The notes under the pieces are model-generated. The model was not told the DNA's origin. It did no database searches and saw only the letters and a list, made by a program, of their open reading frames with translations. From positions 1-64,000 of the forward strand of contig NZ_POXG01000006.1 in assembly GCF_003044565.1 (NCBI RefSeq): a stretch of DNA of 64,000 nucleotides. Direction: 5' to 3'. Below are positions 1 to 64,000 of this stretch, one piece after another. This stretch comes from Neisseria sicca (GTDB lineage: Bacteria; Pseudomonadota; Gammaproteobacteria; Burkholderiales; Neisseriaceae). Made by a program: the position numbers and the translations under genes. Position 1 is the stretch's first letter, and each line of letters begins with the position of its first letter.

Positions 1-505
1 CTGCCGCTAAGAAATAAGTTTAATGCCGCATTCCCAAAGGGGAATGTGCGCAACAGACCGCGTGATAAAAGGCCGTCCGATACCCTCGGGGATTCGGGCG
101 GCCTTTGTGTCGGGCGGGTATGACGTCGTGACTGTTCTTATTTCATTCAGCCGTCAGAACGGGATGCATGGAGAGGACTATGTGGAAAGGTCGTCTGAAA
201 AGGTAGCGGGCTGCAATACTGTCTTAGTATGCGCTGTGAGAACGCTCGTTATTGGAAACGGCCGCCTTGCTGGCGCACTATGCCGACTACGTCTGTGCCA
301 AAAAGGGCATTAACGTACGTTAAGGTGGCGGTGTTAGCGGATTGGGGAGCTTTAGAGGGAAAGGAAGCATCAAAAAGGCTGAGAAGAGGAGAAAAGAGGA
401 TAGATACGAGGTGATTAACGTTTCGAATTGCATGATCGGTTTCAGACGACCTCTAACATTTCCCTGTATAATCACGCTTTTGTTCAAACGCTTGTACTTT
501 TCGAC
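1..505. other. Leading intergenic region, no supported gene
   Basis: I see no convincing coding sequence before holB. The short frames here lack ribosome binding sites and recognisable motifs. The stretch holds a small hairpin (29-46, arms CATTCCC and GGGAATG), a longer terminator-like hairpin (67-107), one forward DUS near 189-200 and one reverse DUS near 440-452. It probably contains the 3' flank of a gene lying left of the window plus the holB upstream region. Confidence 0.6.
67..107. terminator. Hairpin, probable terminator of an upstream gene
   Basis: The arms AAAGGCCGTCCGA (68-80) and TCGGGCGGCCTTT (94-106) are complementary with a single G-T wobble. They carry A-rich and T-rich flanks, so the hairpin could stop transcription in either direction. 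The gene it would serve lies outside the window. Confidence 0.6.
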
Positions 506-1483
506 ATGATTTATCCGTGGCATCAAAGCCAGTGGCGGCAGCTTGCCGACCATTGGGAAAACCGTCCGAACGCTTGGCTGTTTACCGGTAAGGAAAATAC
601 CGGCAAGACGGCGTTTGCGCGGTTTGTGGCACAGGCTTTGCTGTGTGAATCGCCTCGGGAAGAACATCAGCCTTGCGGCGTATGCGCTTCGTGTCATTTG
701 TTTTCGCAAAACAGCCATCCCGATTTTTACGAACTCACTCCTGCCCCCCCCGAGGATGGTGCGGTCGGGCGAAAATTGTTGCAGATTAAAATCGATGCCG
801 TGCGCGATATTGTGGAAAACATTTATCTGACGGCTGTGCGCGGAGGATTGCGGGTGGTATTGGTGCATCCCGCTGAAAGCATGAACATGCAGGCGGCAAA
901 CGGGTTGCTCAAAGCGTTGGAAGAGCCGCCGCAATACGTTGTTTTTTTAATGGTTACGCATGCACGCGACAAACTTTTACCGACTATTAAAAGCCGTTGC
1001 CGCCAGATGGTTCTGCCCGCACCTTCGCGCGACGAAGCTTTGTCGTATCTTTGTGGAGAGGGTGTGGACGATGCGGAATCTTTACTGGCTTTTCACAGTG
1101 GTGCGCCGTTGTTTGCCCATACGCCTGAAATCGATGACTTACGCGAAGAGCTGCTCACTTTGCTTGCCGCGCCGCGCCTGTTGACGATACTCGACTACGC
1201 CGCTGCGTTCGACAAACACAAGCAGCCGTTGGCGGTCTTCATCGATTGGATGCAGAAATGGCTGTTGGATGTCGGCTTGGCGCAACAACAAATGCCGCCG
1301 CTTTATTATCCTGATTACGCGCAGGCATTGTCTCAGACGGCTTCCAAAACCGATCCGCGCCGCCTGTTTGCGCTGACGGGTCGTCTGAACGCACTCAGCC
1401 CTTACGGATACCACACCTTGAGTGTTAAAATGCAGCTTGAGTATCTGCTGACTGAATATCTCGAATTTTGGCAAAACAAATAA
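506..1483 (+). CDS. holB: DNA polymerase III subunit delta'
   Basis: This is a clamp-loader subunit of the replicative polymerase: with delta and tau/gamma it opens the beta clamp and loads it on primed DNA. The 325-residue product has a Walker-A-like loop GKENTGKT (28-35). A four-cysteine zinc module follows (C47, C57, C60, C63; CGVCASC), and an SRC sensor motif lies near 165 (IKSRCRQ). I chose ATG 506 because the upstream in-frame extension from 428 translates a reverse DUS and matches nothing in the family. The next gene, pilZ, follows after 19 bases, so the two are probably cotranscribed, as in other proteobacteria. Confidence 0.93.
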   Translation: MIYPWHQSQWRQLADHWENRPNAWLFTGKENTGKTAFARFVAQALLCESPREEHQPCGVCASCHLFSQNSHPDFYELTPAPPEDGAVGRKLLQIKIDAVRDIVENIYLTAVRGGLRVVLVHPAESMNMQAANGLLKALEEPPQYVVFLMVTHARDKLLPTIKSRCRQMVLPAPSRDEALSYLCGEGVDDAESLLAFHSGAPLFAHTPEIDDLREELLTLLAAPRLLTILDYAAAFDKHKQPLAVFIDWMQKWLLDVGLAQQQMPPLYYPDYAQALSQTASKTDPRRLFALTGRLNALSPYGYHTLSVKMQLEYLLTEYLEFWQNK

Positions 1484-1502
1484 TCAGATAAGGTAAAACA
1501 AA

Positions 1503-1859
1503 ATGGTAAACAACAATAAAGACATTCCGGCGAAAATGATGGCGTTGCAGCTCAAAGACCCGACCCTGCTCTACAACTGCTATATGCCGTTTCTCGAACA
1601 CGGCGGACTTTTCGTTCCGACCGAAGACGTATTTTCCTTGGGCGAAGACATCCTGCTTGCCGTTGAAATCGCCGATTACCCCAAACGCTTCCTGCCTACC
1701 AAAGTCGTCTGGATCAACCCTGCCCGTACTTCCGCCCACCGCCCTAAAGGCGTCGGGCTGGCATTTTCCGAACACGAAAGCTGCCTTCAGGCGAAAACCC
1801 TGATTGAAGGCGAGCTGGGACCGAAACTGCGCAGCGACCGCGTTACCTTCACGCTTTAA
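1503..1859 (+). CDS. pilZ: PilZ-domain type IV pilus protein
   Basis: The 118-residue protein is short enough to be essentially a single PilZ domain. It resembles the PilZ of type IV pilus biogenesis in Neisseria and Pseudomonas (FLEHGGLFVPT near 31-41, and KVVWINP followed by KGVGLAF). I do not see the RxxxR arginine pair used by c-di-GMP-binding PilZ proteins, which is usual for this subfamily; it works with PilB/PilF-type ATPases rather than as a nucleotide sensor. It sits between holB and the TatD gene, with the latter starting 5 bases after its stop. This holB-pilZ-tatD order is common in the family. Confidence 0.9.
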   Translation: MVNNNKDIPAKMMALQLKDPTLLYNCYMPFLEHGGLFVPTEDVFSLGEDILLAVEIADYPKRFLPTKVVWINPARTSAHRPKGVGLAFSEHESCLQAKTLIEGELGPKLRSDRVTFTL

Positions 1860-1863
1860 AATC

Positions 1864-2640
1864 ATGCATTTAATCGATTCACACTGCCATCTCAATTTCG
1901 AAGGCTTGAGCAACCGCCTGCCTGAAGTGTTCGCCAACATGGAAGAACAAAGCGTCAAGCAGGCGCTTGCCATCAGCGTAAGCAGACAGAGTTTCTCCGA
2001 AGTCTTCGACATTGCCCAAGCCAATGAACAGGTTTACTGCACCATAGGCGTCCACCCCGACAGCCAAGAAGCCGAAGAATTTACCGTCGCTGAAATGGTC
2101 GAAGCGGCAAAACACCCGAAAGTCGTCGGCATAGGCGAAACGGGCTTGGATTATTACTGGTGCAAAGGCGATTTAGCATGGCAGCACCGCCGCTTCGCCG
2201 AACACATCCAAGCTGCCAATGAAAGCGGTTTGCCCGTGATTGTCCACACCCGTGATGCCGCCGCCGATACTTTGGCAATTCTGAAAGAAGGTCAAACCAA
2301 CTCGGGCGTTATCCACTGCTTCACCGAAGATACCGCTTTTGCCAAAGCTGCCTTGGATTTGGGGCTGTACATTTCCTTCTCCGGCATTGTTACTTTCAAA
2401 AATGCCCCGCAAATTCAGGACGCCGCCAAATACGTTCCTGCGGATCGAATGCTGGTTGAAACCGATGCACCGTTTCTTGCCCCTGTTCCCAAACGCGGCA
2501 AACCCAACGAACCTTCCTATGTCCGCTACACTGCCGAGTTTGTGGCGAAACTGCGCGGCGAATCCGTAGAAACGCTTGCCGCTTACACCAGCGACAATTT
2601 CTATCGTTTGTTCAACAAAGTACCTGACATCCGTGTTTGA
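1864..2640 (+). CDS. TatD/YcfH-family metal-dependent DNase
   Basis: The 258-residue TIM-barrel metal hydrolase opens with the metal-binding HxH (H7, H9 in DSHCH). It continues with the catalytic Glu of GIGETGLDY (near 95), VIVHTRDA, GVIHCF and VETDAPFLAP, which are the hallmarks of TatD-type 3'-5' DNases. The start at 1864 follows the pilZ stop by 4 bases; an in-frame upstream extension lies inside pilZ and is not needed. The paralogue is closer to E. coli YcfH, which also follows holB. A DUS inverted pair immediately downstream probably terminates the three-gene unit. Confidence 0.9.
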   Translation: MHLIDSHCHLNFEGLSNRLPEVFANMEEQSVKQALAISVSRQSFSEVFDIAQANEQVYCTIGVHPDSQEAEEFTVAEMVEAAKHPKVVGIGETGLDYYWCKGDLAWQHRRFAEHIQAANESGLPVIVHTRDAAADTLAILKEGQTNSGVIHCFTEDTAFAKAALDLGLYISFSGIVTFKNAPQIQDAAKYVPADRMLVETDAPFLAPVPKRGKPNEPSYVRYTAEFVAKLRGESVETLAAYTSDNFYRLFNKVPDIRV

Positions 2641-2651
2641 TTCGAATGGAA

Positions 2652-2698
2652 CAAAGGTCGTCTGAAAATGCCTTAGTTGGCATTTCAGACGACCTTTT
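2652..2698. terminator. DUS inverted-pair terminator after the tatD-like gene
   Basis: A forward DUS extended by AAATGCC (from 2653) and a reverse DUS preceded by GGCATTT (to 2697) form a long hairpin ending in TTTT. It closes the holB-pilZ-tatD unit. Confidence 0.85.
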
Positions 2699-2723
2699 GA
2701 AATTTGGAATGTTTTCTATATAA

Positions 2724-2938
2724 CTGGGTTATGAGTATCAAATAGGCTCGGTAGATTTTGTCGGGCTGACAAGTGAAGATGAAGAAGTATCTATTGCAAA
2801 AGCGGGCAGAAAGTTATTGAAGGGTTTAAAATTGACAATCGGTTGTTTGTACGGATGGTGAAATTCCCATCATCTATTAAAAAGCCTTTCTATTTTAGCT
2901 GGCAATCCATTTTGTTCTATGGGCTGAGTTTCTGCTAG
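2724..2938 (+). pseudogene. Frameshifted remnant of an unidentified gene
   Basis: An open frame of 45 codons (2724-2858) with protein-like composition (GYEYQIGSVDFVGL, then EEVSIAKAGRKLLKGLK) runs into TGA. A second frame begins at about the same place (RLFVRMVKFPSSIKK) and ends in TAG at 2936-2938. A one-base shift near 2840 would join them. There is no credible start codon, and the DNA is more AT-rich than the flanks. I cannot name the family; the reading as a decayed gene is inference from composition only. Confidence 0.3.
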
Positions 2939-3058
2939 GCGGGTATCCCAGCATGAAGATGACAATTTCTTGAAAATATTTAAAGATATAGCTCTTGTTA
3001 TGCCGCTCTCCGTTCCCCTGATAAATCATACTTCTATCGACACATCGCTTTTCCAATA

Positions 3059-3724
3059 ATGAATTACGACATCACCTTTTTCACTCTGTTTCTACTCGGC
3101 TTTTTCAGCGGTACGCATTGTGTCGGAATGTGTGGCGGGTTGAGTAGTGCGTTTGCGTTGCAGCTTCCGCCGCATCTTAATCGACTGGGGCTGATTGTCC
3201 TATTGAATTTGGGACGCATCAGCAGCTATGTATTGATTGGTTTGATCGTCGGATTAGTCGGACAAATCGGTATTTCTTTGGATGATACGCGCTGGCTGCA
3301 AAACGGCCTGTATGTTGCGGCGAATGTGTTGCTGTTGCTGTTGGGACTGTATCTGGCGGGGCTTTCTACGGCGGCTACGCAAATTGAGCGCATAGGCAGA
3401 CCGATATGGAAACGTTTGAATCCGATACTGAACCGACTGCTGCCGATTAAATCCGTTCCGGCTTGTTTCGGCGTAGGCATGTTGTGGGGCTGGCTGCCTT
3501 GCGGCTTGGTGTACAGTGCCTCATTGTATGCTTTAGGCAGCGGCAATGCGGTGCAGGGCGGGCTGTATATGTTGGCTTTCGCGCTGGGAACGTTGCCGAA
3601 TTTGTTGGCGATGGGGATTTTTGCAGCGCAATTGAAAACACTTTTGCAACGCAGAGCCATCCGTTTGTGCGCCGGACTATTGGTTGCAGGCTGGGCGATT
3701 TTCCGTTTGGCGGTAATGCTTTGA
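3059..3724 (+). CDS. TauE/SafE-UreH-like integral membrane protein
   Basis: The 221-residue protein has about six hydrophobic segments and an N-terminal HCVGMCGG signature (H20-G27). That signature is typical of the UreH/TauE-SafE-like membrane domain related to DsbD. In many beta- and gamma-proteobacteria such a protein is encoded in the cytochrome cbb3 assembly cluster and is linked to copper delivery; the paired cysteine and methionine residues fit metal handling. Here it stands alone, and the cbb3 gene ccoS lies about 9 kb away. The substrate is not deducible. The start at ATG 3059 has only a weak ribosome binding site. The gene converges on dxs. Confidence 0.75.
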   Translation: MNYDITFFTLFLLGFFSGTHCVGMCGGLSSAFALQLPPHLNRLGLIVLLNLGRISSYVLIGLIVGLVGQIGISLDDTRWLQNGLYVAANVLLLLLGLYLAGLSTAATQIERIGRPIWKRLNPILNRLLPIKSVPACFGVGMLWGWLPCGLVYSASLYALGSGNAVQGGLYMLAFALGTLPNLLAMGIFAAQLKTLLQRRAIRLCAGLLVAGWAIFRLAVML

Positions 3725-3768
3725 ATCTGGCACTGAAACGCTTTTCAAAAGGGTAGGGGTTCATACAT

Positions 3769-3806
3769 TAAAGGTCGTCTGAAAATCCGTTTTCAGACGA
3801 CCTTTA
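3769..3806. terminator. DUS inverted-pair terminator between convergent genes
   Basis: Forward DUS (from 3771) and reverse DUS (to 3805) form a 16-bp perfect stem with a 4-base loop. It serves the gene at 3059 on one side and dxs on the other. Confidence 0.88.
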
Positions 3807-3849
3807 TTCATTACTTGCAACGGCGGCGTTAGTTCATCGCAGTTTCAGC

Positions 3850-5763
3850 TCAAGCTGCCGGAAGCCAGCCGCGTATGCGTTTTTCCATTGCGTCGGCACT
3901 CAAACCTAAATCATCTAAAAGTTTTTTCGGGTCGCCGTGTTCGGTTACGATGTCGGCAACGCCCAAAAGTAAAACGGGTTTGCAGATGCCGTGTTTTGCC
4001 AACACTTCCAACACCGCGCTGCCTGCGCCGCCTTGTTCGGCGTTTTCTTCAGCGGTAATGATGTAGTCGTGGCTTTGGGCGAGGCGGATGATGAGTTCCT
4101 CATCTATCGGTTTGACGAAGCGCATATCGGCGACGGTGGCGTTCAGTTTTTCGGCAACTGTCAATGCGGGGGCGACCATGCTGCCGAAGGCGATGAATGC
4201 GGTTTTCTCGCCTTGGCGGCGGACGATGCCTTTGCCGATGGCTACGGTTTCGAGGCCGTCTGAAACGGGCGTGCCAGTACCCGTGCCGCGCGGATAGCGG
4301 ACGGCGGCGGGGGCGTTTGCCTGATAGCAGGTCGAAAGCAGCAGGCGGCATTCGTTTTCATCGCTCGGTGCGGCAACAATCATGTTCGGCACGCAACGCA
4401 AGAAGCTCAAATCGTACAAACCGGCATGGGTCGGACCGTCCGCGCCGACGATGCCCGCACGGTCGACGGCAAACAAAACGGGCAGGTTTTGCAGGGCGAT
4501 GTCGTGCACCAGTTGGTCGTAGCCGCGCTGGAGGAAGGTGGAATAAATGGCGACGACGGGCTTCATGCCTTCGCATGCCAAACCGCCGGCAAAGGTAACG
4601 GCGTGCTGCTCGGCGATGCCGACGTCGAAATAACGGTCGGGGAATTGTTGTTCGAATTCAACCAGTCCGCTGCCCTCGCGCATGGCGGGGGTAATCGCTG
4701 CCAATCGGGAATCTGCCGCCGCTTGGTCGCACAGCCATTTGCCGAACACTTGCGTATAGGTTGGTTTGGCGGCGGGTTTGTTTTCTTTTTCAGACGACAT
4801 TGCGGTTTTGAGGTCGTCTGAAACGTCTTTGGGCAGGTTGGCGACGGCGTGATATTTGACGGGGTCGTTTTCGGCGAGTTTGTAGCCGTTGCCCTTTTTG
4901 GTGATGACGTGCAGTAGTTGCGGGCCTTTGCGGCCGCGCAAATCTTTCAATACGTCAACCAGATGCTCGACGTTGTGGCCGTCCACGGGGCCGGTGTAGC
5001 GGAAACCGAAGTTTTCAAACAAAGACAGCGACTGCTTGGCGTGTTCGGCTTCGCCCGCCAGCGTTTTGATTTTGTGCTCGACTTTTTGGGCAAGCTCCAT
5101 CGCGCCGGGCAGTTTGTCCAAAACCTTGCTTGATTGCGCCTTGATGGTGCTCAACACGCCGCGCATATCGCGCACGACGTTGCTGGCGAGGTATTTCGGC
5201 AGTGCGCCGACGTTGGGGGAAATCGACATTTCGTTGTCGTTGAGAATGACCAGCAGGTTCACGTCCATGTCGCCCGCGCAGTTTAAGGCCTCAAACGCCT
5301 GACCTGCCGTCATCGCGCCGTCGCCGATAATGGCGACGCTACGGTGGTCGTTGCCCAAGAGTTTGTCTGCCGCCGCCATGCCCAAAGCCGCGCCGATGGA
5401 GGTGGAGGAGTGCCCCACGCCGAAAGCGTCGTATTCGGACTCGCTGCGCTTGGGGAATCCCGCCAAGCCACCGTAGCGGCGCATGGTGTGCATTTGATCT
5501 TTGCGGCCGGTGAGGATTTTGTGTGGATAACTTTGATGGCCGACGTCCCAAACCAGCTTGTCTTCAGGCGTGTGATAGACGTAGTGCAGAGCCACCGTCA
5601 GCTCGACCGCGCCTAAGTTGCTGGCGAAATGACCGCCGGTTTGTCCGACGGAATCCAGCAGAAACTCCCGCAGCTCGGCGGCGACTTGGGGCAACTGTTT
5701 TTTATCCAGGCGGCGCAAATCTTGCGGGCTGCTGACGGTATCGAGTAGCGGAGTGTGGCTCAT
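3850..5763 (-). CDS. dxs: 1-deoxy-D-xylulose-5-phosphate synthase
   Basis: This enzyme condenses pyruvate and glyceraldehyde-3-phosphate to DXP, the entry step of the MEP isoprenoid route and a source for thiamine and pyridoxal synthesis. The 637-residue product has the thiamine-diphosphate motif [14 protein letters not shown] (near 148-161) ending in NDNEMSI. It also has the transketolase pyrimidine-domain catalytic region [18 protein letters not shown] and the C-terminal domain VRYPRGTG. Length is normal for the family. A linker near residues 315-330 ([15 protein letters not shown]) is encoded by two oppositely oriented DUS-like copies. The substrate glyceraldehyde-3-phosphate and pyruvate are the products of the Entner-Doudoroff genes at 56-59 kb. 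Confidence 0.97.
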
Positions 5764-5929
5764 GGTGTGTCTTTGCAGGCTTATTTGTGTATAGCGGGCA
5801 ATTATAGCAAGAGTTTAGAAAGACGTGGGTTTCCTGCCTGATCTCGGTTGCCAATGATTTGTCGGTAAAAGCAGTGTTTTGTAATGCGTGTAAAGGTCGT
5901 CTGAACATGAAATTACACGTCCCGTATGC

Positions 5930-5935
5930 TACAAT
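5930..5935 (+). promoter_or_regulatory. Possible -10 box for gmk
   Basis: TACAAT lies 30 bases upstream of the chosen gmk ATG and just after a forward DUS. No good -35 hexamer sits at the right distance, so this is a weak call. Confidence 0.35.
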
Positions 5936-5964
5936 CAGCGGATAATTCCATCGGTACCAACATC

Positions 5965-6582
5965 ATGAAACCCCATAAAAAAGGCAATATTTTCATCATC
6001 TCCGCCGCTTCCGGTACGGGCAAGACCACGCTGGTTTCCCGTCTTTTGAAAAACAACGGCGATTTGCGCGTCTCCGTATCGCACACTACCCGCCAGCCGC
6101 GCGAAGGCGAGCGGCACGGCGTGCATTATCATTTTGTTCCCAAAGAAGAATTTGAATCCTTAATTGAGCAAAAAGCCTTCCTCGAACACGCAAACGTTTT
6201 CGGCAATTATTACGGAACCAGCATCGCGGGGGTTAATTCCCTTAGTGAAGAGGGTTACGATGTGATTTTGGAAATCGACGTGCAAGGCGCGGCGCAGGTG
6301 CGCAAATCGCTGCCCGAAGCCAGCAGTATCTTCATCCTGCCGCCTTCGTTCGAAGTCCTTGCCGAACGCCTTAACGGGCGCGGCACCGACAGCGAGGAAG
6401 TTATCCAAACCCGCCTCTCCAAAGCGCGTCACGAAATCGAACAATCCGTCCTATTTGACTATATCGTCGTCAACGATGATTTAGACAGGGCGGAAGCCGA
6501 TTTGCTTCACATCATCAAAGCAGGTCGTCTGAAAAAATCTTCCCAGCAAGGATTTATCTCAAACCTGTTGGAAAATTCCTGA
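5965..6582 (+). CDS. gmk: Guanylate kinase
   Basis: It phosphorylates GMP to GDP with ATP. The 205-residue product from ATG 5965 begins with a P-loop (SAASGTGKTTL, about 11-21). It has the GMP-binding SHTTRQPREGE and the DVQGAAQVRK stretch. A longer in-frame start at 5926 would add 13 residues absent from the family, so I prefer 5965, which gives normal length. The C-terminal tail AGRLKKSSQ is encoded across a DUS. The order gmk-rpoZ-spoT is the classical proteobacterial arrangement and links GTP supply, RNA polymerase and (p)ppGpp control. Confidence 0.95.
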   Translation: MKPHKKGNIFIISAASGTGKTTLVSRLLKNNGDLRVSVSHTTRQPREGERHGVHYHFVPKEEFESLIEQKAFLEHANVFGNYYGTSIAGVNSLSEEGYDVILEIDVQGAAQVRKSLPEASSIFILPPSFEVLAERLNGRGTDSEEVIQTRLSKARHEIEQSVLFDYIVVNDDLDRAEADLLHIIKAGRLKKSSQQGFISNLLENS

Positions 6583-6641
6583 AAAACAGCGAAAATACGC
6601 ATTTACATTCCATCACAAATTAATAGAAAGAAAGCAAACAA

Positions 6642-6848
6642 ATGGCCCGTATCACCACTGAAGACTGCACAGGCAAAATCCCCAATCATTTCGACCTGAC
6701 CCTCGTCGCCGCCCGCCGCGCACGCCAGCTTGAAAACGGCAACGCCCCTATGGTTGACGACATCCGCAACAACAAACCGACCGTTACCGCCCTGCGCGAA
6801 ATCGCCGCCGGTCAAATCGGTACCGAACTGCTGACCCGCAACAAATAA
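6642..6848 (+). CDS. rpoZ: RNA polymerase omega subunit
   Basis: The 68-residue product assists beta' folding and, in E. coli, forms part of a ppGpp binding site. Recognisable blocks are [22 protein letters not shown] and [12 protein letters not shown]. The gene sits 59 bases after gmk with AAAGAAAG upstream of the ATG, and 110 bases before spoT. A short length (E. coli omega is 91) is typical for Neisseria. Confidence 0.95.
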
Positions 6849-6958
6849 TACCGGCAGGCAAAATCTGCCCAACCGCCGCGCGGATTGTATCGGCGCGACA
6901 CATCCGACCGATACAGTCTGACGGCTCAAAACAAAACACACACCGAAGGCCGTCTGAA

Positions 6959-9115
6959 ATGCCCGCCCCCCAGCCCACTGCCCCCTACGACGCGCTGACT
7001 GCCGAAGCCCGCGAACTTTTGTTCCGCACCGCCTCCTATCTCAGCCCATCCGAACAGGTCGAGCTTGAAAAAGCCGTCGCCTACGCCTTTCACGCCCATG
7101 ACGGACAAACCCGTAAAAGCGGCGAACCCTACATTACCCACCCCCTTGCCGTCGCCACGCAGCTTGCGTTGTGGCACATGGACATACAAGGCTTGTGCGC
7201 GGGCGTGATGCACGACGTACTCGAAGACACGGGCGTATCCAAAATCGAAATGGCGGCAGAATTCGGCGAAACCATCTCCGAGATGGTGGACGGGCTTTCC
7301 AAACTCGAAAAACTCAAATTTGAAGATCACGCCGAGCATCAGGCGGAAAGTTTCCGCAAGCTCATTCTCGCCATGACCAAAGACGTGCGCGTGATCGTCG
7401 TCAAACTTGCCGACCGCCTGCACAATATGCGCACGCTCGGCTCCATGCGTCCCGACAAACGCCGCCGCATTGCCAAAGAAACCCTCGAAATCTACGCCCA
7501 AATCGCCAACCGCCTAGGTTTGAACAACGCTTACCAAGAGCTTCAGGATTTATCGTTTCAAAACCTCCACCCGAGCCGCTACGAAACCCTCAAAAAAGCG
7601 ATGGACAACAGCCGTAAAAACCGTCGCGACGTCGTCGGCAAGGTTCTGCGTGCTTTCAGCCAGCGTTTGGTCGGTGTGAACATCGAAGCCAAAATCAAAG
7701 GCCGGGAAAAAAACCTGTACAGCATCCATCAAAAAATGTTGGCGAAAAAATTGCGCTTTGCCGAAGTCATGGACATTTACGGCTTCCGCGTCATCGTCAA
7801 CAGCATTCCCGCGTGTTACGCCGCCCTTGGCGCGCTGCACAATCTCTATCAGCCCAAGCCCGGACGTTTCAAAGATTATATCGCCATCCCGAAAAGCAAC
7901 GGCTACCAAAGCCTGCACACGACCTTGGTCGGGCCTTACGGCTTGCCCATTGAAGTCCAAATCCGCACGCGCGAAATGGATGCCGTAGCAGAAGGCGGCA
8001 TCGCCGGACATTGGATATACAAATCCGGCGAAAACACCGTCGATCAAGCCGTCCTCCATACCAACCAATGGCTGAAAAACATCCTCGATTTGCAAGCCAG
8101 CAGCGCGAACGCCATCGAATTCCTCGAACACGTCAAAGTCGACCTGTTCCCCAACGAAGTCTATATCCTGACACCCAAAGGCAAAATCCTCACCCTGCCT
8201 AAAGGCTCGACGCCCATAGACTTCGCCTACGCCGTCCACACCGACATCGGACACAAAACCGTTGCCGCCCGCATCAACAACACCATGATGCCCCTGCGTA
8301 CTAAACTCAAAACCGGCGACTCCGTCGAAATCATCACATCCGAACACGCCAAGCCCAATCCGGCATGGCTGAATTTCACCGTTTCCAGCCGAGCGCGCAG
8401 CGCCATCCGCCAATACGTCAAAAACCTTAACCGCCACGATGCCATCATCCTCGGCGAAAACCTCCTGCAAAAAGCCCTGTCCAGCCTGTTGCCCAAAGAC
8501 GTATTGCTTTCAGACGACCTCAAAGAAAAATACCTTGCCGACCTCAACGACAAACAAACCTCGTTTGAAGAAGTCCTCTATAACGTCGGCATGGGGCACA
8601 CACTGCCCGTGTATGTCGCCATGCACATCGCCGAACTGGCAGGGCAGCACTTCGGCAGCGAAGTCAAACTCAGCCCCATCAAAGTCAACGACCAAGAAAC
8701 CGGCCGCATCCATTTTGCCGAGTGTTGCCACCCCGTCCCGGGCGACTCCGTCCGCGCCCTTTTGGTCAAAGACAAAGGCATGATTATCCACCGCGATACC
8801 TGCCCGACCCTGCTCAAATCCGATCCCGAGCAGCAGCTTGATGCGAACTGGGAAGGAATAGGCAGCCATACCTACCGCACCGGACTCAGCATCCAGTCCG
8901 AAGACTCCCACGGCCTGCTCGCCCTTATGGCGCAAGCCATCTCCAACTCCGGCGCGGACATCGAATCCGTCGAAACCCCCAACAAAGCGCTGGCAGGTAC
9001 GGAAGGGTTTGTCGAATTCAAGTTCATCATCAAAGTGAAGGACTTGGCACAAATCAACCAAATCATTCACAACCTGCACGCCATTCCCCAAGTGCGCAAA
9101 GTGGTTCGAAGCTAG
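6959..9115 (+). CDS. spoT: Bifunctional (p)ppGpp synthetase/hydrolase (SpoT/Rsh)
   Basis: The 718-residue stringent-response enzyme has an intact hydrolase domain: H61, and HD at 85-86 followed by ED at 89-90 in MHDVLEDT. It also has a synthetase domain (YGFRVIV near 275, GRFKDYIAIPKSNGYQSLHTT near 303, then the EVQIRTREMD block), a TGS domain (YILTPKGKI to DIGHK, about 401-433) and a C-terminal ACT domain. Because the HD residues are kept, it is the SpoT/Rsh type rather than monofunctional RelA. The ATG directly follows an AG-dialect DUS (AGGCCGTCTGAA). A DUS inside the gene encodes LLSDDLKEK. It is the distal gene of the gmk-rpoZ-spoT group. Confidence 0.95.
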   Translation: MPAPQPTAPYDALTAEARELLFRTASYLSPSEQVELEKAVAYAFHAHDGQTRKSGEPYITHPLAVATQLALWHMDIQGLCAGVMHDVLEDTGVSKIEMAAEFGETISEMVDGLSKLEKLKFEDHAEHQAESFRKLILAMTKDVRVIVVKLADRLHNMRTLGSMRPDKRRRIAKETLEIYAQIANRLGLNNAYQELQDLSFQNLHPSRYETLKKAMDNSRKNRRDVVGKVLRAFSQRLVGVNIEAKIKGREKNLYSIHQKMLAKKLRFAEVMDIYGFRVIVNSIPACYAALGALHNLYQPKPGRFKDYIAIPKSNGYQSLHTTLVGPYGLPIEVQIRTREMDAVAEGGIAGHWIYKSGENTVDQAVLHTNQWLKNILDLQASSANAIEFLEHVKVDLFPNEVYILTPKGKILTLPKGSTPIDFAYAVHTDIGHKTVAARINNTMMPLRTKLKTGDSVEIITSEHAKPNPAWLNFTVSSRARSAIRQYVKNLNRHDAIILGENLLQKALSSLLPKDVLLSDDLKEKYLADLNDKQTSFEEVLYNVGMGHTLPVYVAMHIAELAGQHFGSEVKLSPIKVNDQETGRIHFAECCHPVPGDSVRALLVKDKGMIIHRDTCPTLLKSDPEQQLDANWEGIGSHTYRTGLSIQSEDSHGLLALMAQAISNSGADIESVETPNKALAGTEGFVEFKFIIKVKDLAQINQIIHNLHAIPQVRKVVRS

Positions 9116-9217
9116 GGAAGAAGGGTGGTAAAGCCGATGCTGTTTTGCCGCCTGATAGGGTTTAAATCTTCTTAAAATCCAAAAGATACTTTCGCAAAAT
9201 CATCAAGACGCGCGAAA

Positions 9218-9324
9218 TATAGTGGATTAAATTTAAATCAGGACAAGGCGACGAAGCCGCAGACAGTACAAATAGTACGGCAAGGCGAGGCAACGCCGTA
9301 CTGGTTTAAATTTAATCCACTATA
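9218..9324 (+). mobile_element. Correia element (CREE/NEMIS), 107 bp form
   Basis: It has terminal inverted repeats TATAGTGGATTAAATTTAAA and its complement, flanked by TA. The internal sequence is nearly identical to the copy at 20108-20214. These non-autonomous Neisseria elements insert at TA. This copy lacks the roughly 50-base core carried by the 156-157 bp copies, which in the literature contains an IHF site. It lies between spoT and rpsU. Confidence 0.95.
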
Positions 9325-9328
9325 CGAC

Positions 9329-9372
9329 AAAGGTCGTCTGAAAACCGCCACTCAAGGTTTTCAGACGACCTT
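9329..9372. terminator. DUS inverted-pair terminator after spoT
   Basis: The stem runs from AAAGGTCGTCTGAAAACC to its complement with a short loop. It lies immediately downstream of the CREE and likely terminates spoT transcription. Confidence 0.8.
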
Positions 9373-9462
9373 CAAACTTGACAGAAACGACGCAATCAAA
9401 GATAATCCCGCAATTCATTTGCAGCCGCATCGACGGCATACCCGGCGCCAAGCCGACTTGTT

Positions 9463-9483
9463 AGGAGGTGATGTTTACATCAC
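9463..9483 (+). promoter_or_regulatory. Extended anti-Shine-Dalgarno complement and hairpin in the rpsU leader
   Basis: AGGAGGTGAT (9463-9472) is a 10-base perfect complement to the 3' end of 16S rRNA. It overlaps a small hairpin, GTGATG-TTTA-CATCAC (9468-9483). It lies 140 bases upstream of the rpsU ATG, which has its own AAGGAAATAAA site, and no start codon follows at a usable distance. A regulatory role is inference. Confidence 0.35.
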
Positions 9484-9612
9484 GGCGCGTATCCCGCCGG
9501 TCGCAAGACACCCGAGATACAAACAACCACTTTTTTACAAACCGCCCCTTTTTACTTTTATCCCTTTCGGCGGTTTGAAACCAGAATTTAATTTAAATTT
9601 AAAGGAAATAAA

Positions 9613-9825
9613 ATGCCTGCAATCCGCGTTAAAGAGAACGAACCCTTCGAAGTAGCCATGCGCCGTTTCAAACGTGCCGTAGAAAAAACCGGTCTGTTGA
9701 CCGAGCTGCGTGCCCGTGAAGCTTACGAAAAACCAACTACCGAGCGCAAACGCAAAAAAGCCGCAGCCGTAAAACGTCTGCAAAAACGCCTGCGCAGTCA
9801 GCAACTGCCTCCTAAAATGTACTAA
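9613..9825 (+). CDS. rpsU: 30S ribosomal protein S21
   Basis: A 70-residue, strongly basic protein that starts [20 protein letters not shown], the standard bS21 N-terminus, and ends QLPPKMY. It sits on the small-subunit platform near the 16S 3' end and helps mRNA selection. An AAGGAAATAAA ribosome binding site precedes the ATG. It is followed by a strong intrinsic terminator and then a GatB/YqeY gene, matching the rpsU-yqeY part of the macromolecular-synthesis operon; dnaG and rpoD are not in the window. Confidence 0.97.
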
Positions 9826-9856
9826 ACATCAATTACAGGTCTGCCCTGTGATGCCG

Positions 9857-9896
9857 AAACACACCGCAAGGCTTTTCCTGCGGTGTGTTTTGTTTT
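9857..9896 (+). terminator. Intrinsic terminator of rpsU
   Basis: The 12-base arms AAACACACCGCA and TGCGGTGTGTTT enclose a 10-base loop and are followed by TGTTTTT. Confidence 0.9.
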
Positions 9897-9994
9897 TCAG
9901 ACGACCTCCAAGACAAGGGGTCGTCTGAAAAATAGAGAATCCTCTAAGGCAGTATTTGAAACACTATTTTCACTCTTTTCCTGAAAGTCATCCC

Positions 9995-10441
9995 ATGAGC
10001 CTGAAAGCACAATTAACCGAAGACATGAAAACCGCGATGCGTGCCAAAGATCAAACTGCTTTAAGCACCATCCGCCTGATCAATGCCGCCATCAAACAAT
10101 TCGAAGTGGACGAGCGTACCGAAGCCGATGACGGCAAAGTGGTTGCCATCATCACCAAAATGGTCAAGCAGCGCAAAGACAGTGCCAGCATTTACACCGA
10201 AGCAGGCCGTCAGGACTTAGCGGACAAAGAAAATGCCGAAATCGAAATCTTGCACCGTTATCTGCCGCAAATGATGTCTGCCGAAGAAATCCGCACTGCT
10301 GTCGAAACCGTTATCGCCATGACCGGAGCTTCCGGCATGGCGGACATGGGCAAAGCCATGGGCGTGTTGAAAACCCAGTTGGCAGGCAAAGCCGATATGG
10401 GCGAGGTCAATAAAGTTTTGAAGGCTGCGCTGAGTTCATAA
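9995..10441 (+). CDS. GatB/YqeY-domain protein
   Basis: The 148-residue, largely helical protein matches the YqeY family, which resembles the tRNA-binding tail domain of GatB (MSLKAQLTEDMKTAMRAKD, then LLHRYLPQMMS-like EILHRYLPQMMSAEE, and GKAMGVLKTQLAGKADMGEVNKV at the end). Its exact role is unresolved; a tRNA or amidotransferase association is suggested by homology. I chose ATG 9995 over 9956 because the family begins with this MSLK block. Placement after rpsU is typical. Confidence 0.9.
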   Translation: MSLKAQLTEDMKTAMRAKDQTALSTIRLINAAIKQFEVDERTEADDGKVVAIITKMVKQRKDSASIYTEAGRQDLADKENAEIEILHRYLPQMMSAEEIRTAVETVIAMTGASGMADMGKAMGVLKTQLAGKADMGEVNKVLKAALSS

Positions 10442-10480
10442 TTGAGTACCGACCGCTTTGGGCGGATTCGAGAAAAACAA

Positions 10481-10526
10481 AGAGGTCGTCTGAAACCGAT
10501 ATTTCGAGTTTCAGACGACCTCTTTT
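10481..10526. terminator. DUS inverted-pair terminator between convergent genes
   Basis: GAGGTCGTCTGAAAC (10482-10496) pairs with GTTTCAGACGACCTC (10508-10522), followed by TTTT. It separates the yqeY-like gene from the leftward MFS gene. Confidence 0.87.
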
Positions 10527-10537
10527 CAAACTCAGGC

Positions 10538-11860
10538 TTACCGTTTGATGATATTGCCGAATATCTTGCCCATATCGTTTAAGAAACGGGGTTCGCGCTG
10601 GATCAGGTAAACAATCAAAGGAATATTGCCGATGGCGACGATCAGGTAAAGCAGGGAAATGCTGTCGAACAGCATCAGTAATACCGCGCTTAAAATGGAA
10701 GCGGACACCATAAATACGCCGTTGATGAGGTTATTGGCAGCGACGGCGTGGGCGCGGAAGGATTCGCTGCTGGCGGTTTGCAGCCAAGTGTAGAGCGGGA
10801 CGGAGAAGAAGCCGCCGAAGAAGCCGATCAGCGTCATGACAAGCATAACGGGATACGCGATGCCTTGCGAGAGAAACCAGGTGATGCCGTTGAGTTCGGC
10901 AAAGCGTTGCCCGTTGGTCAGCCATACCAAAATCAAGCCGCACACGGTCAAACCGATCGTGCCGACGGTTACCAAGCCCAAGAGCAGGCGTTCGTGGCTG
11001 AGTTTGGCGCACAATACCGAGCCGGCGGCGATGCCGATGGAGAATAGGGCGAGCATGAGGTTGAAGACGCTGTCGTTGCCGCCCAAATGGATTTGCGTGA
11101 AGGTCGGCAGTTGGGTGGTGTAAACCGAGCCGATAAACCAAAACCATGATATGCCGATGATGGAAGTGAAGACGGAATCATATTGCGCGGTTTCGCGCAG
11201 GAGCGCGTGCGTGCCTTTGACGATGTTCCATTCGATTTTGGTGTTGGGGGCTTTGGCGGGGACGCTGGGCATGAAGAGGCTGGTCAGCGTACCGCCGATG
11301 GCGACGAGCAATACTAAGATGCCGACGACGGAGGGCGGTAGACCTGCGACGGATGTGCCCAAAATCTGACCGAACAAAATGGCGATGAATGTTCCCGATT
11401 CGATCAGGCTGTTGCCCATAATCAGCTCTTTGTCGTTGAGGTAATCGGGCAGGATGGCGTATTTCAGCGGGCCGAACAGCGTCGATTGCGCACCCATGCA
11501 AAACAGGCAGATCAAGAGCAGCGTGGCAGACTGGATATAAAAGCCGAACGCCGCCACCGCCATAATCACGATTTCCAATACTTTGATCCATCGCGCTAAG
11601 ACGGCTTTGTCGAATTTGGTGCTCAATTGTCCCGACAGCGCGGAAAACAGGAAATATGGCAGGATAAACAGCAATGCGCCCAAGTTCAGCATTTGGCTGG
11701 CGGGTAGGAGGTCGTTTTTGCCCAAACCGTAAAAGCTGATCATCACAAACAGCGCGGTTTTGAACATATTGTCGTTGAACGCGCCCAGAAACTGCGTGCC
11801 GAATAGTGGGGCGAAACGGCGGCTGGTGGGGAAATTCAGGTTGTCTTTTTTGAGGCTCAT
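10538..11860 (-). CDS. MFS transporter, LplT-like
   Basis: A 440-residue protein with about 12 hydrophobic segments and the N-terminal FGTQFLGAFNDNMFKTAL (20-37). This block is typical of LplT-type carriers and of the transporter half of acyl-ACP synthetase fusions, which flip lysophospholipids across the inner membrane. The substrate is inferred from resemblance only. No acyltransferase domain is attached or adjacent. Its ATG overlaps the ccoS stop (ATGA), so it is the last gene of a three-gene leftward operon. Confidence 0.75.
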   Translation of the reverse strand: MSLKKDNLNFPTSRRFAPLFGTQFLGAFNDNMFKTALFVMISFYGLGKNDLLPASQMLNLGALLFILPYFLFSALSGQLSTKFDKAVLARWIKVLEIVIMAVAAFGFYIQSATLLLICLFCMGAQSTLFGPLKYAILPDYLNDKELIMGNSLIESGTFIAILFGQILGTSVAGLPPSVVGILVLLVAIGGTLTSLFMPSVPAKAPNTKIEWNIVKGTHALLRETAQYDSVFTSIIGISWFWFIGSVYTTQLPTFTQIHLGGNDSVFNLMLALFSIGIAAGSVLCAKLSHERLLLGLVTVGTIGLTVCGLILVWLTNGQRFAELNGITWFLSQGIAYPVMLVMTLIGFFGGFFSVPLYTWLQTASSESFRAHAVAANNLINGVFMVSASILSAVLLMLFDSISLLYLIVAIGNIPLIVYLIQREPRFLNDMGKIFGNIIKR

Positions 11861-12054
11861 TTTTCGGATTCTTGTTCTTCTTTTTCTATTTCGTTTTCAA
11901 GCAGTTTGTCGGTGGAATCGTCGTCCATCAGGATGCGGTGTGCCGGTCCTTCGAGATCGTCAAACTGTCCGTTTTTGCCCGACCACCAAAAAAAATAGCC
12001 GATGGCAAACGCCAAAATGATGCTGATGGGCACCAAAATAAACATACTTTCCAT
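11857..12054 (-). CDS. ccoS: Cytochrome cbb3 oxidase assembly protein CcoS
   Basis: A 65-residue protein with one N-terminal membrane segment (MESMFILVPISIILAFAIGY) followed by FFWWSGKNGQFDDLEGPAHRIL. The segment FDDLEGPAxRIL is the CcoS signature. CcoS is needed for cofactor insertion into cbb3 oxidase, the high-affinity terminal oxidase of Neisseria. I start at 12054 because the 42-residue upstream extension has no family similarity and overlaps the neighbouring gene. Both ends overlap neighbours by ATGA, so it is translationally coupled. It is separated from the structural cco genes. Confidence 0.88.
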   Translation of the reverse strand: MESMFILVPISIILAFAIGYFFWWSGKNGQFDDLEGPAHRILMDDDSTDKLLENEIEKEEQESEK

Positions 12055-12401
12055 CACATCGCTCCCGTCAAATCGGTTAAGACGAAAGTCTGTCCCGATA
12101 CGGTCAGATATTCGTTGCGCAGCGAGCCGACAAGGGCGTCGTCGAAAAACAGCTCGATACGGTCTTTCACAACGCGCCAATATTGCGGAATCTCGGTTTG
12201 TTCGAAAGGAGCCAAAGCCTCCGCCGCCACGCCTTCTTCACTTTGCAGCTTGACGGCAAAACGCCCGCTCTGCGGCTGCGCTTCGGATTCGTCATCCGGC
12301 AGCATGATGAAAAAGCCCACATGGGCGCCTTGTTGCGTATGGATACTGAAGTAGTGCATATCAAAGAATCTTAAAAGGCTGCCGCTGTTTTCAGACGACA
12401 T
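12054..12401 (-). CDS. Conserved hypothetical protein upstream of ccoS
   Basis: A 115-residue soluble protein with no family I can name. It is rich in acidic residues and phenylalanine (HYFSIHTQQGAHVGFFIMLPDDESE, and KDRIELFFDDALVG). The chosen ATG (12401) lies inside a DUS-like word, so that the protein begins MSSENSG; a GTG at 12410 would add three residues. It is first in the operon and overlaps ccoS by ATGA, which hints at a role beside oxidase assembly, though nothing in the protein proves that. Confidence 0.65.
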   Translation of the reverse strand: MSSENSGSLLRFFDMHYFSIHTQQGAHVGFFIMLPDDESEAQPQSGRFAVKLQSEEGVAAEALAPFEQTEIPQYWRVVKDRIELFFDDALVGSLRNEYLTVSGQTFVLTDLTGAM

Positions 12402-12883
12402 AGTGAACACAAAAACTGTCTAAATGTAACAGTTTGACACGCCCCTGCAAAGGGCTTTGCGCCCCCGTGTTCGACAGGTCGTCTGAAAACAAACCGTTTC
12501 CCTTTAAACATCAATATCTTCCTTGATTGCTTTACGCCTGTTTTAAGTCAAACATTAAGCCAAGCAGCCGAACCCGTTTTTTGCTAGAATAGCGCGGTTT
12601 ACATTCATCAACCGATTTCAGACGACCCCGCCGAATCAGCGGCGGCAGAAGCCACACGGAAAGCAACATTTATAAAGTTGCCGCCATTCCGAATGTAACG
12701 ATAATTTTTTCTTTCATAGATTTTACGCCACCAACCGATACGGCACGCCGCGCAGACGCTCGGCGCCGCCCTCAAGCGCATCCACTATGCCTGCGGGAGA
12801 TGTTTGGCGGGATATCGACGACAAAGAACAGATTGCCGATACTGCCTACACAGGTCGTCTGAAACCTTCAGGAGCCACAACAA
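12402..12883. other. Intergenic region upstream of ackA
   Basis: About 480 bases between the divergent ccoS operon and ackA. It contains DUS copies near 12478-12490, 12616-12626 and 12852-12863, and a TAGAAT that could be a -10 box near 12585. A short frame beginning ATG 12788 (MPAGDVWRDIDDKEQIADT) runs into ackA out of phase; I do not call it a gene. No RNA gene is recognised. Confidence 0.5.
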
Positions 12884-14080
12884 ATGACCCAAAAACTGAT
12901 CTTAGTTTTGAACTGCGGCAGCTCATCCCTCAAAGGTGCCGTACTGGATAACGAAAGCGGCGAAGTCCTGCTCAGCTGCCTTGCCGAAAAACTCAACCTG
13001 CCTGATGCTTACATCACGTTCAAAGTAAACGGCGAAAAACACAAAGTCGACCTGTCTGCCAAGCCCGACCACACCGGCGCAGTTGAAGCCCTGATGGAAG
13101 AACTCAAAGCCCACGGCCTCGACAGCCGCATCGGCGCCATCGGTCACCGCGTCGTCAGCGGCGGCGAGTTGTACAGCGAATCCATCCTTGTTGACGACGA
13201 AGTCATCGCAGGCATCGAAAAATGTATTCCGCTCGCTCCGCTGCACAACCCCGCACACCTCTTGGGTCTGCGTGCCGCACAAAGCATTTTCAAAGGTCTG
13301 CCTAACGTCGTCGTATTCGACACCGCCTTCCACCAAACCATGCCGGAACATGCCTACACCTACGCTATTCCGCATGAACTGTATGAAAAATACGGCTTGC
13401 GTCGCTACGGCGCGCACGGTACCAGCTACCGCTACGTTTCTGATGAAACTGCCCGTTTCCTCGGTAAAGACAAAAAAGACCTGCGCATGGTAATTGCCCA
13501 CTTGGGTAACGGCGCATCTATTACCGCCGTCGCCAACGGCGAATCACGCGATACCAGCATGGGCCTGACCCCGCTGGAAGGTTTGGTCATGGGTACCCGC
13601 AGCGGCGACATCGATCCCGCAGTGTTTAGCTTCTTGGCTGAAAATGCCAACATGACCATCGCCCAAATCACCGACATGCTGAACAAAAAATCAGGTCTGC
13701 TCGGTATCTCAGGTTTGTCCAACGACTGCCGTACCATCGAAGAAGAAGCTGCCAACGGCCACGCAGGTGCCAAACTGGCTCTGGAAATCTTCATCTACCG
13801 CCTCGCCAAATACATCGGCAGCATGGCTGTCGCAGCCGGCGGTCTTGACGCACTCGTCTTCACCGGCGGTATCGGCGAAAACTCCGACATCATCCGCGAG
13901 CGCGTACTCGGCTACTTGGGCTTCCTCGGTCTGAAAGCCGACCACGAAGCCAACCTGAAAGCCCGCTTCGGTAACGCAGGCGTGATTACGACTGCCGACA
14001 GCGCAGCCGTCGCCGTTGTGATTCCGACCAACGAAGAATTGATGATTGCACACGACACCGCCCGTCTGAGCGGCCTGTAA
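12884..14080 (+). CDS. ackA: Acetate kinase
   Basis: It interconverts acetate plus ATP with acetyl phosphate plus ADP. The 398-residue product opens with the ASKHA phosphate-1 motif LVLNCGSSSLKGAVL. It has VVFDTAFHQTMPEHAYTY, the adenosine-binding GNGASITAV, and the conserved RSGDIDP and FTGGIGENS blocks. AGGAGCCACAACAA precedes the ATG, giving a clear ribosome binding site. The phosphotransacetylase gene pta is not adjacent. A standard intrinsic terminator follows. Confidence 0.96.
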   Translation: MTQKLILVLNCGSSSLKGAVLDNESGEVLLSCLAEKLNLPDAYITFKVNGEKHKVDLSAKPDHTGAVEALMEELKAHGLDSRIGAIGHRVVSGGELYSESILVDDEVIAGIEKCIPLAPLHNPAHLLGLRAAQSIFKGLPNVVVFDTAFHQTMPEHAYTYAIPHELYEKYGLRRYGAHGTSYRYVSDETARFLGKDKKDLRMVIAHLGNGASITAVANGESRDTSMGLTPLEGLVMGTRSGDIDPAVFSFLAENANMTIAQITDMLNKKSGLLGISGLSNDCRTIEEEAANGHAGAKLALEIFIYRLAKYIGSMAVAAGGLDALVFTGGIGENSDIIRERVLGYLGFLGLKADHEANLKARFGNAGVITTADSAAVAVVIPTNEELMIAHDTARLSGL

Positions 14081-14097
14081 TACAGCGCATCATCCGA

Positions 14098-14131
14098 TAA
14101 AAACCTGCCCGAAGCGGCAGGTTTTTTGTTT
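14098..14131 (+). terminator. Intrinsic terminator of ackA
   Basis: AAACCTGCC and GGCAGGTTT enclose a short loop and run into TTTTTGTTT. Confidence 0.9.
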
Positions 14132-14239
14132 GCGCGGAGAAAAAAGCATGATTTGTCTGCATAACCCGCTTCGGGATTTTTTCTCTATCCTCAAAGGAAA
14201 GAAGAGGGCGTAGGTTTTTCTGCTGCGTATCCCAAACGA

Positions 14240-14309
14240 TATAGTGGATTAAATTTAAATCAGGACAAGGCGAGGCAACGCCGTACTGGTTTAAAGTTAA
14301 TCTACTATA
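14240..14309 (+). mobile_element. Correia element, 70 bp internally deleted form
   Basis: It keeps both CREE ends (left TATAGTGGATTAAATTTAAA, right GTTAATCTACTATA with one change). Compared with the 107-bp copies it lacks exactly 37 bases lying between two copies of CAAGGCGA, leaving one copy. This is the footprint of a deletion between short direct repeats. Confidence 0.9.
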
Positions 14310-14362
14310 TCTATCCAGACTTTCCCCTTTGGACAATGGGGGATAAAGTTTCCTTTGCAGTA

Positions 14363-14396
14363 AAAAGGTCGTCTGAAAATTTTCAGACGACCTTTG
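14363..14396. terminator. DUS inverted-pair terminator, loopless palindrome
   Basis: Forward and reverse DUS copies abut to form a 32-base perfect palindrome (14364-14395). It lies just past the stop of the leftward lipoprotein gene and can act in both directions. Confidence 0.85.
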
Positions 14397-14406
14397 TCTA
14401 TTGCTG

Positions 14407-15435
14407 CTATTGCTTCACGGGTTTCAAAGTCGGCAAAACCGTATCCCAAATCGCCAGCACTTCGGCTTCGCTGCGCTTCGTCCCGTCTTTCTTCTCCGCG
14501 CCAAACTGCATCATGATGCGCGGGTCGCCGCCGTCGCGTTCCCAAAAGAACATATATTTGTTGCCGCCCCATTTCACCAACTTTTCCTCGCCCGACATGC
14601 CGTTGATGGTGCGTTTGCCTTGGCGGATGGTGTGGGTTAGCGCTTTAACCAATAAGCCTTTTTCTGGGTCGATTTTGCGTTTCAGCAACGTCGCTTCGCC
14701 CGCTTTCAACACATCGCCGTGCATGATTTCCAGACTCATATCGTGTTGTTTGGCAAATTCGACGGTGCTATGGACTTCAAACGGTTTTTTGCCGTCATCG
14801 GCGATAAAACCGCCTATCAGGCAGATGCCGTGTCGGTTTGGCACTTCAAATTCCTGTCTTGTTTTCAAGCCGCTAATGAAATCTTGGCGGAATTTTTTCT
14901 CTATGGTGTTGATCGCTTCTTTTTCTTTGGCTTTCCAGTTGGCAGGTGCTTTACCGTTTTCAGCAGGGATATAGAAATAGCTGCGTACGATATAGGCGTC
15001 ATTATTATCCAGTTTGAAATATAAATAGGCTTCGTAGGGCATACCGTCATCACCAACAAGATCTTCCCAATCAAACCCTCCGCGTGTAACCTGCATCATC
15101 GCCTGCCCCGGAATCAGGGTGCGGGTATCGACGACAATATCGGTGCCAAATTCCCCAGTAGTTTTAAATTCATTAATATTCCTGACATTTCTATTCCAGT
15201 CATTAAACATAACCATCACGCTCCAGCCATTGTAATCAAGGTGCGTACTGCCGTGACGGCGTTTGGACGGCAGGCGCAATTGATAGCGGCCGCTGCAATA
15301 GAGCTGTTCGGTCCAGTAGGCAGTATCGATAGCGGATTTGGTGACGGTCGGTGAAGTTTCTGCCGATGGGGAAACGGTGGGCGTGCAGGCTGCGACGGCA
15401 AGGATTAGGGATAATGTAGTCAGACGGATGGACAT
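14407..15435 (-). CDS. Lipoprotein resembling T6SS lipase-immunity protein Tli4
   Basis: A 342-residue predicted outer-membrane or periplasmic lipoprotein with a signal peptide and lipobox VAAC (C17). The pattern CSGRYQLRLP near residue 48 and HGICLIGGFIADDGKKPFE in the middle resembles Tli4-family immunity proteins, which neutralise Tle-type phospholipase effectors in the periplasm. I recognise this only by motif pattern, so the assignment is tentative. There is no effector, VgrG or type VI secretion gene next to it, which makes it an orphan. DUS inverted pairs lie on both sides. Confidence 0.55.
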   Translation of the reverse strand: MSIRLTTLSLILAVAACTPTVSPSAETSPTVTKSAIDTAYWTEQLYCSGRYQLRLPSKRRHGSTHLDYNGWSVMVMFNDWNRNVRNINEFKTTGEFGTDIVVDTRTLIPGQAMMQVTRGGFDWEDLVGDDGMPYEAYLYFKLDNNDAYIVRSYFYIPAENGKAPANWKAKEKEAINTIEKKFRQDFISGLKTRQEFEVPNRHGICLIGGFIADDGKKPFEVHSTVEFAKQHDMSLEIMHGDVLKAGEATLLKRKIDPEKGLLVKALTHTIRQGKRTINGMSGEEKLVKWGGNKYMFFWERDGGDPRIMMQFGAEKKDGTKRSEAEVLAIWDTVLPTLKPVKQ

Positions 15436-15454
15436 GGATAAGCTCCGTGTTTGA

Positions 15455-15496
15455 AAAAGGTCGTCTGAAAGTATAGTTTGATTCAGACGACCTTTG
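15455..15496. terminator. DUS inverted pair
   Basis: A forward DUS near 15459 and a reverse DUS near 15483 form a hairpin upstream of the lipoprotein gene and before the rluF-like gene. Neither neighbour ends here, so a terminator role is uncertain; it may simply be a DUS pair. Confidence 0.5.
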
Positions 15497-15626
15497 TCAT
15501 AAAACGGGCTTGGCGGTATTTATCCAACATAGGCGGGCGTTTCGTACAGCAGAATGAGCATAATGTCGGTAGGGGAAACGGCTGTTTGGCTTTATAATCT
15601 GATTCATTCTTTTCAGGCAGACCATT

Positions 15627-16370
15627 ATGGAACACGATTCAAACGAAACCATGCGCCTTTCCAAGCGTATGGCGCAATTGGGCTTATGCTCGCGCCGCGA
15701 GGCGGACAGCTACATCGAGCAAGGCTGGGTCAAGGTCAACGGGCAAACCGCCGTACTCGGTCAGAAAGTGACCGAACGCGACCGCATTGACCTCAACCGG
15801 CAGGCGCATGAAAAACAGGCAGAGCGCGTTACCATCTTGCTCAACAAGCCCGTCGGCTACGTCAGCGCGCAGGCGGAAAAAGGCTACAAATCCGCCGCCG
15901 AGTTGATTACCGCCGACAACCGTTGGGAAGGCGACGACAGCCGCATTCCGTTCAGCGAAAAACACAAATTCGGCTTGGCACCCGCCGGTCGGCTGGACAT
16001 CGATTCCGTCGGATTGCTGGTGCTGACACAGGACGGCCGCATCGCCAAGCAGCTTATCGGCGAAAACAGCGGCAGCGAAAAAGAATATCTGGTGCGCGTG
16101 CGCGGCAAATTGGACGAAAAAGGACTTGCCTTGCTCAACCACGGATTGAGTCTGGACGGCGAGAAACTGCGCCCCGCCAAAGTAGAATGGCAAAACGAAG
16201 ACCAGCTGCGTTTCGTGTTGAAACAAGGCAAAAAGCGGCAAATCCGCCGTATGTGCGAACTCGTTGGTTTGCGTGTCGTCGGGCTGAAGCGGATTCGGAT
16301 GGGTAAAGTCAAACTGGGCAAACTGCCGCCCGGCAAATGGCGTTACCTGCGGGCGGATGAATCGTTTTGA
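15627..16370 (+). CDS. rRNA pseudouridine synthase, RluF/RsuA family
   Basis: The 247-residue enzyme has an N-terminal S4 RNA-binding domain ([22 protein letters not shown], then GWVKVNG) and a catalytic domain with the Asp-containing motif [17 protein letters not shown] (about 124-140). KKRQIRRM near 208 is the family C-terminal motif. The closest E. coli relative by pattern is RluF, which modifies 23S rRNA U2604; RluB/RluE-type specificity cannot be excluded. It is followed 75 bases later by a small methyltransferase-like membrane gene. Confidence 0.88.
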
Positions 16371-16445
16371 TTGGATTTGAACTTGGGAATGACGGCAAGA
16401 GGCCGTCTGAAAACGTCACTGTATCCGTTTTATAAAGATAAGAAT

Positions 16446-16904
16446 ATGAATTTAGAAACCAAAATTCCGCCGCCGGCGGTATGTTTTATCTGCGCATTGC
16501 TGATGTATGCCTCTGCGCAAGTATCCGCGCTGGCAGGCATACTACCGCGCTTTCCGATATTGCTGTCGGTTGTTTTGATAGCGTTTGGGACGGCGTTGGG
16601 CGTGTTAGGTGTGTGGGCGTTTCGCCGTGTGCGCACGACCGTCAGCCCGTTCAACCCCGAACAAACTGAACATTTCGTTTCAGACGGCGTGTACCGTTTC
16701 AGCCGCAACCCGATGTATGCGGGCATGGGCTGCTGGCTGGCGGCATGGGCGGGACACTTGGCGCATCCGCTGCCGTGGCTGTTTTTGGCGGTATTTGCCG
16801 CCTATATGACGCGTTTCCAAATCATGCCTGAAGAGCGCGTGTTGGCGCGGAAATTCGGTGCTGAGTATGAAGCGTACTGCCGACGCGTCCGCCGTTGGTT
16901 ATAA
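16446..16904 (+). CDS. Isoprenylcysteine carboxyl methyltransferase-family membrane protein
   Basis: The 152-residue protein has about four hydrophobic segments and the signature FVSDGVYRFSRNPMYAGMG (about 77-95), followed by the C-terminal MPEERVLARKFGAEYEAYCRRVRRW. This pattern belongs to the ICMT/PEMT-like (NnrU-related) family, whose bacterial members are mostly uncharacterised. I use ATG 16446; the upstream in-frame region contains an AG-dialect DUS. The substrate is unknown. Confidence 0.8.
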   Translation: MNLETKIPPPAVCFICALLMYASAQVSALAGILPRFPILLSVVLIAFGTALGVLGVWAFRRVRTTVSPFNPEQTEHFVSDGVYRFSRNPMYAGMGCWLAAWAGHLAHPLPWLFLAVFAAYMTRFQIMPEERVLARKFGAEYEAYCRRVRRWL

Positions 16905-17010
16905 AAGCGGCAACGTCAAATCGGGTATCGCCCCTGCGCCTTTGCGGCATGAAATGATTCGGCTGCGCCGATTGACTCTGATTGTGTGAATCCTCGATGG
17001 TTCAAATCAA

Positions 17011-17058
17011 ACAAAAGGTCGTCTGAAACCCCAAAACAGGGTTTCAGACGACCTTTTT
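17011..17058. terminator. DUS inverted-pair terminator between convergent genes
   Basis: A long stem is formed by forward DUS (from 17014) extended with CCCC and its complement, followed by TTTTT. It separates the ICMT-like gene from adhP. Confidence 0.87.
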
Positions 17059-17078
17059 AGTCAACTGCCTACATCAAA

Positions 17079-18122
17079 TTAATGATGACCGCAGCCGCAT
17101 TCTTTTTTCATGTCGATAACCATGCGGCCGGTGATTTTGCCTTCGCGCATTTCTTGGAAAATCGCCGGAGCTTCGTCCAAGGCGCGCAGTTGGACTTTCG
17201 GTACCACCAAGCCTTCCGCGCCGAATTGGAAGGCTTCTTCCAAGTCCTTGCGCGTACCGACCAGCGAGCCGACCACTTCGATGCCGTCCAAGACCAAGCG
17301 CGGGATGGACAAGTCCATAGATTCGGGCGGCAAGCCGATGGCAACGACGCGGCCGCCAGCACGGACGCAGTCCACGGCGGAGTTGAACGCGGCGGCGGAT
17401 ACGGCGGTAACAACGGCTGCGTGCGCGCCGCCGGTTTTTTCTTGAATCACTTTAGCTGCGTCTTCTTTGGCAGCGTTGATGACCAAATCTGCACCGCTTT
17501 CTTTAGCGAATGCCAGTTTTTCATCGTTGATGTCGATGGCGACGACGTGTGCGCCGAATACTTTTTTCGCGTATTGGACACCCAAGTTGCCCAAACCGCC
17601 CGCGCCGTAAACGGCAATCCATTGTCCCGGACGCACGCCGGAAACTTTCACGCCTTTGTAAGTGGTTACGCCGGCGCAGGTAATGCTGGAGGCTTGTGCA
17701 GGGTCGAGGCCGTCGGGTACTTTGACGGCATAGTCCGCATCGACGATACAGTGGGTCGCCATGCCGCCGTCGGCGGTGTAGCCTGCGTTCAATACGGAAC
17801 GGCACAAGGTTTCGCGGCCGGTATTACAGTATTCGCACGAACCGCAGCTTTGGAACAACCATGCGATGCTGACGCGGTCGCCGACTTTCAGGGCGTTTGC
17901 GCCCGGAGCGACTTCTTTGACAATGCCGATGCCTTCGTGCCCCAACACGCGTCCCGGTTTTTCACCGTAGTCGCCTGCCGCAACGTGCAAGTCGGTATGG
18001 CACACGCCGCAATATTCGACTTCAACCAACGCCTCGCCGTATTCCAACGGGCGCAGTTCGCGTTCTACAACTTCTACATCGCCTGCTACATTTTGATTCA
18101 CAACAACTGCTTGCATCTTCAT
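17079..18122 (-). CDS. adhP: Zinc-dependent alcohol dehydrogenase
   Basis: The 347-residue medium-chain dehydrogenase oxidises primary alcohols with NAD+. It has catalytic-zinc ligands in CGVCHTDLH (near 37-45) and GHEGIG (near 60), and the structural-zinc cysteines of [15 protein letters not shown]. The Rossmann glycine motif is [13 protein letters not shown]. Its C-terminus CGCGHH is unusually rich in metal-binding residues. I start at 18122, where AAGGAGAACACC gives a good ribosome binding site; the longer frame has none. It is divergent from an aldehyde dehydrogenase, which suggests sequential alcohol-to-acid oxidation. Confidence 0.93.
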
Positions 18123-18554
18123 GGTGTTCTCCTTGGCATTCGTCAGAAATCCGTAAAAGGTCGGGTAGGAGGTAAACTCCCTATGAATGAGAATACTCCC
18201 CTTCATTTCGCCGTGTCAACACCCTATCTTTTTGAAAAATAAGAAATAAAATGTTATACCATAACAATCTGTTTGCGTAGAAATATATCTGCTAAGCTGC
18301 TGAAAAATTCTTACACATATCATGTAAAAAAGGTCGTCTGAAAACTTTAAATACATTAACAAACCCGCTTCATTTCCATACGGGGTCAAGCCTTATCGGA
18401 TTGGATTTCCTATTTTAGAAAATTACATATTTGGAATTTTGAGAACGTTATCATTTTTAGTGCTTGAACTGAAAGAGAAAAAATACTATTCTATTTTCAG
18501 ACGACGTTGGAGATACGTCCGAAACCTCAAGAAGACAACCAAGGAGACAGCATC
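18123..18554. other. Divergent intergenic region, adhP / aldehyde dehydrogenase
   Basis: About 430 AT-rich bases that must carry both promoters. It contains a DUS near 18330 and one near 18497, but I see no clear operator palindrome or terminator. The AT-rich stretch 18230-18300 is the most promoter-like part. Confidence 0.5.
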
Positions 18555-20030
18555 ATGGCAAAAGATTTAAATGTGTTTGATAAAGAGTACGGCCTCTTGA
18601 TTAACGGCGTGTGGACCAAACCCGGCGCGCTTTTGGATTCATACAATCCTGCCAACGGCGAATTGTTAGCCAAATTTACCGACGCATCCGATGCCGATGT
18701 TGATGCTGCGGTTGCCGCCGCGCAAGAAGCGTTCAAAACATGGCGTAAAACCACCACCACCGAACGCGCCGCCATCCTCAACAAAATCGCCGATGTGATT
18801 GACGAAAACTTGGAATTGTTTGCCTTGCAGGAAACGCTGGACAACGGCAAACCCATCCGCGAAACCCGCGCTGCCGACATCCCGCTGGCCTCCGACCATT
18901 TCCGCTACTTTGCCAGCGTCATCCGCGGCGAAGAAGGCACTGCCACCCAGCTTGACTCCGAAGATTTGTCTATCGTCCTACGCGAACCTATCGGCGTCGT
19001 CGGTCAGATTATTCCGTGGAACTTCCCCTTCCTGATGGCGGCTTGGAAAATCGCGCCCGCACTCGCCGCAGGTTGTACCATCGTTATCCACCCGTCTTCC
19101 AGCACTTCGCTGAGCCTGTTGTCGTTCGCTCAAAAAATCAACCACTTGCTGCCTAAAGGTGTGTTGAACATCATCACCGGACGCGGTTCTAAATCCGGCG
19201 AATACATGTTGCACCACAAAGGCTTCAACAAACTCGCCTTTACCGGTTCGACCGAAATCGGCCGCCACATCGGCATCGCCGCCGCCGAAATGCTGATTCC
19301 CGCCACCTTGGAGTTGGGCGGCAAATCTGCCAACATCTTCTTTGACGACATGCCGTTCGACAAAGCCCTCGAAGGCGCGCAAAAAGGTATTTTGTTCAAC
19401 CAAGGCCAAGTGTGCTGCGCCGGTTCGCGCATCTTCGTACAAGAAGGCATTTACGACAAATTCGTCAACGCCTTGGCAGAAGAATTCAAAAAAATCAAAG
19501 TCGGCCTGCCTTGGGAAGACGACACCCAAATGGGTTCTCAAGTCAACGCCGGTCAGCTTGAAACCATTTTGAAATACGTCAAAATCGGCGAACAGGAAGG
19601 CTGTCGCATCATCACCGGCGGTAAGAAAATCGAAGGCGCGTTGGGCAAAGGCGAATTTGTCGAGCCGACCTTGATTGAAGCCGGCAGCAACAGCGCCCGC
19701 GTTGCCCAAGAAGAAATCTTCGGCCCGGTTGCTACCGTGATTAAATTCAAAACCGAAGAAGAAGTCATCAAAATGGCGAACGACAGCGAATACGGCTTGG
19801 GCGGCGCAGTATGGAGTACCGACATCAACCGCTGCCTGCGCGTTTCCAATGCGCTGGAAACCGGTCGCGTTTGGGTGAACTGCTACAACCGTCTGCCCGC
19901 AGGCGCACCGTTCGGCGGCTACAAAACTTCAGGCATCGGCCGCGAAACCCACAAAATGATGCTCGCCGCCTACACGCAGGTGAAAAACATCTACATTTCC
20001 ACCCGCGAAGAGCGCGAAGGCTTCTATTGA
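18555..20030 (+). CDS. NAD-dependent aldehyde dehydrogenase
   Basis: The 491-residue enzyme oxidises aldehydes to acids. It has IIPWNFPFLMAAWKIAPALAAG, FTGSTEIGRHI, the general base Glu in LELGGKSANIFF, and the catalytic Cys in FNQGQVCCAGSRIFV. The C-terminal block is PFGGYKTSGIGRE. AAGGAGACAGCATC before ATG 18555 sets the start. Position opposite adhP fits acetaldehyde oxidation of the ExaC/AldB type; the exact substrate is not determined by sequence. Confidence 0.93.
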   Translation: MAKDLNVFDKEYGLLINGVWTKPGALLDSYNPANGELLAKFTDASDADVDAAVAAAQEAFKTWRKTTTTERAAILNKIADVIDENLELFALQETLDNGKPIRETRAADIPLASDHFRYFASVIRGEEGTATQLDSEDLSIVLREPIGVVGQIIPWNFPFLMAAWKIAPALAAGCTIVIHPSSSTSLSLLSFAQKINHLLPKGVLNIITGRGSKSGEYMLHHKGFNKLAFTGSTEIGRHIGIAAAEMLIPATLELGGKSANIFFDDMPFDKALEGAQKGILFNQGQVCCAGSRIFVQEGIYDKFVNALAEEFKKIKVGLPWEDDTQMGSQVNAGQLETILKYVKIGEQEGCRIITGGKKIEGALGKGEFVEPTLIEAGSNSARVAQEEIFGPVATVIKFKTEEEVIKMANDSEYGLGGAVWSTDINRCLRVSNALETGRVWVNCYNRLPAGAPFGGYKTSGIGRETHKMMLAAYTQVKNIYISTREEREGFY

Positions 20031-20060
20031 TTGAATGTTGAACATCGTTTATTGATGTAG

Positions 20061-20107
20061 AAAAAAGGTCGTCTGAAATCTGGATTCGGGTTTCAGACGA
20101 CCTTTTG
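20061..20107. terminator. DUS inverted-pair terminator after the aldehyde dehydrogenase
   Basis: Forward DUS (from 20065) and reverse DUS (to 20105) enclose a short loop with a TTTT tail. A CREE begins immediately after it. Confidence 0.85.
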
Positions 20108-20214
20108 TATAGTGGATTAAATTTAAATCAGGACAAGGCGACGAAGCCGCAGACAGTACAAATAGTACGGCAAGGCGAGGCAACGCCGTACTGGTTTAAA
20201 TTTAATCCACTATA
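20108..20214 (+). mobile_element. Correia element, 107 bp form
   Basis: Both TATAGTGGATTAAATTTAAA ends are intact and it is flanked by TA. The body appears identical to the copy at 9218-9324. It is inserted directly against the 3' side of a DUS-pair terminator. Confidence 0.95.
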
Positions 20215-20357
20215 TTGAGTGGTGTTCTTATGAATGCTTGTCGTTGCAGGCAAATAAACCGCCAGGCCCTGCATTGGGGAAAGATTAAACGTTTTTCAGA
20301 AAGGGCATGCAGTCAAAGGGTTGGGAGGATTTCTCTATACGGTGTTCGCCGTCATGA
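20215..20357. other. Intergenic remainder before the TSUP gene
   Basis: A rightward frame beginning near 20230 runs into the TSUP gene on the opposite strand and shows no motif. I see nothing else here. Confidence 0.5.
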
Positions 20358-21167
20358 TCAGCGCACAAGGTTCCAAGCCATTTTGACGGCAATCAGCAGC
20401 AGCATGATGCCGAAGGAGATTTTGAGTTGGCGGGCGGGAAGTTTGTGCGCGGCTTTGACGCCGAGCGGGGCGAAAATCATGGTCGCGATGCTGAGGATGG
20501 CGACAGCGGGCAGATAGAGGAAGCCGCCAGAGCCGTGTGGCAGGTCGGGAACGTTCCAGCCGGTAATGAGATAACCGATTGTGCCCGCAAATGCAATCGG
20601 CCAGGCGAGACCGGAGGATGTGCCGATGGCGCGGTGGGCGGGGAAGTTGCAATACATCAGGAAGGGGACGGACAGCGAGCCGCCGCCGATGCCGACCCAG
20701 CTTGAAGCTGTGCCGAACAATGTGCCGACTGCGCTTAAGCCGGGTAGGGCGGGCAGGTGGCGCGAGGCTTTGGGTTTAGAGTCGTTCAGGGTTTTGAGGG
20801 CGATAAGGGTCAGGAATGCGATAAAGAAGATTTGTAGGGCGCGGGTAGGCATGTATTTGGCGGTTACCGCGCCGATCAGTACGCCGAATATCATGGAGGG
20901 GGTCATACGGCGGACGGTTTGCCAGTCGATGGCGCTTTTTTTGTGCTGCGCGTACATGCTGGAGAAGGTGGTGAATACCATGACGGCGAAGGATGTGCCG
21001 ATGGCGAGATGTTGGGCGTAGGGGTGGCCGCTGATGCCCTGTAATTGCAGTGTCCACAAGACGACGGGGACAATCAATGTGCCGCCGCCTACGCCGAACA
21101 ATCCCGCAATAAAGCCCGCCGCGCTTCCGACGGCGAGCAGGGAAAGGATAATATCCCAAGTCCACAT
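20358..21167 (-). CDS. TSUP-family (TauE/SafE) permease
   Basis: The 269-residue membrane protein has the TSUP N-terminal motif GFIAGLFGVGGGTLIVPVV and its internal repeat WVGIGGGSLSVPFLMYCN. The two glycine-rich repeats, each leading a hydrophobic half, are typical of sulfite/sulfonate/organic-anion exporters. The substrate is not determinable. Its ATG lies only 3 bases after the pssA stop, with a DUS spanning the junction, so the two genes are likely cotranscribed. Confidence 0.87.
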   Translation of the reverse strand: MWTWDIILSLLAVGSAAGFIAGLFGVGGGTLIVPVVLWTLQLQGISGHPYAQHLAIGTSFAVMVFTTFSSMYAQHKKSAIDWQTVRRMTPSMIFGVLIGAVTAKYMPTRALQIFFIAFLTLIALKTLNDSKPKASRHLPALPGLSAVGTLFGTASSWVGIGGGSLSVPFLMYCNFPAHRAIGTSSGLAWPIAFAGTIGYLITGWNVPDLPHGSGGFLYLPAVAILSIATMIFAPLGVKAAHKLPARQLKISFGIMLLLIAVKMAWNLVR

Positions 21168-21170
21168 TTT

Positions 21171-21935
21171 TCAGACGACCTTTTTGATTCTACGGCGTTT
21201 TTTCAGCCAACGCCGTGCCGCCATGATGTAGCCTGAGAGGCTGTATCCTAAGAAGAAGAGGAATAAGACGAGGGCGGGCTTCCATGTGACTAAGAGGAGG
21301 ATCAACACGGCAAGTACCATGCCCATAAAGGGAACTTGGCGGCGGATGTTGATTTCTTTAAAGCTCCAAAACGGGATTTGGACAATCATGGAAATGCCGG
21401 CGAAAAGCGTGATGCCCAATGCCCACCACTTTACGCCGGGGAAGCGTTCGACGCTGTGGTTAACCCAAATCAGACCGACAATCAGCGCGGCGGCAGTCGG
21501 ACTGGGGACGCCGATGAACCAGCGTTTATCGACTTTGCCGATGAGCGTGTTGAACAGTGCGAGGCGCAGCGCGGCGCAGGCGCAGTAGATGAAGGCAACG
21601 GAATAACCGATTTTGCCGAACTGCGAAAGTTGCCAATTGTAAATAATCAGTGCAGGCGCAACGCCGAAGCTGACCATATCGGCAAGACTGTCGAGTTGTT
21701 CGCCGAATGCGCTTTGGCTGTTGGTTAACCTTGCCACGCGCCCATCCATGCCGTCGAGCAACATGGAGAGAAATACCGCAATCGCCGCTATTTCAAAATG
21801 CTTGTGCATGGATTGGGTAATGGCAAAGAAAGCACAGAACAGGGCAGCGATGGTGAAGGAGTTGGGTAGCAGGTAGATGCTGTTGCGACGCAACGAATTG
21901 CGTTGCGGATTTTGAGGAATTTGCGTATTGTCCAT
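21171..21935 (-). CDS. pssA: CDP-diacylglycerol-serine O-phosphatidyltransferase
   Basis: It makes phosphatidylserine from CDP-diacylglycerol and serine, the precursor of phosphatidylethanolamine. The 254-residue integral membrane protein carries the CDP-alcohol phosphotransferase motif DGMDGRVARLTNSQSAFGEQ followed by LDSLADMVSFG, with all catalytic aspartates present. This is the membrane-type enzyme rather than the E. coli peripheral type. The C-terminus KKVV and its TGA stop are encoded by a DUS. Several hydrophobic segments follow the active-site region. Confidence 0.93.
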   Translation of the reverse strand: MDNTQIPQNPQRNSLRRNSIYLLPNSFTIAALFCAFFAITQSMHKHFEIAAIAVFLSMLLDGMDGRVARLTNSQSAFGEQLDSLADMVSFGVAPALIIYNWQLSQFGKIGYSVAFIYCACAALRLALFNTLIGKVDKRWFIGVPSPTAAALIVGLIWVNHSVERFPGVKWWALGITLFAGISMIVQIPFWSFKEINIRRQVPFMGMVLAVLILLLVTWKPALVLFLFFLGYSLSGYIMAARRWLKKRRRIKKVV

Positions 21936-22052
21936 AAGCGTTTGATGATGCTGTACGAAGCAGATTTAGGGATTATACCGTATCGTGACCGCCTGACAAT
22001 TTAATCACGATGGTATTTTTTTATGTCAGTCCGGTTCTGTAACTTGTGTGAT

Positions 22053-22096
22053 GAAAAAGGTCGTCTGAAAGCTTTGGGGTTTCAGACGACCTTTTG
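22053..22096. terminator. DUS inverted-pair terminator after secA
   Basis: Forward DUS near 22058 and reverse DUS to 22093 form a stem extended by AGCTTT/GGGGTT partial pairing. It lies just beyond the secA stop. Confidence 0.82.
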
Positions 22097-22108
22097 TTTA
22101 AGCTGTCA

Positions 22109-24862
22109 TCAGCTTAGTTTGCCGTGGCATTGTTTGTATTTCAGACCGCTGCCGCAAGGGCAGGGGTCGTTGCGGTGAACGATACGGCCTTGTGCGGTAA
22201 GCGCTTCGGGGCTGAAGTCCGTTCCGTCGGGGTCGAACGCTTCGGTAACCAAATCGGTTTGGGATTGTCCGAGCAGTTCTTCCATATCGGGCGCTTCGGA
22301 GTGGATGGTTTGGATGCCGACGGGAGTAGGTTCGGCAATTTCTTCTACGTCGGTGTTGCGCTCGATTTGGACGGAGGCTAAGAGGGAAGCGGTTTGATGC
22401 TTGATACCGCGCCACAGGTTTTCAAACATGGCGAAGGCTTCGCGTTTGTATTCCTGTTTCGGATTTTTCTGGGCATAGCTGCGCAGGTGGATGCCTTGAC
22501 GCAGGTAGTCCATGGCGGCAAGGTGTTCGCGCCATTGCAGGTCGATGACTTGCAGCATGACGTTGCGTTCGAAATCCGCCATCGGTTTTTTACCGACAAG
22601 CTCGACTTTTGCCGCGTATTCTTCTTCCACGCGTTTAATCAGACGCTCTTTAATGTCTTGGTTGTCCAAGGTGGTGTCTGCCTTGAGCCATGACTGGATG
22701 TCTTCATGCAGACGGAACTCGCCGGCAAGCTGGCTTTCGAGTGATGGGATGTCCCATTGCTCTTCCATGCTGTCGGGCGGAATGTGCAGGTCGATCAAAT
22801 CGCTGATGACTTCTTCGCGGATGCCTTTGGTCAGATCGCTGACGTCTTTGCTGTTGAGAATTTCGTTGCGTTGGTGGTAGATGACTTTACGTTGGTCGTT
22901 GGCAACGTCGTCGTATTCCAATACTTGTTTACGCATGTCGAAGTTGCGGCCTTCGACTTTGCGTTGCGCACCTTCGATTTGACGGGTCAACATGCCGTGT
23001 TCGATAGCGACGCCGCGTTCCGGCGCAAGGCGGTTGAGGATGGCGGCGGCGCGGTCGAGTGCGAAGAGGCGCAGCAGCGGGTCTTCAAACGAGAGGTAGA
23101 AACGGCTGGAGCCGGGGTCGCCCTGACGGCCTGCGCGTCCGCGCAATTGGTTGTCGATGCGGCGGCTTTCGTGGCGTTCGGTACCGATGATGTGCAGACC
23201 GCCTGCCGCGACCACTTGGTCGTGTTCTGCCTGCCAGCCGTTTTCAAGGGCGGCGATTTGTGCGGCTTTTTCTTCGTCGCTCAGGTTTTCGTTGGACTGG
23301 ATGGCTTCGATTTGGTGTTTTAGGCTGCCGCCGAGGACGATGTCGGTACCGCGGCCCGCCATGTTGGTGGCGACGGTAATGGCGCCGACTTTACCGGCTT
23401 GGGCGACAATCAGGGCTTCGCGTTCGTGCTCTTTGGCGTTAAGGACGTTGTGCGGCAGGCCTGCCTGATGCAGCAGCTTGGACACGAGTTCGGAGTTTTC
23501 GATGCTGGTGGTACCGACGAGGACGGGTTGTCCGCGTTTGTGGCATTCTTGGATGTCTTTGACGACGGCCTCGAATTTTTCTTCGGCAGAACGGAAAATT
23601 TGGTCGTTGAAGTCTTTACGCTGTACGGGGCGGTTGGTCGGGATGATGACGGTTTCGAGGTTGTAGATGCTTTGGAACTCGAAAGCCTCGGTATCGGCAG
23701 TACCGGTCATGCCGGAGAGCTTGGTATACAGGCGGAAATAGTTTTGGAAGGTGATGGAGGCGAGGGTTTGGTTTTCGCGTTTGATTTCCACGCCTTCTTT
23801 GGCTTCGACGGCTTGGTGCAGACCTTCGGACCAGCGGCGGCCCGACATTAGACGGCCTGTAAATTCGTCTACGATGACGATTTCGCCGTCTTGGATGACG
23901 TAGTGTTGGTCCTTATGGAACAGCGTATGCGCGCGCAACGCTGCCATGAGGTGATGCATCAGGGCGATGTTGGCGGCGGAGTAGAGGGAGTCGTTTTCTT
24001 GCAGCAAGCCCATTTGAATCAGGATTTGCTCAGCGTGTTCGTGACCCGCTTCGCTCAAGATGACTTGGTGTGCTTTTTCATCGACCCAGTAATCGCCTTC
24101 GCCTTCTTCGGTTTCTTGGCGGATGAGGTGCGCGGGAAGGCTGTTCATGATTTGGTACAGCTGGATGTTGTCATCCGCCTGACCTGAGATAATCAGCGGG
24201 GTACGCGCTTCGTCGATCAAAATGGAGTCCACTTCGTCCACTACGGCAAAATTCAATTCGCGCTGAACTTTGTCGTATTGGTCGGTAACCATATTGTCGC
24301 GCAGGTAGTCGAAACCGAATTCGTTGTTGGTACCGTAGGTGATGTCGGAGCCGTAGGCGTTTTGACGGTCAAATGGCTGCATATCGGCGATGATGACGCC
24401 GACGGTTAAGCCAAGGAAGTTGTAGAGCGGCGCCATAATGCCCGCGTCGCGCGAGGCTAGATAATCGTTGACGGTAACGACGTGCACGCCTTTGCCGGAC
24501 AGGGCGTTGAGGTAGACGGCAAGAGTGGCGACCAAGGTTTTACCTTCACCGGTACGCATTTCGGCGATTTTGCCGTCGTGCAGCACCATACCGCCGATAA
24601 GCTGTACGTCGAAGTGGCGCATACCGAGTACGCGGCGGGACGCTTCGCGGCAGGCGGCGAAGGCTTCGACCAAGATGTCGTCCAGAGTTTGACCGTCGGC
24701 AAGACGTTGTTTGAATTCGGCTGTTTTGGCCTGTAAATCCGCATCGCTCAAGGCTTTCATTTGTTCTTCGAGTGCGTTGATTTTGGCAACGGATTTACGA
24801 TATTGTTTCAGCAGTCGATCGTTGCGGCTGCCGAAGATTTTCTTAGCAATGTTTGTTAGCAT
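22109..24862 (-). CDS. secA: Preprotein translocase ATPase SecA
   Basis: The 917-residue motor drives secretory proteins through SecYEG. The Walker A is TGEGKT (103-108) and the Walker B region is DEVDSILID (near 208). [17 protein letters not shown] marks the second nucleotide-binding domain. The C-terminus carries the zinc and SecB-binding motif [14 protein letters not shown], all four metal ligands present. Length is normal for beta-proteobacteria. The divergent dciA gene is its usual neighbour. Confidence 0.98.
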
Positions 24863-25019
24863 GAAATAGTTCCTGCGCCTGATATAAAATAATGGCGAAA
24901 CGGGGATTTTAACACAAGCCTCGCGGCAAGGCAGTCATGCCGTTTGAAATATAGGCAGTTTTACCGGATTTCAATCTTGATAATACAACCGTACACTTTG
25001 AAAAGGTCGTCTGAAACAT

Positions 25020-25442
25020 ATGAATTTGGAACAATTAGGCAAACGGGATAAGCGGTTGGCGGGTTTGTTGCAGCAGTCGCAACAATGGCGCAGGCTGGAT
25101 GCGGCAGTCAAACGCATCCTTCCGGCAAACCTGCATCCGCACTTTCAAACCGCCTGCATCGAAGAGGGCAGGTTGGTGTTGCTGGCAGCAAACGGCATGG
25201 CTGCCTCGCGACTGAAAATGATATTGCCCGCGCTTGTGCCGCAGCTTCAGGAATTGAACGCGGGTATTCAAGATGTGGCGGTCAAAGTCGTACCGAAGCC
25301 GCCGGCGCAACCCAAGGTCAACAGCCTGCATTTGAGTGGGGCGGCATTGGAGAGTTTTGATGCGGCGGCGGCAAAATTGGAAGACAAGCATCCTGAATTG
25401 GCTGCCGCGCTGGCGGAGTTGGTGCGCAAACACAGCCGCTGA
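25020..25442 (+). CDS. dciA: DciA-family (DUF721) replication protein
   Basis: A 140-residue basic protein whose core, FQTACIEEGRLVLLAANGMAASRLKMILPALVPQLQ (about residues 41-76), matches the DciA KH-like domain. DciA is the ancestral loader/partner of the DnaB replicative helicase in bacteria lacking DnaC, as Neisseria does. The gene lies divergently beside secA, a frequent arrangement. A DUS ends just before the ATG. The second half (PKPPAQPKVNSLHLSG) is a less conserved tail. Confidence 0.83.
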   Translation: MNLEQLGKRDKRLAGLLQQSQQWRRLDAAVKRILPANLHPHFQTACIEEGRLVLLAANGMAASRLKMILPALVPQLQELNAGIQDVAVKVVPKPPAQPKVNSLHLSGAALESFDAAAAKLEDKHPELAAALAELVRKHSR

Positions 25443-25732
25443 CTTGGAATAGTTGCGATGTTTGTTAATTAGGGTTAAAAAATATTTCGTCTGACCGATA
25501 GGGTCTAATACTAAAGAAATACGTCAGAAATAGTAGTTATTCTCATTTGTGTAAACTGAGGTAAAACAGCCGCCGAGCTTTGGATTTGTTCGATTTCTTG
25601 TAGCAGAATACAGCTTCATTTCTATCCTTCTTCCGCTTGCAAATATCAAAACCGATATTGGTTTATTAATATATTCGCAGGTTTTATTTTGTGGAACTTA
25701 ACATATTCTCACCATATCATTAGGAGATAAAC
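25443..25732. other. Intergenic region upstream of the azurin gene
   Basis: An AT-rich, 290-base stretch. A TAGTTATTCTCATTTGTG segment around 25532-25550 resembles Neisseria Fur-box sequences loosely. ATTAGGAGATAAAC before the azurin ATG is a clear ribosome binding site. Confidence 0.4.
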
Positions 25733-26326
25733 ATGAAAGCTTATTTGGCTCTGATTTCTGCTGCCGTTATCGGCTTGTCCGCTTGTTCGCAAGAGGCTTC
25801 AAAACCTGCCGAACCCGCTGCTCCGACTGCATCTGCTGCTTCTGAAGCCGCACCAGCAGCCCCCGCAGAAAGCGCGCCTCCTGCCGATGCGCCTGCTTCC
25901 GAAGCGGTTCCTGCCGATAATGCTGCCGCACCTGCCGCAGGCAACTGCGTGGCTACCGTCGAATCCAACGACAATATGCAGTTCAACACTAAAGACATTC
26001 AAATCAGCAAAGCTTGTAAAGAATTCACCATTACCCTGAAACACACCGGTACTCAACCTAAATCAGGCATGGGTCACAATATCGTGATTTCCAAAGCGGA
26101 AGACATGGATGGCGTATTGAAAGACGGCGCCTCTGCCGGTGCTGAAGCCGACTATGTAAAAGCCGGTGATGCCCGTGTCGTCGGTCATACCAAATTGATT
26201 GGTGGCGGCGAAGAGACTTCTGTAACCGTTGATCCTGCCAAACTGGCGGACGGCAGCTACAAATTCTACTGCTCATTCCCAGGACACGGCGCTTTGATGA
26301 AAGGCGACGTTACTTTGGTGAACTAA
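25733..26326 (+). CDS. laz: Lipid-modified azurin with H.8-type repeat segment
   Basis: The 197-residue lipoprotein has a signal peptide and lipobox LSAC (C18). An Ala/Pro/Glu/Ser-rich segment (about 22-67) resembles the H.8 antigen repeats of pathogenic Neisseria, and a cupredoxin domain runs from about 71 to the end. Copper ligands are visible in MGHNIV (His) and [12 protein letters not shown] (Cys, His, Met). Laz transfers electrons in the periplasm or outer membrane, for example to nitrite reductase or peroxidase, and protects against copper and peroxide. A classic terminator follows. Confidence 0.95.
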
Positions 26327-26350
26327 GCCGCCTTAAGCGTCCGAATACAG

Positions 26351-26378
26351 ACAGCCTGCTTTATGCAGGCTGTTTTGT
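26351..26378 (+). terminator. Intrinsic terminator of laz
   Basis: ACAGCCTGC and GCAGGCTGT enclose a 5-base loop and are followed by TTTGTT. Confidence 0.88.
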
Positions 26379-26420
26379 TATAAAATGGTCGTCTGAAAAG
26401 TACCCATTGAGAACACAACC

Positions 26421-26930
26421 ATGAATCCGTTTGAAACCAAAAGCGTTACCTTTGCCGAACCGATTGAAATGCTGTATGCCTGCCACGGCAAAGTGCGCCG
26501 TTTCTGCGGCCAAGTCGCCATGCTGTCGGACTACATCGCCGAAAACGGCTGCAATCAGATTGTTTTGCAAACCATCCGCCAAATCGCCCAGTATTTCAAC
26601 GTTGCCGCGCCGCTGCACCATGAAGATGAAGAAGAAAACTTTTTCCCGCTCCTGCTGCAATACGCGCCGCAAGCCCAAGAAAGCGTGGACGAACTTTTGC
26701 GGCAGCATGTAAGCCTGCATGGCAACTGGGATGCCGTGGCTGCCGAATTTGCCAAACTTGAAGCAGACAACGCCTATATCCCCGATGCGGAAGCGTTCAA
26801 ACGTTTTGTGGCGGGTTACGATGTGCATTTGGCGATTGAAGAACCCTTGTTCGACATGGGCAAAACGTTTATCCCCAAAGAGAAGCTGACTGAAATCGGC
26901 GAAATCATGGCGGCGCGCCGGCGCAGATAA
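26421..26930 (+). CDS. Hemerythrin-like (HHE-domain) protein
   Basis: The 169-residue helical protein has spaced His/Glu residues fitting a di-iron four-helix bundle: [30 protein letters not shown], and [11 protein letters not shown] near the C-terminus. Such proteins bind oxygen or nitric oxide, or sense iron and redox state. It stands alone between laz and a hypothetical gene, with a DUS before the start. A reported relative in Neisseria/Ralstonia is a hemerythrin-type cation-binding protein; the physiological role here is unknown. Confidence 0.82.
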
Positions 26931-26959
26931 AGTCGTTTACAGATTGCCGTTTCTTCAAA

Positions 26960-27003
26960 CAAAGGTCGTCTGAAAACTTGAAAACAGATTTTCAGACGAC
27001 CCC
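26960..27003. terminator. DUS inverted-pair terminator after the hemerythrin-like gene
   Basis: Forward DUS near 26963 pairs with reverse DUS near 26990-27001 through a stem extended by A/T pairs. It lies about 30 bases after the stop. Confidence 0.78.
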
Positions 27004-27049
27004 AGTATCCCCCGTAACACAACCACGTCGTCTGAAAAGGAAGCAAACC

Positions 27050-27670
27050 ATGCTGACGCCAAAAAGCTGCGATTTGTTCAATATCCCGTTTTTCCAGTTT
27101 GCCCAGCTCAAAAAATACCAGCCCGAAAGCATTCCGCAAATCAAAGCCGACTACAAGGAAAACTGGCAGATATGGCAGCAGCTGATACAGCAGGTCGCCG
27201 CAGATTTGGGTGAACCTTTCGCCCCGCCGCATATCGAACGCTGGTGTAACGGCTGGCAGGTGCGCGCCCATTTCTTCGCCTACTTCAAATACGCCCAATA
27301 CAAAAACTCTGCCGCGATTTTATCGATTTTATTGAACCGCCGCCGCCTGAGCGTCAGCTTGGACTGGCACTGCTACAAAGCTGATGTGTCGCCGATTGCG
27401 CTGCCCGAATACAACCGCTGGCTGGATGATTTCGATACCGAAAAATACGCCGCATTCGATATGTGGCACGGCGCGGAAAGCGAATACGACGATTACCGCA
27501 CCGTCGCACAACAAAGCGAATCCGACCGAAAGTTGCAAAACGACGAAGACTTTTTCTGCATCGGCAAACACATCGAACGCGACGATTTGGGCAAACAGGA
27601 TGTAGCAAAATGGATAGTTGAAACGGTGGAAGATTTGCTGCCGCTTTACGAAGCCTGTCATGGCAAATGA
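27050..27670 (+). CDS. Conserved hypothetical protein, possibly HI_0552-like
   Basis: A 206-residue soluble protein beginning MLTPKSCDLFNIPFFQFAQLKK. It is rich in Trp, Tyr and His, with CNGWQVRAHFFAYFKYAQYKNSAAIL in the centre (from about residue 65), SLDWHCYKADVS, and an acidic second half. The N-terminal block reminds me of the HI_0552-like family of unknown function, but I am not certain. I start at 27050, after GAAAAGGAAGCAAACC. The upstream in-frame extension translates a DUS pair and is not credible. Confidence 0.72.
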   Translation: MLTPKSCDLFNIPFFQFAQLKKYQPESIPQIKADYKENWQIWQQLIQQVAADLGEPFAPPHIERWCNGWQVRAHFFAYFKYAQYKNSAAILSILLNRRRLSVSLDWHCYKADVSPIALPEYNRWLDDFDTEKYAAFDMWHGAESEYDDYRTVAQQSESDRKLQNDEDFFCIGKHIERDDLGKQDVAKWIVETVEDLLPLYEACHGK

Positions 27671-28900
<1,230 letters not shown>

Positions 28901-29216
28901 AAACAGCAGAAAGGGCATTGCCACGTTCAAATCGGCATATTTTGAGGCAACAACCTGAAGAACATTTTAACGACAGTTTTAACCCGGTTTCTTCTGATTT
29001 CTTAATTGATATTTGAGGAAATATTATGGGGTGTTTGAAAGTTTTATGAGTGATAGTGGCTATTGTTTTATGGTTTTGTGAATTTTAATTTCAAGTTACG
29101 CCATTTGGTTAAGATTTAAAACGAAGCTATAATAAATACTTATCATAAAAATCATTTTACTTTTTAGCCTGATACATTGACTGTCATTAATCGATTTCTT
29201 CACTAAAGGTTTCCCC
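28901..29216. other. AT-rich intergenic region with a promoter for the next lipoprotein
   Basis: No gene is visible; the short frames (for example MGCLKVL at 29025) are unsupported. A likely sigma-70 promoter (29105-29133) lies near the right end, and the sequence just after it (TTATCATAAAAATCATT) loosely resembles a Fur box. Confidence 0.45.
29105..29133 (+). promoter_or_regulatory. Predicted sigma-70 promoter
   Basis: TTGGTT (29105-29110), a 17-base spacer and TATAAT (29128-29133) lie 83 bases before the lipoprotein ATG at 29217. Confidence 0.55.
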
Positions 29217-29702
29217 ATGCCGAAATTTATCTCTGCCCTTGTTGTATTGGGATTGTCATTGTCTTTGACGGGTTGCTTTGAGTCCAAACCAAAGCCCCCA
29301 GTGGTTTCAATCAGTCAAGGAAAAATTTTAGAAAAAAATACACTGGTGGGATTGTGGCATATTGACGAGTTACCCATGGATACTCCCCAAAACGCATATT
29401 ATCTCAGTCGGGTAGAAACAGCTGGCTCTGACAATCACATTTATGGAAAGCACATTGAGTTTGATAAAGATGGCAGGTTTAGCAGCGGTTATTCAGCAGA
29501 ATGCGGTAATGATTGTTTTCCGCATTCAGAAGGTCTTTATCGATTTGTAAGTGATGACGAAGTGATTTTGCAAACAACCAAAGTTGAGCAAAGAGGCTAT
29601 TGTGGAGAAAACGGAGAGTTTAAAAAGAACGGCGAGTGGGTCTTGGGAAAGTTTAAGATAGAAAAAGACAAAGAATTTGTTGTTTTAAAGAAAATTCTAT
29701 AA
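29217..29702 (+). CDS. Hypothetical lipoprotein
   Basis: A 161-residue protein with a lipoprotein signal ending in LTGC (C20). I do not recognise the mature domain. It contains TLVGLWHIDELPMDTPQNAYYLSRVE, FDKDGRFSSGYS, four further cysteines (AECGNDC and GYCGEN among them), and a Lys-rich C-terminus. The layout of strand-like segments suggests a small beta-rich periplasmic domain, as in lipocalin-like META/DUF families, but this is a guess. It is more AT-rich than its neighbours, consistent with lateral acquisition. Confidence 0.7.
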   Translation: MPKFISALVVLGLSLSLTGCFESKPKPPVVSISQGKILEKNTLVGLWHIDELPMDTPQNAYYLSRVETAGSDNHIYGKHIEFDKDGRFSSGYSAECGNDCFPHSEGLYRFVSDDEVILQTTKVEQRGYCGENGEFKKNGEWVLGKFKIEKDKEFVVLKKIL

Positions 29703-29737
29703 TTTCAATTTTTGGATTTTACAAAATTTTGAGTGAA

Positions 29738-29868
29738 TTTTGTTGAGAAAGGCGACGGTTTTCAGCCGGTTTGTACAGTAATTAGTTTAAAGCCATCATA
29801 CCGGATGGGCTGTGGAATTTATCGATCCGTCGGGTACTCGGTTGGGGTTTGTAGATTATCGGGAATAA
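29738..29868 (+). pseudogene. Remnant of a VOC (glyoxalase-like) gene
   Basis: Two frames make a plausible C-terminal fragment: EKGDGFQPVCTVISLKP in one frame, then HHTGWAVEFIDPSGTRLGF ending in a TAA at 29866-29868 in another. The EFIDPSGTRLGF pattern is typical of the last strand of vicinal-oxygen-chelate domains. No start region is present, and a frameshift near 29790 separates the parts. The family call rests on this short motif only. Confidence 0.35.
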
Positions 29869-29944
29869 AAGTCCATGAAATGAAAGCAGGGGTGCGCTGT
29901 GGTATTGGCAAAGAAGCCGATAAATTGTTATAACGGGGAGGATC

Positions 29945-30733
29945 ATGCCTCCCTTTATTGTAAATAGATCTATACCTATGATTACCCTACCTTCTTTGAA
30001 CGACCTTCCTTCAAAATGGAATGAAATCCGCGAGCGACTGGAAACAGACTTTTCAGACGACCTCGAAGCCCTGCTGCATGAACGTTTTACAGAACACGAA
30101 GCCAAGCAGTTCGAGCAGGATTTTATCGACCGCATCGGTTGCGCGCCTGAAGAATATGTCCGCATCCGCCGCGCCATCAGTTTGTTGGAAGCGCATTATC
30201 CTGACAGCTCGAACGAACTGACCGCCGCCGCCATTGCTACGCCTTTGGGTGAGATGCTGGCGGTGTTCGGCGGTAAAGGCTTGTGTTTGCTGGAATTTGT
30301 CGGGCAGAAGCATATGGAGCAGGAAATTACCGCCGTCCAAAAAGCCTTGCGCGGACAGTTTGTGTTTCGGGAAGATGAGCGAACGCAACTTCTGCGGCAG
30401 GAATTGGATTTATACTTCAAGGGTCGTCTGAAAACCTTTGCCACGCCTTTGGAGCAGATCGGTACCGAATTTCAAAAGCAGGCATGGGATGCGCTCTTGG
30501 CGATTCCTTATGGCGAAACGCGCAGCTACAAGGAGCAGGCGCAGCGTTTGGGCAATCCCAAAGCCGTCCGCGCCGTTGCCGCCGCCAATGGGCAGAACAA
30601 AGTGTCCATCCTGATTCCCTGCCACCGCGTCATTGGCAGCGACGGCAAGCTGACCGGCTACGCAGGCGGCTTGAACCGCAAACAATCGCTGCTTGCTTTG
30701 GAACGCGGCGAAGTTCAGACGACCTTGTTTTGA
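29945..30733 (+). CDS. Methylated-DNA-protein-cysteine methyltransferase, Ada/Ogt-like
   Basis: The 262-residue suicide DNA-repair protein takes the alkyl group from O6-alkylguanine onto C226 in IPCHRVIGSDG. The wing sequence YAGGLNRKQSLLALE follows. Residues about 45-85 (EHEAKQFEQDFIDRIGCAPEEYVRIRRAISLLE) look like the end of an AraC/Ada helix-turn-helix domain, so this is an Ada-type protein without the N-terminal zinc domain. GGGGAGGATC precedes ATG 29945 with tight spacing; ATG 29978 is an alternative. Two DUS copies lie within the gene, encoding FSDDLEA and GRLKT. Confidence 0.88.
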   Translation: MPPFIVNRSIPMITLPSLNDLPSKWNEIRERLETDFSDDLEALLHERFTEHEAKQFEQDFIDRIGCAPEEYVRIRRAISLLEAHYPDSSNELTAAAIATPLGEMLAVFGGKGLCLLEFVGQKHMEQEITAVQKALRGQFVFREDERTQLLRQELDLYFKGRLKTFATPLEQIGTEFQKQAWDALLAIPYGETRSYKEQAQRLGNPKAVRAVAAANGQNKVSILIPCHRVIGSDGKLTGYAGGLNRKQSLLALERGEVQTTLF

Positions 30734-30847
30734 TTAGAAGCAGGCTTCGCACTCTGAAAAACGGTCTGCAATGATGCCTGACAAAATCCGCATACAAAAC
30801 AATATCGGGCATCAATGCCCGACCTGCCGGAAAGGAGAAATACGAAT

Positions 30848-31843
30848 ATGAACCTGAAAAACCGCCATTTCCTGAAACTTTTGGACTTCACGCCTGAAGA
30901 AATCACCGCCTATCTCGACCTTGCCGCCGAATTGAAAGCCGCCAAAAAGGCAGGGCGCGAAGTGCAGCGGATGAAAGGGAAGAACATCGCCCTGATTTTT
31001 GAAAAAACATCGACCCGCACCCGCTGCGCGTTTGAAGTCGCCGCACGCGACCAAGGGGCGGGGGTGACTTATCTGGAGCCGTCCGCCAGCCAAATCGGGC
31101 ATAAGGAAAGCATCAAAGACACTGCCCGCGTGTTGGGCAGGATGTACGACGGCATCGAATATCGCGGCTTCGGGCAGGATGTGGTCGAAGAATTGGCGAA
31201 ATACGCCGGCGTGCCCGTGTTCAACGGCTTGACCAACGAGTTCCACCCCACCCAAATGCTCGCCGATGCGCTGACCATGCGCGAACATAGCGGCAAACCT
31301 TTGAACCAAACCGCGTTTGCCTACGTCGGCGACGCGCGTTACAACATGGCGAATTCGCTGCTGGTGTTGGGTGCGAAGCTCGGCATGGACGTGCGTATCG
31401 GCGCACCGAAAACCTTGTGGCCGTCTGAAAACATCGTCGCCCGCGCCCGCGCCGTCGCTGAAGAAACCGGCGGAAAGATTTTGCTGACCGAAAACGCGGA
31501 AGAAGCCGTCAAAGGCGTCGATTTTATCCATACCGACGTGTGGGTCAGTATGGGCGAGTCGAAAGAGGCGTGGCAAGAACGCATTGATTTATTGAAAGAT
31601 TACCGCGTTACCCCCGAACTGATGGCGGCATCGGGCAACCCGCAGGTCAAATTCATGCACTGCCTGCCCGCCTTCCACAACCGCGAAACCAAAGTCGGCG
31701 AATGGATTTACGAAACCTTCGGCTTAAACGGCGTGGAAGTGACGGAAGAAGTATTCGAAAGCCCCGCCAGCATCGTGTTCGACCAGGCGGAAAACCGGAT
31801 GCACACGATTAAGGCGGTGATGGTGGCGGCACTGGGGGATTGA
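30848..31843 (+). CDS. argF: Ornithine carbamoyltransferase
   Basis: It forms citrulline from ornithine and carbamoyl phosphate in arginine synthesis. The 331-residue product shows the carbamoyl-phosphate motif [28 protein letters not shown], the ornithine-binding VWVSMGE block and the catalytic [13 protein letters not shown] 30848 is supported by AAAGGAGAAATACGAAT; a longer frame from 30815 is not needed. The anabolic arg genes are not adjacent. A DUS-like word is embedded in the coding region near 31421. Confidence 0.96.
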
Positions 31844-31865
31844 CGGCGTTTCTGTTTGAATCCAT

Positions 31866-31915
31866 TAAAAAGGTCGTCTGAAAATCAATATATCGGGTTT
31901 TCAGACGACCTTTTG
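31866..31915. terminator. DUS inverted-pair terminator after argF
   Basis: AAAGGTCGTCTGAAAA (from 31869) pairs with the reverse DUS ending at 31914, followed by a TTTT run. Confidence 0.87.
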
Positions 31916-31998
31916 ACTTTATATCCTTTATAATTACGTCCATCACATTTTTATCCGCGCGCCCCTTCAAGCGGCGACGGAGCAATACGCGGCAGAGG

Positions 31999-32067
31999 CA
32001 TAGCGGGTTCAGTTTAAACGGATTTGGCGTTGTCCCGCCTGTCCTGATTGAAGTTTAATCCGCCATC
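31999..32067 (-). mobile_element. Decayed Correia element, 70 bp type
   Basis: It aligns end to end with the reverse complement of the 70-bp copy at 14240-14309 but with many substitutions: the left end reads CATAGCGGGTTCAGTTTAAAC and the right end AAGTTTAATCCGCCAT. It lies 30 bases before the RNA methyltransferase ATG. The decay indicates an old insertion. Confidence 0.65.
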
Positions 32068-32096
32068 CGAATACGTCGCCCATCCGAAAGGTTCGC

Positions 32097-33236
32097 ATGA
32101 CCACTTATTCCCTCTTCGTTACCTGCCCGCGCGGTCTCGAAGCCCCTTTATCCCAAGAACTCGAACAACTCAAATGCCAAGACATCCGCGCCGTTGACGG
32201 CGGCGTCGCGTGCAAAGGCGGTATGGAGAAGGTATACCGCATCAACCTGCATTCGCGTACCGCCAGCCGCGTGCTGCTGCGCCTGACCAAAAGCGGCTAC
32301 CGCAGCGAGCAAGACATTTATAAAGCAGCGAAAAATATCCGCTGGACGGATTGGTTCGACTTGGAACAAACCTTCAAAGTCAAAGTAGAAGGCAAACGCG
32401 CCCAAGTCAAAAGTTTGGATTTTGTCGGACTGAAAATCAAAGATGCCGTGTGCGACGTGTTCCGCGACGCTTGCGACGCGCGCCCCAGTGTCGGCAAAAT
32501 CCGCCCCGACATCCGCATCCATGCCTTTATCGACGAGCGCGACATTCAAATTTTCATCGACACGTCCGGCGAAGCTTTGTTTAAACGCGGCTACCGCCAA
32601 GACACGGGTGAAGCGCCGATGCGCGAGAACTTGGCGGCGGGCTTGCTGCTGCTGGCAGGCTATGATGGCACGCAGCCTTTCCAAGACCCGTTTTGCGGCA
32701 GCGGCACCATCGTCATCGAAGCCGCGTGGATTGCCACCCGCCGCGCGCCCGGTTTGATGCGCCGTTTCGGGTTTGAAAAGCTGAAAAACTTCGATGCCGC
32801 CCTTTGGAAAAAGCTGCAACACGAAGCCGAAACGCAAATCCGCCCCGCGCCGGCCGCGATTTCGGGCAGCGACAACGACCGCTATATGATTCGCGCCGCC
32901 GTTGCCAACGCCCAAGCTGCCGAAGTGGACACGTTTATCCGTTTTGAAGTCAAAGACGCGCAGGACAGCCGTCCGAACGGAGAGGGCGGTATTTTGATTT
33001 CCAATCCGCCTTACGGCGTCCGCCTTGCCGAAGTCCAAGCCTTGCAAGCCCTTTACCCGCAGTTGGGCGCGTGGTTGAAACAGCATTACGCGGGCTGGCT
33101 GGCGGGCATGTTTACCGGCGACCGCGATATGCCGAAATTCATGCGCCTTTCGCCCAAACGCAAAATCCCGCTCTACAACGGCAACCTCGACTGCCGCCTG
33201 TTTTTGATGGATATGGTCAAAGGGTCGAACCGATAA
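32097..33236 (+). CDS. THUMP-domain class I RNA methyltransferase (RlmL-N/YpsC-like)
   Basis: The 379-residue SAM-dependent enzyme has a THUMP RNA-binding region (first 160 residues, [22 protein letters not shown]), then [15 protein letters not shown] as SAM motif I and the catalytic SNPPYGVRL. It corresponds to the N-terminal half of E. coli RlmL, which makes m2G2445 in 23S rRNA; the RlmK-like C-terminal half is absent. Modification site is therefore inferred. It is monocistronic, with a DUS-pair terminator after it. Confidence 0.9.
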
Positions 33237-33242
33237 ATCCGA

Positions 33243-33299
33243 TAGAGGTCGTCTGAAAACCAAGGCAGCGATGCCGTATCGTTTTCAGACGACCTTTTC
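33243..33299. terminator. DUS inverted-pair terminator after the RNA methyltransferase
   Basis: GAGGTCGTCTGAAAAC and GTTTTCAGACGACCTTTTC pair across a loop of about 25 bases containing further short complementarity. Confidence 0.75.
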
Positions 33300-33322
33300 G
33301 TTTGTCAGAGAGTGGGTCAAGC

Positions 33323-33844
33323 ATGATGCAAAACAACACGCCAAACAAGCGCACAATATCCGCTCTCCCGCTTATCGCAGCGGGCATCTTCTGCCTGCTT
33401 GCCGTCGGGCGCGCGGAAGCCATGTCACCGCCTTTGACGCAGCATGTGGAAATCATCAATCGTTGCGAACACGCAGTCGAAGCGCGAGCCAAGCAGCGGC
33501 TGACGCGTCCGTGGAAGAAGGTTGCCCGCCGATTCACTTTGGAAGCGGGCGGACGGTTGGAAGACAGCAGACAGTTGGCAGGGCTGTTCGGTTTCGGTGT
33601 GAGACAGGCGCCGCCGCCTAAAGTATCGTTCAGCCATCAGGGGCAGGAAATTTCTTCGGCAGTTATCAAACGCTTTATGTACGCCGATGAGTATTTCATC
33701 ATCATCGCCTGTTCGGAAAACATGACCGACGAAGAGAAAATGAGTCCGCAAGAATGGTATAGTGGATTAAATTTAAACCAGTACGGCGTTGCCTCGCCTT
33801 GCCGTACTATTTGTACTGTCTGCGGCTTCGTCGCCTTGTCCTGA
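33323..33844 (+). CDS. Hypothetical secreted protein with a CREE-encoded C-terminus
   Basis: A 173-residue protein with a hydrophobic signal-like segment ([22 protein letters not shown]) and a basic mature part ([20 protein letters not shown]). I do not recognise its family. Codons from about 146 onward ([15 protein letters not shown] and beyond) and the stop lie inside a Correia element. Removing the element and one TA rejoins the frame as [16 protein letters not shown] with a TAA at 33905-33907, giving a 159-residue ancestral protein. The gene therefore carries an altered tail and may or may not be functional. ATG 33326 is an alternative start. Confidence 0.62.
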
Positions 33845-33864
33845 TTTAAATTTAATCCACTATA
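33758..33864 (-). mobile_element. Correia element inserted into the 3' end of a gene
   Basis: A full 107-bp copy in reverse orientation, flanked by TA on both sides. It has the same body as the copies at 9218 and 20108. The insertion point is codon 146 of the gene at 33323. Confidence 0.95.
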
Positions 33865-34074
33865 TCGTTGGTGGGATGAGCAGCGAAAGCAGGAAATAGG
33901 CGGATAATCCGATGGGGTTGATTGCGTTTGTTTACTCAAGCGTGGAGAACTTTCTTTCAACAGGAACTGTCTGATTTCACTCGGATGTCCCGTGAAAACA
34001 GCGCAGCAGCTCGTGTCGCCTGCCGCAAAATTTGTACTGAGGTCATCTGAATCACAATATCGAAAGGAAATAAT

Positions 34075-34317
34075 ATGATGAAACCTGCTGTTTTAAGCAT
34101 TGCCGCCGCTACGGTTTTGGCGGCTTGTGGTACGTCTGGTAAGGAAGGTACCCCTATGGTCGGTGCGGCAAATCCGGCTTCTGAGTTTTGCGTGAAGCAG
34201 GGCGGGAAATTGGAAATGAAAAAAGACAAGGACGGTGCGGAGTATGCGCTGTGCCATCTGCCGGACGGTACGGTCGTCGAAGAATGGGAATATTTCCGTC
34301 AGAACAATAAAAATTAA
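34075..34317 (+). CDS. DUF333-family small lipoprotein
   Basis: An 80-residue lipoprotein with lipobox LAAC (C18). It has the DUF333 core: [42 protein letters not shown], where two cysteines, an NPAS block and the EEWEYFR ending are characteristic. The family is widespread in Gram-negatives and sometimes annotated as putative hemolysin; its function is unknown. CGAAAGGAAATAAT precedes ATG 34075. It converges on serS. Confidence 0.85.
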
Positions 34318-34371
34318 CGCTTTGGGCATTCGGACGAGATGATGTTCTGATTGCCGTGTAAAGTCGATAAA

Positions 34372-34416
34372 GAAAGGTCGTCTGAAACCTTGTTGAAGGG
34401 TTTCAGACGACCTTTT
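34372..34416. terminator. DUS inverted-pair terminator between convergent genes
   Basis: Forward DUS from 34375 and reverse DUS to 34413 are joined by partially paired CCTTGTTGAAGGG. It serves the DUF333 gene and serS. Confidence 0.87.
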
Positions 34417-34448
34417 GATATGTTAGCGATGGAATGCAGCTACATGGC

Positions 34449-35906
<1,458 letters not shown>

Positions 35907-35937
35907 CTAAACGCGATGCCGTCGGATTTGTTTTTTC

Positions 35938-36094
35938 TATAGTGGATTAACTTTAAACCAGTACGGCGTTGCCTCGCCTTAGCTCAAAGAGAACGATTCT
36001 CTAAGGTGCTGAAGCACCAAGTGAATCGGTTCCGTACTATCTGTACTGTCTGCGGCTTCGTCGCCTTGTCCTGATTTAAAGTTAATCCACTATA
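35938..36094 (-). mobile_element. Correia element, full-length 157 bp form
   Basis: Both TATAGTGGATTAA-type ends are present, together with the extra roughly 50-base core (TTAGCTCAAAGAGAACGATT to CGGTTCCGTACTATC) absent from the 107-bp copies. That core is reported to carry an IHF-binding site in this class. It lies between serS and dcd, upstream of serS on the coding strand of both, and could affect serS expression. Confidence 0.95.
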
Positions 36095-36137
36095 ATGCCC
36101 TTAATGTCTGTAAAAGACGGGCGGCAGGCTGCCATCA

Positions 36138-36704
36138 TCAGGTTTTCGGCAGGGTAACGCCGGTTTGACCCATGTATTTGCCGTTGCGGTCTTTGTAGGA
36201 GGTTTCGCAGATTTCGTCGCTTTCGAAGAAGAGGACTTGCGCTACGCCTTCGCCTGCGTAGATTTTGGCGGGTAGGGGAGTGGTGTTGGAAAACTCGAGG
36301 GTAACGTAGCCTTCCCATTCCGGCTCGAACGGGGTAACGTTGACGATGATGCCGCAGCGGGCGTAGGTGGATTTGCCCAAGCAGACGGTCAGGACGTTGC
36401 GCGGGATGCGGAAATATTCGACCGTGCGCGCCAGTGCGAAGGAATTGGGCGGGATGATACAGCAGTCGTCTTCGACGGTAACGAAGTTTTTGGGGTCGAA
36501 GTTTTTGGGATCGACGATGGTGCTGTTGATGTTGGTGAAAATTTTAAATTCGTTGGCGCAGCGGATGTCGTAGCCGTAGCTGGACGTGCCGTAGGAGATG
36601 ATGCGCTGTCCGTTGGCTTCTTTGATTTGGTTCGGCTCGAAGGGATCGATCATGCCGAACTCTTCGCTCATGCGGCGTATCCATTTGTCGGACTTGATGC
36701 TCAT
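36138..36704 (-). CDS. dcd: dCTP deaminase
   Basis: It deaminates dCTP to dUTP, the main source of dTMP in many Gram-negatives. The 188-residue product has [13 protein letters not shown], the catalytic Glu region [27 protein letters not shown] and [15 protein letters not shown]. Length and motifs match the homotrimeric monofunctional enzyme. It has a weak A-rich ribosome binding site (GGAAAACATT) before the ATG. Confidence 0.96.
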
Positions 36705-36774
36705 AATGTTTTCCTTGTTTTTTGCGGTTTCAGACGACTTCTGCGGGGAGGTCGTCTGAAAGTGCGGGACGGGG

Positions 36775-37191
36775 TTATTTGGTTTTGGGCAGTTTCACTT
36801 CTTTAATCATGCCGTTTTCGCATTTCATGATGAAGACGGTTTCGCCGTTTTGCGAGGCGGTGAATTTGCCGTGTGCCAGGCCTTTTTTGAACGTGCCCGA
36901 CAGTACCATGTTGCGGAACTTGGTGCTGTTGGAATTGAACGGTTCGATGAAGGTTTCGCGGTTGACGGAGACGGTGTAAACGCCTTGACCGTCGAATTTG
37001 CCGTTTTTAAACGCGCCGGTGTAGCTGCGTCCGTCTTGGCAGCGCCATGTACCTTTGCCGGCGGGTTTGCCGTCTTTGCCGACATCGCCGTCGTAGGTGC
37101 AGCCCGGTTCCTGATAGGAATTCAGGACGGCGGCCGAGGCGGGCAGGGCAAGCATAATGGCGAGCGGCAGGAGTGCGAGGTGTTTAAACAT
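36775..37191 (-). CDS. Exported MORN-repeat-like protein
   Basis: A 138-residue protein with a cleavable signal ([20 protein letters not shown]) and MORN-like units, for example [29 protein letters not shown] and [15 protein letters not shown]. Two cysteines (one in EPGCTYDG, one in WRCQDG) could form a disulfide. MORN units usually mediate membrane or protein contacts; the function is unknown. I prefer 37191 to 37203 because the signal peptide starts there. Confidence 0.75.
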
Positions 37192-37255
37192 AAGGTTGTC
37201 CATCGGATGTAGGTTTCAGACGACCTTTTATCATGTGTAAAGGTCGTCTGAAAAA

Positions 37256-38155
37256 TTAGTCTTGCCAGCCGCCCAAATAGGAAACCAGCTCTTCCAACAT
37301 GGTGCTGACGGATTCCGCCATCAGGATTTGCGAGGCAAAGGCAAGGCTGGCGGCATCGTCGCCGTTGCTCTCGGCTTCTTCCTGCAATACGTCGAGGTAT
37401 TGGATGCGTTTGAGCGTGAAGTCTTGCGTGAGGATGAAAGCGATTTGTTCGCGCCACACCAAGCCGAGCTGGGTTACAGTTTTGCCGTTTTTGACGTGTT
37501 GGACCACTTCATCGGCAGTCAAATCTTGTTTGGACACTTTGACGACGGGAACAACATCGCCCACGCCTTTGAGTTCGCAATCGCTATCCAATTCAAAACC
37601 GCCTTCGCAATGCCCTTGCAACAGCCACTCGGTCATCAGGGAAGAGGGCGATTGCTTGGTATTCGGCAGCGAGGCTTCCAAACCGCCCAAGGCTTCGCGC
37701 AGCTTGGTCAGGATGTTTTCCGCTTTGGCGGAAGCAGCATTGTTGACGAGCAGATAGCCGTGGCGGGTGTTGAACACCGCTTCAGTGCGGCTGCTGCGGG
37801 TAAACGCGCGGGGCAGCAGGTCGTCTGTAATTTGCTCTTTAAGCTCTTGTTTTTCCTTGCGACCGACATTGCGGGCTTCATTGTTTTGGATTTCCGCCAC
37901 CTTTTCTTCCAAGATATCGCGGATGACGCCGGCAGGCAGGACTTTTTCTTCTTTTTTCAGGGCTACGCGCAAAGTAAAATCGGCAGGGAAAACGAGTTCG
38001 GGAGAGAACGGAACCGGTGCGGCAAAGCCTTCGCTGGACCAGTCCAAACCTTGGCAGCGGGTAAATTCAGCCTCTGCAAGTTTGTCGGCAAGTACGTCCG
38101 CCTCGGGCAGCTTTTCTTTGTTGAGCGGATAAAAACTGATCTGCTTGAACCACAT
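37256..38155 (-). CDS. rdgC: Recombination-associated protein RdgC
   Basis: The 299-residue protein forms a DNA-binding ring that modulates RecA. In Neisseria it is reported to affect pilin antigenic variation. The N-terminus MWFKQISFYPLNKEKLP and the central GFAAPVPFSPELVFPADFTLRVALKKEEKVLPAGVIRD match the family. It ends EELVSYLGGWQD. A DUS lies adjacent to the stop and another upstream of the start region. Confidence 0.94.
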   Translation of the reverse strand: MWFKQISFYPLNKEKLPEADVLADKLAEAEFTRCQGLDWSSEGFAAPVPFSPELVFPADFTLRVALKKEEKVLPAGVIRDILEEKVAEIQNNEARNVGRKEKQELKEQITDDLLPRAFTRSSRTEAVFNTRHGYLLVNNAASAKAENILTKLREALGGLEASLPNTKQSPSSLMTEWLLQGHCEGGFELDSDCELKGVGDVVPVVKVSKQDLTADEVVQHVKNGKTVTQLGLVWREQIAFILTQDFTLKRIQYLDVLQEEAESNGDDAASLAFASQILMAESVSTMLEELVSYLGGWQD

Positions 38156-38266
38156 GGTTTGTTTTCCTTTTCATTAAAAGCGGCATTATACAGGCAAAGC
38201 CGATACAAAGATAAGGAACAGAAGGGTCGTCTGAAATCAGTTTGACCATAAAAAACGCCTAACCCG

Positions 38267-38295
38267 TTGACAGCGTTTTAACGCTTATGTATAGT
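38267..38295 (+). promoter_or_regulatory. Sigma-70 promoter of tRNA-Glu
   Basis: A consensus TTGACA (38267-38272), a 17-base spacer and TATAGT (38290-38295) lie 15 bases before the tRNA 5' end. Confidence 0.88.
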
Positions 38296-38310
38296 TCGCA
38301 ACTCGGTTAC

Positions 38311-38386
38311 GCGCCCATCGTCTAGAGGCCTAGGACACTGCCCTTTCACGGCGGCAACCGGGGTTCGAATCCCCGTGGGCGTGCCA
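38311..38386 (+). tRNA. tRNA-Glu (anticodon TTC)
   Basis: It folds into a cloverleaf closely matching E. coli tRNA-Glu. Visible parts are the acceptor stem GCGCCCA with TGGGCGT, the D arm TCGTCTAGAGGCC, the anticodon loop CCTTTCACG, the T arm GGGGTTCGAATCCCC, and an encoded CCA end. It is transcribed as a single-gene unit with its own promoter and terminator. Confidence 0.97.
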
Positions 38387-38396
38387 GATTTTCAAT

Positions 38397-38435
38397 AAAC
38401 CCTTACTGGAGAACAGTAAGGGTTTATTTTTTTGT
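38397..38435 (+). terminator. Intrinsic terminator of tRNA-Glu
   Basis: A perfect 12-bp stem (AAACCCTTACTG / CAGTAAGGGTTT) is followed by ATTTTTTT. Confidence 0.93.
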
Positions 38436-38516
38436 CTTTTGAAATGGGTGGGGTTGGGTGTTGAGTGTTTTACTGATGCCATTAATGCTGAGAGTGGATT
38501 CCCGCATTTCGTTTGT

Positions 38517-39434
38517 CTATCCTTCGCTTCCACGACTCATGTTTATCAGACGCTGCTCACGACTGATAAAGGGTAAATCGCTAATTTGAGGAATGCCAAA
38601 ATGATCCACAAGAGGCAGCAATCCTAAATGGTGCAGCTCCTGTTCGATGGCGGCAGTCACCTTGCGCATTTCAGGGTTCTCAAAGTCGTAGGGCTGCTCG
38701 GTGCTGATAATGATGCTGCCACAATTCGGAAGATAGATAACTTCGTTTGCACTAGGTACTTCCTCAGGCAGAATTTCGGCGGGTAGAAAGGAAAACCATT
38801 CTAAAGCCATACGTTTTTCATAAAGGGAAAACTGCTGGACAGGTGAGTAGTAAGAGCGATTCACTCCTCGAAATTGACAATGCGGTTGATATTTATCCAA
38901 ATAAAAGAATATCCATTCCTTTATCATGTTTTTATCGATGTCGGATTCGTTCATCAAAAAATAATGTCCAAAAACAACAGAGCCATCGGCACTTGGGGCT
39001 AACCCTAGTTTAAACAAACCGTGTCGTTTTTCTATCGGATAACGTTCCCCACGATATTTATACCATTCCTTATAGGGCACATTCAGCCAGTCCAGGTCGA
39101 ACATTTCGGGCTCATGCTGTACTTCTTCCGAAGTCATTGCAAAATCCTTCATCAGCGCAAGATCGGCAAGAGGCAGGGGAAACTCGACGTATTTGTCTTT
39201 ATAGTTGTGATTGTAGTTTTTACTGGTCTTGATCACCGGATAGCTTTTGCCTTTTAAGTTGACCATGCCGTTTTTGATATTTCTACGTTCTGTCAGCAGT
39301 TTTACGGTGACCGTATCGTTGCATACAAATAATTCCTGGAGGTGTTCTTTTTGAAAGGCCAGCATATCCTTGAATACTCGATCGAGGGACTGCTGCACAG
39401 CAGAAAAATGCATAGTAAAATCGATTTTTTTCAT
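38517..39434 (-). CDS. Hypothetical protein resembling Imm52-type immunity proteins
   Basis: A 305-residue soluble protein without signal peptide. The C-terminal half has FSFLPAEILPEEVPSANEVIYLP followed by GSIIISTEQPYDFENPEMRKVTAAIEQELHHLGLLP. That sequence of blocks resembles the Imm52 immunity family found in polymorphic-toxin loci, by my recollection; it needs a profile search. It is AT-richer than its neighbours and sits just after tRNA-Glu, on the opposite strand. No toxin gene is adjacent. Confidence 0.55.
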   Translation of the reverse strand: MKKIDFTMHFSAVQQSLDRVFKDMLAFQKEHLQELFVCNDTVTVKLLTERRNIKNGMVNLKGKSYPVIKTSKNYNHNYKDKYVEFPLPLADLALMKDFAMTSEEVQHEPEMFDLDWLNVPYKEWYKYRGERYPIEKRHGLFKLGLAPSADGSVVFGHYFLMNESDIDKNMIKEWIFFYLDKYQPHCQFRGVNRSYYSPVQQFSLYEKRMALEWFSFLPAEILPEEVPSANEVIYLPNCGSIIISTEQPYDFENPEMRKVTAAIEQELHHLGLLPLVDHFGIPQISDLPFISREQRLINMSRGSEG

Positions 39435-39506
39435 TTAGTTTCCTAGATTCATTCTTTGGGCGTATTTGGGATTTGCTGCAATTTCTTGTTTACCTAGCAA
39501 ATACTG

Positions 39507-39911
39507 CTAGAGTTCAATATTATTGAAGAGTCTGTCCCGATTCATGGCGTCGAATGTTTCCATATCTAAATGTTTCCATTTGTATTCGCTGACGAAGTCG
39601 CGCAGCATTTGGCTTTTTGACACGGTTCTGCCCCATGCGTCATAGATGGTTTTTCCCAAATATTCTTTGAGCGCGCTGATTACCTCGTCTGGTGCTGAGG
39701 CGGAAATAATAATGTAGTCGTTGACTGCACTTTTTTTCAATCCTGCTGCAACGGCTTCGTCATATAACGATGAGAATTTTGAAAAATTGTTCAACAAGGA
39801 TTTAATTTCCTCTTCTTTTTCAAGATGGTGCAGAGTTTTAAAAATCCACTGCTTTTCGGCTTCGTGATCGATATCATCATCGTCTAAGTAGCTGCACGTT
39901 AAATCAAACAT
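39507..39911 (-). CDS. Hypothetical acidic protein of the tRNA-Glu island
   Basis: A 134-residue, helical, acidic protein (MFDLTCSYLDDDDIDHEAEKQW and onward) of no family I recognise. I choose 39911 because TAGAAAGGACACATACA gives a strong ribosome binding site. The in-frame extension to 40046 has none and looks like leftover sequence. It lies upstream of, and in the same direction as, the Imm52-like gene. Small acidic proteins beside immunity genes are often also immunity proteins, but that is inference. Confidence 0.58.
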   Translation of the reverse strand: MFDLTCSYLDDDDIDHEAEKQWIFKTLHHLEKEEEIKSLLNNFSKFSSLYDEAVAAGLKKSAVNDYIIISASAPDEVISALKEYLGKTIYDAWGRTVSKSQMLRDFVSEYKWKHLDMETFDAMNRDRLFNNIEL

Positions 39912-40120
39912 TGTATGTGTCCTTTCTAAAAGTAATTGTTGTGTTTGTGTGGTGATCCGAAAATATGTCATGTTTTGAAATGCTTTTAGAATATCTGAAA
40001 TGTTTCCTTCTAGCAAAATATGTTGCAGATAAAAGCGCATTGTCAAATTTATATATGAGGAAAAGTGGGCAAGGCGTAGCCAGCAGGTACATCAGCATCT
40101 CCTCAAGAATGCAAATTGTA

Positions 40121-40156
40121 AAAAACGCTTCTGTCTCTTAAAACAGAAGCGTTTTT
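40121..40156. terminator. Bidirectional intrinsic terminator
   Basis: AAAAACGCTTCTGT and ACAGAAGCGTTTTT form a 14-bp stem with an 8-base loop, followed by a reverse DUS. It stands between the island and the nlpD-like gene. Confidence 0.85.
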
Positions 40157-40229
40157 GCATTTCAGACGACCTGCAATCCGTTTGTCGGAATCGGGCTGCG
40201 GCTTGGTTTGGGTTCTATTAAGATGTAAA

Positions 40230-40931
40230 TCAGCCGGGCAGGTACTGCATCGGGTCGACGGCTTTGCCGTTCATGCGGACTTCGAAATGCAGTTTGACGC
40301 CGTCTGTGTCGCTATTGCCCATGGTGGCAATCGGCTGGCCTGCTGCGACTTTTTGGTCTTTTTGAACCAGAATGGTGTCGTTGTGTGCGTAGGCGGTGAT
40401 GGAGAAGTCGTTGTGGCTGATGAGAATCAGTTTGCCGTAGCCGCGCACTTCTTCGCCGACGTAGATGACGGTTCCGGCTGCTGCGGATTTGACGCTTTGT
40501 CCGAGCATGCCGCCGATGTCGATGCCTTTGTTGGTTGTGCTGTTGTAGCCGCGGATGATGGCGTTTTTGCCGTTGTCGACCGGCCATTGCAGGGTCAGGC
40601 GGTTGACGGGGGCGACGGTTTTGGCGCTGCTGATGTCGGTGCTGCCGGAGCGGGGGCGGTTGGCGGCGTTTTTGCGGACGCGCAAGACTTGTCCGACTTC
40701 GATTTGTGAGGCGTTGTTCAGATTGTTCCAGGATGCCAGTGTGTTGACGTTTTGTCCGTAGCGTTTGGCGATTTGGCTGAGTGTGTCGCCCGGTTTGACG
40801 CGGTAGTAGCCGTCAGGTACGGCGCCGGTGGGCGAGCCGCCGCCGGCACAGGCGGCGAGCGTGAATGCTACGCCTAATGCGGTCAGACGGAGAAGTGCGG
40901 TTTTGAAAGATAGGGTACGGTTTGTTTTCAT
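40230..40931 (-). CDS. NlpD-like murein hydrolase activator lipoprotein
   Basis: The 233-residue lipoprotein (lipobox LAAC, C28) has a LysM domain ([18 protein letters not shown] to GQVLRVR, about 42-86) and a C-terminal M23/LytM domain. Two of the LytM metal-site positions are changed: NKGIDIGG has Asn where active enzymes have His, and VKLHFEVR lacks the first His of HxH. This is the pattern of NlpD/EnvC activators, which switch on amidases (AmiC in Neisseria) during cell separation instead of cutting themselves. It appears monocistronic. Confidence 0.88.
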
Positions 40932-41147
40932 AGGGAACTAAATGGATAAATCAATAGGATTATGGGCAGGCTCGAAGGTTCAACCTGATGGGGTATGTTT
41001 TTGATTCGTCGGACAGTTTGAAAAACAATACGACGGATTGGGACGGTGTCCTTGGGTCGTCTGAAACAGTCGGGCTGCAACGGCTGTTTCGGTTTTCGGT
41101 ATAATCCTGCATTTTACACTCGGCGCGATGCCTGTTGAACTTTATCC

Positions 41148-41510
41148 GTGAATACTTCTTCTCATAAATCTTCTTTACCTTATCTGGCTGCTTGCGGCAG
41201 CTTGATTTTTTTGATTGTCCTTTCTTTATCTTGGGAGCTGTGGATTGCGCCTTTGCGCAGCGGCGGTTCGTGGCTGGCGCTGAAGGCTTTGCCTTTGTGC
41301 CTGCCGTTGCCGGGTATTTTGAAGGGTAAAGTTTATACTTACCAGTATAGTTCTATGTTGATTTTGATTTATTTTGCCGAGGCGGTGATGCGTTTGTTTA
41401 ATGCGGGTACTGCCGAGGTGGTGTGTGCCGCTTTATCGTTGACGGCGTGTTTGGTGTTTTTTGTTGCATGCCTGGCTTTTGTGAAGCAGCAGAGAAAGGC
41501 GGGAAAATAA
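41148..41510 (+). CDS. DUF2069 membrane protein
   Basis: A 120-residue protein with four hydrophobic segments and the DUF2069 pattern APLRSGGSWLALKALPLCLPLPGILKGKVYTYQY. The function is unknown. The start appears to be GTG at 41148, as no ATG is suitably placed. Its stop overlaps the next ATG (TAATG), indicating translational coupling with pglL. Confidence 0.8.
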   Translation: MNTSSHKSSLPYLAACGSLIFLIVLSLSWELWIAPLRSGGSWLALKALPLCLPLPGILKGKVYTYQYSSMLILIYFAEAVMRLFNAGTAEVVCAALSLTACLVFFVACLAFVKQQRKAGK

Positions 41511-43342
41511 TGTTTATGCGTTTTTCAGACGACCTTAAGAGTGAATGGGACAGACGTTTGTTGCCGTTGTGGTGCTGTTTCTTGTGGATATGCGCCGCGC
41601 CGTTTTTGTCTTTCTACCGTGTGGGTCCGTTGTCGAGTTTTTATCTGGAAGCGGCTTCGCTTCTGGGCGCGCTGATGCTGGTGTTGGTCACGGCGTATAA
41701 GGGTTTGTTGAGCGTGCGCCTGCCTAAGGCAGCTGTCGGTTTGCTGGTTTTGGCGGCATTTTGGTGGCTTCAGGCGCGGATGATGGATTTGATTTACGTC
41801 GGCATGAACGATATGGTGATGTGGACGTTTATCATTCTGGCGTTGGCGGTATGGGCTTGCCGCGGTTGGGTGGCTGCCTATGGGCAGGAACGCATCGTGA
41901 CGGTGTTTGCATGGTCGCTGCTGTTTGGTACGTTGCTGCAGGCTGCGATTGCGTTTATACAGTTTAAGGGCTGGTACGATCTTGGGTTCCTGCGCAACAT
42001 GATTGTGTATAGCGGAAAAGAGGTCAGCGGTCAGCTTGGGCAGCGCAACCACCTCGGGCATTATTTGATGTGGGGTGTTTTGGCGGCGGCTTATTTGTGG
42101 TCAACCCGCAAAATGCCGGGCTGGTTGGGATTTTTGTTGGTCTTCCTGATGACGGCTGTCTTGGGCTTGGTCAACTCGCGCACGATTCTGGGCTATGTGG
42201 CCGGCGTGGCGTTGATTTTGCCCGTGTGGCGTTGGCGTGCGGGACGTGATTCTGCAAGGCAGGTTCGGATATTTCTCCTGACGGTCGCGTTGGTGGCGGT
42301 ATTTCAATTTGCGATGGGTTCGATTTTGGAGCTGCTGGGCAACGGTCAATATGAAACGGCGGTCGAACGCGCCGGAAACAGCGGTTTTGAAGGCTCGATG
42401 CGTCAGATTGAATGGCGTAAAGCTTGGACTGCCTTTTTGTCCGCGCCTTGGTTCGGACACGGCTGGAACAGCTTTGCCCAACAGACTTTCTGGATTAATG
42501 CGGAGCAGCAGTATTTCCCGAATAATATCTTGGGCGTGTTGTTTACCCATTCGCACAATATTGTTTTACAACTGCTTTCCGAAGTCGGGCTGGTCGGTAC
42601 GGTATTGGTTGCCCTGACGATGCTTGCGGGGCTGTGGCGGATGCTGGTGCGTCCTTACCATCCGGCTTCGCTGCTGCTGTTGTCTATGGTTGCCGTCAGT
42701 ATGTGCCACAGTATGCTGGAGTATCCTTTGTGGTACATCTATTTCCTGACGCCGTTTGTGTTGATGTTCGCGCTTGCGCCGGCACGTTATGAAGACGTTT
42801 CAGACGACCTCGCTTGGGCGCGCGGCCGAAATTGGGCGGGCGGGCTTACCACGTTGCTGATTATCGGCGGGCTGCTGCACATGGGTTGGACTTATACGGA
42901 TTTGGTCGATTACAGCCGGATTCCGAAAAATGAAAGTACGGATATGGTCGGGCGTAAGATTAACGGTTTGCGCCATATTTCTGAAAATAGTCCGATGCTG
43001 GCTTATTATGCCGATCTCAGCCTGACCCGTCGGGCAGAGCCGACCGATATGCAGGTCAAACCTTGGGCGGAGAAGGCGGCGATTAATTCCTTGTCTTACC
43101 GACCGTATTCCAACGCTTATCAGGTGGCGCTGTATCTCTACCGTCAAGGCAAGACGGAAGAGGGCGCGAAATGGATGCAGGCGATGCAGTATTATTATCC
43201 GTACATGATGTCGTTTTATGCGGGCAAACTGCGCAGCCATCCCGTGTTCCAACCGCTTTTGCCCAAGCTGCTGGCGGACTGCAAAGATTTCGTCAACGCG
43301 CCTAAACACGAAAAAGCGAAATCTTGCGATGTTGTGCAATAA
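41510..43342 (+). CDS. pglL: PglL-type O-oligosaccharyltransferase
   Basis: This 610-residue polytopic inner-membrane protein belongs to the Wzy/WaaL/PglL superfamily. It carries GQRNHLGHYLMWG in the centre and the Wzy_C-type periplasmic block FTHSHNIVLQLLSEVG. In Neisseria, PglL transfers lipid-linked oligosaccharides onto pilin and many periplasmic proteins. I start at 41510; the larger frame from 41423 lies within the preceding gene. Two reverse DUS copies in the gene encode FSDDLKSE and VSDDLAW. An O-antigen ligase function cannot be excluded from sequence alone. Confidence 0.85.
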   Translation: MFMRFSDDLKSEWDRRLLPLWCCFLWICAAPFLSFYRVGPLSSFYLEAASLLGALMLVLVTAYKGLLSVRLPKAAVGLLVLAAFWWLQARMMDLIYVGMNDMVMWTFIILALAVWACRGWVAAYGQERIVTVFAWSLLFGTLLQAAIAFIQFKGWYDLGFLRNMIVYSGKEVSGQLGQRNHLGHYLMWGVLAAAYLWSTRKMPGWLGFLLVFLMTAVLGLVNSRTILGYVAGVALILPVWRWRAGRDSARQVRIFLLTVALVAVFQFAMGSILELLGNGQYETAVERAGNSGFEGSMRQIEWRKAWTAFLSAPWFGHGWNSFAQQTFWINAEQQYFPNNILGVLFTHSHNIVLQLLSEVGLVGTVLVALTMLAGLWRMLVRPYHPASLLLLSMVAVSMCHSMLEYPLWYIYFLTPFVLMFALAPARYEDVSDDLAWARGRNWAGGLTTLLIIGGLLHMGWTYTDLVDYSRIPKNESTDMVGRKINGLRHISENSPMLAYYADLSLTRRAEPTDMQVKPWAEKAAINSLSYRPYSNAYQVALYLYRQGKTEEGAKWMQAMQYYYPYMMSFYAGKLRSHPVFQPLLPKLLADCKDFVNAPKHEKAKSCDVVQ

Positions 43343-43358
43343 ACAATAGGTTGATGTA

Positions 43359-43405
43359 ACAAGGTCGTCTGAAACCCGATTTCAAGGTTTCAGACGACCT
43401 TTTAT
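43359..43405. terminator. DUS inverted-pair terminator between convergent genes
   Basis: Forward DUS from 43362 and reverse DUS to 43402 with partially paired spacer; TTTT tail. It separates pglL from the Bcr/CflA gene. Confidence 0.87.
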
Positions 43406-43415
43406 TATTGATTAT

Positions 43416-44648
43416 TCACACATATTCGCTTTTATCGTTTTCCTTCCAAGCCTGATGAGAGCATAGCCACAGCAACACAATCCCGCACACCGTCGAAGCC
43501 AGCATCATGCCCGCCATCACCAACGCAGAACCATTGTGCAGCCGCGTTACCAACAGCCCCACGCTTGCGCCGATGATGGATTGGAACGCGCCCAATACCC
43601 CATTTGCGCTGGCGCTTTCCTGTTTGAAATAAGCCATAAAGCAAGCTTGTGTGTTCGCGCCGACCAAGCCTTGCGTGCCTACCGAAAACATCACGCATGG
43701 CACCAAAGCCCACATCGGCGGCAGGCCCATCGACCAGACCAGCAGCACCATCGTCAGATTCGCCGCAAACTGAACGATAATGCCCCATTTCAAAATACTT
43801 TGCGGGTGCGCCCCCGTTTTCAGCCGCCATGCCGTGATGCGGTTAAACGAAGCCATCGTGAGGATGTTCAGCGCAAAGACCCAAGAATATTGGTTCGGCG
43901 TCACATGGTACAGCTTTTGGTAAACAAACGACGATTCCGTCAAAAACGCAAACATCGACGCAAAGCTGAACGCCTGAAAAAACAGATAGCCCATCGCCGC
44001 ACGCGTTTTCAGCACTCTGGCGAAACGTCCTGCCACCAGTCCAAAAATGTCCATCCTGATTTTGCCTGTCTGCTTAGGAGGCGGCAGGAAAGTAAACACC
44101 AAGATAAACAAAACCAACGAATACGCCGCCAAAAAACCGAAAATAAAACGCCAGCCGCCCAATTCCTGCAACTGCGAGCCGACCATAGGCGCAATCAGCG
44201 GCACGATCATCAGGATAATGCCGATTAAGGCAAACATCTCCGCCGCCTGTCTGCCCGAATAATAATCGCGCACCATCGCTCCGACGATGACCACCGTCAT
44301 CCCCGCGCCGAACGCCTGTACCGCGCGCAGGTTCAACAGCCCGTCCGCCGACTGCACCATCGTCAGTGCGACAACAGCCGCAAAATAAATGCTCAAACCG
44401 ACCAAAGCTACCGGTCTGCGCCCTTTAATATCCGAAACCGCGCCGCCGACAACCTGCCCGAACGCCACGCCGAACATAAACAAAACCAAACTCTGCTCGA
44501 TACGATGTATATCCGCGCTCAAAGATTGTGCCATTTCGGGAATAGCGGGCAGGTAGGCATCGACCGAAAACGGCATCAGGGCAACCAACATCGCCATCAA
44601 AACCGCCATTTGCTTTTCACCCAGCGGGGAGGGGGTGGATTGGGACAT
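43416..44648 (-). CDS. Bcr/CflA-family multidrug efflux MFS transporter
   Basis: The 410-residue protein has 12 hydrophobic segments. The N-terminus MAMLVALMPFSVDAYLPAIPEMAQSL and the loop GQVVGGAVSDIKGRRPVALVGL are typical of the DHA1 Bcr/CflA group, which exports bicyclomycin, chloramphenicol and sometimes dipeptides. I start at 44648 (MSQSTPSP); the further upstream frame lacks a ribosome binding site. The actual substrate is unknown. The gene is single. Confidence 0.87.
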   Translation of the reverse strand: MSQSTPSPLGEKQMAVLMAMLVALMPFSVDAYLPAIPEMAQSLSADIHRIEQSLVLFMFGVAFGQVVGGAVSDIKGRRPVALVGLSIYFAAVVALTMVQSADGLLNLRAVQAFGAGMTVVIVGAMVRDYYSGRQAAEMFALIGIILMIVPLIAPMVGSQLQELGGWRFIFGFLAAYSLVLFILVFTFLPPPKQTGKIRMDIFGLVAGRFARVLKTRAAMGYLFFQAFSFASMFAFLTESSFVYQKLYHVTPNQYSWVFALNILTMASFNRITAWRLKTGAHPQSILKWGIIVQFAANLTMVLLVWSMGLPPMWALVPCVMFSVGTQGLVGANTQACFMAYFKQESASANGVLGAFQSIIGASVGLLVTRLHNGSALVMAGMMLASTVCGIVLLWLCSHQAWKENDKSEYV

Positions 44649-44724
44649 AAGGGACTTTCTGTGTATTTGAATTTCTATGGCGGATTCGTTCGGCAATATC
44701 TGGTTGTCGGATAACGAGGGTTCG

Positions 44725-44738
44725 GTTAATCCACTATA
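44725..44738. repeat. Solo Correia terminal repeat remnant
   Basis: GTTAATCCACTATA matches the right end of CREEs exactly, but no partner end or body is found within about 200 bases to the left. It is likely the residue of a deleted element. Confidence 0.55.
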
Positions 44739-44769
44739 ACAATAACTGCCTTCGGAACAAAGTCCGACA

Positions 44770-44816
44770 TAAAAGGTCGTCTGAAACCCGCGATACAGGC
44801 TTTCAGACGACCTTGC
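44770..44816. terminator. DUS inverted-pair terminator
   Basis: Forward DUS from 44774 and reverse DUS to 44814, located 27 bases past the stop of the leftward amino-acid-binding lipoprotein gene. Confidence 0.83.
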
Positions 44817-44842
44817 TTATTGCTTAAGAACGTTGAAACAGA

Positions 44843-45685
44843 TTATTTGGCTGCTTCAGGTTGGCTGGCTGCTTGGCTAGCGGCTGCCGCTTTATCGCCT
44901 TCTTTGGCGAAGTATTTGGCGTGGATTTTGTCGTATTCGCCGCTGTCGCGTACTTTTTTCAGCGCTTCGTTCAGCATTTTGACGGTCGCTTCGTCGCCTT
45001 TGCGTGCGGCGATGCCGTAGTTTTCAATCGTGAAATCAGGCAGGGTGATGAAGTCCATGCTTTTGGTCGGGTTGTTTTTCACATAGTTGGCGATGACCGC
45101 GCTGTCGCTGACTACGGCATCCACGCCGCCGTTTTCCAGCTCTTTGATGACCAAAGGAACGCTCTCGAAGCGGGCAATTTTCGGATTGTCGTTGCCCAAG
45201 AGTTTGGAAACGGAGAAGTCGCCGGTTTGTCCAGTAACGACACCGACTTTCGCCATGTTTTTGAGGTCGTCTGAAGAGGCGACTTTTTTACCTTTGGGAA
45301 CGAGGACGACTTGGGTGATTTCAAAATAAGGGTCGGTGAAATCCATGGACTGCTTGCGTTCGTCGGTAATGGTTACGCCGGAGATGACGATATCCGTATC
45401 GCCGTTTTTGAGCGCGGGGAAGAGGCTGTCCCAAGGCTGGTGTTTGAATTCGACTCTGAAGTTGCCGGTTTTTGCCATGGCGTTCATCAAATCGACGTCG
45501 AAACCTTCAACGTTGCCGGCGGAATCCAATGATTCGAAAGGGGCGAATTCGGCGTTGGCGGCGACGCGGTACACTTTGTCGGCTTTAGGGGCTGACGAGG
45601 ATGCGTCTTTGCTTTGGCCGCCGCAGGCGGAGAGTGCCAGCGCAGAGCAGGCGAGGGCGGCTGCAATCCATTTTTTCATGTTCAT
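44843..45685 (-). CDS. Amino-acid ABC transporter substrate-binding lipoprotein
   Basis: The 280-residue lipoprotein (lipobox LSAC, C21) belongs to solute-binding family 3. It has YRVAANAEFAPFESLDSAGNVEGFDVDLMNAMAK and WDSLFPALKNGDTDIVISGVTITDERKQSMDFTDPYF, and ends with an Ala/Ser/Gln tail. Such proteins capture polar amino acids, cystine or glutamine in the periplasm. The permease and ATPase genes are not adjacent here, so the partner complex is encoded elsewhere. A DUS is embedded in the coding region near 45267. Confidence 0.9.
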   Translation of the reverse strand: MNMKKWIAAALACSALALSACGGQSKDASSSAPKADKVYRVAANAEFAPFESLDSAGNVEGFDVDLMNAMAKTGNFRVEFKHQPWDSLFPALKNGDTDIVISGVTITDERKQSMDFTDPYFEITQVVLVPKGKKVASSDDLKNMAKVGVVTGQTGDFSVSKLLGNDNPKIARFESVPLVIKELENGGVDAVVSDSAVIANYVKNNPTKSMDFITLPDFTIENYGIAARKGDEATVKMLNEALKKVRDSGEYDKIHAKYFAKEGDKAAAASQAASQPEAAK

Positions 45686-45758
45686 GGGGAGGTTCCTTCT
45701 TTACGGATATTAATAAATAAACGGATAGTTTAACACGGTTTGGGGAAGTCGCTACGCG

Positions 45759-46010
45759 TCAGTGTTCTTTTTCGCGGAAAAAAGCGTAGGTTACGTCATG
45801 GAAGAGGTCGGTATGCGGGCTGTCTTCGTAGTTCAATTCGGCGAGCGCGTCTTCGAAGGCAAGCTGGATGGACTCGACGGCTTCGTTTGCCATATCGGAC
45901 GGCAGCGAACGGATCAGACCTTTGAGGGCGGTGGCGAGGACGTGGTTCTGCATACGCAAAACGTCGTTGGCTTCTTCCAAATATTCGAGGCGTTGTTCGA
46001 TGCTGCTCAT
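45759..46010 (-). CDS. Small conserved hypothetical protein
   Basis: An 83-residue acidic protein predicted to be mostly helical, with an N-terminal coiled-coil stretch (MSSIEQRLEYLEEANDVLRMQN). I do not recognise a family. It lies upstream of the amino-acid-binding lipoprotein gene on the same strand, 73 bases away, so cotranscription is possible. Confidence 0.68.
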   Translation of the reverse strand: MSSIEQRLEYLEEANDVLRMQNHVLATALKGLIRSLPSDMANEAVESIQLAFEDALAELNYEDSPHTDLFHDVTYAFFREKEH

Positions 46011-46112
46011 GATGTGTTCCTGGGAATCTGTTAAAATACCGCATTATAGCAAATCACGGCATTCGCTATGCGCGTGAAATGAAATGACACAACGGAAGAA
46101 CGAAAGCTAAAA

Positions 46113-46940
46113 ATGGATACGAATCGTCCCGATACGCCGCAACAAACGGATGAAAGCCTGGATTGGGAAAGCCGCTTGGAAAAGCTGCGGCAAACCCGCC
46201 AATTGAACGCACCTTACACACACGCGCCTTTGGTGCGCGAATCTCAAGAGCCAGCCGTCGAGCAGAAGCCCAAAGCCAAGTCGGTCAAGCTCGACGATGC
46301 CAACCGCGATGCCGTGTTGACGGAATATCTGCGCAAATGGCAGGAGGAGCATAACGCCATGCTGGAGGAAGACGCTGCCGAAACGGCGGAGACCGATGCG
46401 ATGGTGATTTTGCAGGAGAACTGGCTGAACGCGCAGTCTTCGCTGCAAATGAGTGCGACAGACAGACAAATCGAGTCCACGCGTACGGTTTGGCTGAATC
46501 CGAAACGTAAAACGGTCGAATTTGATGCGCCTGTAAAAGACGCGCCTATAAAAGAAGAAGCAACGTCGTCTGAAAACGAAGGTCCTCAGGCACAAGAGCA
46601 GGTTTCAGACGACCTCAAGCAAGAAATGCCGCCGATTACCGTCAATATCAACGTGCTGAACCCGCAGGTTATCAACCGCAGGGAAGTGTTCTGCATTTCC
46701 GAGCAAGACCTGAGCGAGCGTTTAATCAGACGCCTGCGCCCGCACGTCGCCGACGCAGTCAACGGCATGATACGCACCGCCGTGCAGAAACAAATGGCGC
46801 TGTTTACCTACCAGCTCCAACAAACTCTCAGCGAGCAGGCGCCCGATTTGGTGGAACAGCTTTTGGATTACAACGTGAAAAAAATCCTGAACGACATCAA
46901 ATACGAAATGAAATACAGTCAGGGAAACAAAAAAGCGTGA
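46113..46940 (+). CDS. Hypothetical acidic protein
   Basis: A 275-residue protein with no signal peptide. The first 180 residues look disordered and rich in Glu, Asp, Gln and Pro. The last 100 are helical (REVFCISEQDLSERLIRRLRPHVADAVNGMIRTAVQKQMALF, then YNVKKILNDIKYEMKY). Two DUS copies in the gene encode SSENEG and VSDDLKQE in the low-complexity part. No family is recognised. A perfect 12-base palindrome overlaps its stop codon. Confidence 0.7.
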   Translation: MDTNRPDTPQQTDESLDWESRLEKLRQTRQLNAPYTHAPLVRESQEPAVEQKPKAKSVKLDDANRDAVLTEYLRKWQEEHNAMLEEDAAETAETDAMVILQENWLNAQSSLQMSATDRQIESTRTVWLNPKRKTVEFDAPVKDAPIKEEATSSENEGPQAQEQVSDDLKQEMPPITVNINVLNPQVINRREVFCISEQDLSERLIRRLRPHVADAVNGMIRTAVQKQMALFTYQLQQTLSEQAPDLVEQLLDYNVKKILNDIKYEMKYSQGNKKA

Positions 46941-46946
46941 TCACGC
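46935..46946. repeat. Perfect 12-base palindrome at the gene end
   Basis: GCGTGATCACGC overlaps the TGA stop of the preceding gene. It lacks a T tail, so it is not a canonical terminator; it could be a protein-binding site or chance. Confidence 0.4.
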
Positions 46947-46997
46947 CGCCGTTTCAGGTATCGGACTGAAAATGCTGATTTTTCCGCCGGTTTTGTA

Positions 46998-47003
46998 TAT
47001 AAT
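46998..47003 (+). promoter_or_regulatory. Consensus -10 box of a candidate small RNA
   Basis: TATAAT, with CTGATT (46975-46980) at 17 bases as a weak -35. A start of transcription near 47010 is predicted. Confidence 0.6.
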
Positions 47004-47009
47004 GGCGGC

Positions 47010-47075
47010 TCACGTTATCGTGATTTAACTCCTTTCAAATAATTTATGCCCGATACACTGTCGGGCATTTTTTTG
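47010..47075 (+). ncRNA. Candidate Hfq-type small RNA or leader RNA
   Basis: A consensus -10 box is followed by about 65 bases holding a small hairpin (CACG-TTAT-CGTG, 47011-47022), an unpaired AU-rich stretch with CTCCTTTC (47030-47036), and an intrinsic terminator (GCCCGATACACTGTCGGGC plus seven T). CU-rich single-stranded seeds before a U-tailed terminator are typical of sRNAs that block ribosome binding sites. It could instead be an attenuated leader of the next gene. No homology is claimed. Confidence 0.5.
47048..47075 (+). terminator. Intrinsic terminator before the DUF3465 gene
   Basis: GCCCGA and TCGGGC arms enclose TACACTG and are followed by ATTTTTTT. It ends only a few bases before the downstream start codon, so it must end an upstream transcript. 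Confidence 0.87.
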
Positions 47076-47087
47076 GGCATGGATTTT

Positions 47088-47657
47088 ATGAATAAAAACA
47101 AATGGATTTGGATACTGATTGTTGCCGCCGTGGTAATCGGTTATCAAAAAATGCAGCAGGGGCGGCAAGGTCAGGCAGCAGATGCCGTAGAAACCCAAAC
47201 GCAGCCGCAAGCCCAAGCGGAAAAACGCCCCCCATCCGAACCGCCTCAGCCTCAGCAGTCTCCATCCCAAAAGTCGCAACCCAACAAGCAGCCGAAGTCT
47301 GACCACCAAGCAGGGCAGGGCAGCGCGGAACAAATATTGCAGCAAGCCTTTGAAAACCAAGAGAGCGATATTCAAGTGAAAGGCGCAGGCACGGTTCTCA
47401 AAACGCTGCCCGACGACAACCAAGGCACGCGCCATCAGCGTTTTATCTTGAAACTGTCCAGCGGGCAAACGCTTTTAGTGGCGCACAACATCGACCTCGC
47501 CGACAAAATTAAAGGCTTGAAAAAAGGCGATAAAGTCGGCTTCTACGGCGAATACGAATGGTCGGAACAGGGTGGCGTCCTCCATTGGACGCACCACGAC
47601 CCCGCAGGCCGCCATACCGATGGCTGGCTGGAACACAATGGACGTGTTTATCAATAA
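47088..47657 (+). CDS. DUF3465 protein with a membrane anchor
   Basis: A 189-residue protein with one N-terminal membrane segment (WIWILIVAAVVIGY), a Gln/Pro-rich linker and a C-terminal domain. The C-terminal domain (DIQVKGAGTVLKTLPDDNQGTRHQRFILKLSSGQTLLVAHNIDLA, then GEYEWSEQGGVLHWTHHDPAGRHTDGWLEHNGRVY) matches DUF3465, an OB-fold-like family of unknown function often found near nucleases or exported by Gram-negatives. ATG 47079 is an alternative start. The preceding terminator implies either a promoter within it or partial readthrough. Confidence 0.78.
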   Translation: MNKNKWIWILIVAAVVIGYQKMQQGRQGQAADAVETQTQPQAQAEKRPPSEPPQPQQSPSQKSQPNKQPKSDHQAGQGSAEQILQQAFENQESDIQVKGAGTVLKTLPDDNQGTRHQRFILKLSSGQTLLVAHNIDLADKIKGLKKGDKVGFYGEYEWSEQGGVLHWTHHDPAGRHTDGWLEHNGRVYQ

Positions 47658-47674
47658 AAGTCTGGAACGATTGC

Positions 47675-47713
47675 AAAAGGTCGTCTGAAAAACGTTTTCA
47701 GACGACCTTTTGC
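47675..47713. terminator. DUS inverted-pair terminator after the DUF3465 gene
   Basis: AAAGGTCGTCTGAAAA (from 47677) and TTTTCAGACGACCTTT (to 47711) flank a tiny loop. Confidence 0.87.
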
Positions 47714-47838
47714 CATTCGCCGTCAAACTTGAAAGACGGCGCAAATAAGCGCAAAATGTTAACAAGTTGACCTATGAAGCGCGCAGCTTCCCTCCTTTCC
47801 CACATCAAACAAACCTGCTGAACAAGATTGGAAAACAA

Positions 47839-49008
47839 ATGAGTAAAAAACTCCACCCGCAGACGCTCGCCATACGCGGCGGCAAAGAGCAAACCGAATA
47901 CCGCGAACACAATCAGGCATTGTTCCTCACCAGCAGCTTCATGTGGGACAACGCCCAACACGCCGCCGATTTGTTTTCCAAAAAAATCAAAGGGTTCACT
48001 TATACTCGCACCGCCAACCCGACCATCGCCGCTTTTGAAAAACGCATCGCCGCTTTGGAAGGTGCAGAACGCGCGGTCGCCACTTCGACCGGCATGTCCG
48101 CGATTCAGGCATCGTTTTTCACCTTCTTGCAGGCGGGCGACCATGTGATTTCCAGCCGAAGCCTGTTCGGCACGACCGTCGGCTTTATCAATAACATCGT
48201 CACCAAATTCGGCATCGAAGTGAGCCATGTGTCGCCGACCGATTTGGACGAATGGAAAGCCGCCGTCAAAGCCAACACCAAACTGCTGTTTTTGGAAACG
48301 CCGTCCAACCCTTTGGGCGAAGTGGCCGACTTGGAAGCTTTAGCCGAATTGGCGCACAGCATCGGCGCGCTTTTAGTGGTGGACAACAGCCTGCTGTCAC
48401 CCGCCGGTTCGCAGCCTTTGAAACACGGCGCGGATATTTCCGTTTCCTCTGCGACCAAAGCTATTGATGGACACGGACGCGTGATGGGCGGCGTGTTGGC
48501 AGGTTCGGAAGATCTGCTGACGCAGGTCGCCATGTATTGCAACTCTTGCGGGCTGGCGATGTCGCCGTTTAACGCATGGCAGTTGTTGAGCGGCGTAGAA
48601 ACCCTGTCGCTGCGTTTGGAAAAACAGTTCGACAACGCTCTGAAAATCGCGCAATGGCTGCGGACACAGCCGCAAGTCCAAGCCGTGTACTACACCGGAT
48701 TGCCCGACCATCCGCAGGCGGAGCTTATCCGCAAACAGCAAAACGGCGGCGGTATCGTGGTGGGTTTTGAAGTCGCTGACCAAGAAGCCGCGTGGAAAGT
48801 CGTCGATAGCGTCGAACTCTTCTCCCGTACCGCCAACCTCGGCGACGTGCGCTCGACCATTACCCACCCGTGGACAACCACACACGGCAGGATGCAGCCC
48901 GAAGAAAAACTCGCCGCCAATATCCGCCCCGGACTGGTGCGCCTGTCCGTCGGTTTGGAATACGTCGATGATTTGATTGACGATTTGAAACAGGCATTGG
49001 CGCGTTAA
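47839..49008 (+). CDS. metZ: O-succinylhomoserine sulfhydrylase
   Basis: The 389-residue PLP enzyme converts O-succinylhomoserine and sulfide to homocysteine, a direct-sulfhydrylation route for methionine. It has the family core TRTANPTIAAFEKRIAALEGAE, VVDNSLLSPAGSQPLKHGAD and the PLP-lysine motif SATKAIDGHGRVMGG. It ends with the conserved RPGLVRLSVGLEYVDDLIDDL. ATG 47839 is chosen because the family starts at this MSKKLHPQTLAIRGG; the frame from 47767 is untypical. It fits with cysN at 59.8 kb as part of sulfur assimilation. Confidence 0.92.
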   Translation: MSKKLHPQTLAIRGGKEQTEYREHNQALFLTSSFMWDNAQHAADLFSKKIKGFTYTRTANPTIAAFEKRIAALEGAERAVATSTGMSAIQASFFTFLQAGDHVISSRSLFGTTVGFINNIVTKFGIEVSHVSPTDLDEWKAAVKANTKLLFLETPSNPLGEVADLEALAELAHSIGALLVVDNSLLSPAGSQPLKHGADISVSSATKAIDGHGRVMGGVLAGSEDLLTQVAMYCNSCGLAMSPFNAWQLLSGVETLSLRLEKQFDNALKIAQWLRTQPQVQAVYYTGLPDHPQAELIRKQQNGGGIVVGFEVADQEAAWKVVDSVELFSRTANLGDVRSTITHPWTTTHGRMQPEEKLAANIRPGLVRLSVGLEYVDDLIDDLKQALAR

Positions 49009-49125
49009 GCCAAACGCCCGACGGACGGCATTTGCTGAACCATTACATTTCAGACGACCTCTTGGCGTTTCAAAGGTCGTCTGAAAACATTAAAATACAC
49101 ACAACATCAAATAAGGAAATCGATT

Positions 49126-49329
49126 ATGAGTGAAGCAGAATTTTCCGACTGGGCAATGAAAATCTGCCTGACCGGACTGGTTATCTTCTTGGGCTTTATC
49201 GTTTGGAACTTGGGCAAGGAATCCAAGGCGGGCAAATTCGGCATCGCGATTTTGTTCCTGGTCTTGGGCTTGGGCGTGTTCGGTTTTATTTTCAAAGAGG
49301 TGCTGATTAAATTCATCGCCCTGCCTTGA
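49126..49329 (+). CDS. DUF2788 small membrane protein
   Basis: A 67-residue protein with two membrane segments and the pattern MKICLTGLVIFLGFIVWNLGKESKAGKFG, which is the DUF2788 signature. The function is unknown. ATAAGGAAATCGATT precedes the ATG. A reverse-then-forward DUS pair lies between metZ and this gene. Confidence 0.83.
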   Translation: MSEAEFSDWAMKICLTGLVIFLGFIVWNLGKESKAGKFGIAILFLVLGLGVFGFIFKEVLIKFIALP

Positions 49330-49394
49330 GGCGGTAACGGCAAAATAAGCACAAAGGTCGTCTGAAAACAGCTTAGAAAACAGGGAGGGTATGT

Positions 49395-49802
49395 ATGTTT
49401 ATGACATCGGGTCTGTTGTTGTGTCTGTTATGGTGTGCAGTAGATATCGTTGCCGTCAATCGAGGATTCGGATTAAACACGAAACAAAGCATTATCGCCG
49501 GTATGAGCCTGTTTGCAGTTCAAATGATCTTGGCATTGTGCGGGGTTTGGGCGGTTGCTCTGGTCGTCGAATCGATTGTCCGCCATTTTTTCGGGAACAG
49601 TGAGGCTGCAATTGGCATCAGTCTTTTGACGGTTTATGCGTCCGTACCGGTTTTTACTTATCTGGTGGGGTTGTGGTGGCTGAAACAATATCAGCTTCCG
49701 AGGATGGAAAAGCCTGATCGTTTATTTGTCAAAACGGTTGCAGCTGCTCTGCCTTTGGTGCAGGTTATTTTGTTTGTTGTTTCGCTGTTTAACGGTTTAT
49801 AA
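49395..49802 (+). CDS. Hypothetical four-helix membrane protein
   Basis: A 135-residue protein with about four hydrophobic segments and no recognised motif. GGGAGGGT (49383-49390) sits before ATG 49395. It lies 65 bases after the DUF2788 gene with a DUS between. Nothing indicates its role. Confidence 0.65.
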   Translation: MFMTSGLLLCLLWCAVDIVAVNRGFGLNTKQSIIAGMSLFAVQMILALCGVWAVALVVESIVRHFFGNSEAAIGISLLTVYASVPVFTYLVGLWWLKQYQLPRMEKPDRLFVKTVAAALPLVQVILFVVSLFNGL

Positions 49803-49818
49803 ACGCCATACATGGAAT

Positions 49819-49869
49819 GGAAAAGGTCGTCTGAAAACCTTGAATCTGGGTTTTCAGACGACCTTTTGT
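49819..49869. terminator. DUS inverted-pair terminator between convergent genes
   Basis: Forward DUS from 49823 and reverse DUS to 49865 form a long stem with TTTT. It separates the membrane gene from pgi. Confidence 0.88.
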
Positions 49870-49885
49870 CCTGATGGGGCTGTCT

Positions 49886-51529
49886 TTATTTGTTGGCGTT
49901 CAGATAAAGATTGATCAGACGGGTGGTGGAGCTGTCGTGTTTTTGTAAACCGGTTTCGCCGGTCAGCTCGGCAAGGATGGTTTTGGCGAGCTGTTTGCCG
50001 AGTTCGACGCCCCATTGGTCGAAGCTGTTGATGCCCCAGATGATGCCTTGGACGAAGGTTTTGTGTTCGTACATGGCAATCAGGCTGCCCATGTTGCGGG
50101 GGTTGACCTTGTCCATGAGGATGAGGTTGGTCGGGCGGTTGCCGGAGAAGGTTTTGTGCGGAACCAGCTCTTCGATGCGGGCTTCTTCCATGCCTTGGGC
50201 TTTGAGTTCGGCGCGGACTTCGTCGGGCGTTTTGCCGCGCATGAAGGCTTCGGCTTGGGCGAAGACGTTGGCGAGCAGGATTTCGTGGTGGCCGCGCAGG
50301 TTGCTGCGTTTTTCAAGCGAGGCGATGAGGTCGATCGGGGTGATGTGGGTACCTTGGTGCAGCAGTTGGAAGAAGGCGTGCTGACCGTTGATGCCGGTTT
50401 CGCCCCAAATAATCGGGGAGGTTTCGTAGCCGATGGACTTGCCGTCGAGGGTAACTTGTTTGCCGTTGCTCTCCATGTCGAGCTGCTGAATGAATTTGGG
50501 CAGGCGGTGGAGGTGCTGGTCGTAGGGGGCGATGACGTGGCTGCCGCCGCCGTAGTAGTTGATGTACCAGATGCCGACGAGGGCGAGGATGACGGGGAGG
50601 TTGCGCTCGAGCGGGGTGTTGATGAAGTGTTGGTCCATCAGGTGCGCGCCGTTGAGCATTTCGATGAAGTTTTCTTCGCCCAAGTAGAGCATGATGGGCA
50701 GGCCGATTGCCGACCAGAGGCTGTATCGTCCGCCGACCCAGTCCCAGAATTCAAACATATTGGCGGTGTCGATACCGAATTCGGCGACGGCTTTTTGGTT
50801 GGTGGAGACGGCGACGAAGTGTTTGGCGACGGCGGTTTCATCGCCTGCGTGGTCAAGGAACCATTTGCGCGCGGTCAGTGCGTTGGTAAGGGTTTCTTGG
50901 GTGGTGAAGGTTTTGGAGGCGATGATGAAGAGGGTGGTTTCGGGGTGGACTTTGGAGAGTACGTCGCGCAGTTGGGAGCCGTCCACGTTGGAGACGAAGT
51001 GCATTTTCAGGCGCGGATGACCGAAGGGTTTGAGCGCGGTACACATCATCAGCGGGCCGAGGTCGGAGCCGCCGATACCGATGTTGACGACGTCGGTGAT
51101 GACTTGGTTGGTGAAGCCCAGCCAGTTGCCGCTGCGGACTTCGTGTGCGAATTCACCCATGCGTTGCAGGACGCGGTTGACTTTGGGCATGACGTCTTCG
51201 CCGTCAACGACGATGGGGGAGTTGGTGCGGTTGCGCAGGGCGACGTGGAGGACGGCGCGGTTTTCGGTGGTATTGATTTTTTCTCCGTGGAACATCTGCT
51301 GCATACGCTCGGGTACGCCGGCTTCGCGGGCAAGCTCGGTCAGCAGCGACATGGTTTCGTCGGTGATGCGGTTTTTGGAGTAATCCAGCGTCAGCCCGCC
51401 GACTTGCAGCCAGTAGCGTTCCGCACGCTGCGGGTCTTGCTCGAACATTTCGCGCATGTGTTGTTCTTTGGTTTCGTCAAAATGTATCCATAATTTTGAC
51501 CAAGCCGGTAAGTCGTGAAGGTGTTTCAT
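49886..51529 (-). CDS. pgi: Glucose-6-phosphate isomerase
   Basis: It interconverts glucose-6-phosphate and fructose-6-phosphate. The 547-residue product has [25 protein letters not shown], the [13 protein letters not shown] signature (PGI signature 1), and [14 protein letters not shown] near the end. It belongs to the glucose gene group but is separated from hexR by a CREE, so it probably has its own promoter. In Neisseria, where phosphofructokinase is lacking, it channels gluconeogenic fructose-6-phosphate back towards glucose-6-phosphate. Confidence 0.97.
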
Positions 51530-51898
51530 CGGATGCTCCTGAGGTTGGACGGTTTTGTGGGAAAAACGGCCGCGAGGTCGTCTGAAACGGGAACGGGTGG
51601 GTTTCCGTTTTTAGGGTTTGTGGCAAAGGCGGGGTGTCTGCCGTTATTTTTTCTAGTGGATTAAATTTAAACCAGTACGGCGTTGCCTCGCCTTAGCTCA
51701 AAGAGAACGATTCTCTAAGGTGCTGAAGCACCAAGTGAATCGGTTCCGTACTATTTGTACTGTCTGCGGCTTTGTCGCCTTGTCCTGATTTTTGTTAATC
51801 CACTATATTTGGTGTTGAGGGATAACGGTAGCGCTGATTTGTCGGTCGGTATTTTCAGACGACCTTGAGATATAGAAGGTCGTCTGAAAAGGTATTGT
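51530..51898. other. Intergenic region pgi/hexR
   Basis: About 370 bases containing a DUS (near 51576), a 156-bp CREE (51652-51807) and a reverse-forward DUS pair (51852-51895). The pgi promoter must lie left of or within the CREE; no clear hexamers are seen. Confidence 0.55.
51652..51807 (-). mobile_element. Correia element, full-length 156 bp form
   Basis: It carries the long core also present at 35938 and 59412. The left end has TCTAGTGG instead of TATAGTGG, and the right end reads TTTTTGTTAATCCACTATA with a different subterminal sequence. It sits between hexR and pgi in the glucose gene group. Confidence 0.93.
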
Positions 51899-52747
51899 TT
51901 AGTCTTTATCGTAATCGATGTGTTTGTTGTGTATGCTTTTTTTGCTTTTTTGTAATTGCAGGCTGGCGGCATCACCCAAGCGCAGGGCGAGTCCGATGGC
52001 GAGGATGTCGATGACGGCAAGTTGCAGCAGGCGCGAAACCATGGGGGTGTAGAGTTCGGCGTTTTCCTGCGTGGCGATGCTCAAAACGCAGTCGGCAAGC
52101 TGTGCCAACGGGGAGTCGTTGCGGGTCAGGGCAATCACTGCCGCGCCGTTTTCTTTGGCGATGCTGACGGCGTCTAAAAGCTCGATGGACGAGCCGGTGT
52201 TGGAAATGGCGACGAGGACGTCTTGATCGGACAGGACGGAAGCCGCCATCAGTTGAGTGTGAGTATCGACGTAGGCGACGGTGGAAATGCCGAAGCGGAA
52301 GAATTTGTGTTGCGCGTCTTGGGCGACGATGCCGGAGTTGCCGACGCCGTAAAACTCGACGCGGCGGGCGTGCATCAGGGTGGCGATGGCGTTTTCCAGT
52401 TCGGATTCTTTCAGGAAGCGGCGTTCGCCCAAAATGGAGGCGGCGGCGTTGCCCAGCACTTTTTCGACCACGACACCCATGTCGTCGTCGGCGTTGAGTT
52501 CTTCATGGACGTAGGGCATACCTTCGTGGCCTATGCTGGCAGACAGGGCGAGTTTGAACTCGGGCAGTCCTTTGTAGCCCAGGCTGCGGCAAAAACGGAT
52601 GACGGTCGGCTGGCTGACGGATGCGCGCTCGGCGATTTCGGCGACGGCGGCATGGACAAACCATTTGGGTTCCGCCAAGGCGCATTCGGCGACTTTGCGT
52701 TCTGCGCCCGACAGGTTTGACAGTGATTCGCTGATTTTGCTTAACAT
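51899..52747 (-). CDS. hexR: RpiR/HexR-family transcriptional regulator
   Basis: The 282-residue repressor has an N-terminal helix-turn-helix (VAEIAERASVSQPTVIRFCRSLGYKGLPEFK, about 36-66) and a SIS sugar-phosphate domain (VEFYGVGNSGIVAQDAQHKF, then VLVAISNTGSSIELLDA). HexR proteins repress central sugar genes and are released by 2-keto-3-deoxy-6-phosphogluconate. The gene follows glk by 49 bases in the zwf-pgl-glk-hexR direction, and matching operators occur at 56264 and 56419. The last residues are Lys/His-rich (HNKHIDYDKD). Confidence 0.92.
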   Translation of the reverse strand: MLSKISESLSNLSGAERKVAECALAEPKWFVHAAVAEIAERASVSQPTVIRFCRSLGYKGLPEFKLALSASIGHEGMPYVHEELNADDDMGVVVEKVLGNAAASILGERRFLKESELENAIATLMHARRVEFYGVGNSGIVAQDAQHKFFRFGISTVAYVDTHTQLMAASVLSDQDVLVAISNTGSSIELLDAVSIAKENGAAVIALTRNDSPLAQLADCVLSIATQENAELYTPMVSRLLQLAVIDILAIGLALRLGDAASLQLQKSKKSIHNKHIDYDKD

Positions 52748-52796
52748 AAATATGCCCTTCGGTGTGTGCCGCCCCGCGGCGGGGCGGCTTGTGTGA

Positions 52797-53798
52797 TTAA
52801 ACGTTTTTCAAGTGGTTGTCGAGTGCCGCCGCTGCGCCGGTGATGCCCGGAAATTCGCTTAAGACGACATAGACGGGAATCGCGGCGAGATAGGCTTCAA
52901 AACGGCCTTTGTTTTCAAAGCGGCTGCGGAAAGGTGAGTTTTTAAAATATTCCAAAACGCGGGGGATGATGCCGCCGCACAAATACACGCCGCCGCGCGC
53001 GCCCAACGTCAGGGCGAGGTTGGAGGCAACCGTACCGAGCATGGCGCAGAAGATGTCCAAAGTCTGACGGCAGAGCGGGGAGGTGCCGCTTAAGGCTTTT
53101 TCGGTGATTTCGGACGGTTTGAGGCGGTAGTTTTTCAGTTTGTCGCGTTTGGCGAGTGCTTCGTAAATCAGGCTCAAACCTGCGCCGCTGAGGAAGCGTT
53201 CGGCGGAAACATGACCGTATTTGTTTTTCGCATACTGCCAAATCAAAACTTCCATGTCGTCAAACGGCGGAAAGCTGGAATGGCCGCCTTCGCCGGCAAG
53301 CGCGACCCAGCCTGCGGGGCTGTGTACCAGTCCGCTGACGCCCAAACCGGTTCCCGGGCCGATGACGGCTTTGGGGGCGAATTCGACAGGTTTTTGCCCG
53401 CCTATCTGCATCAGGTCTTTGCTTGAAGTCTGCGTTACCGCCAAAGCCTGCGCGGTAAAGTCGTTCAAGAGGATAAGGGTGTCCAGTCCCAACGCCTGAC
53501 GGGTGGTTTCGATGGAAAACGCCCAATGGTGGTTGGTCATTTGCACCCAGTCGCCCAAAATCGGATTCGCCATGGCGAAGGCAGCGTGCCGGACTTCGAC
53601 TCCGCCTGTCTGTTCCAAATAGGAGCGGGCGGCATCGACGATGGTGTCGTAGTCTTTGCATGGCAGCACTTTGGCGTTTTCAATCTGCTGCGGTGCGGTT
53701 TCGAGCGCGAAGCGGGCGTTGGTGCCGCCGATGTCGGCAACAAGGCGCGGATAGCTTTTGCTGACGGGTTGTTGAATATCAGTTTGAGTAGAAGACAT
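52797..53798 (-). CDS. glk: Glucokinase
   Basis: It phosphorylates free glucose to glucose-6-phosphate. The 333-residue ROK-independent (E. coli Glk-type) enzyme has [15 protein letters not shown] at the start, [26 protein letters not shown], and [12 protein letters not shown]. The start at 53798 overlaps the end of pgl by 20 bases, and AAGGAGTGAACTGCC lies before it, so it is translationally coupled. It feeds zwf and pgi products encoded next to it. Confidence 0.96.
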
Positions 53799-54474
53799 GG
53801 CAGTTCACTCCTTGATGGTTCAATACCAGGCTGGTCGGATATTCCAAATCGGCGCGGGAGGCGGCTTTATCGAACACGGCTTTCTTCTCCGCACCTTGAA
53901 TCGCCAGAAAGACGTTGTCCGTTTTGGCGATGGCGCCCAAGGTCATGCTGACGCGCTCGTGCGGCGCGGTAACGGGCGTGGTGTGGATGAGGGACGGGTC
54001 GTCTGATTCGTTGATGGCTGCCTTCAGCTGCGGCGCTTGCGGGAAGAGGGAGGCAGTATGTCCGTCGCCGCCCATGCCCAAAATCAGCACGTCAGGTTGT
54101 TTGTAATGTTTCAGTGCGTAGGCAACGACGCTGTCGGGTTGTAATTCAGTTTCAGATTTACCCGCTTCGACAACAGGAATCCAAGTCGCTGCTGCGGCTT
54201 TGTTTTGCAGCAGGTATTCGTGTGCCAAGGCAGTATTGCTGTCGGCGTGGGTGGTCGGCACGATGCGCTCGTCAACCAAAGTGATGCCGACTTTTTGCCA
54301 GTCCAAATCTTTTTGCGACAGGGCTTGGAAGAACGGAATCGGCGAGCGGCCGCCGGAAACTGCCAACACCGCGCTGCCTTTGTTATCCAGCGCGTTTTGC
54401 AGCGCGGCGGCGACTGCGTCTGCCAAAGCCTCTGAAGCGGCTGCTGCGTTTTCGTATTCATGCCAAACGAACAT
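53779..54474 (-). CDS. pgl: 6-phosphogluconolactonase
   Basis: It hydrolyses 6-phosphogluconolactone to 6-phosphogluconate, between zwf and edd. The 231-residue DevB-type product has [27 protein letters not shown]-like [13 protein letters not shown], and [15 protein letters not shown], the standard family motifs. AGAGAAAGGACACTTTT precedes ATG 54474. Its 3' end overlaps glk. Confidence 0.96.
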
Positions 54475-54631
54475 AAAAGTGTCCTTTCTCTGTTTTCAGA
54501 CGACCTTTTGTAGGGAGGATGTGTGAGGTCGTCTGAAAGGCAGTGTTTGTGAGCGGGAAAGTAAGTAAGAGCCTGTGTTGTTGATGGCGGCGTGAATGTC
54601 GGTGGAAATGCCTAATCCGCCGCCTTATGGT

Positions 54632-54684
54632 TTTCAGACGACCTTTTTGAACCGAGAACGCTTCAAGCAAAGGTCGTCTGAAAA
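54632..54684. repeat. Reverse-forward DUS pair between zwf and pgl
   Basis: A reverse DUS (54632-54645) and a forward DUS (54670-54683) face outward across about 25 bases in the 214-base zwf-pgl gap. With T runs on the leftward strand it may weakly attenuate transcription, but the gene order suggests pgl still depends on zwf readthrough or an internal promoter. Confidence 0.55.
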
Positions 54685-54688
54685 GGCT

Positions 54689-56134
54689 TTACTGGTCTTC
54701 GTGCCACTTATGTCCGTCGCGCGCCAAGAGTTCGCGGGCGGCTTCCGGACCCCATGAATGCGCGTCGTAGCCGTGCGGCGGGGTTGTGTTGCTTGCCCAG
54801 TTGTCCAAAATCGGCATCACATATTCCCAAGCGGCTTCGAGTTCGTCGCGGCGGTTGAAGAGGGCGAGTTTGCCGTTGATGACATCCAGTAGTAGGCGTT
54901 CGTAAGCTTCGGCGCGGCGGCCTTCGAGGGCTTTTTCCAAGTCGGTTGCCAGCGGCACGATTTCGACTTTGTTGCCTGCACCCGGCGTTTTCATCTGCGT
55001 ATAGAGGCGCACGGATTCGGTCGGCTGCAATTCGATAACTAAACGGTTTGGCGCGGCTTGACTGTTTTCAAAAATATGGTTTTGCAGCGGACGGAAGTTC
55101 AATACGATTTCCGCCACTTTGCCCGCCATGCGTTTGCCGGTACGCAGATAGAAGGGAACGCCTTTCCAGCGGTCGTTTTCGATTTCAGCTTTGATGGCGA
55201 CGTAGGTTTCGGTGAAGCTGTCTTGCGGAACGTTGATTTCTTCCAGATAGCCGTTCATGCCTTTGGCGGCGGTGTATTGTCCGCGCACGACGTTTTCGTT
55301 GACGGATTCGATGGTCAGCGGTTTCAAAGATTTGATGACTTTGACTTTTTCATCGCGCACTGCGTCGGCATCCAAGCTGGCGGGCGCTTCCATCGCGGTC
55401 ATGCACAGCATTTGCATCAGGTGGTTTTGCACCATGTCGCGCAGCGCGCCGGTAATGTCGTAAAACTCGCCGCGCTCTTCCACGCCGAGCTGTTCGGCGA
55501 TGGTCAGTTGTACGCTCTCAATATATTTGTTGTTCCACAACGGCTCGAACATCACGTTGGCAAAACGCAGCGCCAGCAGGTTTTGCAGGCTTTCTTTGCC
55601 TAAGTAGTGGTCGATGCGGTAGATTTGGCTTTCTTTGAAGTAGCGGGCGACATCGGTATTGATTTGTTGGGAAGAGGCGAGGTCGGTACCCAGCGGTTTT
55701 TCCAAAACGACGCGCGCGTTGTCGGCGTTCAGACCGACTTTGGCAAGGTTTTCACAGGCTTGTGCGAAGAATTTCGGCGCGGTGGAAAGGTAAATGATGA
55801 CGTTGTCGGTTTCTTTGCGGGCTTTGACCGTTTCGCCCAAAGCGGCAAAATCGGCTTCTTCGGTAACGTCCACTTTTAGATATTCGATGCGTTTGACGAA
55901 CGATGCCCAAGCGTCGTCTGAAAAGTTTTGTTTGACATGGATTTTGGAGTTGGTTTCCACTTTTGCCAAAAAGTCCGCCGTATCCAAATCGCTGCGGCTG
56001 ACACCCAAAATACGACCCTGAGGATTGAGCAACCCTGCAACGTGCGCCTGATACAGACAAGGCAGCAGCTTGCGCATTGCCAAATCGCCGGTCGCGCCGA
56101 ACAACACCAAATCAAAATTTGTTTGTGTACTCAT
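54689..56134 (-). CDS. zwf: Glucose-6-phosphate 1-dehydrogenase
   Basis: It oxidises glucose-6-phosphate to the lactone with NADP+. The 481-residue product has the nucleotide motif VLFGATGDLAMRKLLPCLY, the active-site signature RIDHYLGKESLQNLLALRFAN (contains the catalytic DHYLGK), and RTGKRM. I begin at 56134 (MSTQTNFDLV); the longer frame is untypical. The promoter region has a HexR-type palindrome overlapping the predicted -10. It is the first gene of the leftward glucose group. Confidence 0.97.
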   Translation of the reverse strand: MSTQTNFDLVLFGATGDLAMRKLLPCLYQAHVAGLLNPQGRILGVSRSDLDTADFLAKVETNSKIHVKQNFSDDAWASFVKRIEYLKVDVTEEADFAALGETVKARKETDNVIIYLSTAPKFFAQACENLAKVGLNADNARVVLEKPLGTDLASSQQINTDVARYFKESQIYRIDHYLGKESLQNLLALRFANVMFEPLWNNKYIESVQLTIAEQLGVEERGEFYDITGALRDMVQNHLMQMLCMTAMEAPASLDADAVRDEKVKVIKSLKPLTIESVNENVVRGQYTAAKGMNGYLEEINVPQDSFTETYVAIKAEIENDRWKGVPFYLRTGKRMAGKVAEIVLNFRPLQNHIFENSQAAPNRLVIELQPTESVRLYTQMKTPGAGNKVEIVPLATDLEKALEGRRAEAYERLLLDVINGKLALFNRRDELEAAWEYVMPILDNWASNTTPPHGYDAHSWGPEAARELLARDGHKWHEDQ

Positions 56135-56263
56135 CGTTTTATCTCTCGTTGAGGAGGGCTTTGTGCCGGTGCCGTTAAATGCCGTGAAAGACGGGCGGCT
56201 TGCGGCGTAAAAGCTATGGAAACCAATCGCCTGCACCAAAATTTCAAAACAGGCGGGCTAGTG

Positions 56264-56278
56264 AGTAGTAATACTACA
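56264..56278. promoter_or_regulatory. HexR-type operator at the zwf promoter
   Basis: AGTAGTAATACTACA has 6-base perfect arms (GTAGTA / TACTAC around a single A). It differs by one base from TGTAGTNNNACTACA, the general HexR operator shape. On the leftward strand it overlaps a plausible -10 (TAGTAT) lying 17 bases after TAGACA. Repression of zwf by HexR is inference. Confidence 0.65.
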
Positions 56279-56418
56279 CATGGCTACACATTTTGTCTAT
56301 TCTCATTTTTACAAATTATTTGACTTAGTTTAAAAGTTTGATGAGTTTGGTCGGGTAGATTTTCACAAATGACGCATATCACGATTTAAATCAAATTTCT
56401 TACATTTAGCGGATTATT

Positions 56419-56435
56419 TTGTAACTAAATTACAA
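56419..56435. promoter_or_regulatory. HexR-type operator at the edd promoter
   Basis: TTGTAACTAAATTACAA is palindromic except for one position and the centre, and matches the TTGTAATTAAATTACAA HexR consensus shape. It lies 9 bases upstream of TATAAT (56445-56450) and covers the -35 region of edd. Confidence 0.75.
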
Positions 56436-56444
56436 GTTTTATAT

Positions 56445-56450
56445 TATAAT
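56445..56450 (+). promoter_or_regulatory. -10 box of edd
   Basis: A consensus TATAAT just after the HexR-type palindrome. The -35 is poor, as expected for a promoter whose -35 is shared with an operator. Confidence 0.65.
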
Positions 56451-56473
56451 AGCCTACATATATAGAGTGAGGC

Positions 56474-56514
56474 TTTCAGACGACCTCTATATGGTTTGAA
56501 AGGTCGTCTGAAAC
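56474..56514. repeat. DUS pair in the edd leader
   Basis: A reverse DUS (56475-56487) and a forward DUS (56500-56512) lie between the edd -10 box and ATG. They can pair in the leader RNA, so the pair may influence transcription or translation, but it lacks a following T run. Confidence 0.55.
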
Positions 56515-56598
56515 GCCAAACGCCCCACACCCAATACAAAAAATCAGAAACGCGCAAACAAAATCCCCATACCACCCCCTTCCGACAGGAGATCGAAC

Positions 56599-58434
56599 AT
56601 GAACCCCACTCCTATCCACCCCAAGCTCGCCGAAATCACCGAGCGCATCATCGAGCGCAGCCGTCCGACCCGCGAAAAATATCTGGCGAAAATCCGCAGC
56701 GCCAAACAAATGGGACGGCTGGAGCGCAACCAGCTCGGTTGCAGCAACTTGGCGCACGGTTACGCCGCCATGCCCAAAAGCATCAAAATCGAAATGCTCC
56801 AGGACACCGTTCCCAACTTAGGCATCATCACCGCCTACAACGACATGGTTTCCGCACACCAGCCGTTTAAAGACTTCCCCGACCAAATTAAAGACGAAGC
56901 GCAGAAAAACGGCGCAACCGCGCAAGTTGCCGGCGGCACGCCCGCCATGTGCGACGGCATCACGCAAGGCTATGCCGGTATGGAATTGTCGCTGTTCTCC
57001 CGAGATGTGATTGCCATGAGCACCGCCGTCGGCTTGTCGCACCAAATGTTCGACGGCAGCCTGTTTATGGGCGTGTGCGACAAAATCGTACCGGGTTTGA
57101 TGATAGGCGCGCTTTCGTTCGGTCATATTCCCGGCATCTTCGTCCCCGCAGGCCCGATGTCCAGCGGTATCGGCAATAAAGAAAAAGCCCGCACCCGCCA
57201 ACTTTTCGCCGAAGGCAAAGTTGGCCGCGACGCATTGCTCGAAAGCGAAATGGGTTCCTACCACAGCCCCGGCACCTGCACTTTCTACGGTACGGCAAAT
57301 TCCAACCAAATGATGATGGAAATGATGGGCGTACACCTGCCCGCCGCCGCCTTCGTCCATCCTTATACCGATTTGCGCGAAGCCCTGACCCGCTACGCTG
57401 CCGGACACCTCGCTCGCGGCATCAAAAACGGCACCATCAAACCTTTGGGCGAAATGTTGACCGAAAAATCCTTCATCAACGCCCTGATTGGTCTGATGGC
57501 GACCGGCGGTTCGACCAACCACACCATGCACCTCGTTGCTATGGCGCGCGCCGCAGGCGTGATTTTGAACTGGGACGACTTCGACGAAATTTCTTCTATC
57601 ATCCCATTGCTGATCCGCGTGTACCCCAACGGCAAGGCTGACGTGAACCACTTTACCGCAGCGGGCGGCCTGCCTTTCGTTATCCGCGAATTGCTGGACG
57701 CAGGCCTGTTGCACGACGATGTCGATACCGTCGTCGGACACGGTATGCGCCACTACACCAAAGAGCCTTTCCTCATCGACGGCAAACTCGAATGGCGCGA
57801 AGCCCCCGAAACCAGCGGCAACGACGACATCCTGCGCAAAGCCGACAACCCGTTCTCCCCAGACGGCGGTCTGCGCCTGATGAAAGGCAACATCGGACGC
57901 GGCGTGATTAAAGTGTCCGCCGTGCGCGAAGGTTGCCGCATCATCGAAGCGCCCGCCATCGTGTTCAACGACCAACGCGAAGTGTTGGCTGCGTTTGAGC
58001 GCGGCGAGTTGGAACGCGATTTTGTCTGCGTTGTCCGCTACCAAGGCCCGCGCGCCAACGGTATGCCCGAGTTGCACAAATTGACCCCGCCTTTGGGCAT
58101 CCTGCAAGACCGCGGCTTTAAAGTGGCGCTGCTGACCGATGGCCGTATGTCCGGCGCGTCCGGCAAAGTGCCCGCGTCCATTCACATGACGCCCGAAGCC
58201 CTGATGGGCGGCAACATCGCCAAAATCCGTACCGGCGACCTGATCCGCTTCGACTCCGTTACCGGTGAACTCAACGTCCTGATTAACGAAGCCGAATGGA
58301 ACGCCCGCGAAGTCGAGCGCATCGACTTGAGTGCGAACCAACAAGGTTGCGGCCGCGAACTCTTCGCCAACTTCCGCAGCATGACCAGCAGCGCAGAAAC
58401 CGGCGCCATGAGCTTCGGCGGCGAATTTGCCTGA
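56599..58434 (+). CDS. edd: Phosphogluconate dehydratase
   Basis: It dehydrates 6-phosphogluconate to KDPG, the first committed Entner-Doudoroff step. The 611-residue IlvD/Edd-family Fe-S enzyme has cluster-binding cysteines in [12 protein letters not shown]-type and [22 protein letters not shown] regions and the conserved [20 protein letters not shown]. It ends with [23 protein letters not shown] gives a good ribosome binding site. A HexR-type operator sits at its promoter. eda follows about 210 bases later with a DUS pair in between. Confidence 0.97.
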
Positions 58435-58439
58435 TGCAC

Positions 58440-58480
58440 GTTTCAGACGACCTTTTCAAACGGAAGGTCGTCTGAAAAAT
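58440..58480. repeat. DUS pair between edd and eda
   Basis: A reverse DUS (58441-58453) and a forward DUS (58465-58477) form a hairpin-capable pair with a T-rich interior. It could partly separate edd and eda expression. The remaining bases up to 58647 hold another DUS near 58568 and no gene. Confidence 0.6.
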
Positions 58481-58647
58481 TATTGGAGCCGTTTAAAATA
58501 GATGCAGACGTAGCGTGGGCTTTGCCCGCGAACAAAACCCAAGCAACATCAGAATGTTTTACCCCAAAGGTCGTCTGAAAACTTAACCCCCCCCATCCCG
58601 TTTGACCTCAACAAAAACGACAACCCCATTCCACCTGGAGAACCGAA

Positions 58648-59286
58648 ATGTCCAAACTGACCCCCCGCGAAATCCTGAGCGCAGGCGCAGTTGTGCCTGT
58701 GATGGCGATTGACGACTTAAGCACTGCCGTCGATTTGTCCCACGCCCTCGTCGAAGGCGGCATCCCCACCCTCGAAATCACCCTGCGCACCCCCGTCGGC
58801 CTCGACGCCATCCGCCTGATTGTCAAAGAAGTGCCCAACGCCATCGTCGGCGCGGGTACGGTTACCAACCCCGAACAACTCAAAGCCGTCGAAGACGCAG
58901 GTGCGGTTTTCGCCATCAGCCCGGGCCTGCACGAATCCCTCGCCAAAGCCAGCCACAACAGCGGCATCCCACTGATTCCCGGTGTAGCCACTCCGGGCGA
59001 AGTCCAACTGGCTTTGGAACACGGTATCGACACCCTCAAACTCTTCCCCGCCGAAGTCGTCGGCGGCAAAGCCATGCTCAAGGCCCTCTACGGCCCTTAT
59101 GCCGACGTACGCTTCTGTCCGACCGGCGGCATTAGCCTCGCCACCGCCCCCGATTACTTGGCACTGCCCAATGTCTTGTGCGTCGGCGGCTCATGGCTGA
59201 CACCGAAAGAAGCCGTGAAAAACAAAGACTGGGACACCATCACCCGCCTCGCCAAAGAAGCGGCGGCGTTGAAACCCAAAGCCTGA
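58648..59286 (+). CDS. eda: KDPG/KHG aldolase
   Basis: It cleaves 2-keto-3-deoxy-6-phosphogluconate to pyruvate and glyceraldehyde-3-phosphate. The 212-residue class I aldolase has [23 protein letters not shown], and the Schiff-base lysine in [12 protein letters not shown] (near 133), then [23 protein letters not shown] precedes the ATG. Together with edd it completes the ED route, and one of its products serves dxs and lower glycolysis. Confidence 0.96.
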
Positions 59287-59349
59287 TGCTTCAAGAACTC
59301 AGTCATATTTAGAAGCCATCTTGTCTGACTGTTAGGGTTATACAAGCAA

Positions 59350-59398
59350 TACAAAGGTCGTCTGAAAATCTGATTTTGGATTTTCAGACGACCTTTTG
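59350..59398. terminator. DUS inverted-pair terminator after eda
   Basis: AAAGGTCGTCTGAAAATC and GATTTTCAGACGACCTTT-like arms with a short loop; TTTT follows. Confidence 0.87.
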
Positions 59399-59411
59399 CC
59401 ATGTGTCCAAA

Positions 59412-59567
59412 TATAGTGGATTAACAAAAATCAGGACAAGGCGACAAAGCCGCAGACAGTACAGATAGTACGGAACCGATTCACTTGGTGCTTCAGCACC
59501 TTAGAGAATCGTTCTCTTTGAGCGAAGGCGAGGCAACGCCGTACTGGTTTAAAGTTAATCCACTATA
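59412..59567 (+). mobile_element. Correia element, full-length 156 bp form
   Basis: TATAGTGGATTAACAAAAATC on the left and GTTAATCCACTATA on the right, with the long core including CTTAGAGAATCGTTCTCTTTGAG-type dyad. Its left end is the variant (AACAAAAATC) also seen at the right end of 51652-51807. Confidence 0.94.
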
Positions 59568-59693
59568 AAAAATGCCATGCCGCGATTCCGTTATTTAATC
59601 CGCTGTAATTTCCATCGCGTTGGATGAAGACAAGGCAACGCCGCAGGCTTAAAGCCGACTGGCGATATTTTCTGCCTTAGTCTGTCATACTAA

Positions 59694-59740
59694 AGAGGTC
59701 GTCTGAAAAACTCTGCTTCGGATTTTCAGACGACCTCTTC
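59694..59740. terminator. DUS inverted-pair terminator after cysN
   Basis: GAGGTCGTCTGAAAAA and TTTTCAGACGACCTC form a stem 20 bases beyond the cysN stop (leftward). Confidence 0.86.
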
Positions 59741-59759
59741 AATTCAAGATGCCTCTGTT

Positions 59760-61070
59760 TCAAATTTCAAAACTGTCCGCTTGGTCAGCCTTGCGTATCA
59801 TGCCTGCGGCGACGGTGTGGTTGGTGGCTTCGTCTATCAGGATGAACGCGCCGAGGGCGTGGTTTTCTTCGTAGGGCGCGGCGGCGATCGGCTGCTGGGT
59901 TTTGAGACTGACGCTGCCGATGTCGTTGAGTTTGAGCGTGTCGGCGGATTCGACGCGGCTGAGGGTGTTCACGTCCCAAACGTAGGAAATCGCGCTGATT
60001 TTGACGGGGGTGGTTTGGGTGGTGTGTTTCAGCAGGTATTTGCGGCGCAGGTTGAGCGGGATGTCGTCGAACCAGCACAGCGCGGCTTGGAACTGCTGTT
60101 CGGGCGCGACGGGGCTGTCGGCGGCGGCGATGCTGTTGCCGCGCGAGATGTCGAGATCGTTGTCGAGCGTGACGGTCAGCACTTCGCCCGCTTCGGCGGA
60201 TTCGGTTTTGCCGTTGGGATTATAAATTTCGGCGATTTTGGCGGTGTGTCCGCTAGGCAGGACTTTGATTTCGTCGCCGGTTTTCAGACGGCCTGCTTCC
60301 AGTCTGCCTTGATAGCCGCGGAAGTCGTCGCTGCTGCTGCCGTCTTGCCGTGCGACGCGCTGTACGGGGAAATGGGCGGCTTGGTCGGCGGCGTTTTGGC
60401 GGTTGACAGGCAGGCTTTCGAGCAGGGGCAAAAGCGGCAAACCTTGATACCACGGGGTTTGGCTGCTGGCGTTGACGATGTTGTCGCCTTTTAACGCGCT
60501 GATGGGCAGGAAGTGGATTTGGGCTTGGAGGCCGATTTGTTCCGCCAGCTTGCGGTAGGCTGCGGTGATGACCTGATATTTGGTTTCATCGAAGTCGAGC
60601 AGGTCGAGTTTGTTGACGGCGACGATGATGTTGGGGCAGCCTAAGAGTTTCAGAATCGCGCTGTGGCGTTTGGTCTGAGGCAGAAGGACGGGTTCGCTGC
60701 CGGAAAAATCGACGCGCGTTGCGTCTATCAGGACGATGGCGGCATCGGCGGTCGATGCGCCCGTTACCATGTTGCGGGTGTATTGTTCGTGTCCGGGCGT
60801 GTCGGCGATGATGAATTTGCGCTTGGGCGTGGCGAAATAGCGGTAGGCGACGTCGATGGTGATGCCTTGTTCGCGCTCGGCGGCAAGTCCGTCGGTAAGG
60901 CTGGCGAAGTCGGGTGTTTCGCCGTTTTCAGCAGCGCGGTTGAGTTTGTCGAGCTGGTCGGTCAGCAGGGTTTTGCTGTCGTAGAGCAGGCGGCCGATGA
61001 GGGTGGATTTGCCGTCGTCGACGCTGCCGGCGGTGATGAAGCGCAAAAGTGGGGCGGTGGTTGCGGTCAT
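59760..61070 (-). CDS. cysN: Sulfate adenylyltransferase GTPase subunit CysN
   Basis: The 436-residue EF-Tu-like GTPase drives sulfate activation to APS together with the catalytic subunit CysD. It has the P-loop GSVDDGKST (about 15-23), the switch region AEREQGITIDVAYRYF, DTPGHEQYTRNM and NKLDLLD, then beta-barrel domains. The start at 61070 (MTATTAPLLRFIT) removes a 60-residue untypical extension. The upstream flank is the divergent pyrG, so the usual upstream cysD is absent here. It is a little shorter than E. coli CysN (475), and there is no CysC fusion. Confidence 0.9.
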   Translation of the reverse strand: MTATTAPLLRFITAGSVDDGKSTLIGRLLYDSKTLLTDQLDKLNRAAENGETPDFASLTDGLAAEREQGITIDVAYRYFATPKRKFIIADTPGHEQYTRNMVTGASTADAAIVLIDATRVDFSGSEPVLLPQTKRHSAILKLLGCPNIIVAVNKLDLLDFDETKYQVITAAYRKLAEQIGLQAQIHFLPISALKGDNIVNASSQTPWYQGLPLLPLLESLPVNRQNAADQAAHFPVQRVARQDGSSSDDFRGYQGRLEAGRLKTGDEIKVLPSGHTAKIAEIYNPNGKTESAEAGEVLTVTLDNDLDISRGNSIAAADSPVAPEQQFQAALCWFDDIPLNLRRKYLLKHTTQTTPVKISAISYVWDVNTLSRVESADTLKLNDIGSVSLKTQQPIAAAPYEENHALGAFILIDEATNHTVAAGMIRKADQADSFEI

Positions 61071-61232
61071 GGTTCTTTCCTTAATTCTCGGATTGCACGT
61101 TACTTTAATGAGGTCGTCTGAAAATGGGAAAGAACGCTTGGTTTTAAAAAAAGATGATTTCGTTATATTCGGGCGTTTTCTTTCAGACGAGGTCGGCTTC
61201 CCGCGTTTGCCAGAAAACCCGCTTAAAGGTAA

Positions 61233-62897
<1,665 letters not shown>

Positions 62898-62925
62898 TGC
62901 TCGGCAAAAGGTCGTCTGAAAATAG

Positions 62926-62955
62926 AAAAAGCACTTCGATTGAGGTGCTTTTTTG
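62926..62955 (+). terminator. Intrinsic terminator of pyrG
   Basis: AAAAAGCAC and GTGCTTTTT arms enclose TTCGATTGAG and are followed by a T run. Confidence 0.9.
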
Positions 62956-63023
62956 TGTTTGCATGGTGATGGTGAAGAGAAGCAGGGTATCAGTCGCCTT
63001 TTCAGACGACCTATAAGGAATGT

Positions 63024-63941
63024 TCAGTCTTCTACTTGCTCAGGTTTCCAACCGGGTTCCGGTTTCCAATCGGGCGGAAGCGGTGCGCCTGCGGGCTGTT
63101 TGTAGCGGTTGTACATAAACAGATATTGGGTTGGGAAGCGGCGTATCCAGTATTCGGTGTTTTCATTGATAATTTGCGCGTCGTGTTGTTTGTCGCCGTT
63201 CAGCTCGCCGCGCATAGGCTCGATGTGCAGCGCAAACCCTCTGCCGTTCGGCAAACGCTCGCCGCAGAAAAACAGCGCCTTCACGCCCTTGACTTGCGCC
63301 AGTTTGCCCGCCAGCGTCATGGTGTAGGCGTATTTCCCGAAAAAAGGTACCCATACGCCGTCGCCGCCTTCTTCAGGGGAGGGTGCATGGTCGGGCAGGA
63401 CAATCGTCGCTTCGCCGGAGCGTAAAGCCTTAATGACTTGTTTGACCCCTTGAATATTGGTGGGGGCGGTTTTCCCTTTGCCGCGAACGCGCCCTGCCTG
63501 CATGACGGAATCCAAGGCTTTGATTTTAGGCGGTTTGTACATGGCGGTCAGCGGAAACGGCAGCTGCTGGCTGATATAGCGTCCGGCGAGGTCGTAGCTG
63601 CCGATGTGCGGGGTAATAAACAACAGTCCTTCTCCGGCGTCCAAAGCCGATTGGACATGTTCCCAACCGTGCACTTCTTTAAACAGCGTTTCAATGCTTT
63701 CAGGTCGTCTGAAAAAGGCGACGGGCAATTCCAGCCCGCCTTTCGCCGTTTCGCGGAAAACGGCTTTGACCGACGAAGGCTCGGGATTCAATCCGGCAAG
63801 CCGCATATTGTCGAACACACGCTGCCGGTCGCTTTTGAGCAGATGATAGCCCAAACCGCCCGCCGCATTCCCCAGCGCGTGTAAAAGCGGCAAAGGCAGC
63901 GCCGCAAAGCATTTAAACAAAAAAGTGAGCAGGATTTGCAT
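63024..63941 (-). CDS. LpxL/HtrB-type lipid A acyltransferase
   Basis: This 305-residue inner-membrane acyltransferase has an N-terminal membrane anchor and the catalytic HxxxxD motif HIGSYDLAG (near 111). It also has VIKALRSGEATIVLPDHAPSPEEGGDGVWVPFFG in the middle and YLFMYNRYK near the end, matching LpxL/LpxM. Neisseria has two such enzymes that add secondary acyl chains to lipid A; which of the two this is cannot be settled from sequence alone. A DUS-encoded segment lies near residue 79 (RRPESI). Confidence 0.88.
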   Translation of the reverse strand: MQILLTFLFKCFAALPLPLLHALGNAAGGLGYHLLKSDRQRVFDNMRLAGLNPEPSSVKAVFRETAKGGLELPVAFFRRPESIETLFKEVHGWEHVQSALDAGEGLLFITPHIGSYDLAGRYISQQLPFPLTAMYKPPKIKALDSVMQAGRVRGKGKTAPTNIQGVKQVIKALRSGEATIVLPDHAPSPEEGGDGVWVPFFGKYAYTMTLAGKLAQVKGVKALFFCGERLPNGRGFALHIEPMRGELNGDKQHDAQIINENTEYWIRRFPTQYLFMYNRYKQPAGAPLPPDWKPEPGWKPEQVED

Positions 63942-63975
63942 AATATAGTGACGAGATGGAACGGGAGGATTGTAA

Positions 63976-64000
63976 ATGAAAACGGCAGGTCTGGATATTG
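63976..64000 (+). CDS. 5' end of a gene cut by the window edge
   Basis: GGGAGGATTGTAA precedes ATG with ideal spacing. Only MKTAGLDI is visible. It is divergent from the acyltransferase gene. I cannot identify it. Confidence 0.6.

Follow-up and report, generated by a model that had tools for sequence, protein, structure and literature searches.

The closest described systems to the locus reported here are NmsRA and NmsRB, sibling small RNAs (sRNAs) of Neisseria that are the same RNAs as NgncR_162/163 and RcoF (Rfam RF02877). The meningococcal and gonococcal versions both work through blocking of the ribosome-binding site (RBS) (PMC5362039, PMC9973317). NmsRA represses TCA-cycle and propionate genes via UC-rich anti-Shine-Dalgarno (anti-SD) motifs, and its level is tenfold higher without relA; a GC-rich discriminator, the mark of promoters repressed by (p)ppGpp, is described for its promoter, and an AU-rich Hfq signature seems to be absent from NmsR (PMC5362039). 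NrrF is a further meningococcal sRNA acting on mRNAs (PMC5586341); at the site of the present element, Rfam gives no match to any known family. In E. coli, 5′ UTR-derived sRNAs arise from premature termination, with 3′ ends upstream of start codons that give rise to short regulatory RNAs (PMC7815308); RNA ends and regulation were measured for those RNAs, whereas our element is known from sequence alone.

The element lies in a 64-kb stretch of Neisseria DNA, the whole of which is called the window below, and is found at the same locus in 8 of 46 genomes of the genus. These genomes fall into two clades, clade A (G000, which is the window's genome, G010, G028, and G031) and clade B (G009, G012, G027, and G063). 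Our best reading, held with slightly less than even confidence, is that the element is an sRNA gene of ~65 nt with its own promoter and terminator, the product of which would pair in trans with mRNAs to block their RBSs. As such it is a credible but ordinary candidate that is restricted to part of the genus. The main rival is a leader or attenuator of the downstream gene.

Anatomy of the Candidate Unit

The unit sits on the forward strand in the gap between the stop of an upstream gene (46113-46940, forward strand; 275 aa, without a Pfam family) and the ATG at 47088 of a gene for a DUF3465 protein (PF11948; 47088-47657, forward strand). This ATG is the likeliest start, as judged from the N termini of relatives; the protein then begins MNKNKWIW..., and its N terminus resembles a membrane anchor. 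The −10 box, TATAAT (46998-47003), is present in 8/8 element-bearing genomes and is followed by a GC-rich discriminator, GGCGGCT (47004-47010), that leads to the predicted start. The predicted RNA of about 65 nt (47010-47075, both ends inferred from the sequence) opens with a 5′ hairpin with a 5-bp stem, UCACG-UUAU-CGUGA (TCACG-TTAT-CGTGA in DNA; 47010-47023), continues through a CU-rich motif, CUCCUUUC (CTCCTTTC in DNA; 47029-47036), and closes with an intrinsic terminator (47046-47074) composed of a 9–10-bp stem (47046-47068) and a T7 run (47068-47074). A sequence-only reading of this DNA had proposed that a TATAAT, about 65 bases, and a strong intrinsic terminator are packed between two genes, with the terminator ending within ~15 bases of the next start codon. 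Both statements are borne out, as the T-run ends 13 nt before the ATG at 47088.

The proposal that the unit encodes a short, self-terminated RNA gains from the position-specific conservation in two diverged clades described below and loses at the −35 region. The putative −35 element, CTGATT (46975-46980), has a 17-nt spacing and by eye matches the consensus at 3/6 positions, which is poor, and a scan for sigma-70 promoters did not include the TATAAT site among its calls. Of the features of an Hfq-type sRNA, the −10 box and the U7-tailed terminator are present and the −35 element is poor; the conserved unpaired seed is taken up below. A terminator by itself is not rare here, since a loose scan of 2.2 kb found three where 4.6 were expected. 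TATAAT occurs 17 times in the window, both strands counted. An exact TATAAT followed within 30–120 nt by a terminator of at least 7 pairs occurs once in the window, against a total of one occurrence in 60 dinucleotide shuffles (mean 0.017), with thresholds that were chosen post hoc, the element having already been seen.

An alternative DUF3465 start was considered at an ATG (47046) inside the terminator stem, which is in frame in both clades, and was set aside, as no SD sequence was seen before it. The DUF3465 frame is open upstream to this ATG (47046-47087) in both clades, despite a 3-nt difference in length.

Predicted Fold of the Candidate RNA

The 47011-47075 segment is predicted to fold into a hairpin, an unpaired linker, and a 10-bp terminator, at −18.3 kcal/mol (z = −5.6; 0/200 shuffles folded as well), and the G012 counterpart has a z of −4.0. 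Folding thus reproduces the proposed layout of a 5′ hairpin, an unpaired stretch with the seed, and a U7-tailed terminator hairpin. The seed motif is unpaired in this fold; with three extra downstream bases in the window model, its last bases become partly paired, and in the G012 model it is 0.70–0.97 unpaired.

The 5′ hairpin maintains 5/5 pairs across five distinct sequences, with one change from A-U to G-U (in G010), and the terminator stem has one compensatory pair change, at its loop end. A covariance analysis across the genus had been suggested as a check of the candidate, and it lent almost nothing: only five distinct sequences were at hand, in which one pair had a compensatory change and two others had changed on one side alone, and 115 of 500 shuffles reached the observed level of covariation.

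The inverted repeat that forms the 5′ hairpin, TCACG-N4-CGTGA, could instead act at the DNA level, as the operator of a DUF3465 repressor, an idea prompted by its perfect 5-bp arms directly after the discriminator in 7/8 genomes and one that we regard as very improbable. The palindrome marks no regulon (the element itself is the single copy in both G000 and G028, and G012 and G027 have 3 and 2 copies, respectively; the reversed pattern gives 1, 0, 2, and 1 in G000, G028, G012, and G027). In addition, the A-to-G change in G010 destroys the symmetry of the DNA while retaining a G-U pair in the RNA, and an operator leaves both the seed and the terminator unexplained.

Conservation between the Two Clades

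The two clades are well diverged at this locus: at fourfold sites of five flanking genes, G000 is identical to G012 at 222/418 positions (53%) and to G027 at 233/414. From the −10 box to the T7 run, G000 and G012 share 64/77 positions (83%), an excess with a binomial P of 3e-8 at a 53% background and 9e-6 at a 60% background. Identity is concentrated in the −10/discriminator (13/13), the hairpin (13/14), the UCCUUUC motif (7/7), and the arms of the terminator stem (9/9 and 8/9, 17/18 together), whereas two linkers (1/5 and 5/9) and the terminator loop (2/5) have diverged, the borders of these modules having been drawn after the alignment was viewed. The discriminator is the same in G000 and G012 and differs by one base in each of G010, G028, G027, and G063. 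Without promoter and terminator, the body retains 26/35 positions (P = 0.0085), which is suggestive but not strong. Such modular conservation across diverged clades supports a real RNA.

The alignment also refines the CU-rich anti-SD seed that had been proposed. The motif is there and is mostly unpaired, but the full CUCCUUUC is not conserved: its first C reads A in the second clade, and the seed core is therefore UCCUUUC (47030-47036, forward strand), which is conserved at 7/7 positions between the clades and is mostly unpaired in both models.

Position of the Unit Relative to DUF3465

The position of the unit is one that a leader would have. According to the leader explanation, the TATAAT is the DUF3465 promoter, most transcripts end at the terminator, and the short RNA is a by-product that acts in cis if at all; we consider this a real but distinctly less probable account. 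In 8/8 genomes, the unit directly precedes DUF3465 and is transcribed toward it, with the T-run ending 13 nt (clade A) or 9 nt (clade B) before the DUF3465 ATG, so that there is no space for a further promoter, and the terminator falls just ahead of the gene that it would regulate, as in an attenuator. The distance from TATAAT to this ATG is 90 nt in both clades, an equality that results from two 3-nt length differences that cancel. By eye, in at least 8 of 17 element-less regions no more than about 35 nt separate the upstream gene from the DUF3465 start, an operon-like spacing. The window model also pairs UCC of the seed with the GGA just before the DUF3465 ATG, but this pairing of the seed with its own RBS is absent from the models of G031, G010, G012, and G009. 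Neither is there an antiterminator common to the clades (none in A and one of about 1 kcal/mol in B, in one simple test on two sequences), and Rfam gave no riboswitch or leader match at the site.

The sequence-only reading had further held that the terminator cannot simply be that of the following gene. This is right as far as it goes, but it passes over both a leader with premature termination before DUF3465 and a terminator of the upstream gene. In the latter case, the terminator would belong to the upstream gene and merely lie beside an unrelated promoter, as punctuation with no functional short RNA. Gaps bearing on this were surveyed at DUF3465 loci from 26 genus genomes, 24 of which were parsed (7 with the element and 17 without; G016 and G015 were unparsed, and G063 lay outside the set). 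In three of the 17 parsed element-less relatives (G026, G017, and G018), the gap holds a terminator-like hairpin; G006 has by eye a longer-looped one, and in G017 the terminator is preceded at a distance of 65 nt by a TATAAT, which lies within the reading frame of the upstream gene. A terminator of the upstream gene leaves unexplained, however, the conservation of the hairpin (13/14) and of UCCUUUC, as well as the fact that in 8/8 genomes the promoter is aimed directly at a terminator, and we think it unlikely.

Distribution in Neisseria

A DNA search was positive in 7 of 60 relatives, the window's own genome counted, and a pattern search found the element in 8/46 genus genomes with 0–1 mismatch (14/46 if other 2-mismatch matches are included). 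A covariance model, R1, built from the eight element sequences gave E values of 1e-12 or better in eight of the 46 genus genomes, a next-best value of 0.01, and matches at E up to 1 in 18/46; with the stricter filters of Infernal, which lose weak matches, there was no confident match away from the locus in these 46 genomes. The best of the weak matches, in G069 (0.01), G015 (0.025), and G032 (0.034), were rejected, as each opens with something like the hairpin and closes with a similar terminator but lacks UCCUUUC. G032 has CUUUC in its place, and the hairpin part of the G015 and G032 matches reads as the end of a coding frame. The exact pattern has five matches in a collection of named genomes, which may omit records very close to the window, and Neisseria sp. 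HMSC077D05 is the only named Neisseria among them.

The locus in the window is adjoined by AGGTCGTCTGAA, which we read as AG-mucDUS dialect by comparison with the parent AT-DUS. At the locus in the second clade, a single copy of AGGCCGTCTGAA would correspond to AG-DUS, the dialect of species that include N. subflava and N. flavescens. The AG-mucDUS dialect distinguishes N. macacae, N. sicca, and N. mucosa ATCC 25996 (PMC3630211). The two element-bearing lineages are probably commensal.

Seed Complement and Target Searches

The complement of the seed core, GAAAGGA, is a common SD sequence of this genome, and the enrichment of GAAAGGA-N4-12-ATG (110 sites against 14 for a reversed control in G000, and 69 against 16 in G012) is therefore expected; for the same reason, the seed alone confers no specificity. 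Extended seed complements show no excess in G000 (30, the element itself among them, against 23 in the control) or in G012 (23, the element itself included, against 28), and these searches, one in each of the two genomes, yielded no conserved mRNA target. The sole site in G000 other than the element with 15/16 bases complementary to the seed region (C4:39417-39432; L146:997-1012) was rejected as a target, since the frame that follows it codes for just 28 aa, a 45-aa frame spans it, and no convincing frame begins at that point. A putative gene is found about 140 nt downstream of the site. A copy of CTCCTTTC at 47792, in the leader of metZ, was likewise discarded, as it is not conserved, G028 having a different, repeat-like sequence there.

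Comparison with NmsR and Proposed Mode of Action

A search of Rfam had been proposed for the candidate sRNA, and no known family matches at the site: at gathering thresholds, the whole 64-kb window gives a tRNA and nothing else. The two RF02877 matches in the window's genome are both on contig C3, whereas the window is on C6, and R1 does not match any of five NmsR-bearing loci from four genomes. The element is thus a new candidate rather than a copy of NmsR, and no description of it was found among the literature matches listed. NmsR and the predicted RNA are both short Neisseria RNAs with a UC-rich anti-SD motif that includes CUCCUUU and an intrinsic terminator; in the NmsR copy adjoining lrp in the window's genome, CTCCTTT stands where the second anti-SD motif of NmsRA falls by spacing. 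NmsR, however, is about 90 nt long with three stem-loops, occurs in 44/46 genus genomes, and in meningococci is encoded at lrp, whereas the predicted RNA of the element has about 65 nt and two hairpins, occurs in 8/46, and belongs to a different locus. The common CUCCUUU can be taken as a feature of the working mode and not of family membership.

If the element is an sRNA gene, a sigma-70-type promoter and terminator would have been gained or kept as a unit in two Neisseria lineages, and transcription would yield an RNA in which the 5′ hairpin and the U7-tailed terminator flank an exposed AU/CU-rich linker that carries UCCUUUC. The UCCUUUC could pair with the purine-rich RBSs (GAAAGGA) of several mRNAs and so block translation, as do NmsR and NgncR_162/163. 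An RNA chaperone, probably Hfq or ProQ, may take part; NmsR is no model for the use of Hfq by the element, as the AU-rich signature seems to be lacking there. Because the promoter shares a GC-rich discriminator with that described for NmsRA (PMC5362039), its shutdown by (p)ppGpp is a fair prediction. Low-level read-through past the terminator probably also feeds DUF3465 mRNA, given that DUF3465 starts so soon after the T-run with no promoter visible between.

Taken to its full extent, the sRNA reading would make the element a commensal-specific, stringent-response-controlled counterpart of NmsR, in which one promoter–terminator unit provides a 65-nt anti-SD sRNA, the targets of which overlap with the NmsR targets, and gates DUF3465 by read-through, an elaboration that we hold to be improbable. 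If it were true, the mucosa-type and the second lineage would own a third metabolic sRNA that is absent in other Neisseria. If the element is real, it offers a test for rewiring, in such Neisseria, of the metabolic sRNA network described in meningococci and gonococci, and it gives a regulatory handle on DUF3465, a Pfam family of unknown function.

Related RNA Features in the Window's Genome

The NmsR siblings of G000 (C3:6857-6947, forward strand, and C3:11700-11787, reverse strand) are oppositely oriented, with 4.8 kb between them. A tandem arrangement within about 0.5 kb is seen in many other genus genomes; the spacing in G028 and G031 is similar to that in G000, and it is about 100 kb in G010, indicating rearrangement between the copies. 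A glycine riboswitch aptamer (RF00504) is located at G000:C2:7056-7152 (L150:1057-1153, reverse strand), upstream of a gene for an Lrp/AsnC-type regulator on the opposite strand. Contig C2 of G000 also contains a second UUCCUUUC-plus-terminator unit (12910-12981; L109:1501-1572, and also in L108, L110, L113, and L102), possibly a sibling leader or sRNA. A gene read as metN (methionine transporter) follows after about 22 nt. The unit is a weak match to R1 (E of 0.49 in G000) and is near-identical in G026 and four genomes of clade A.
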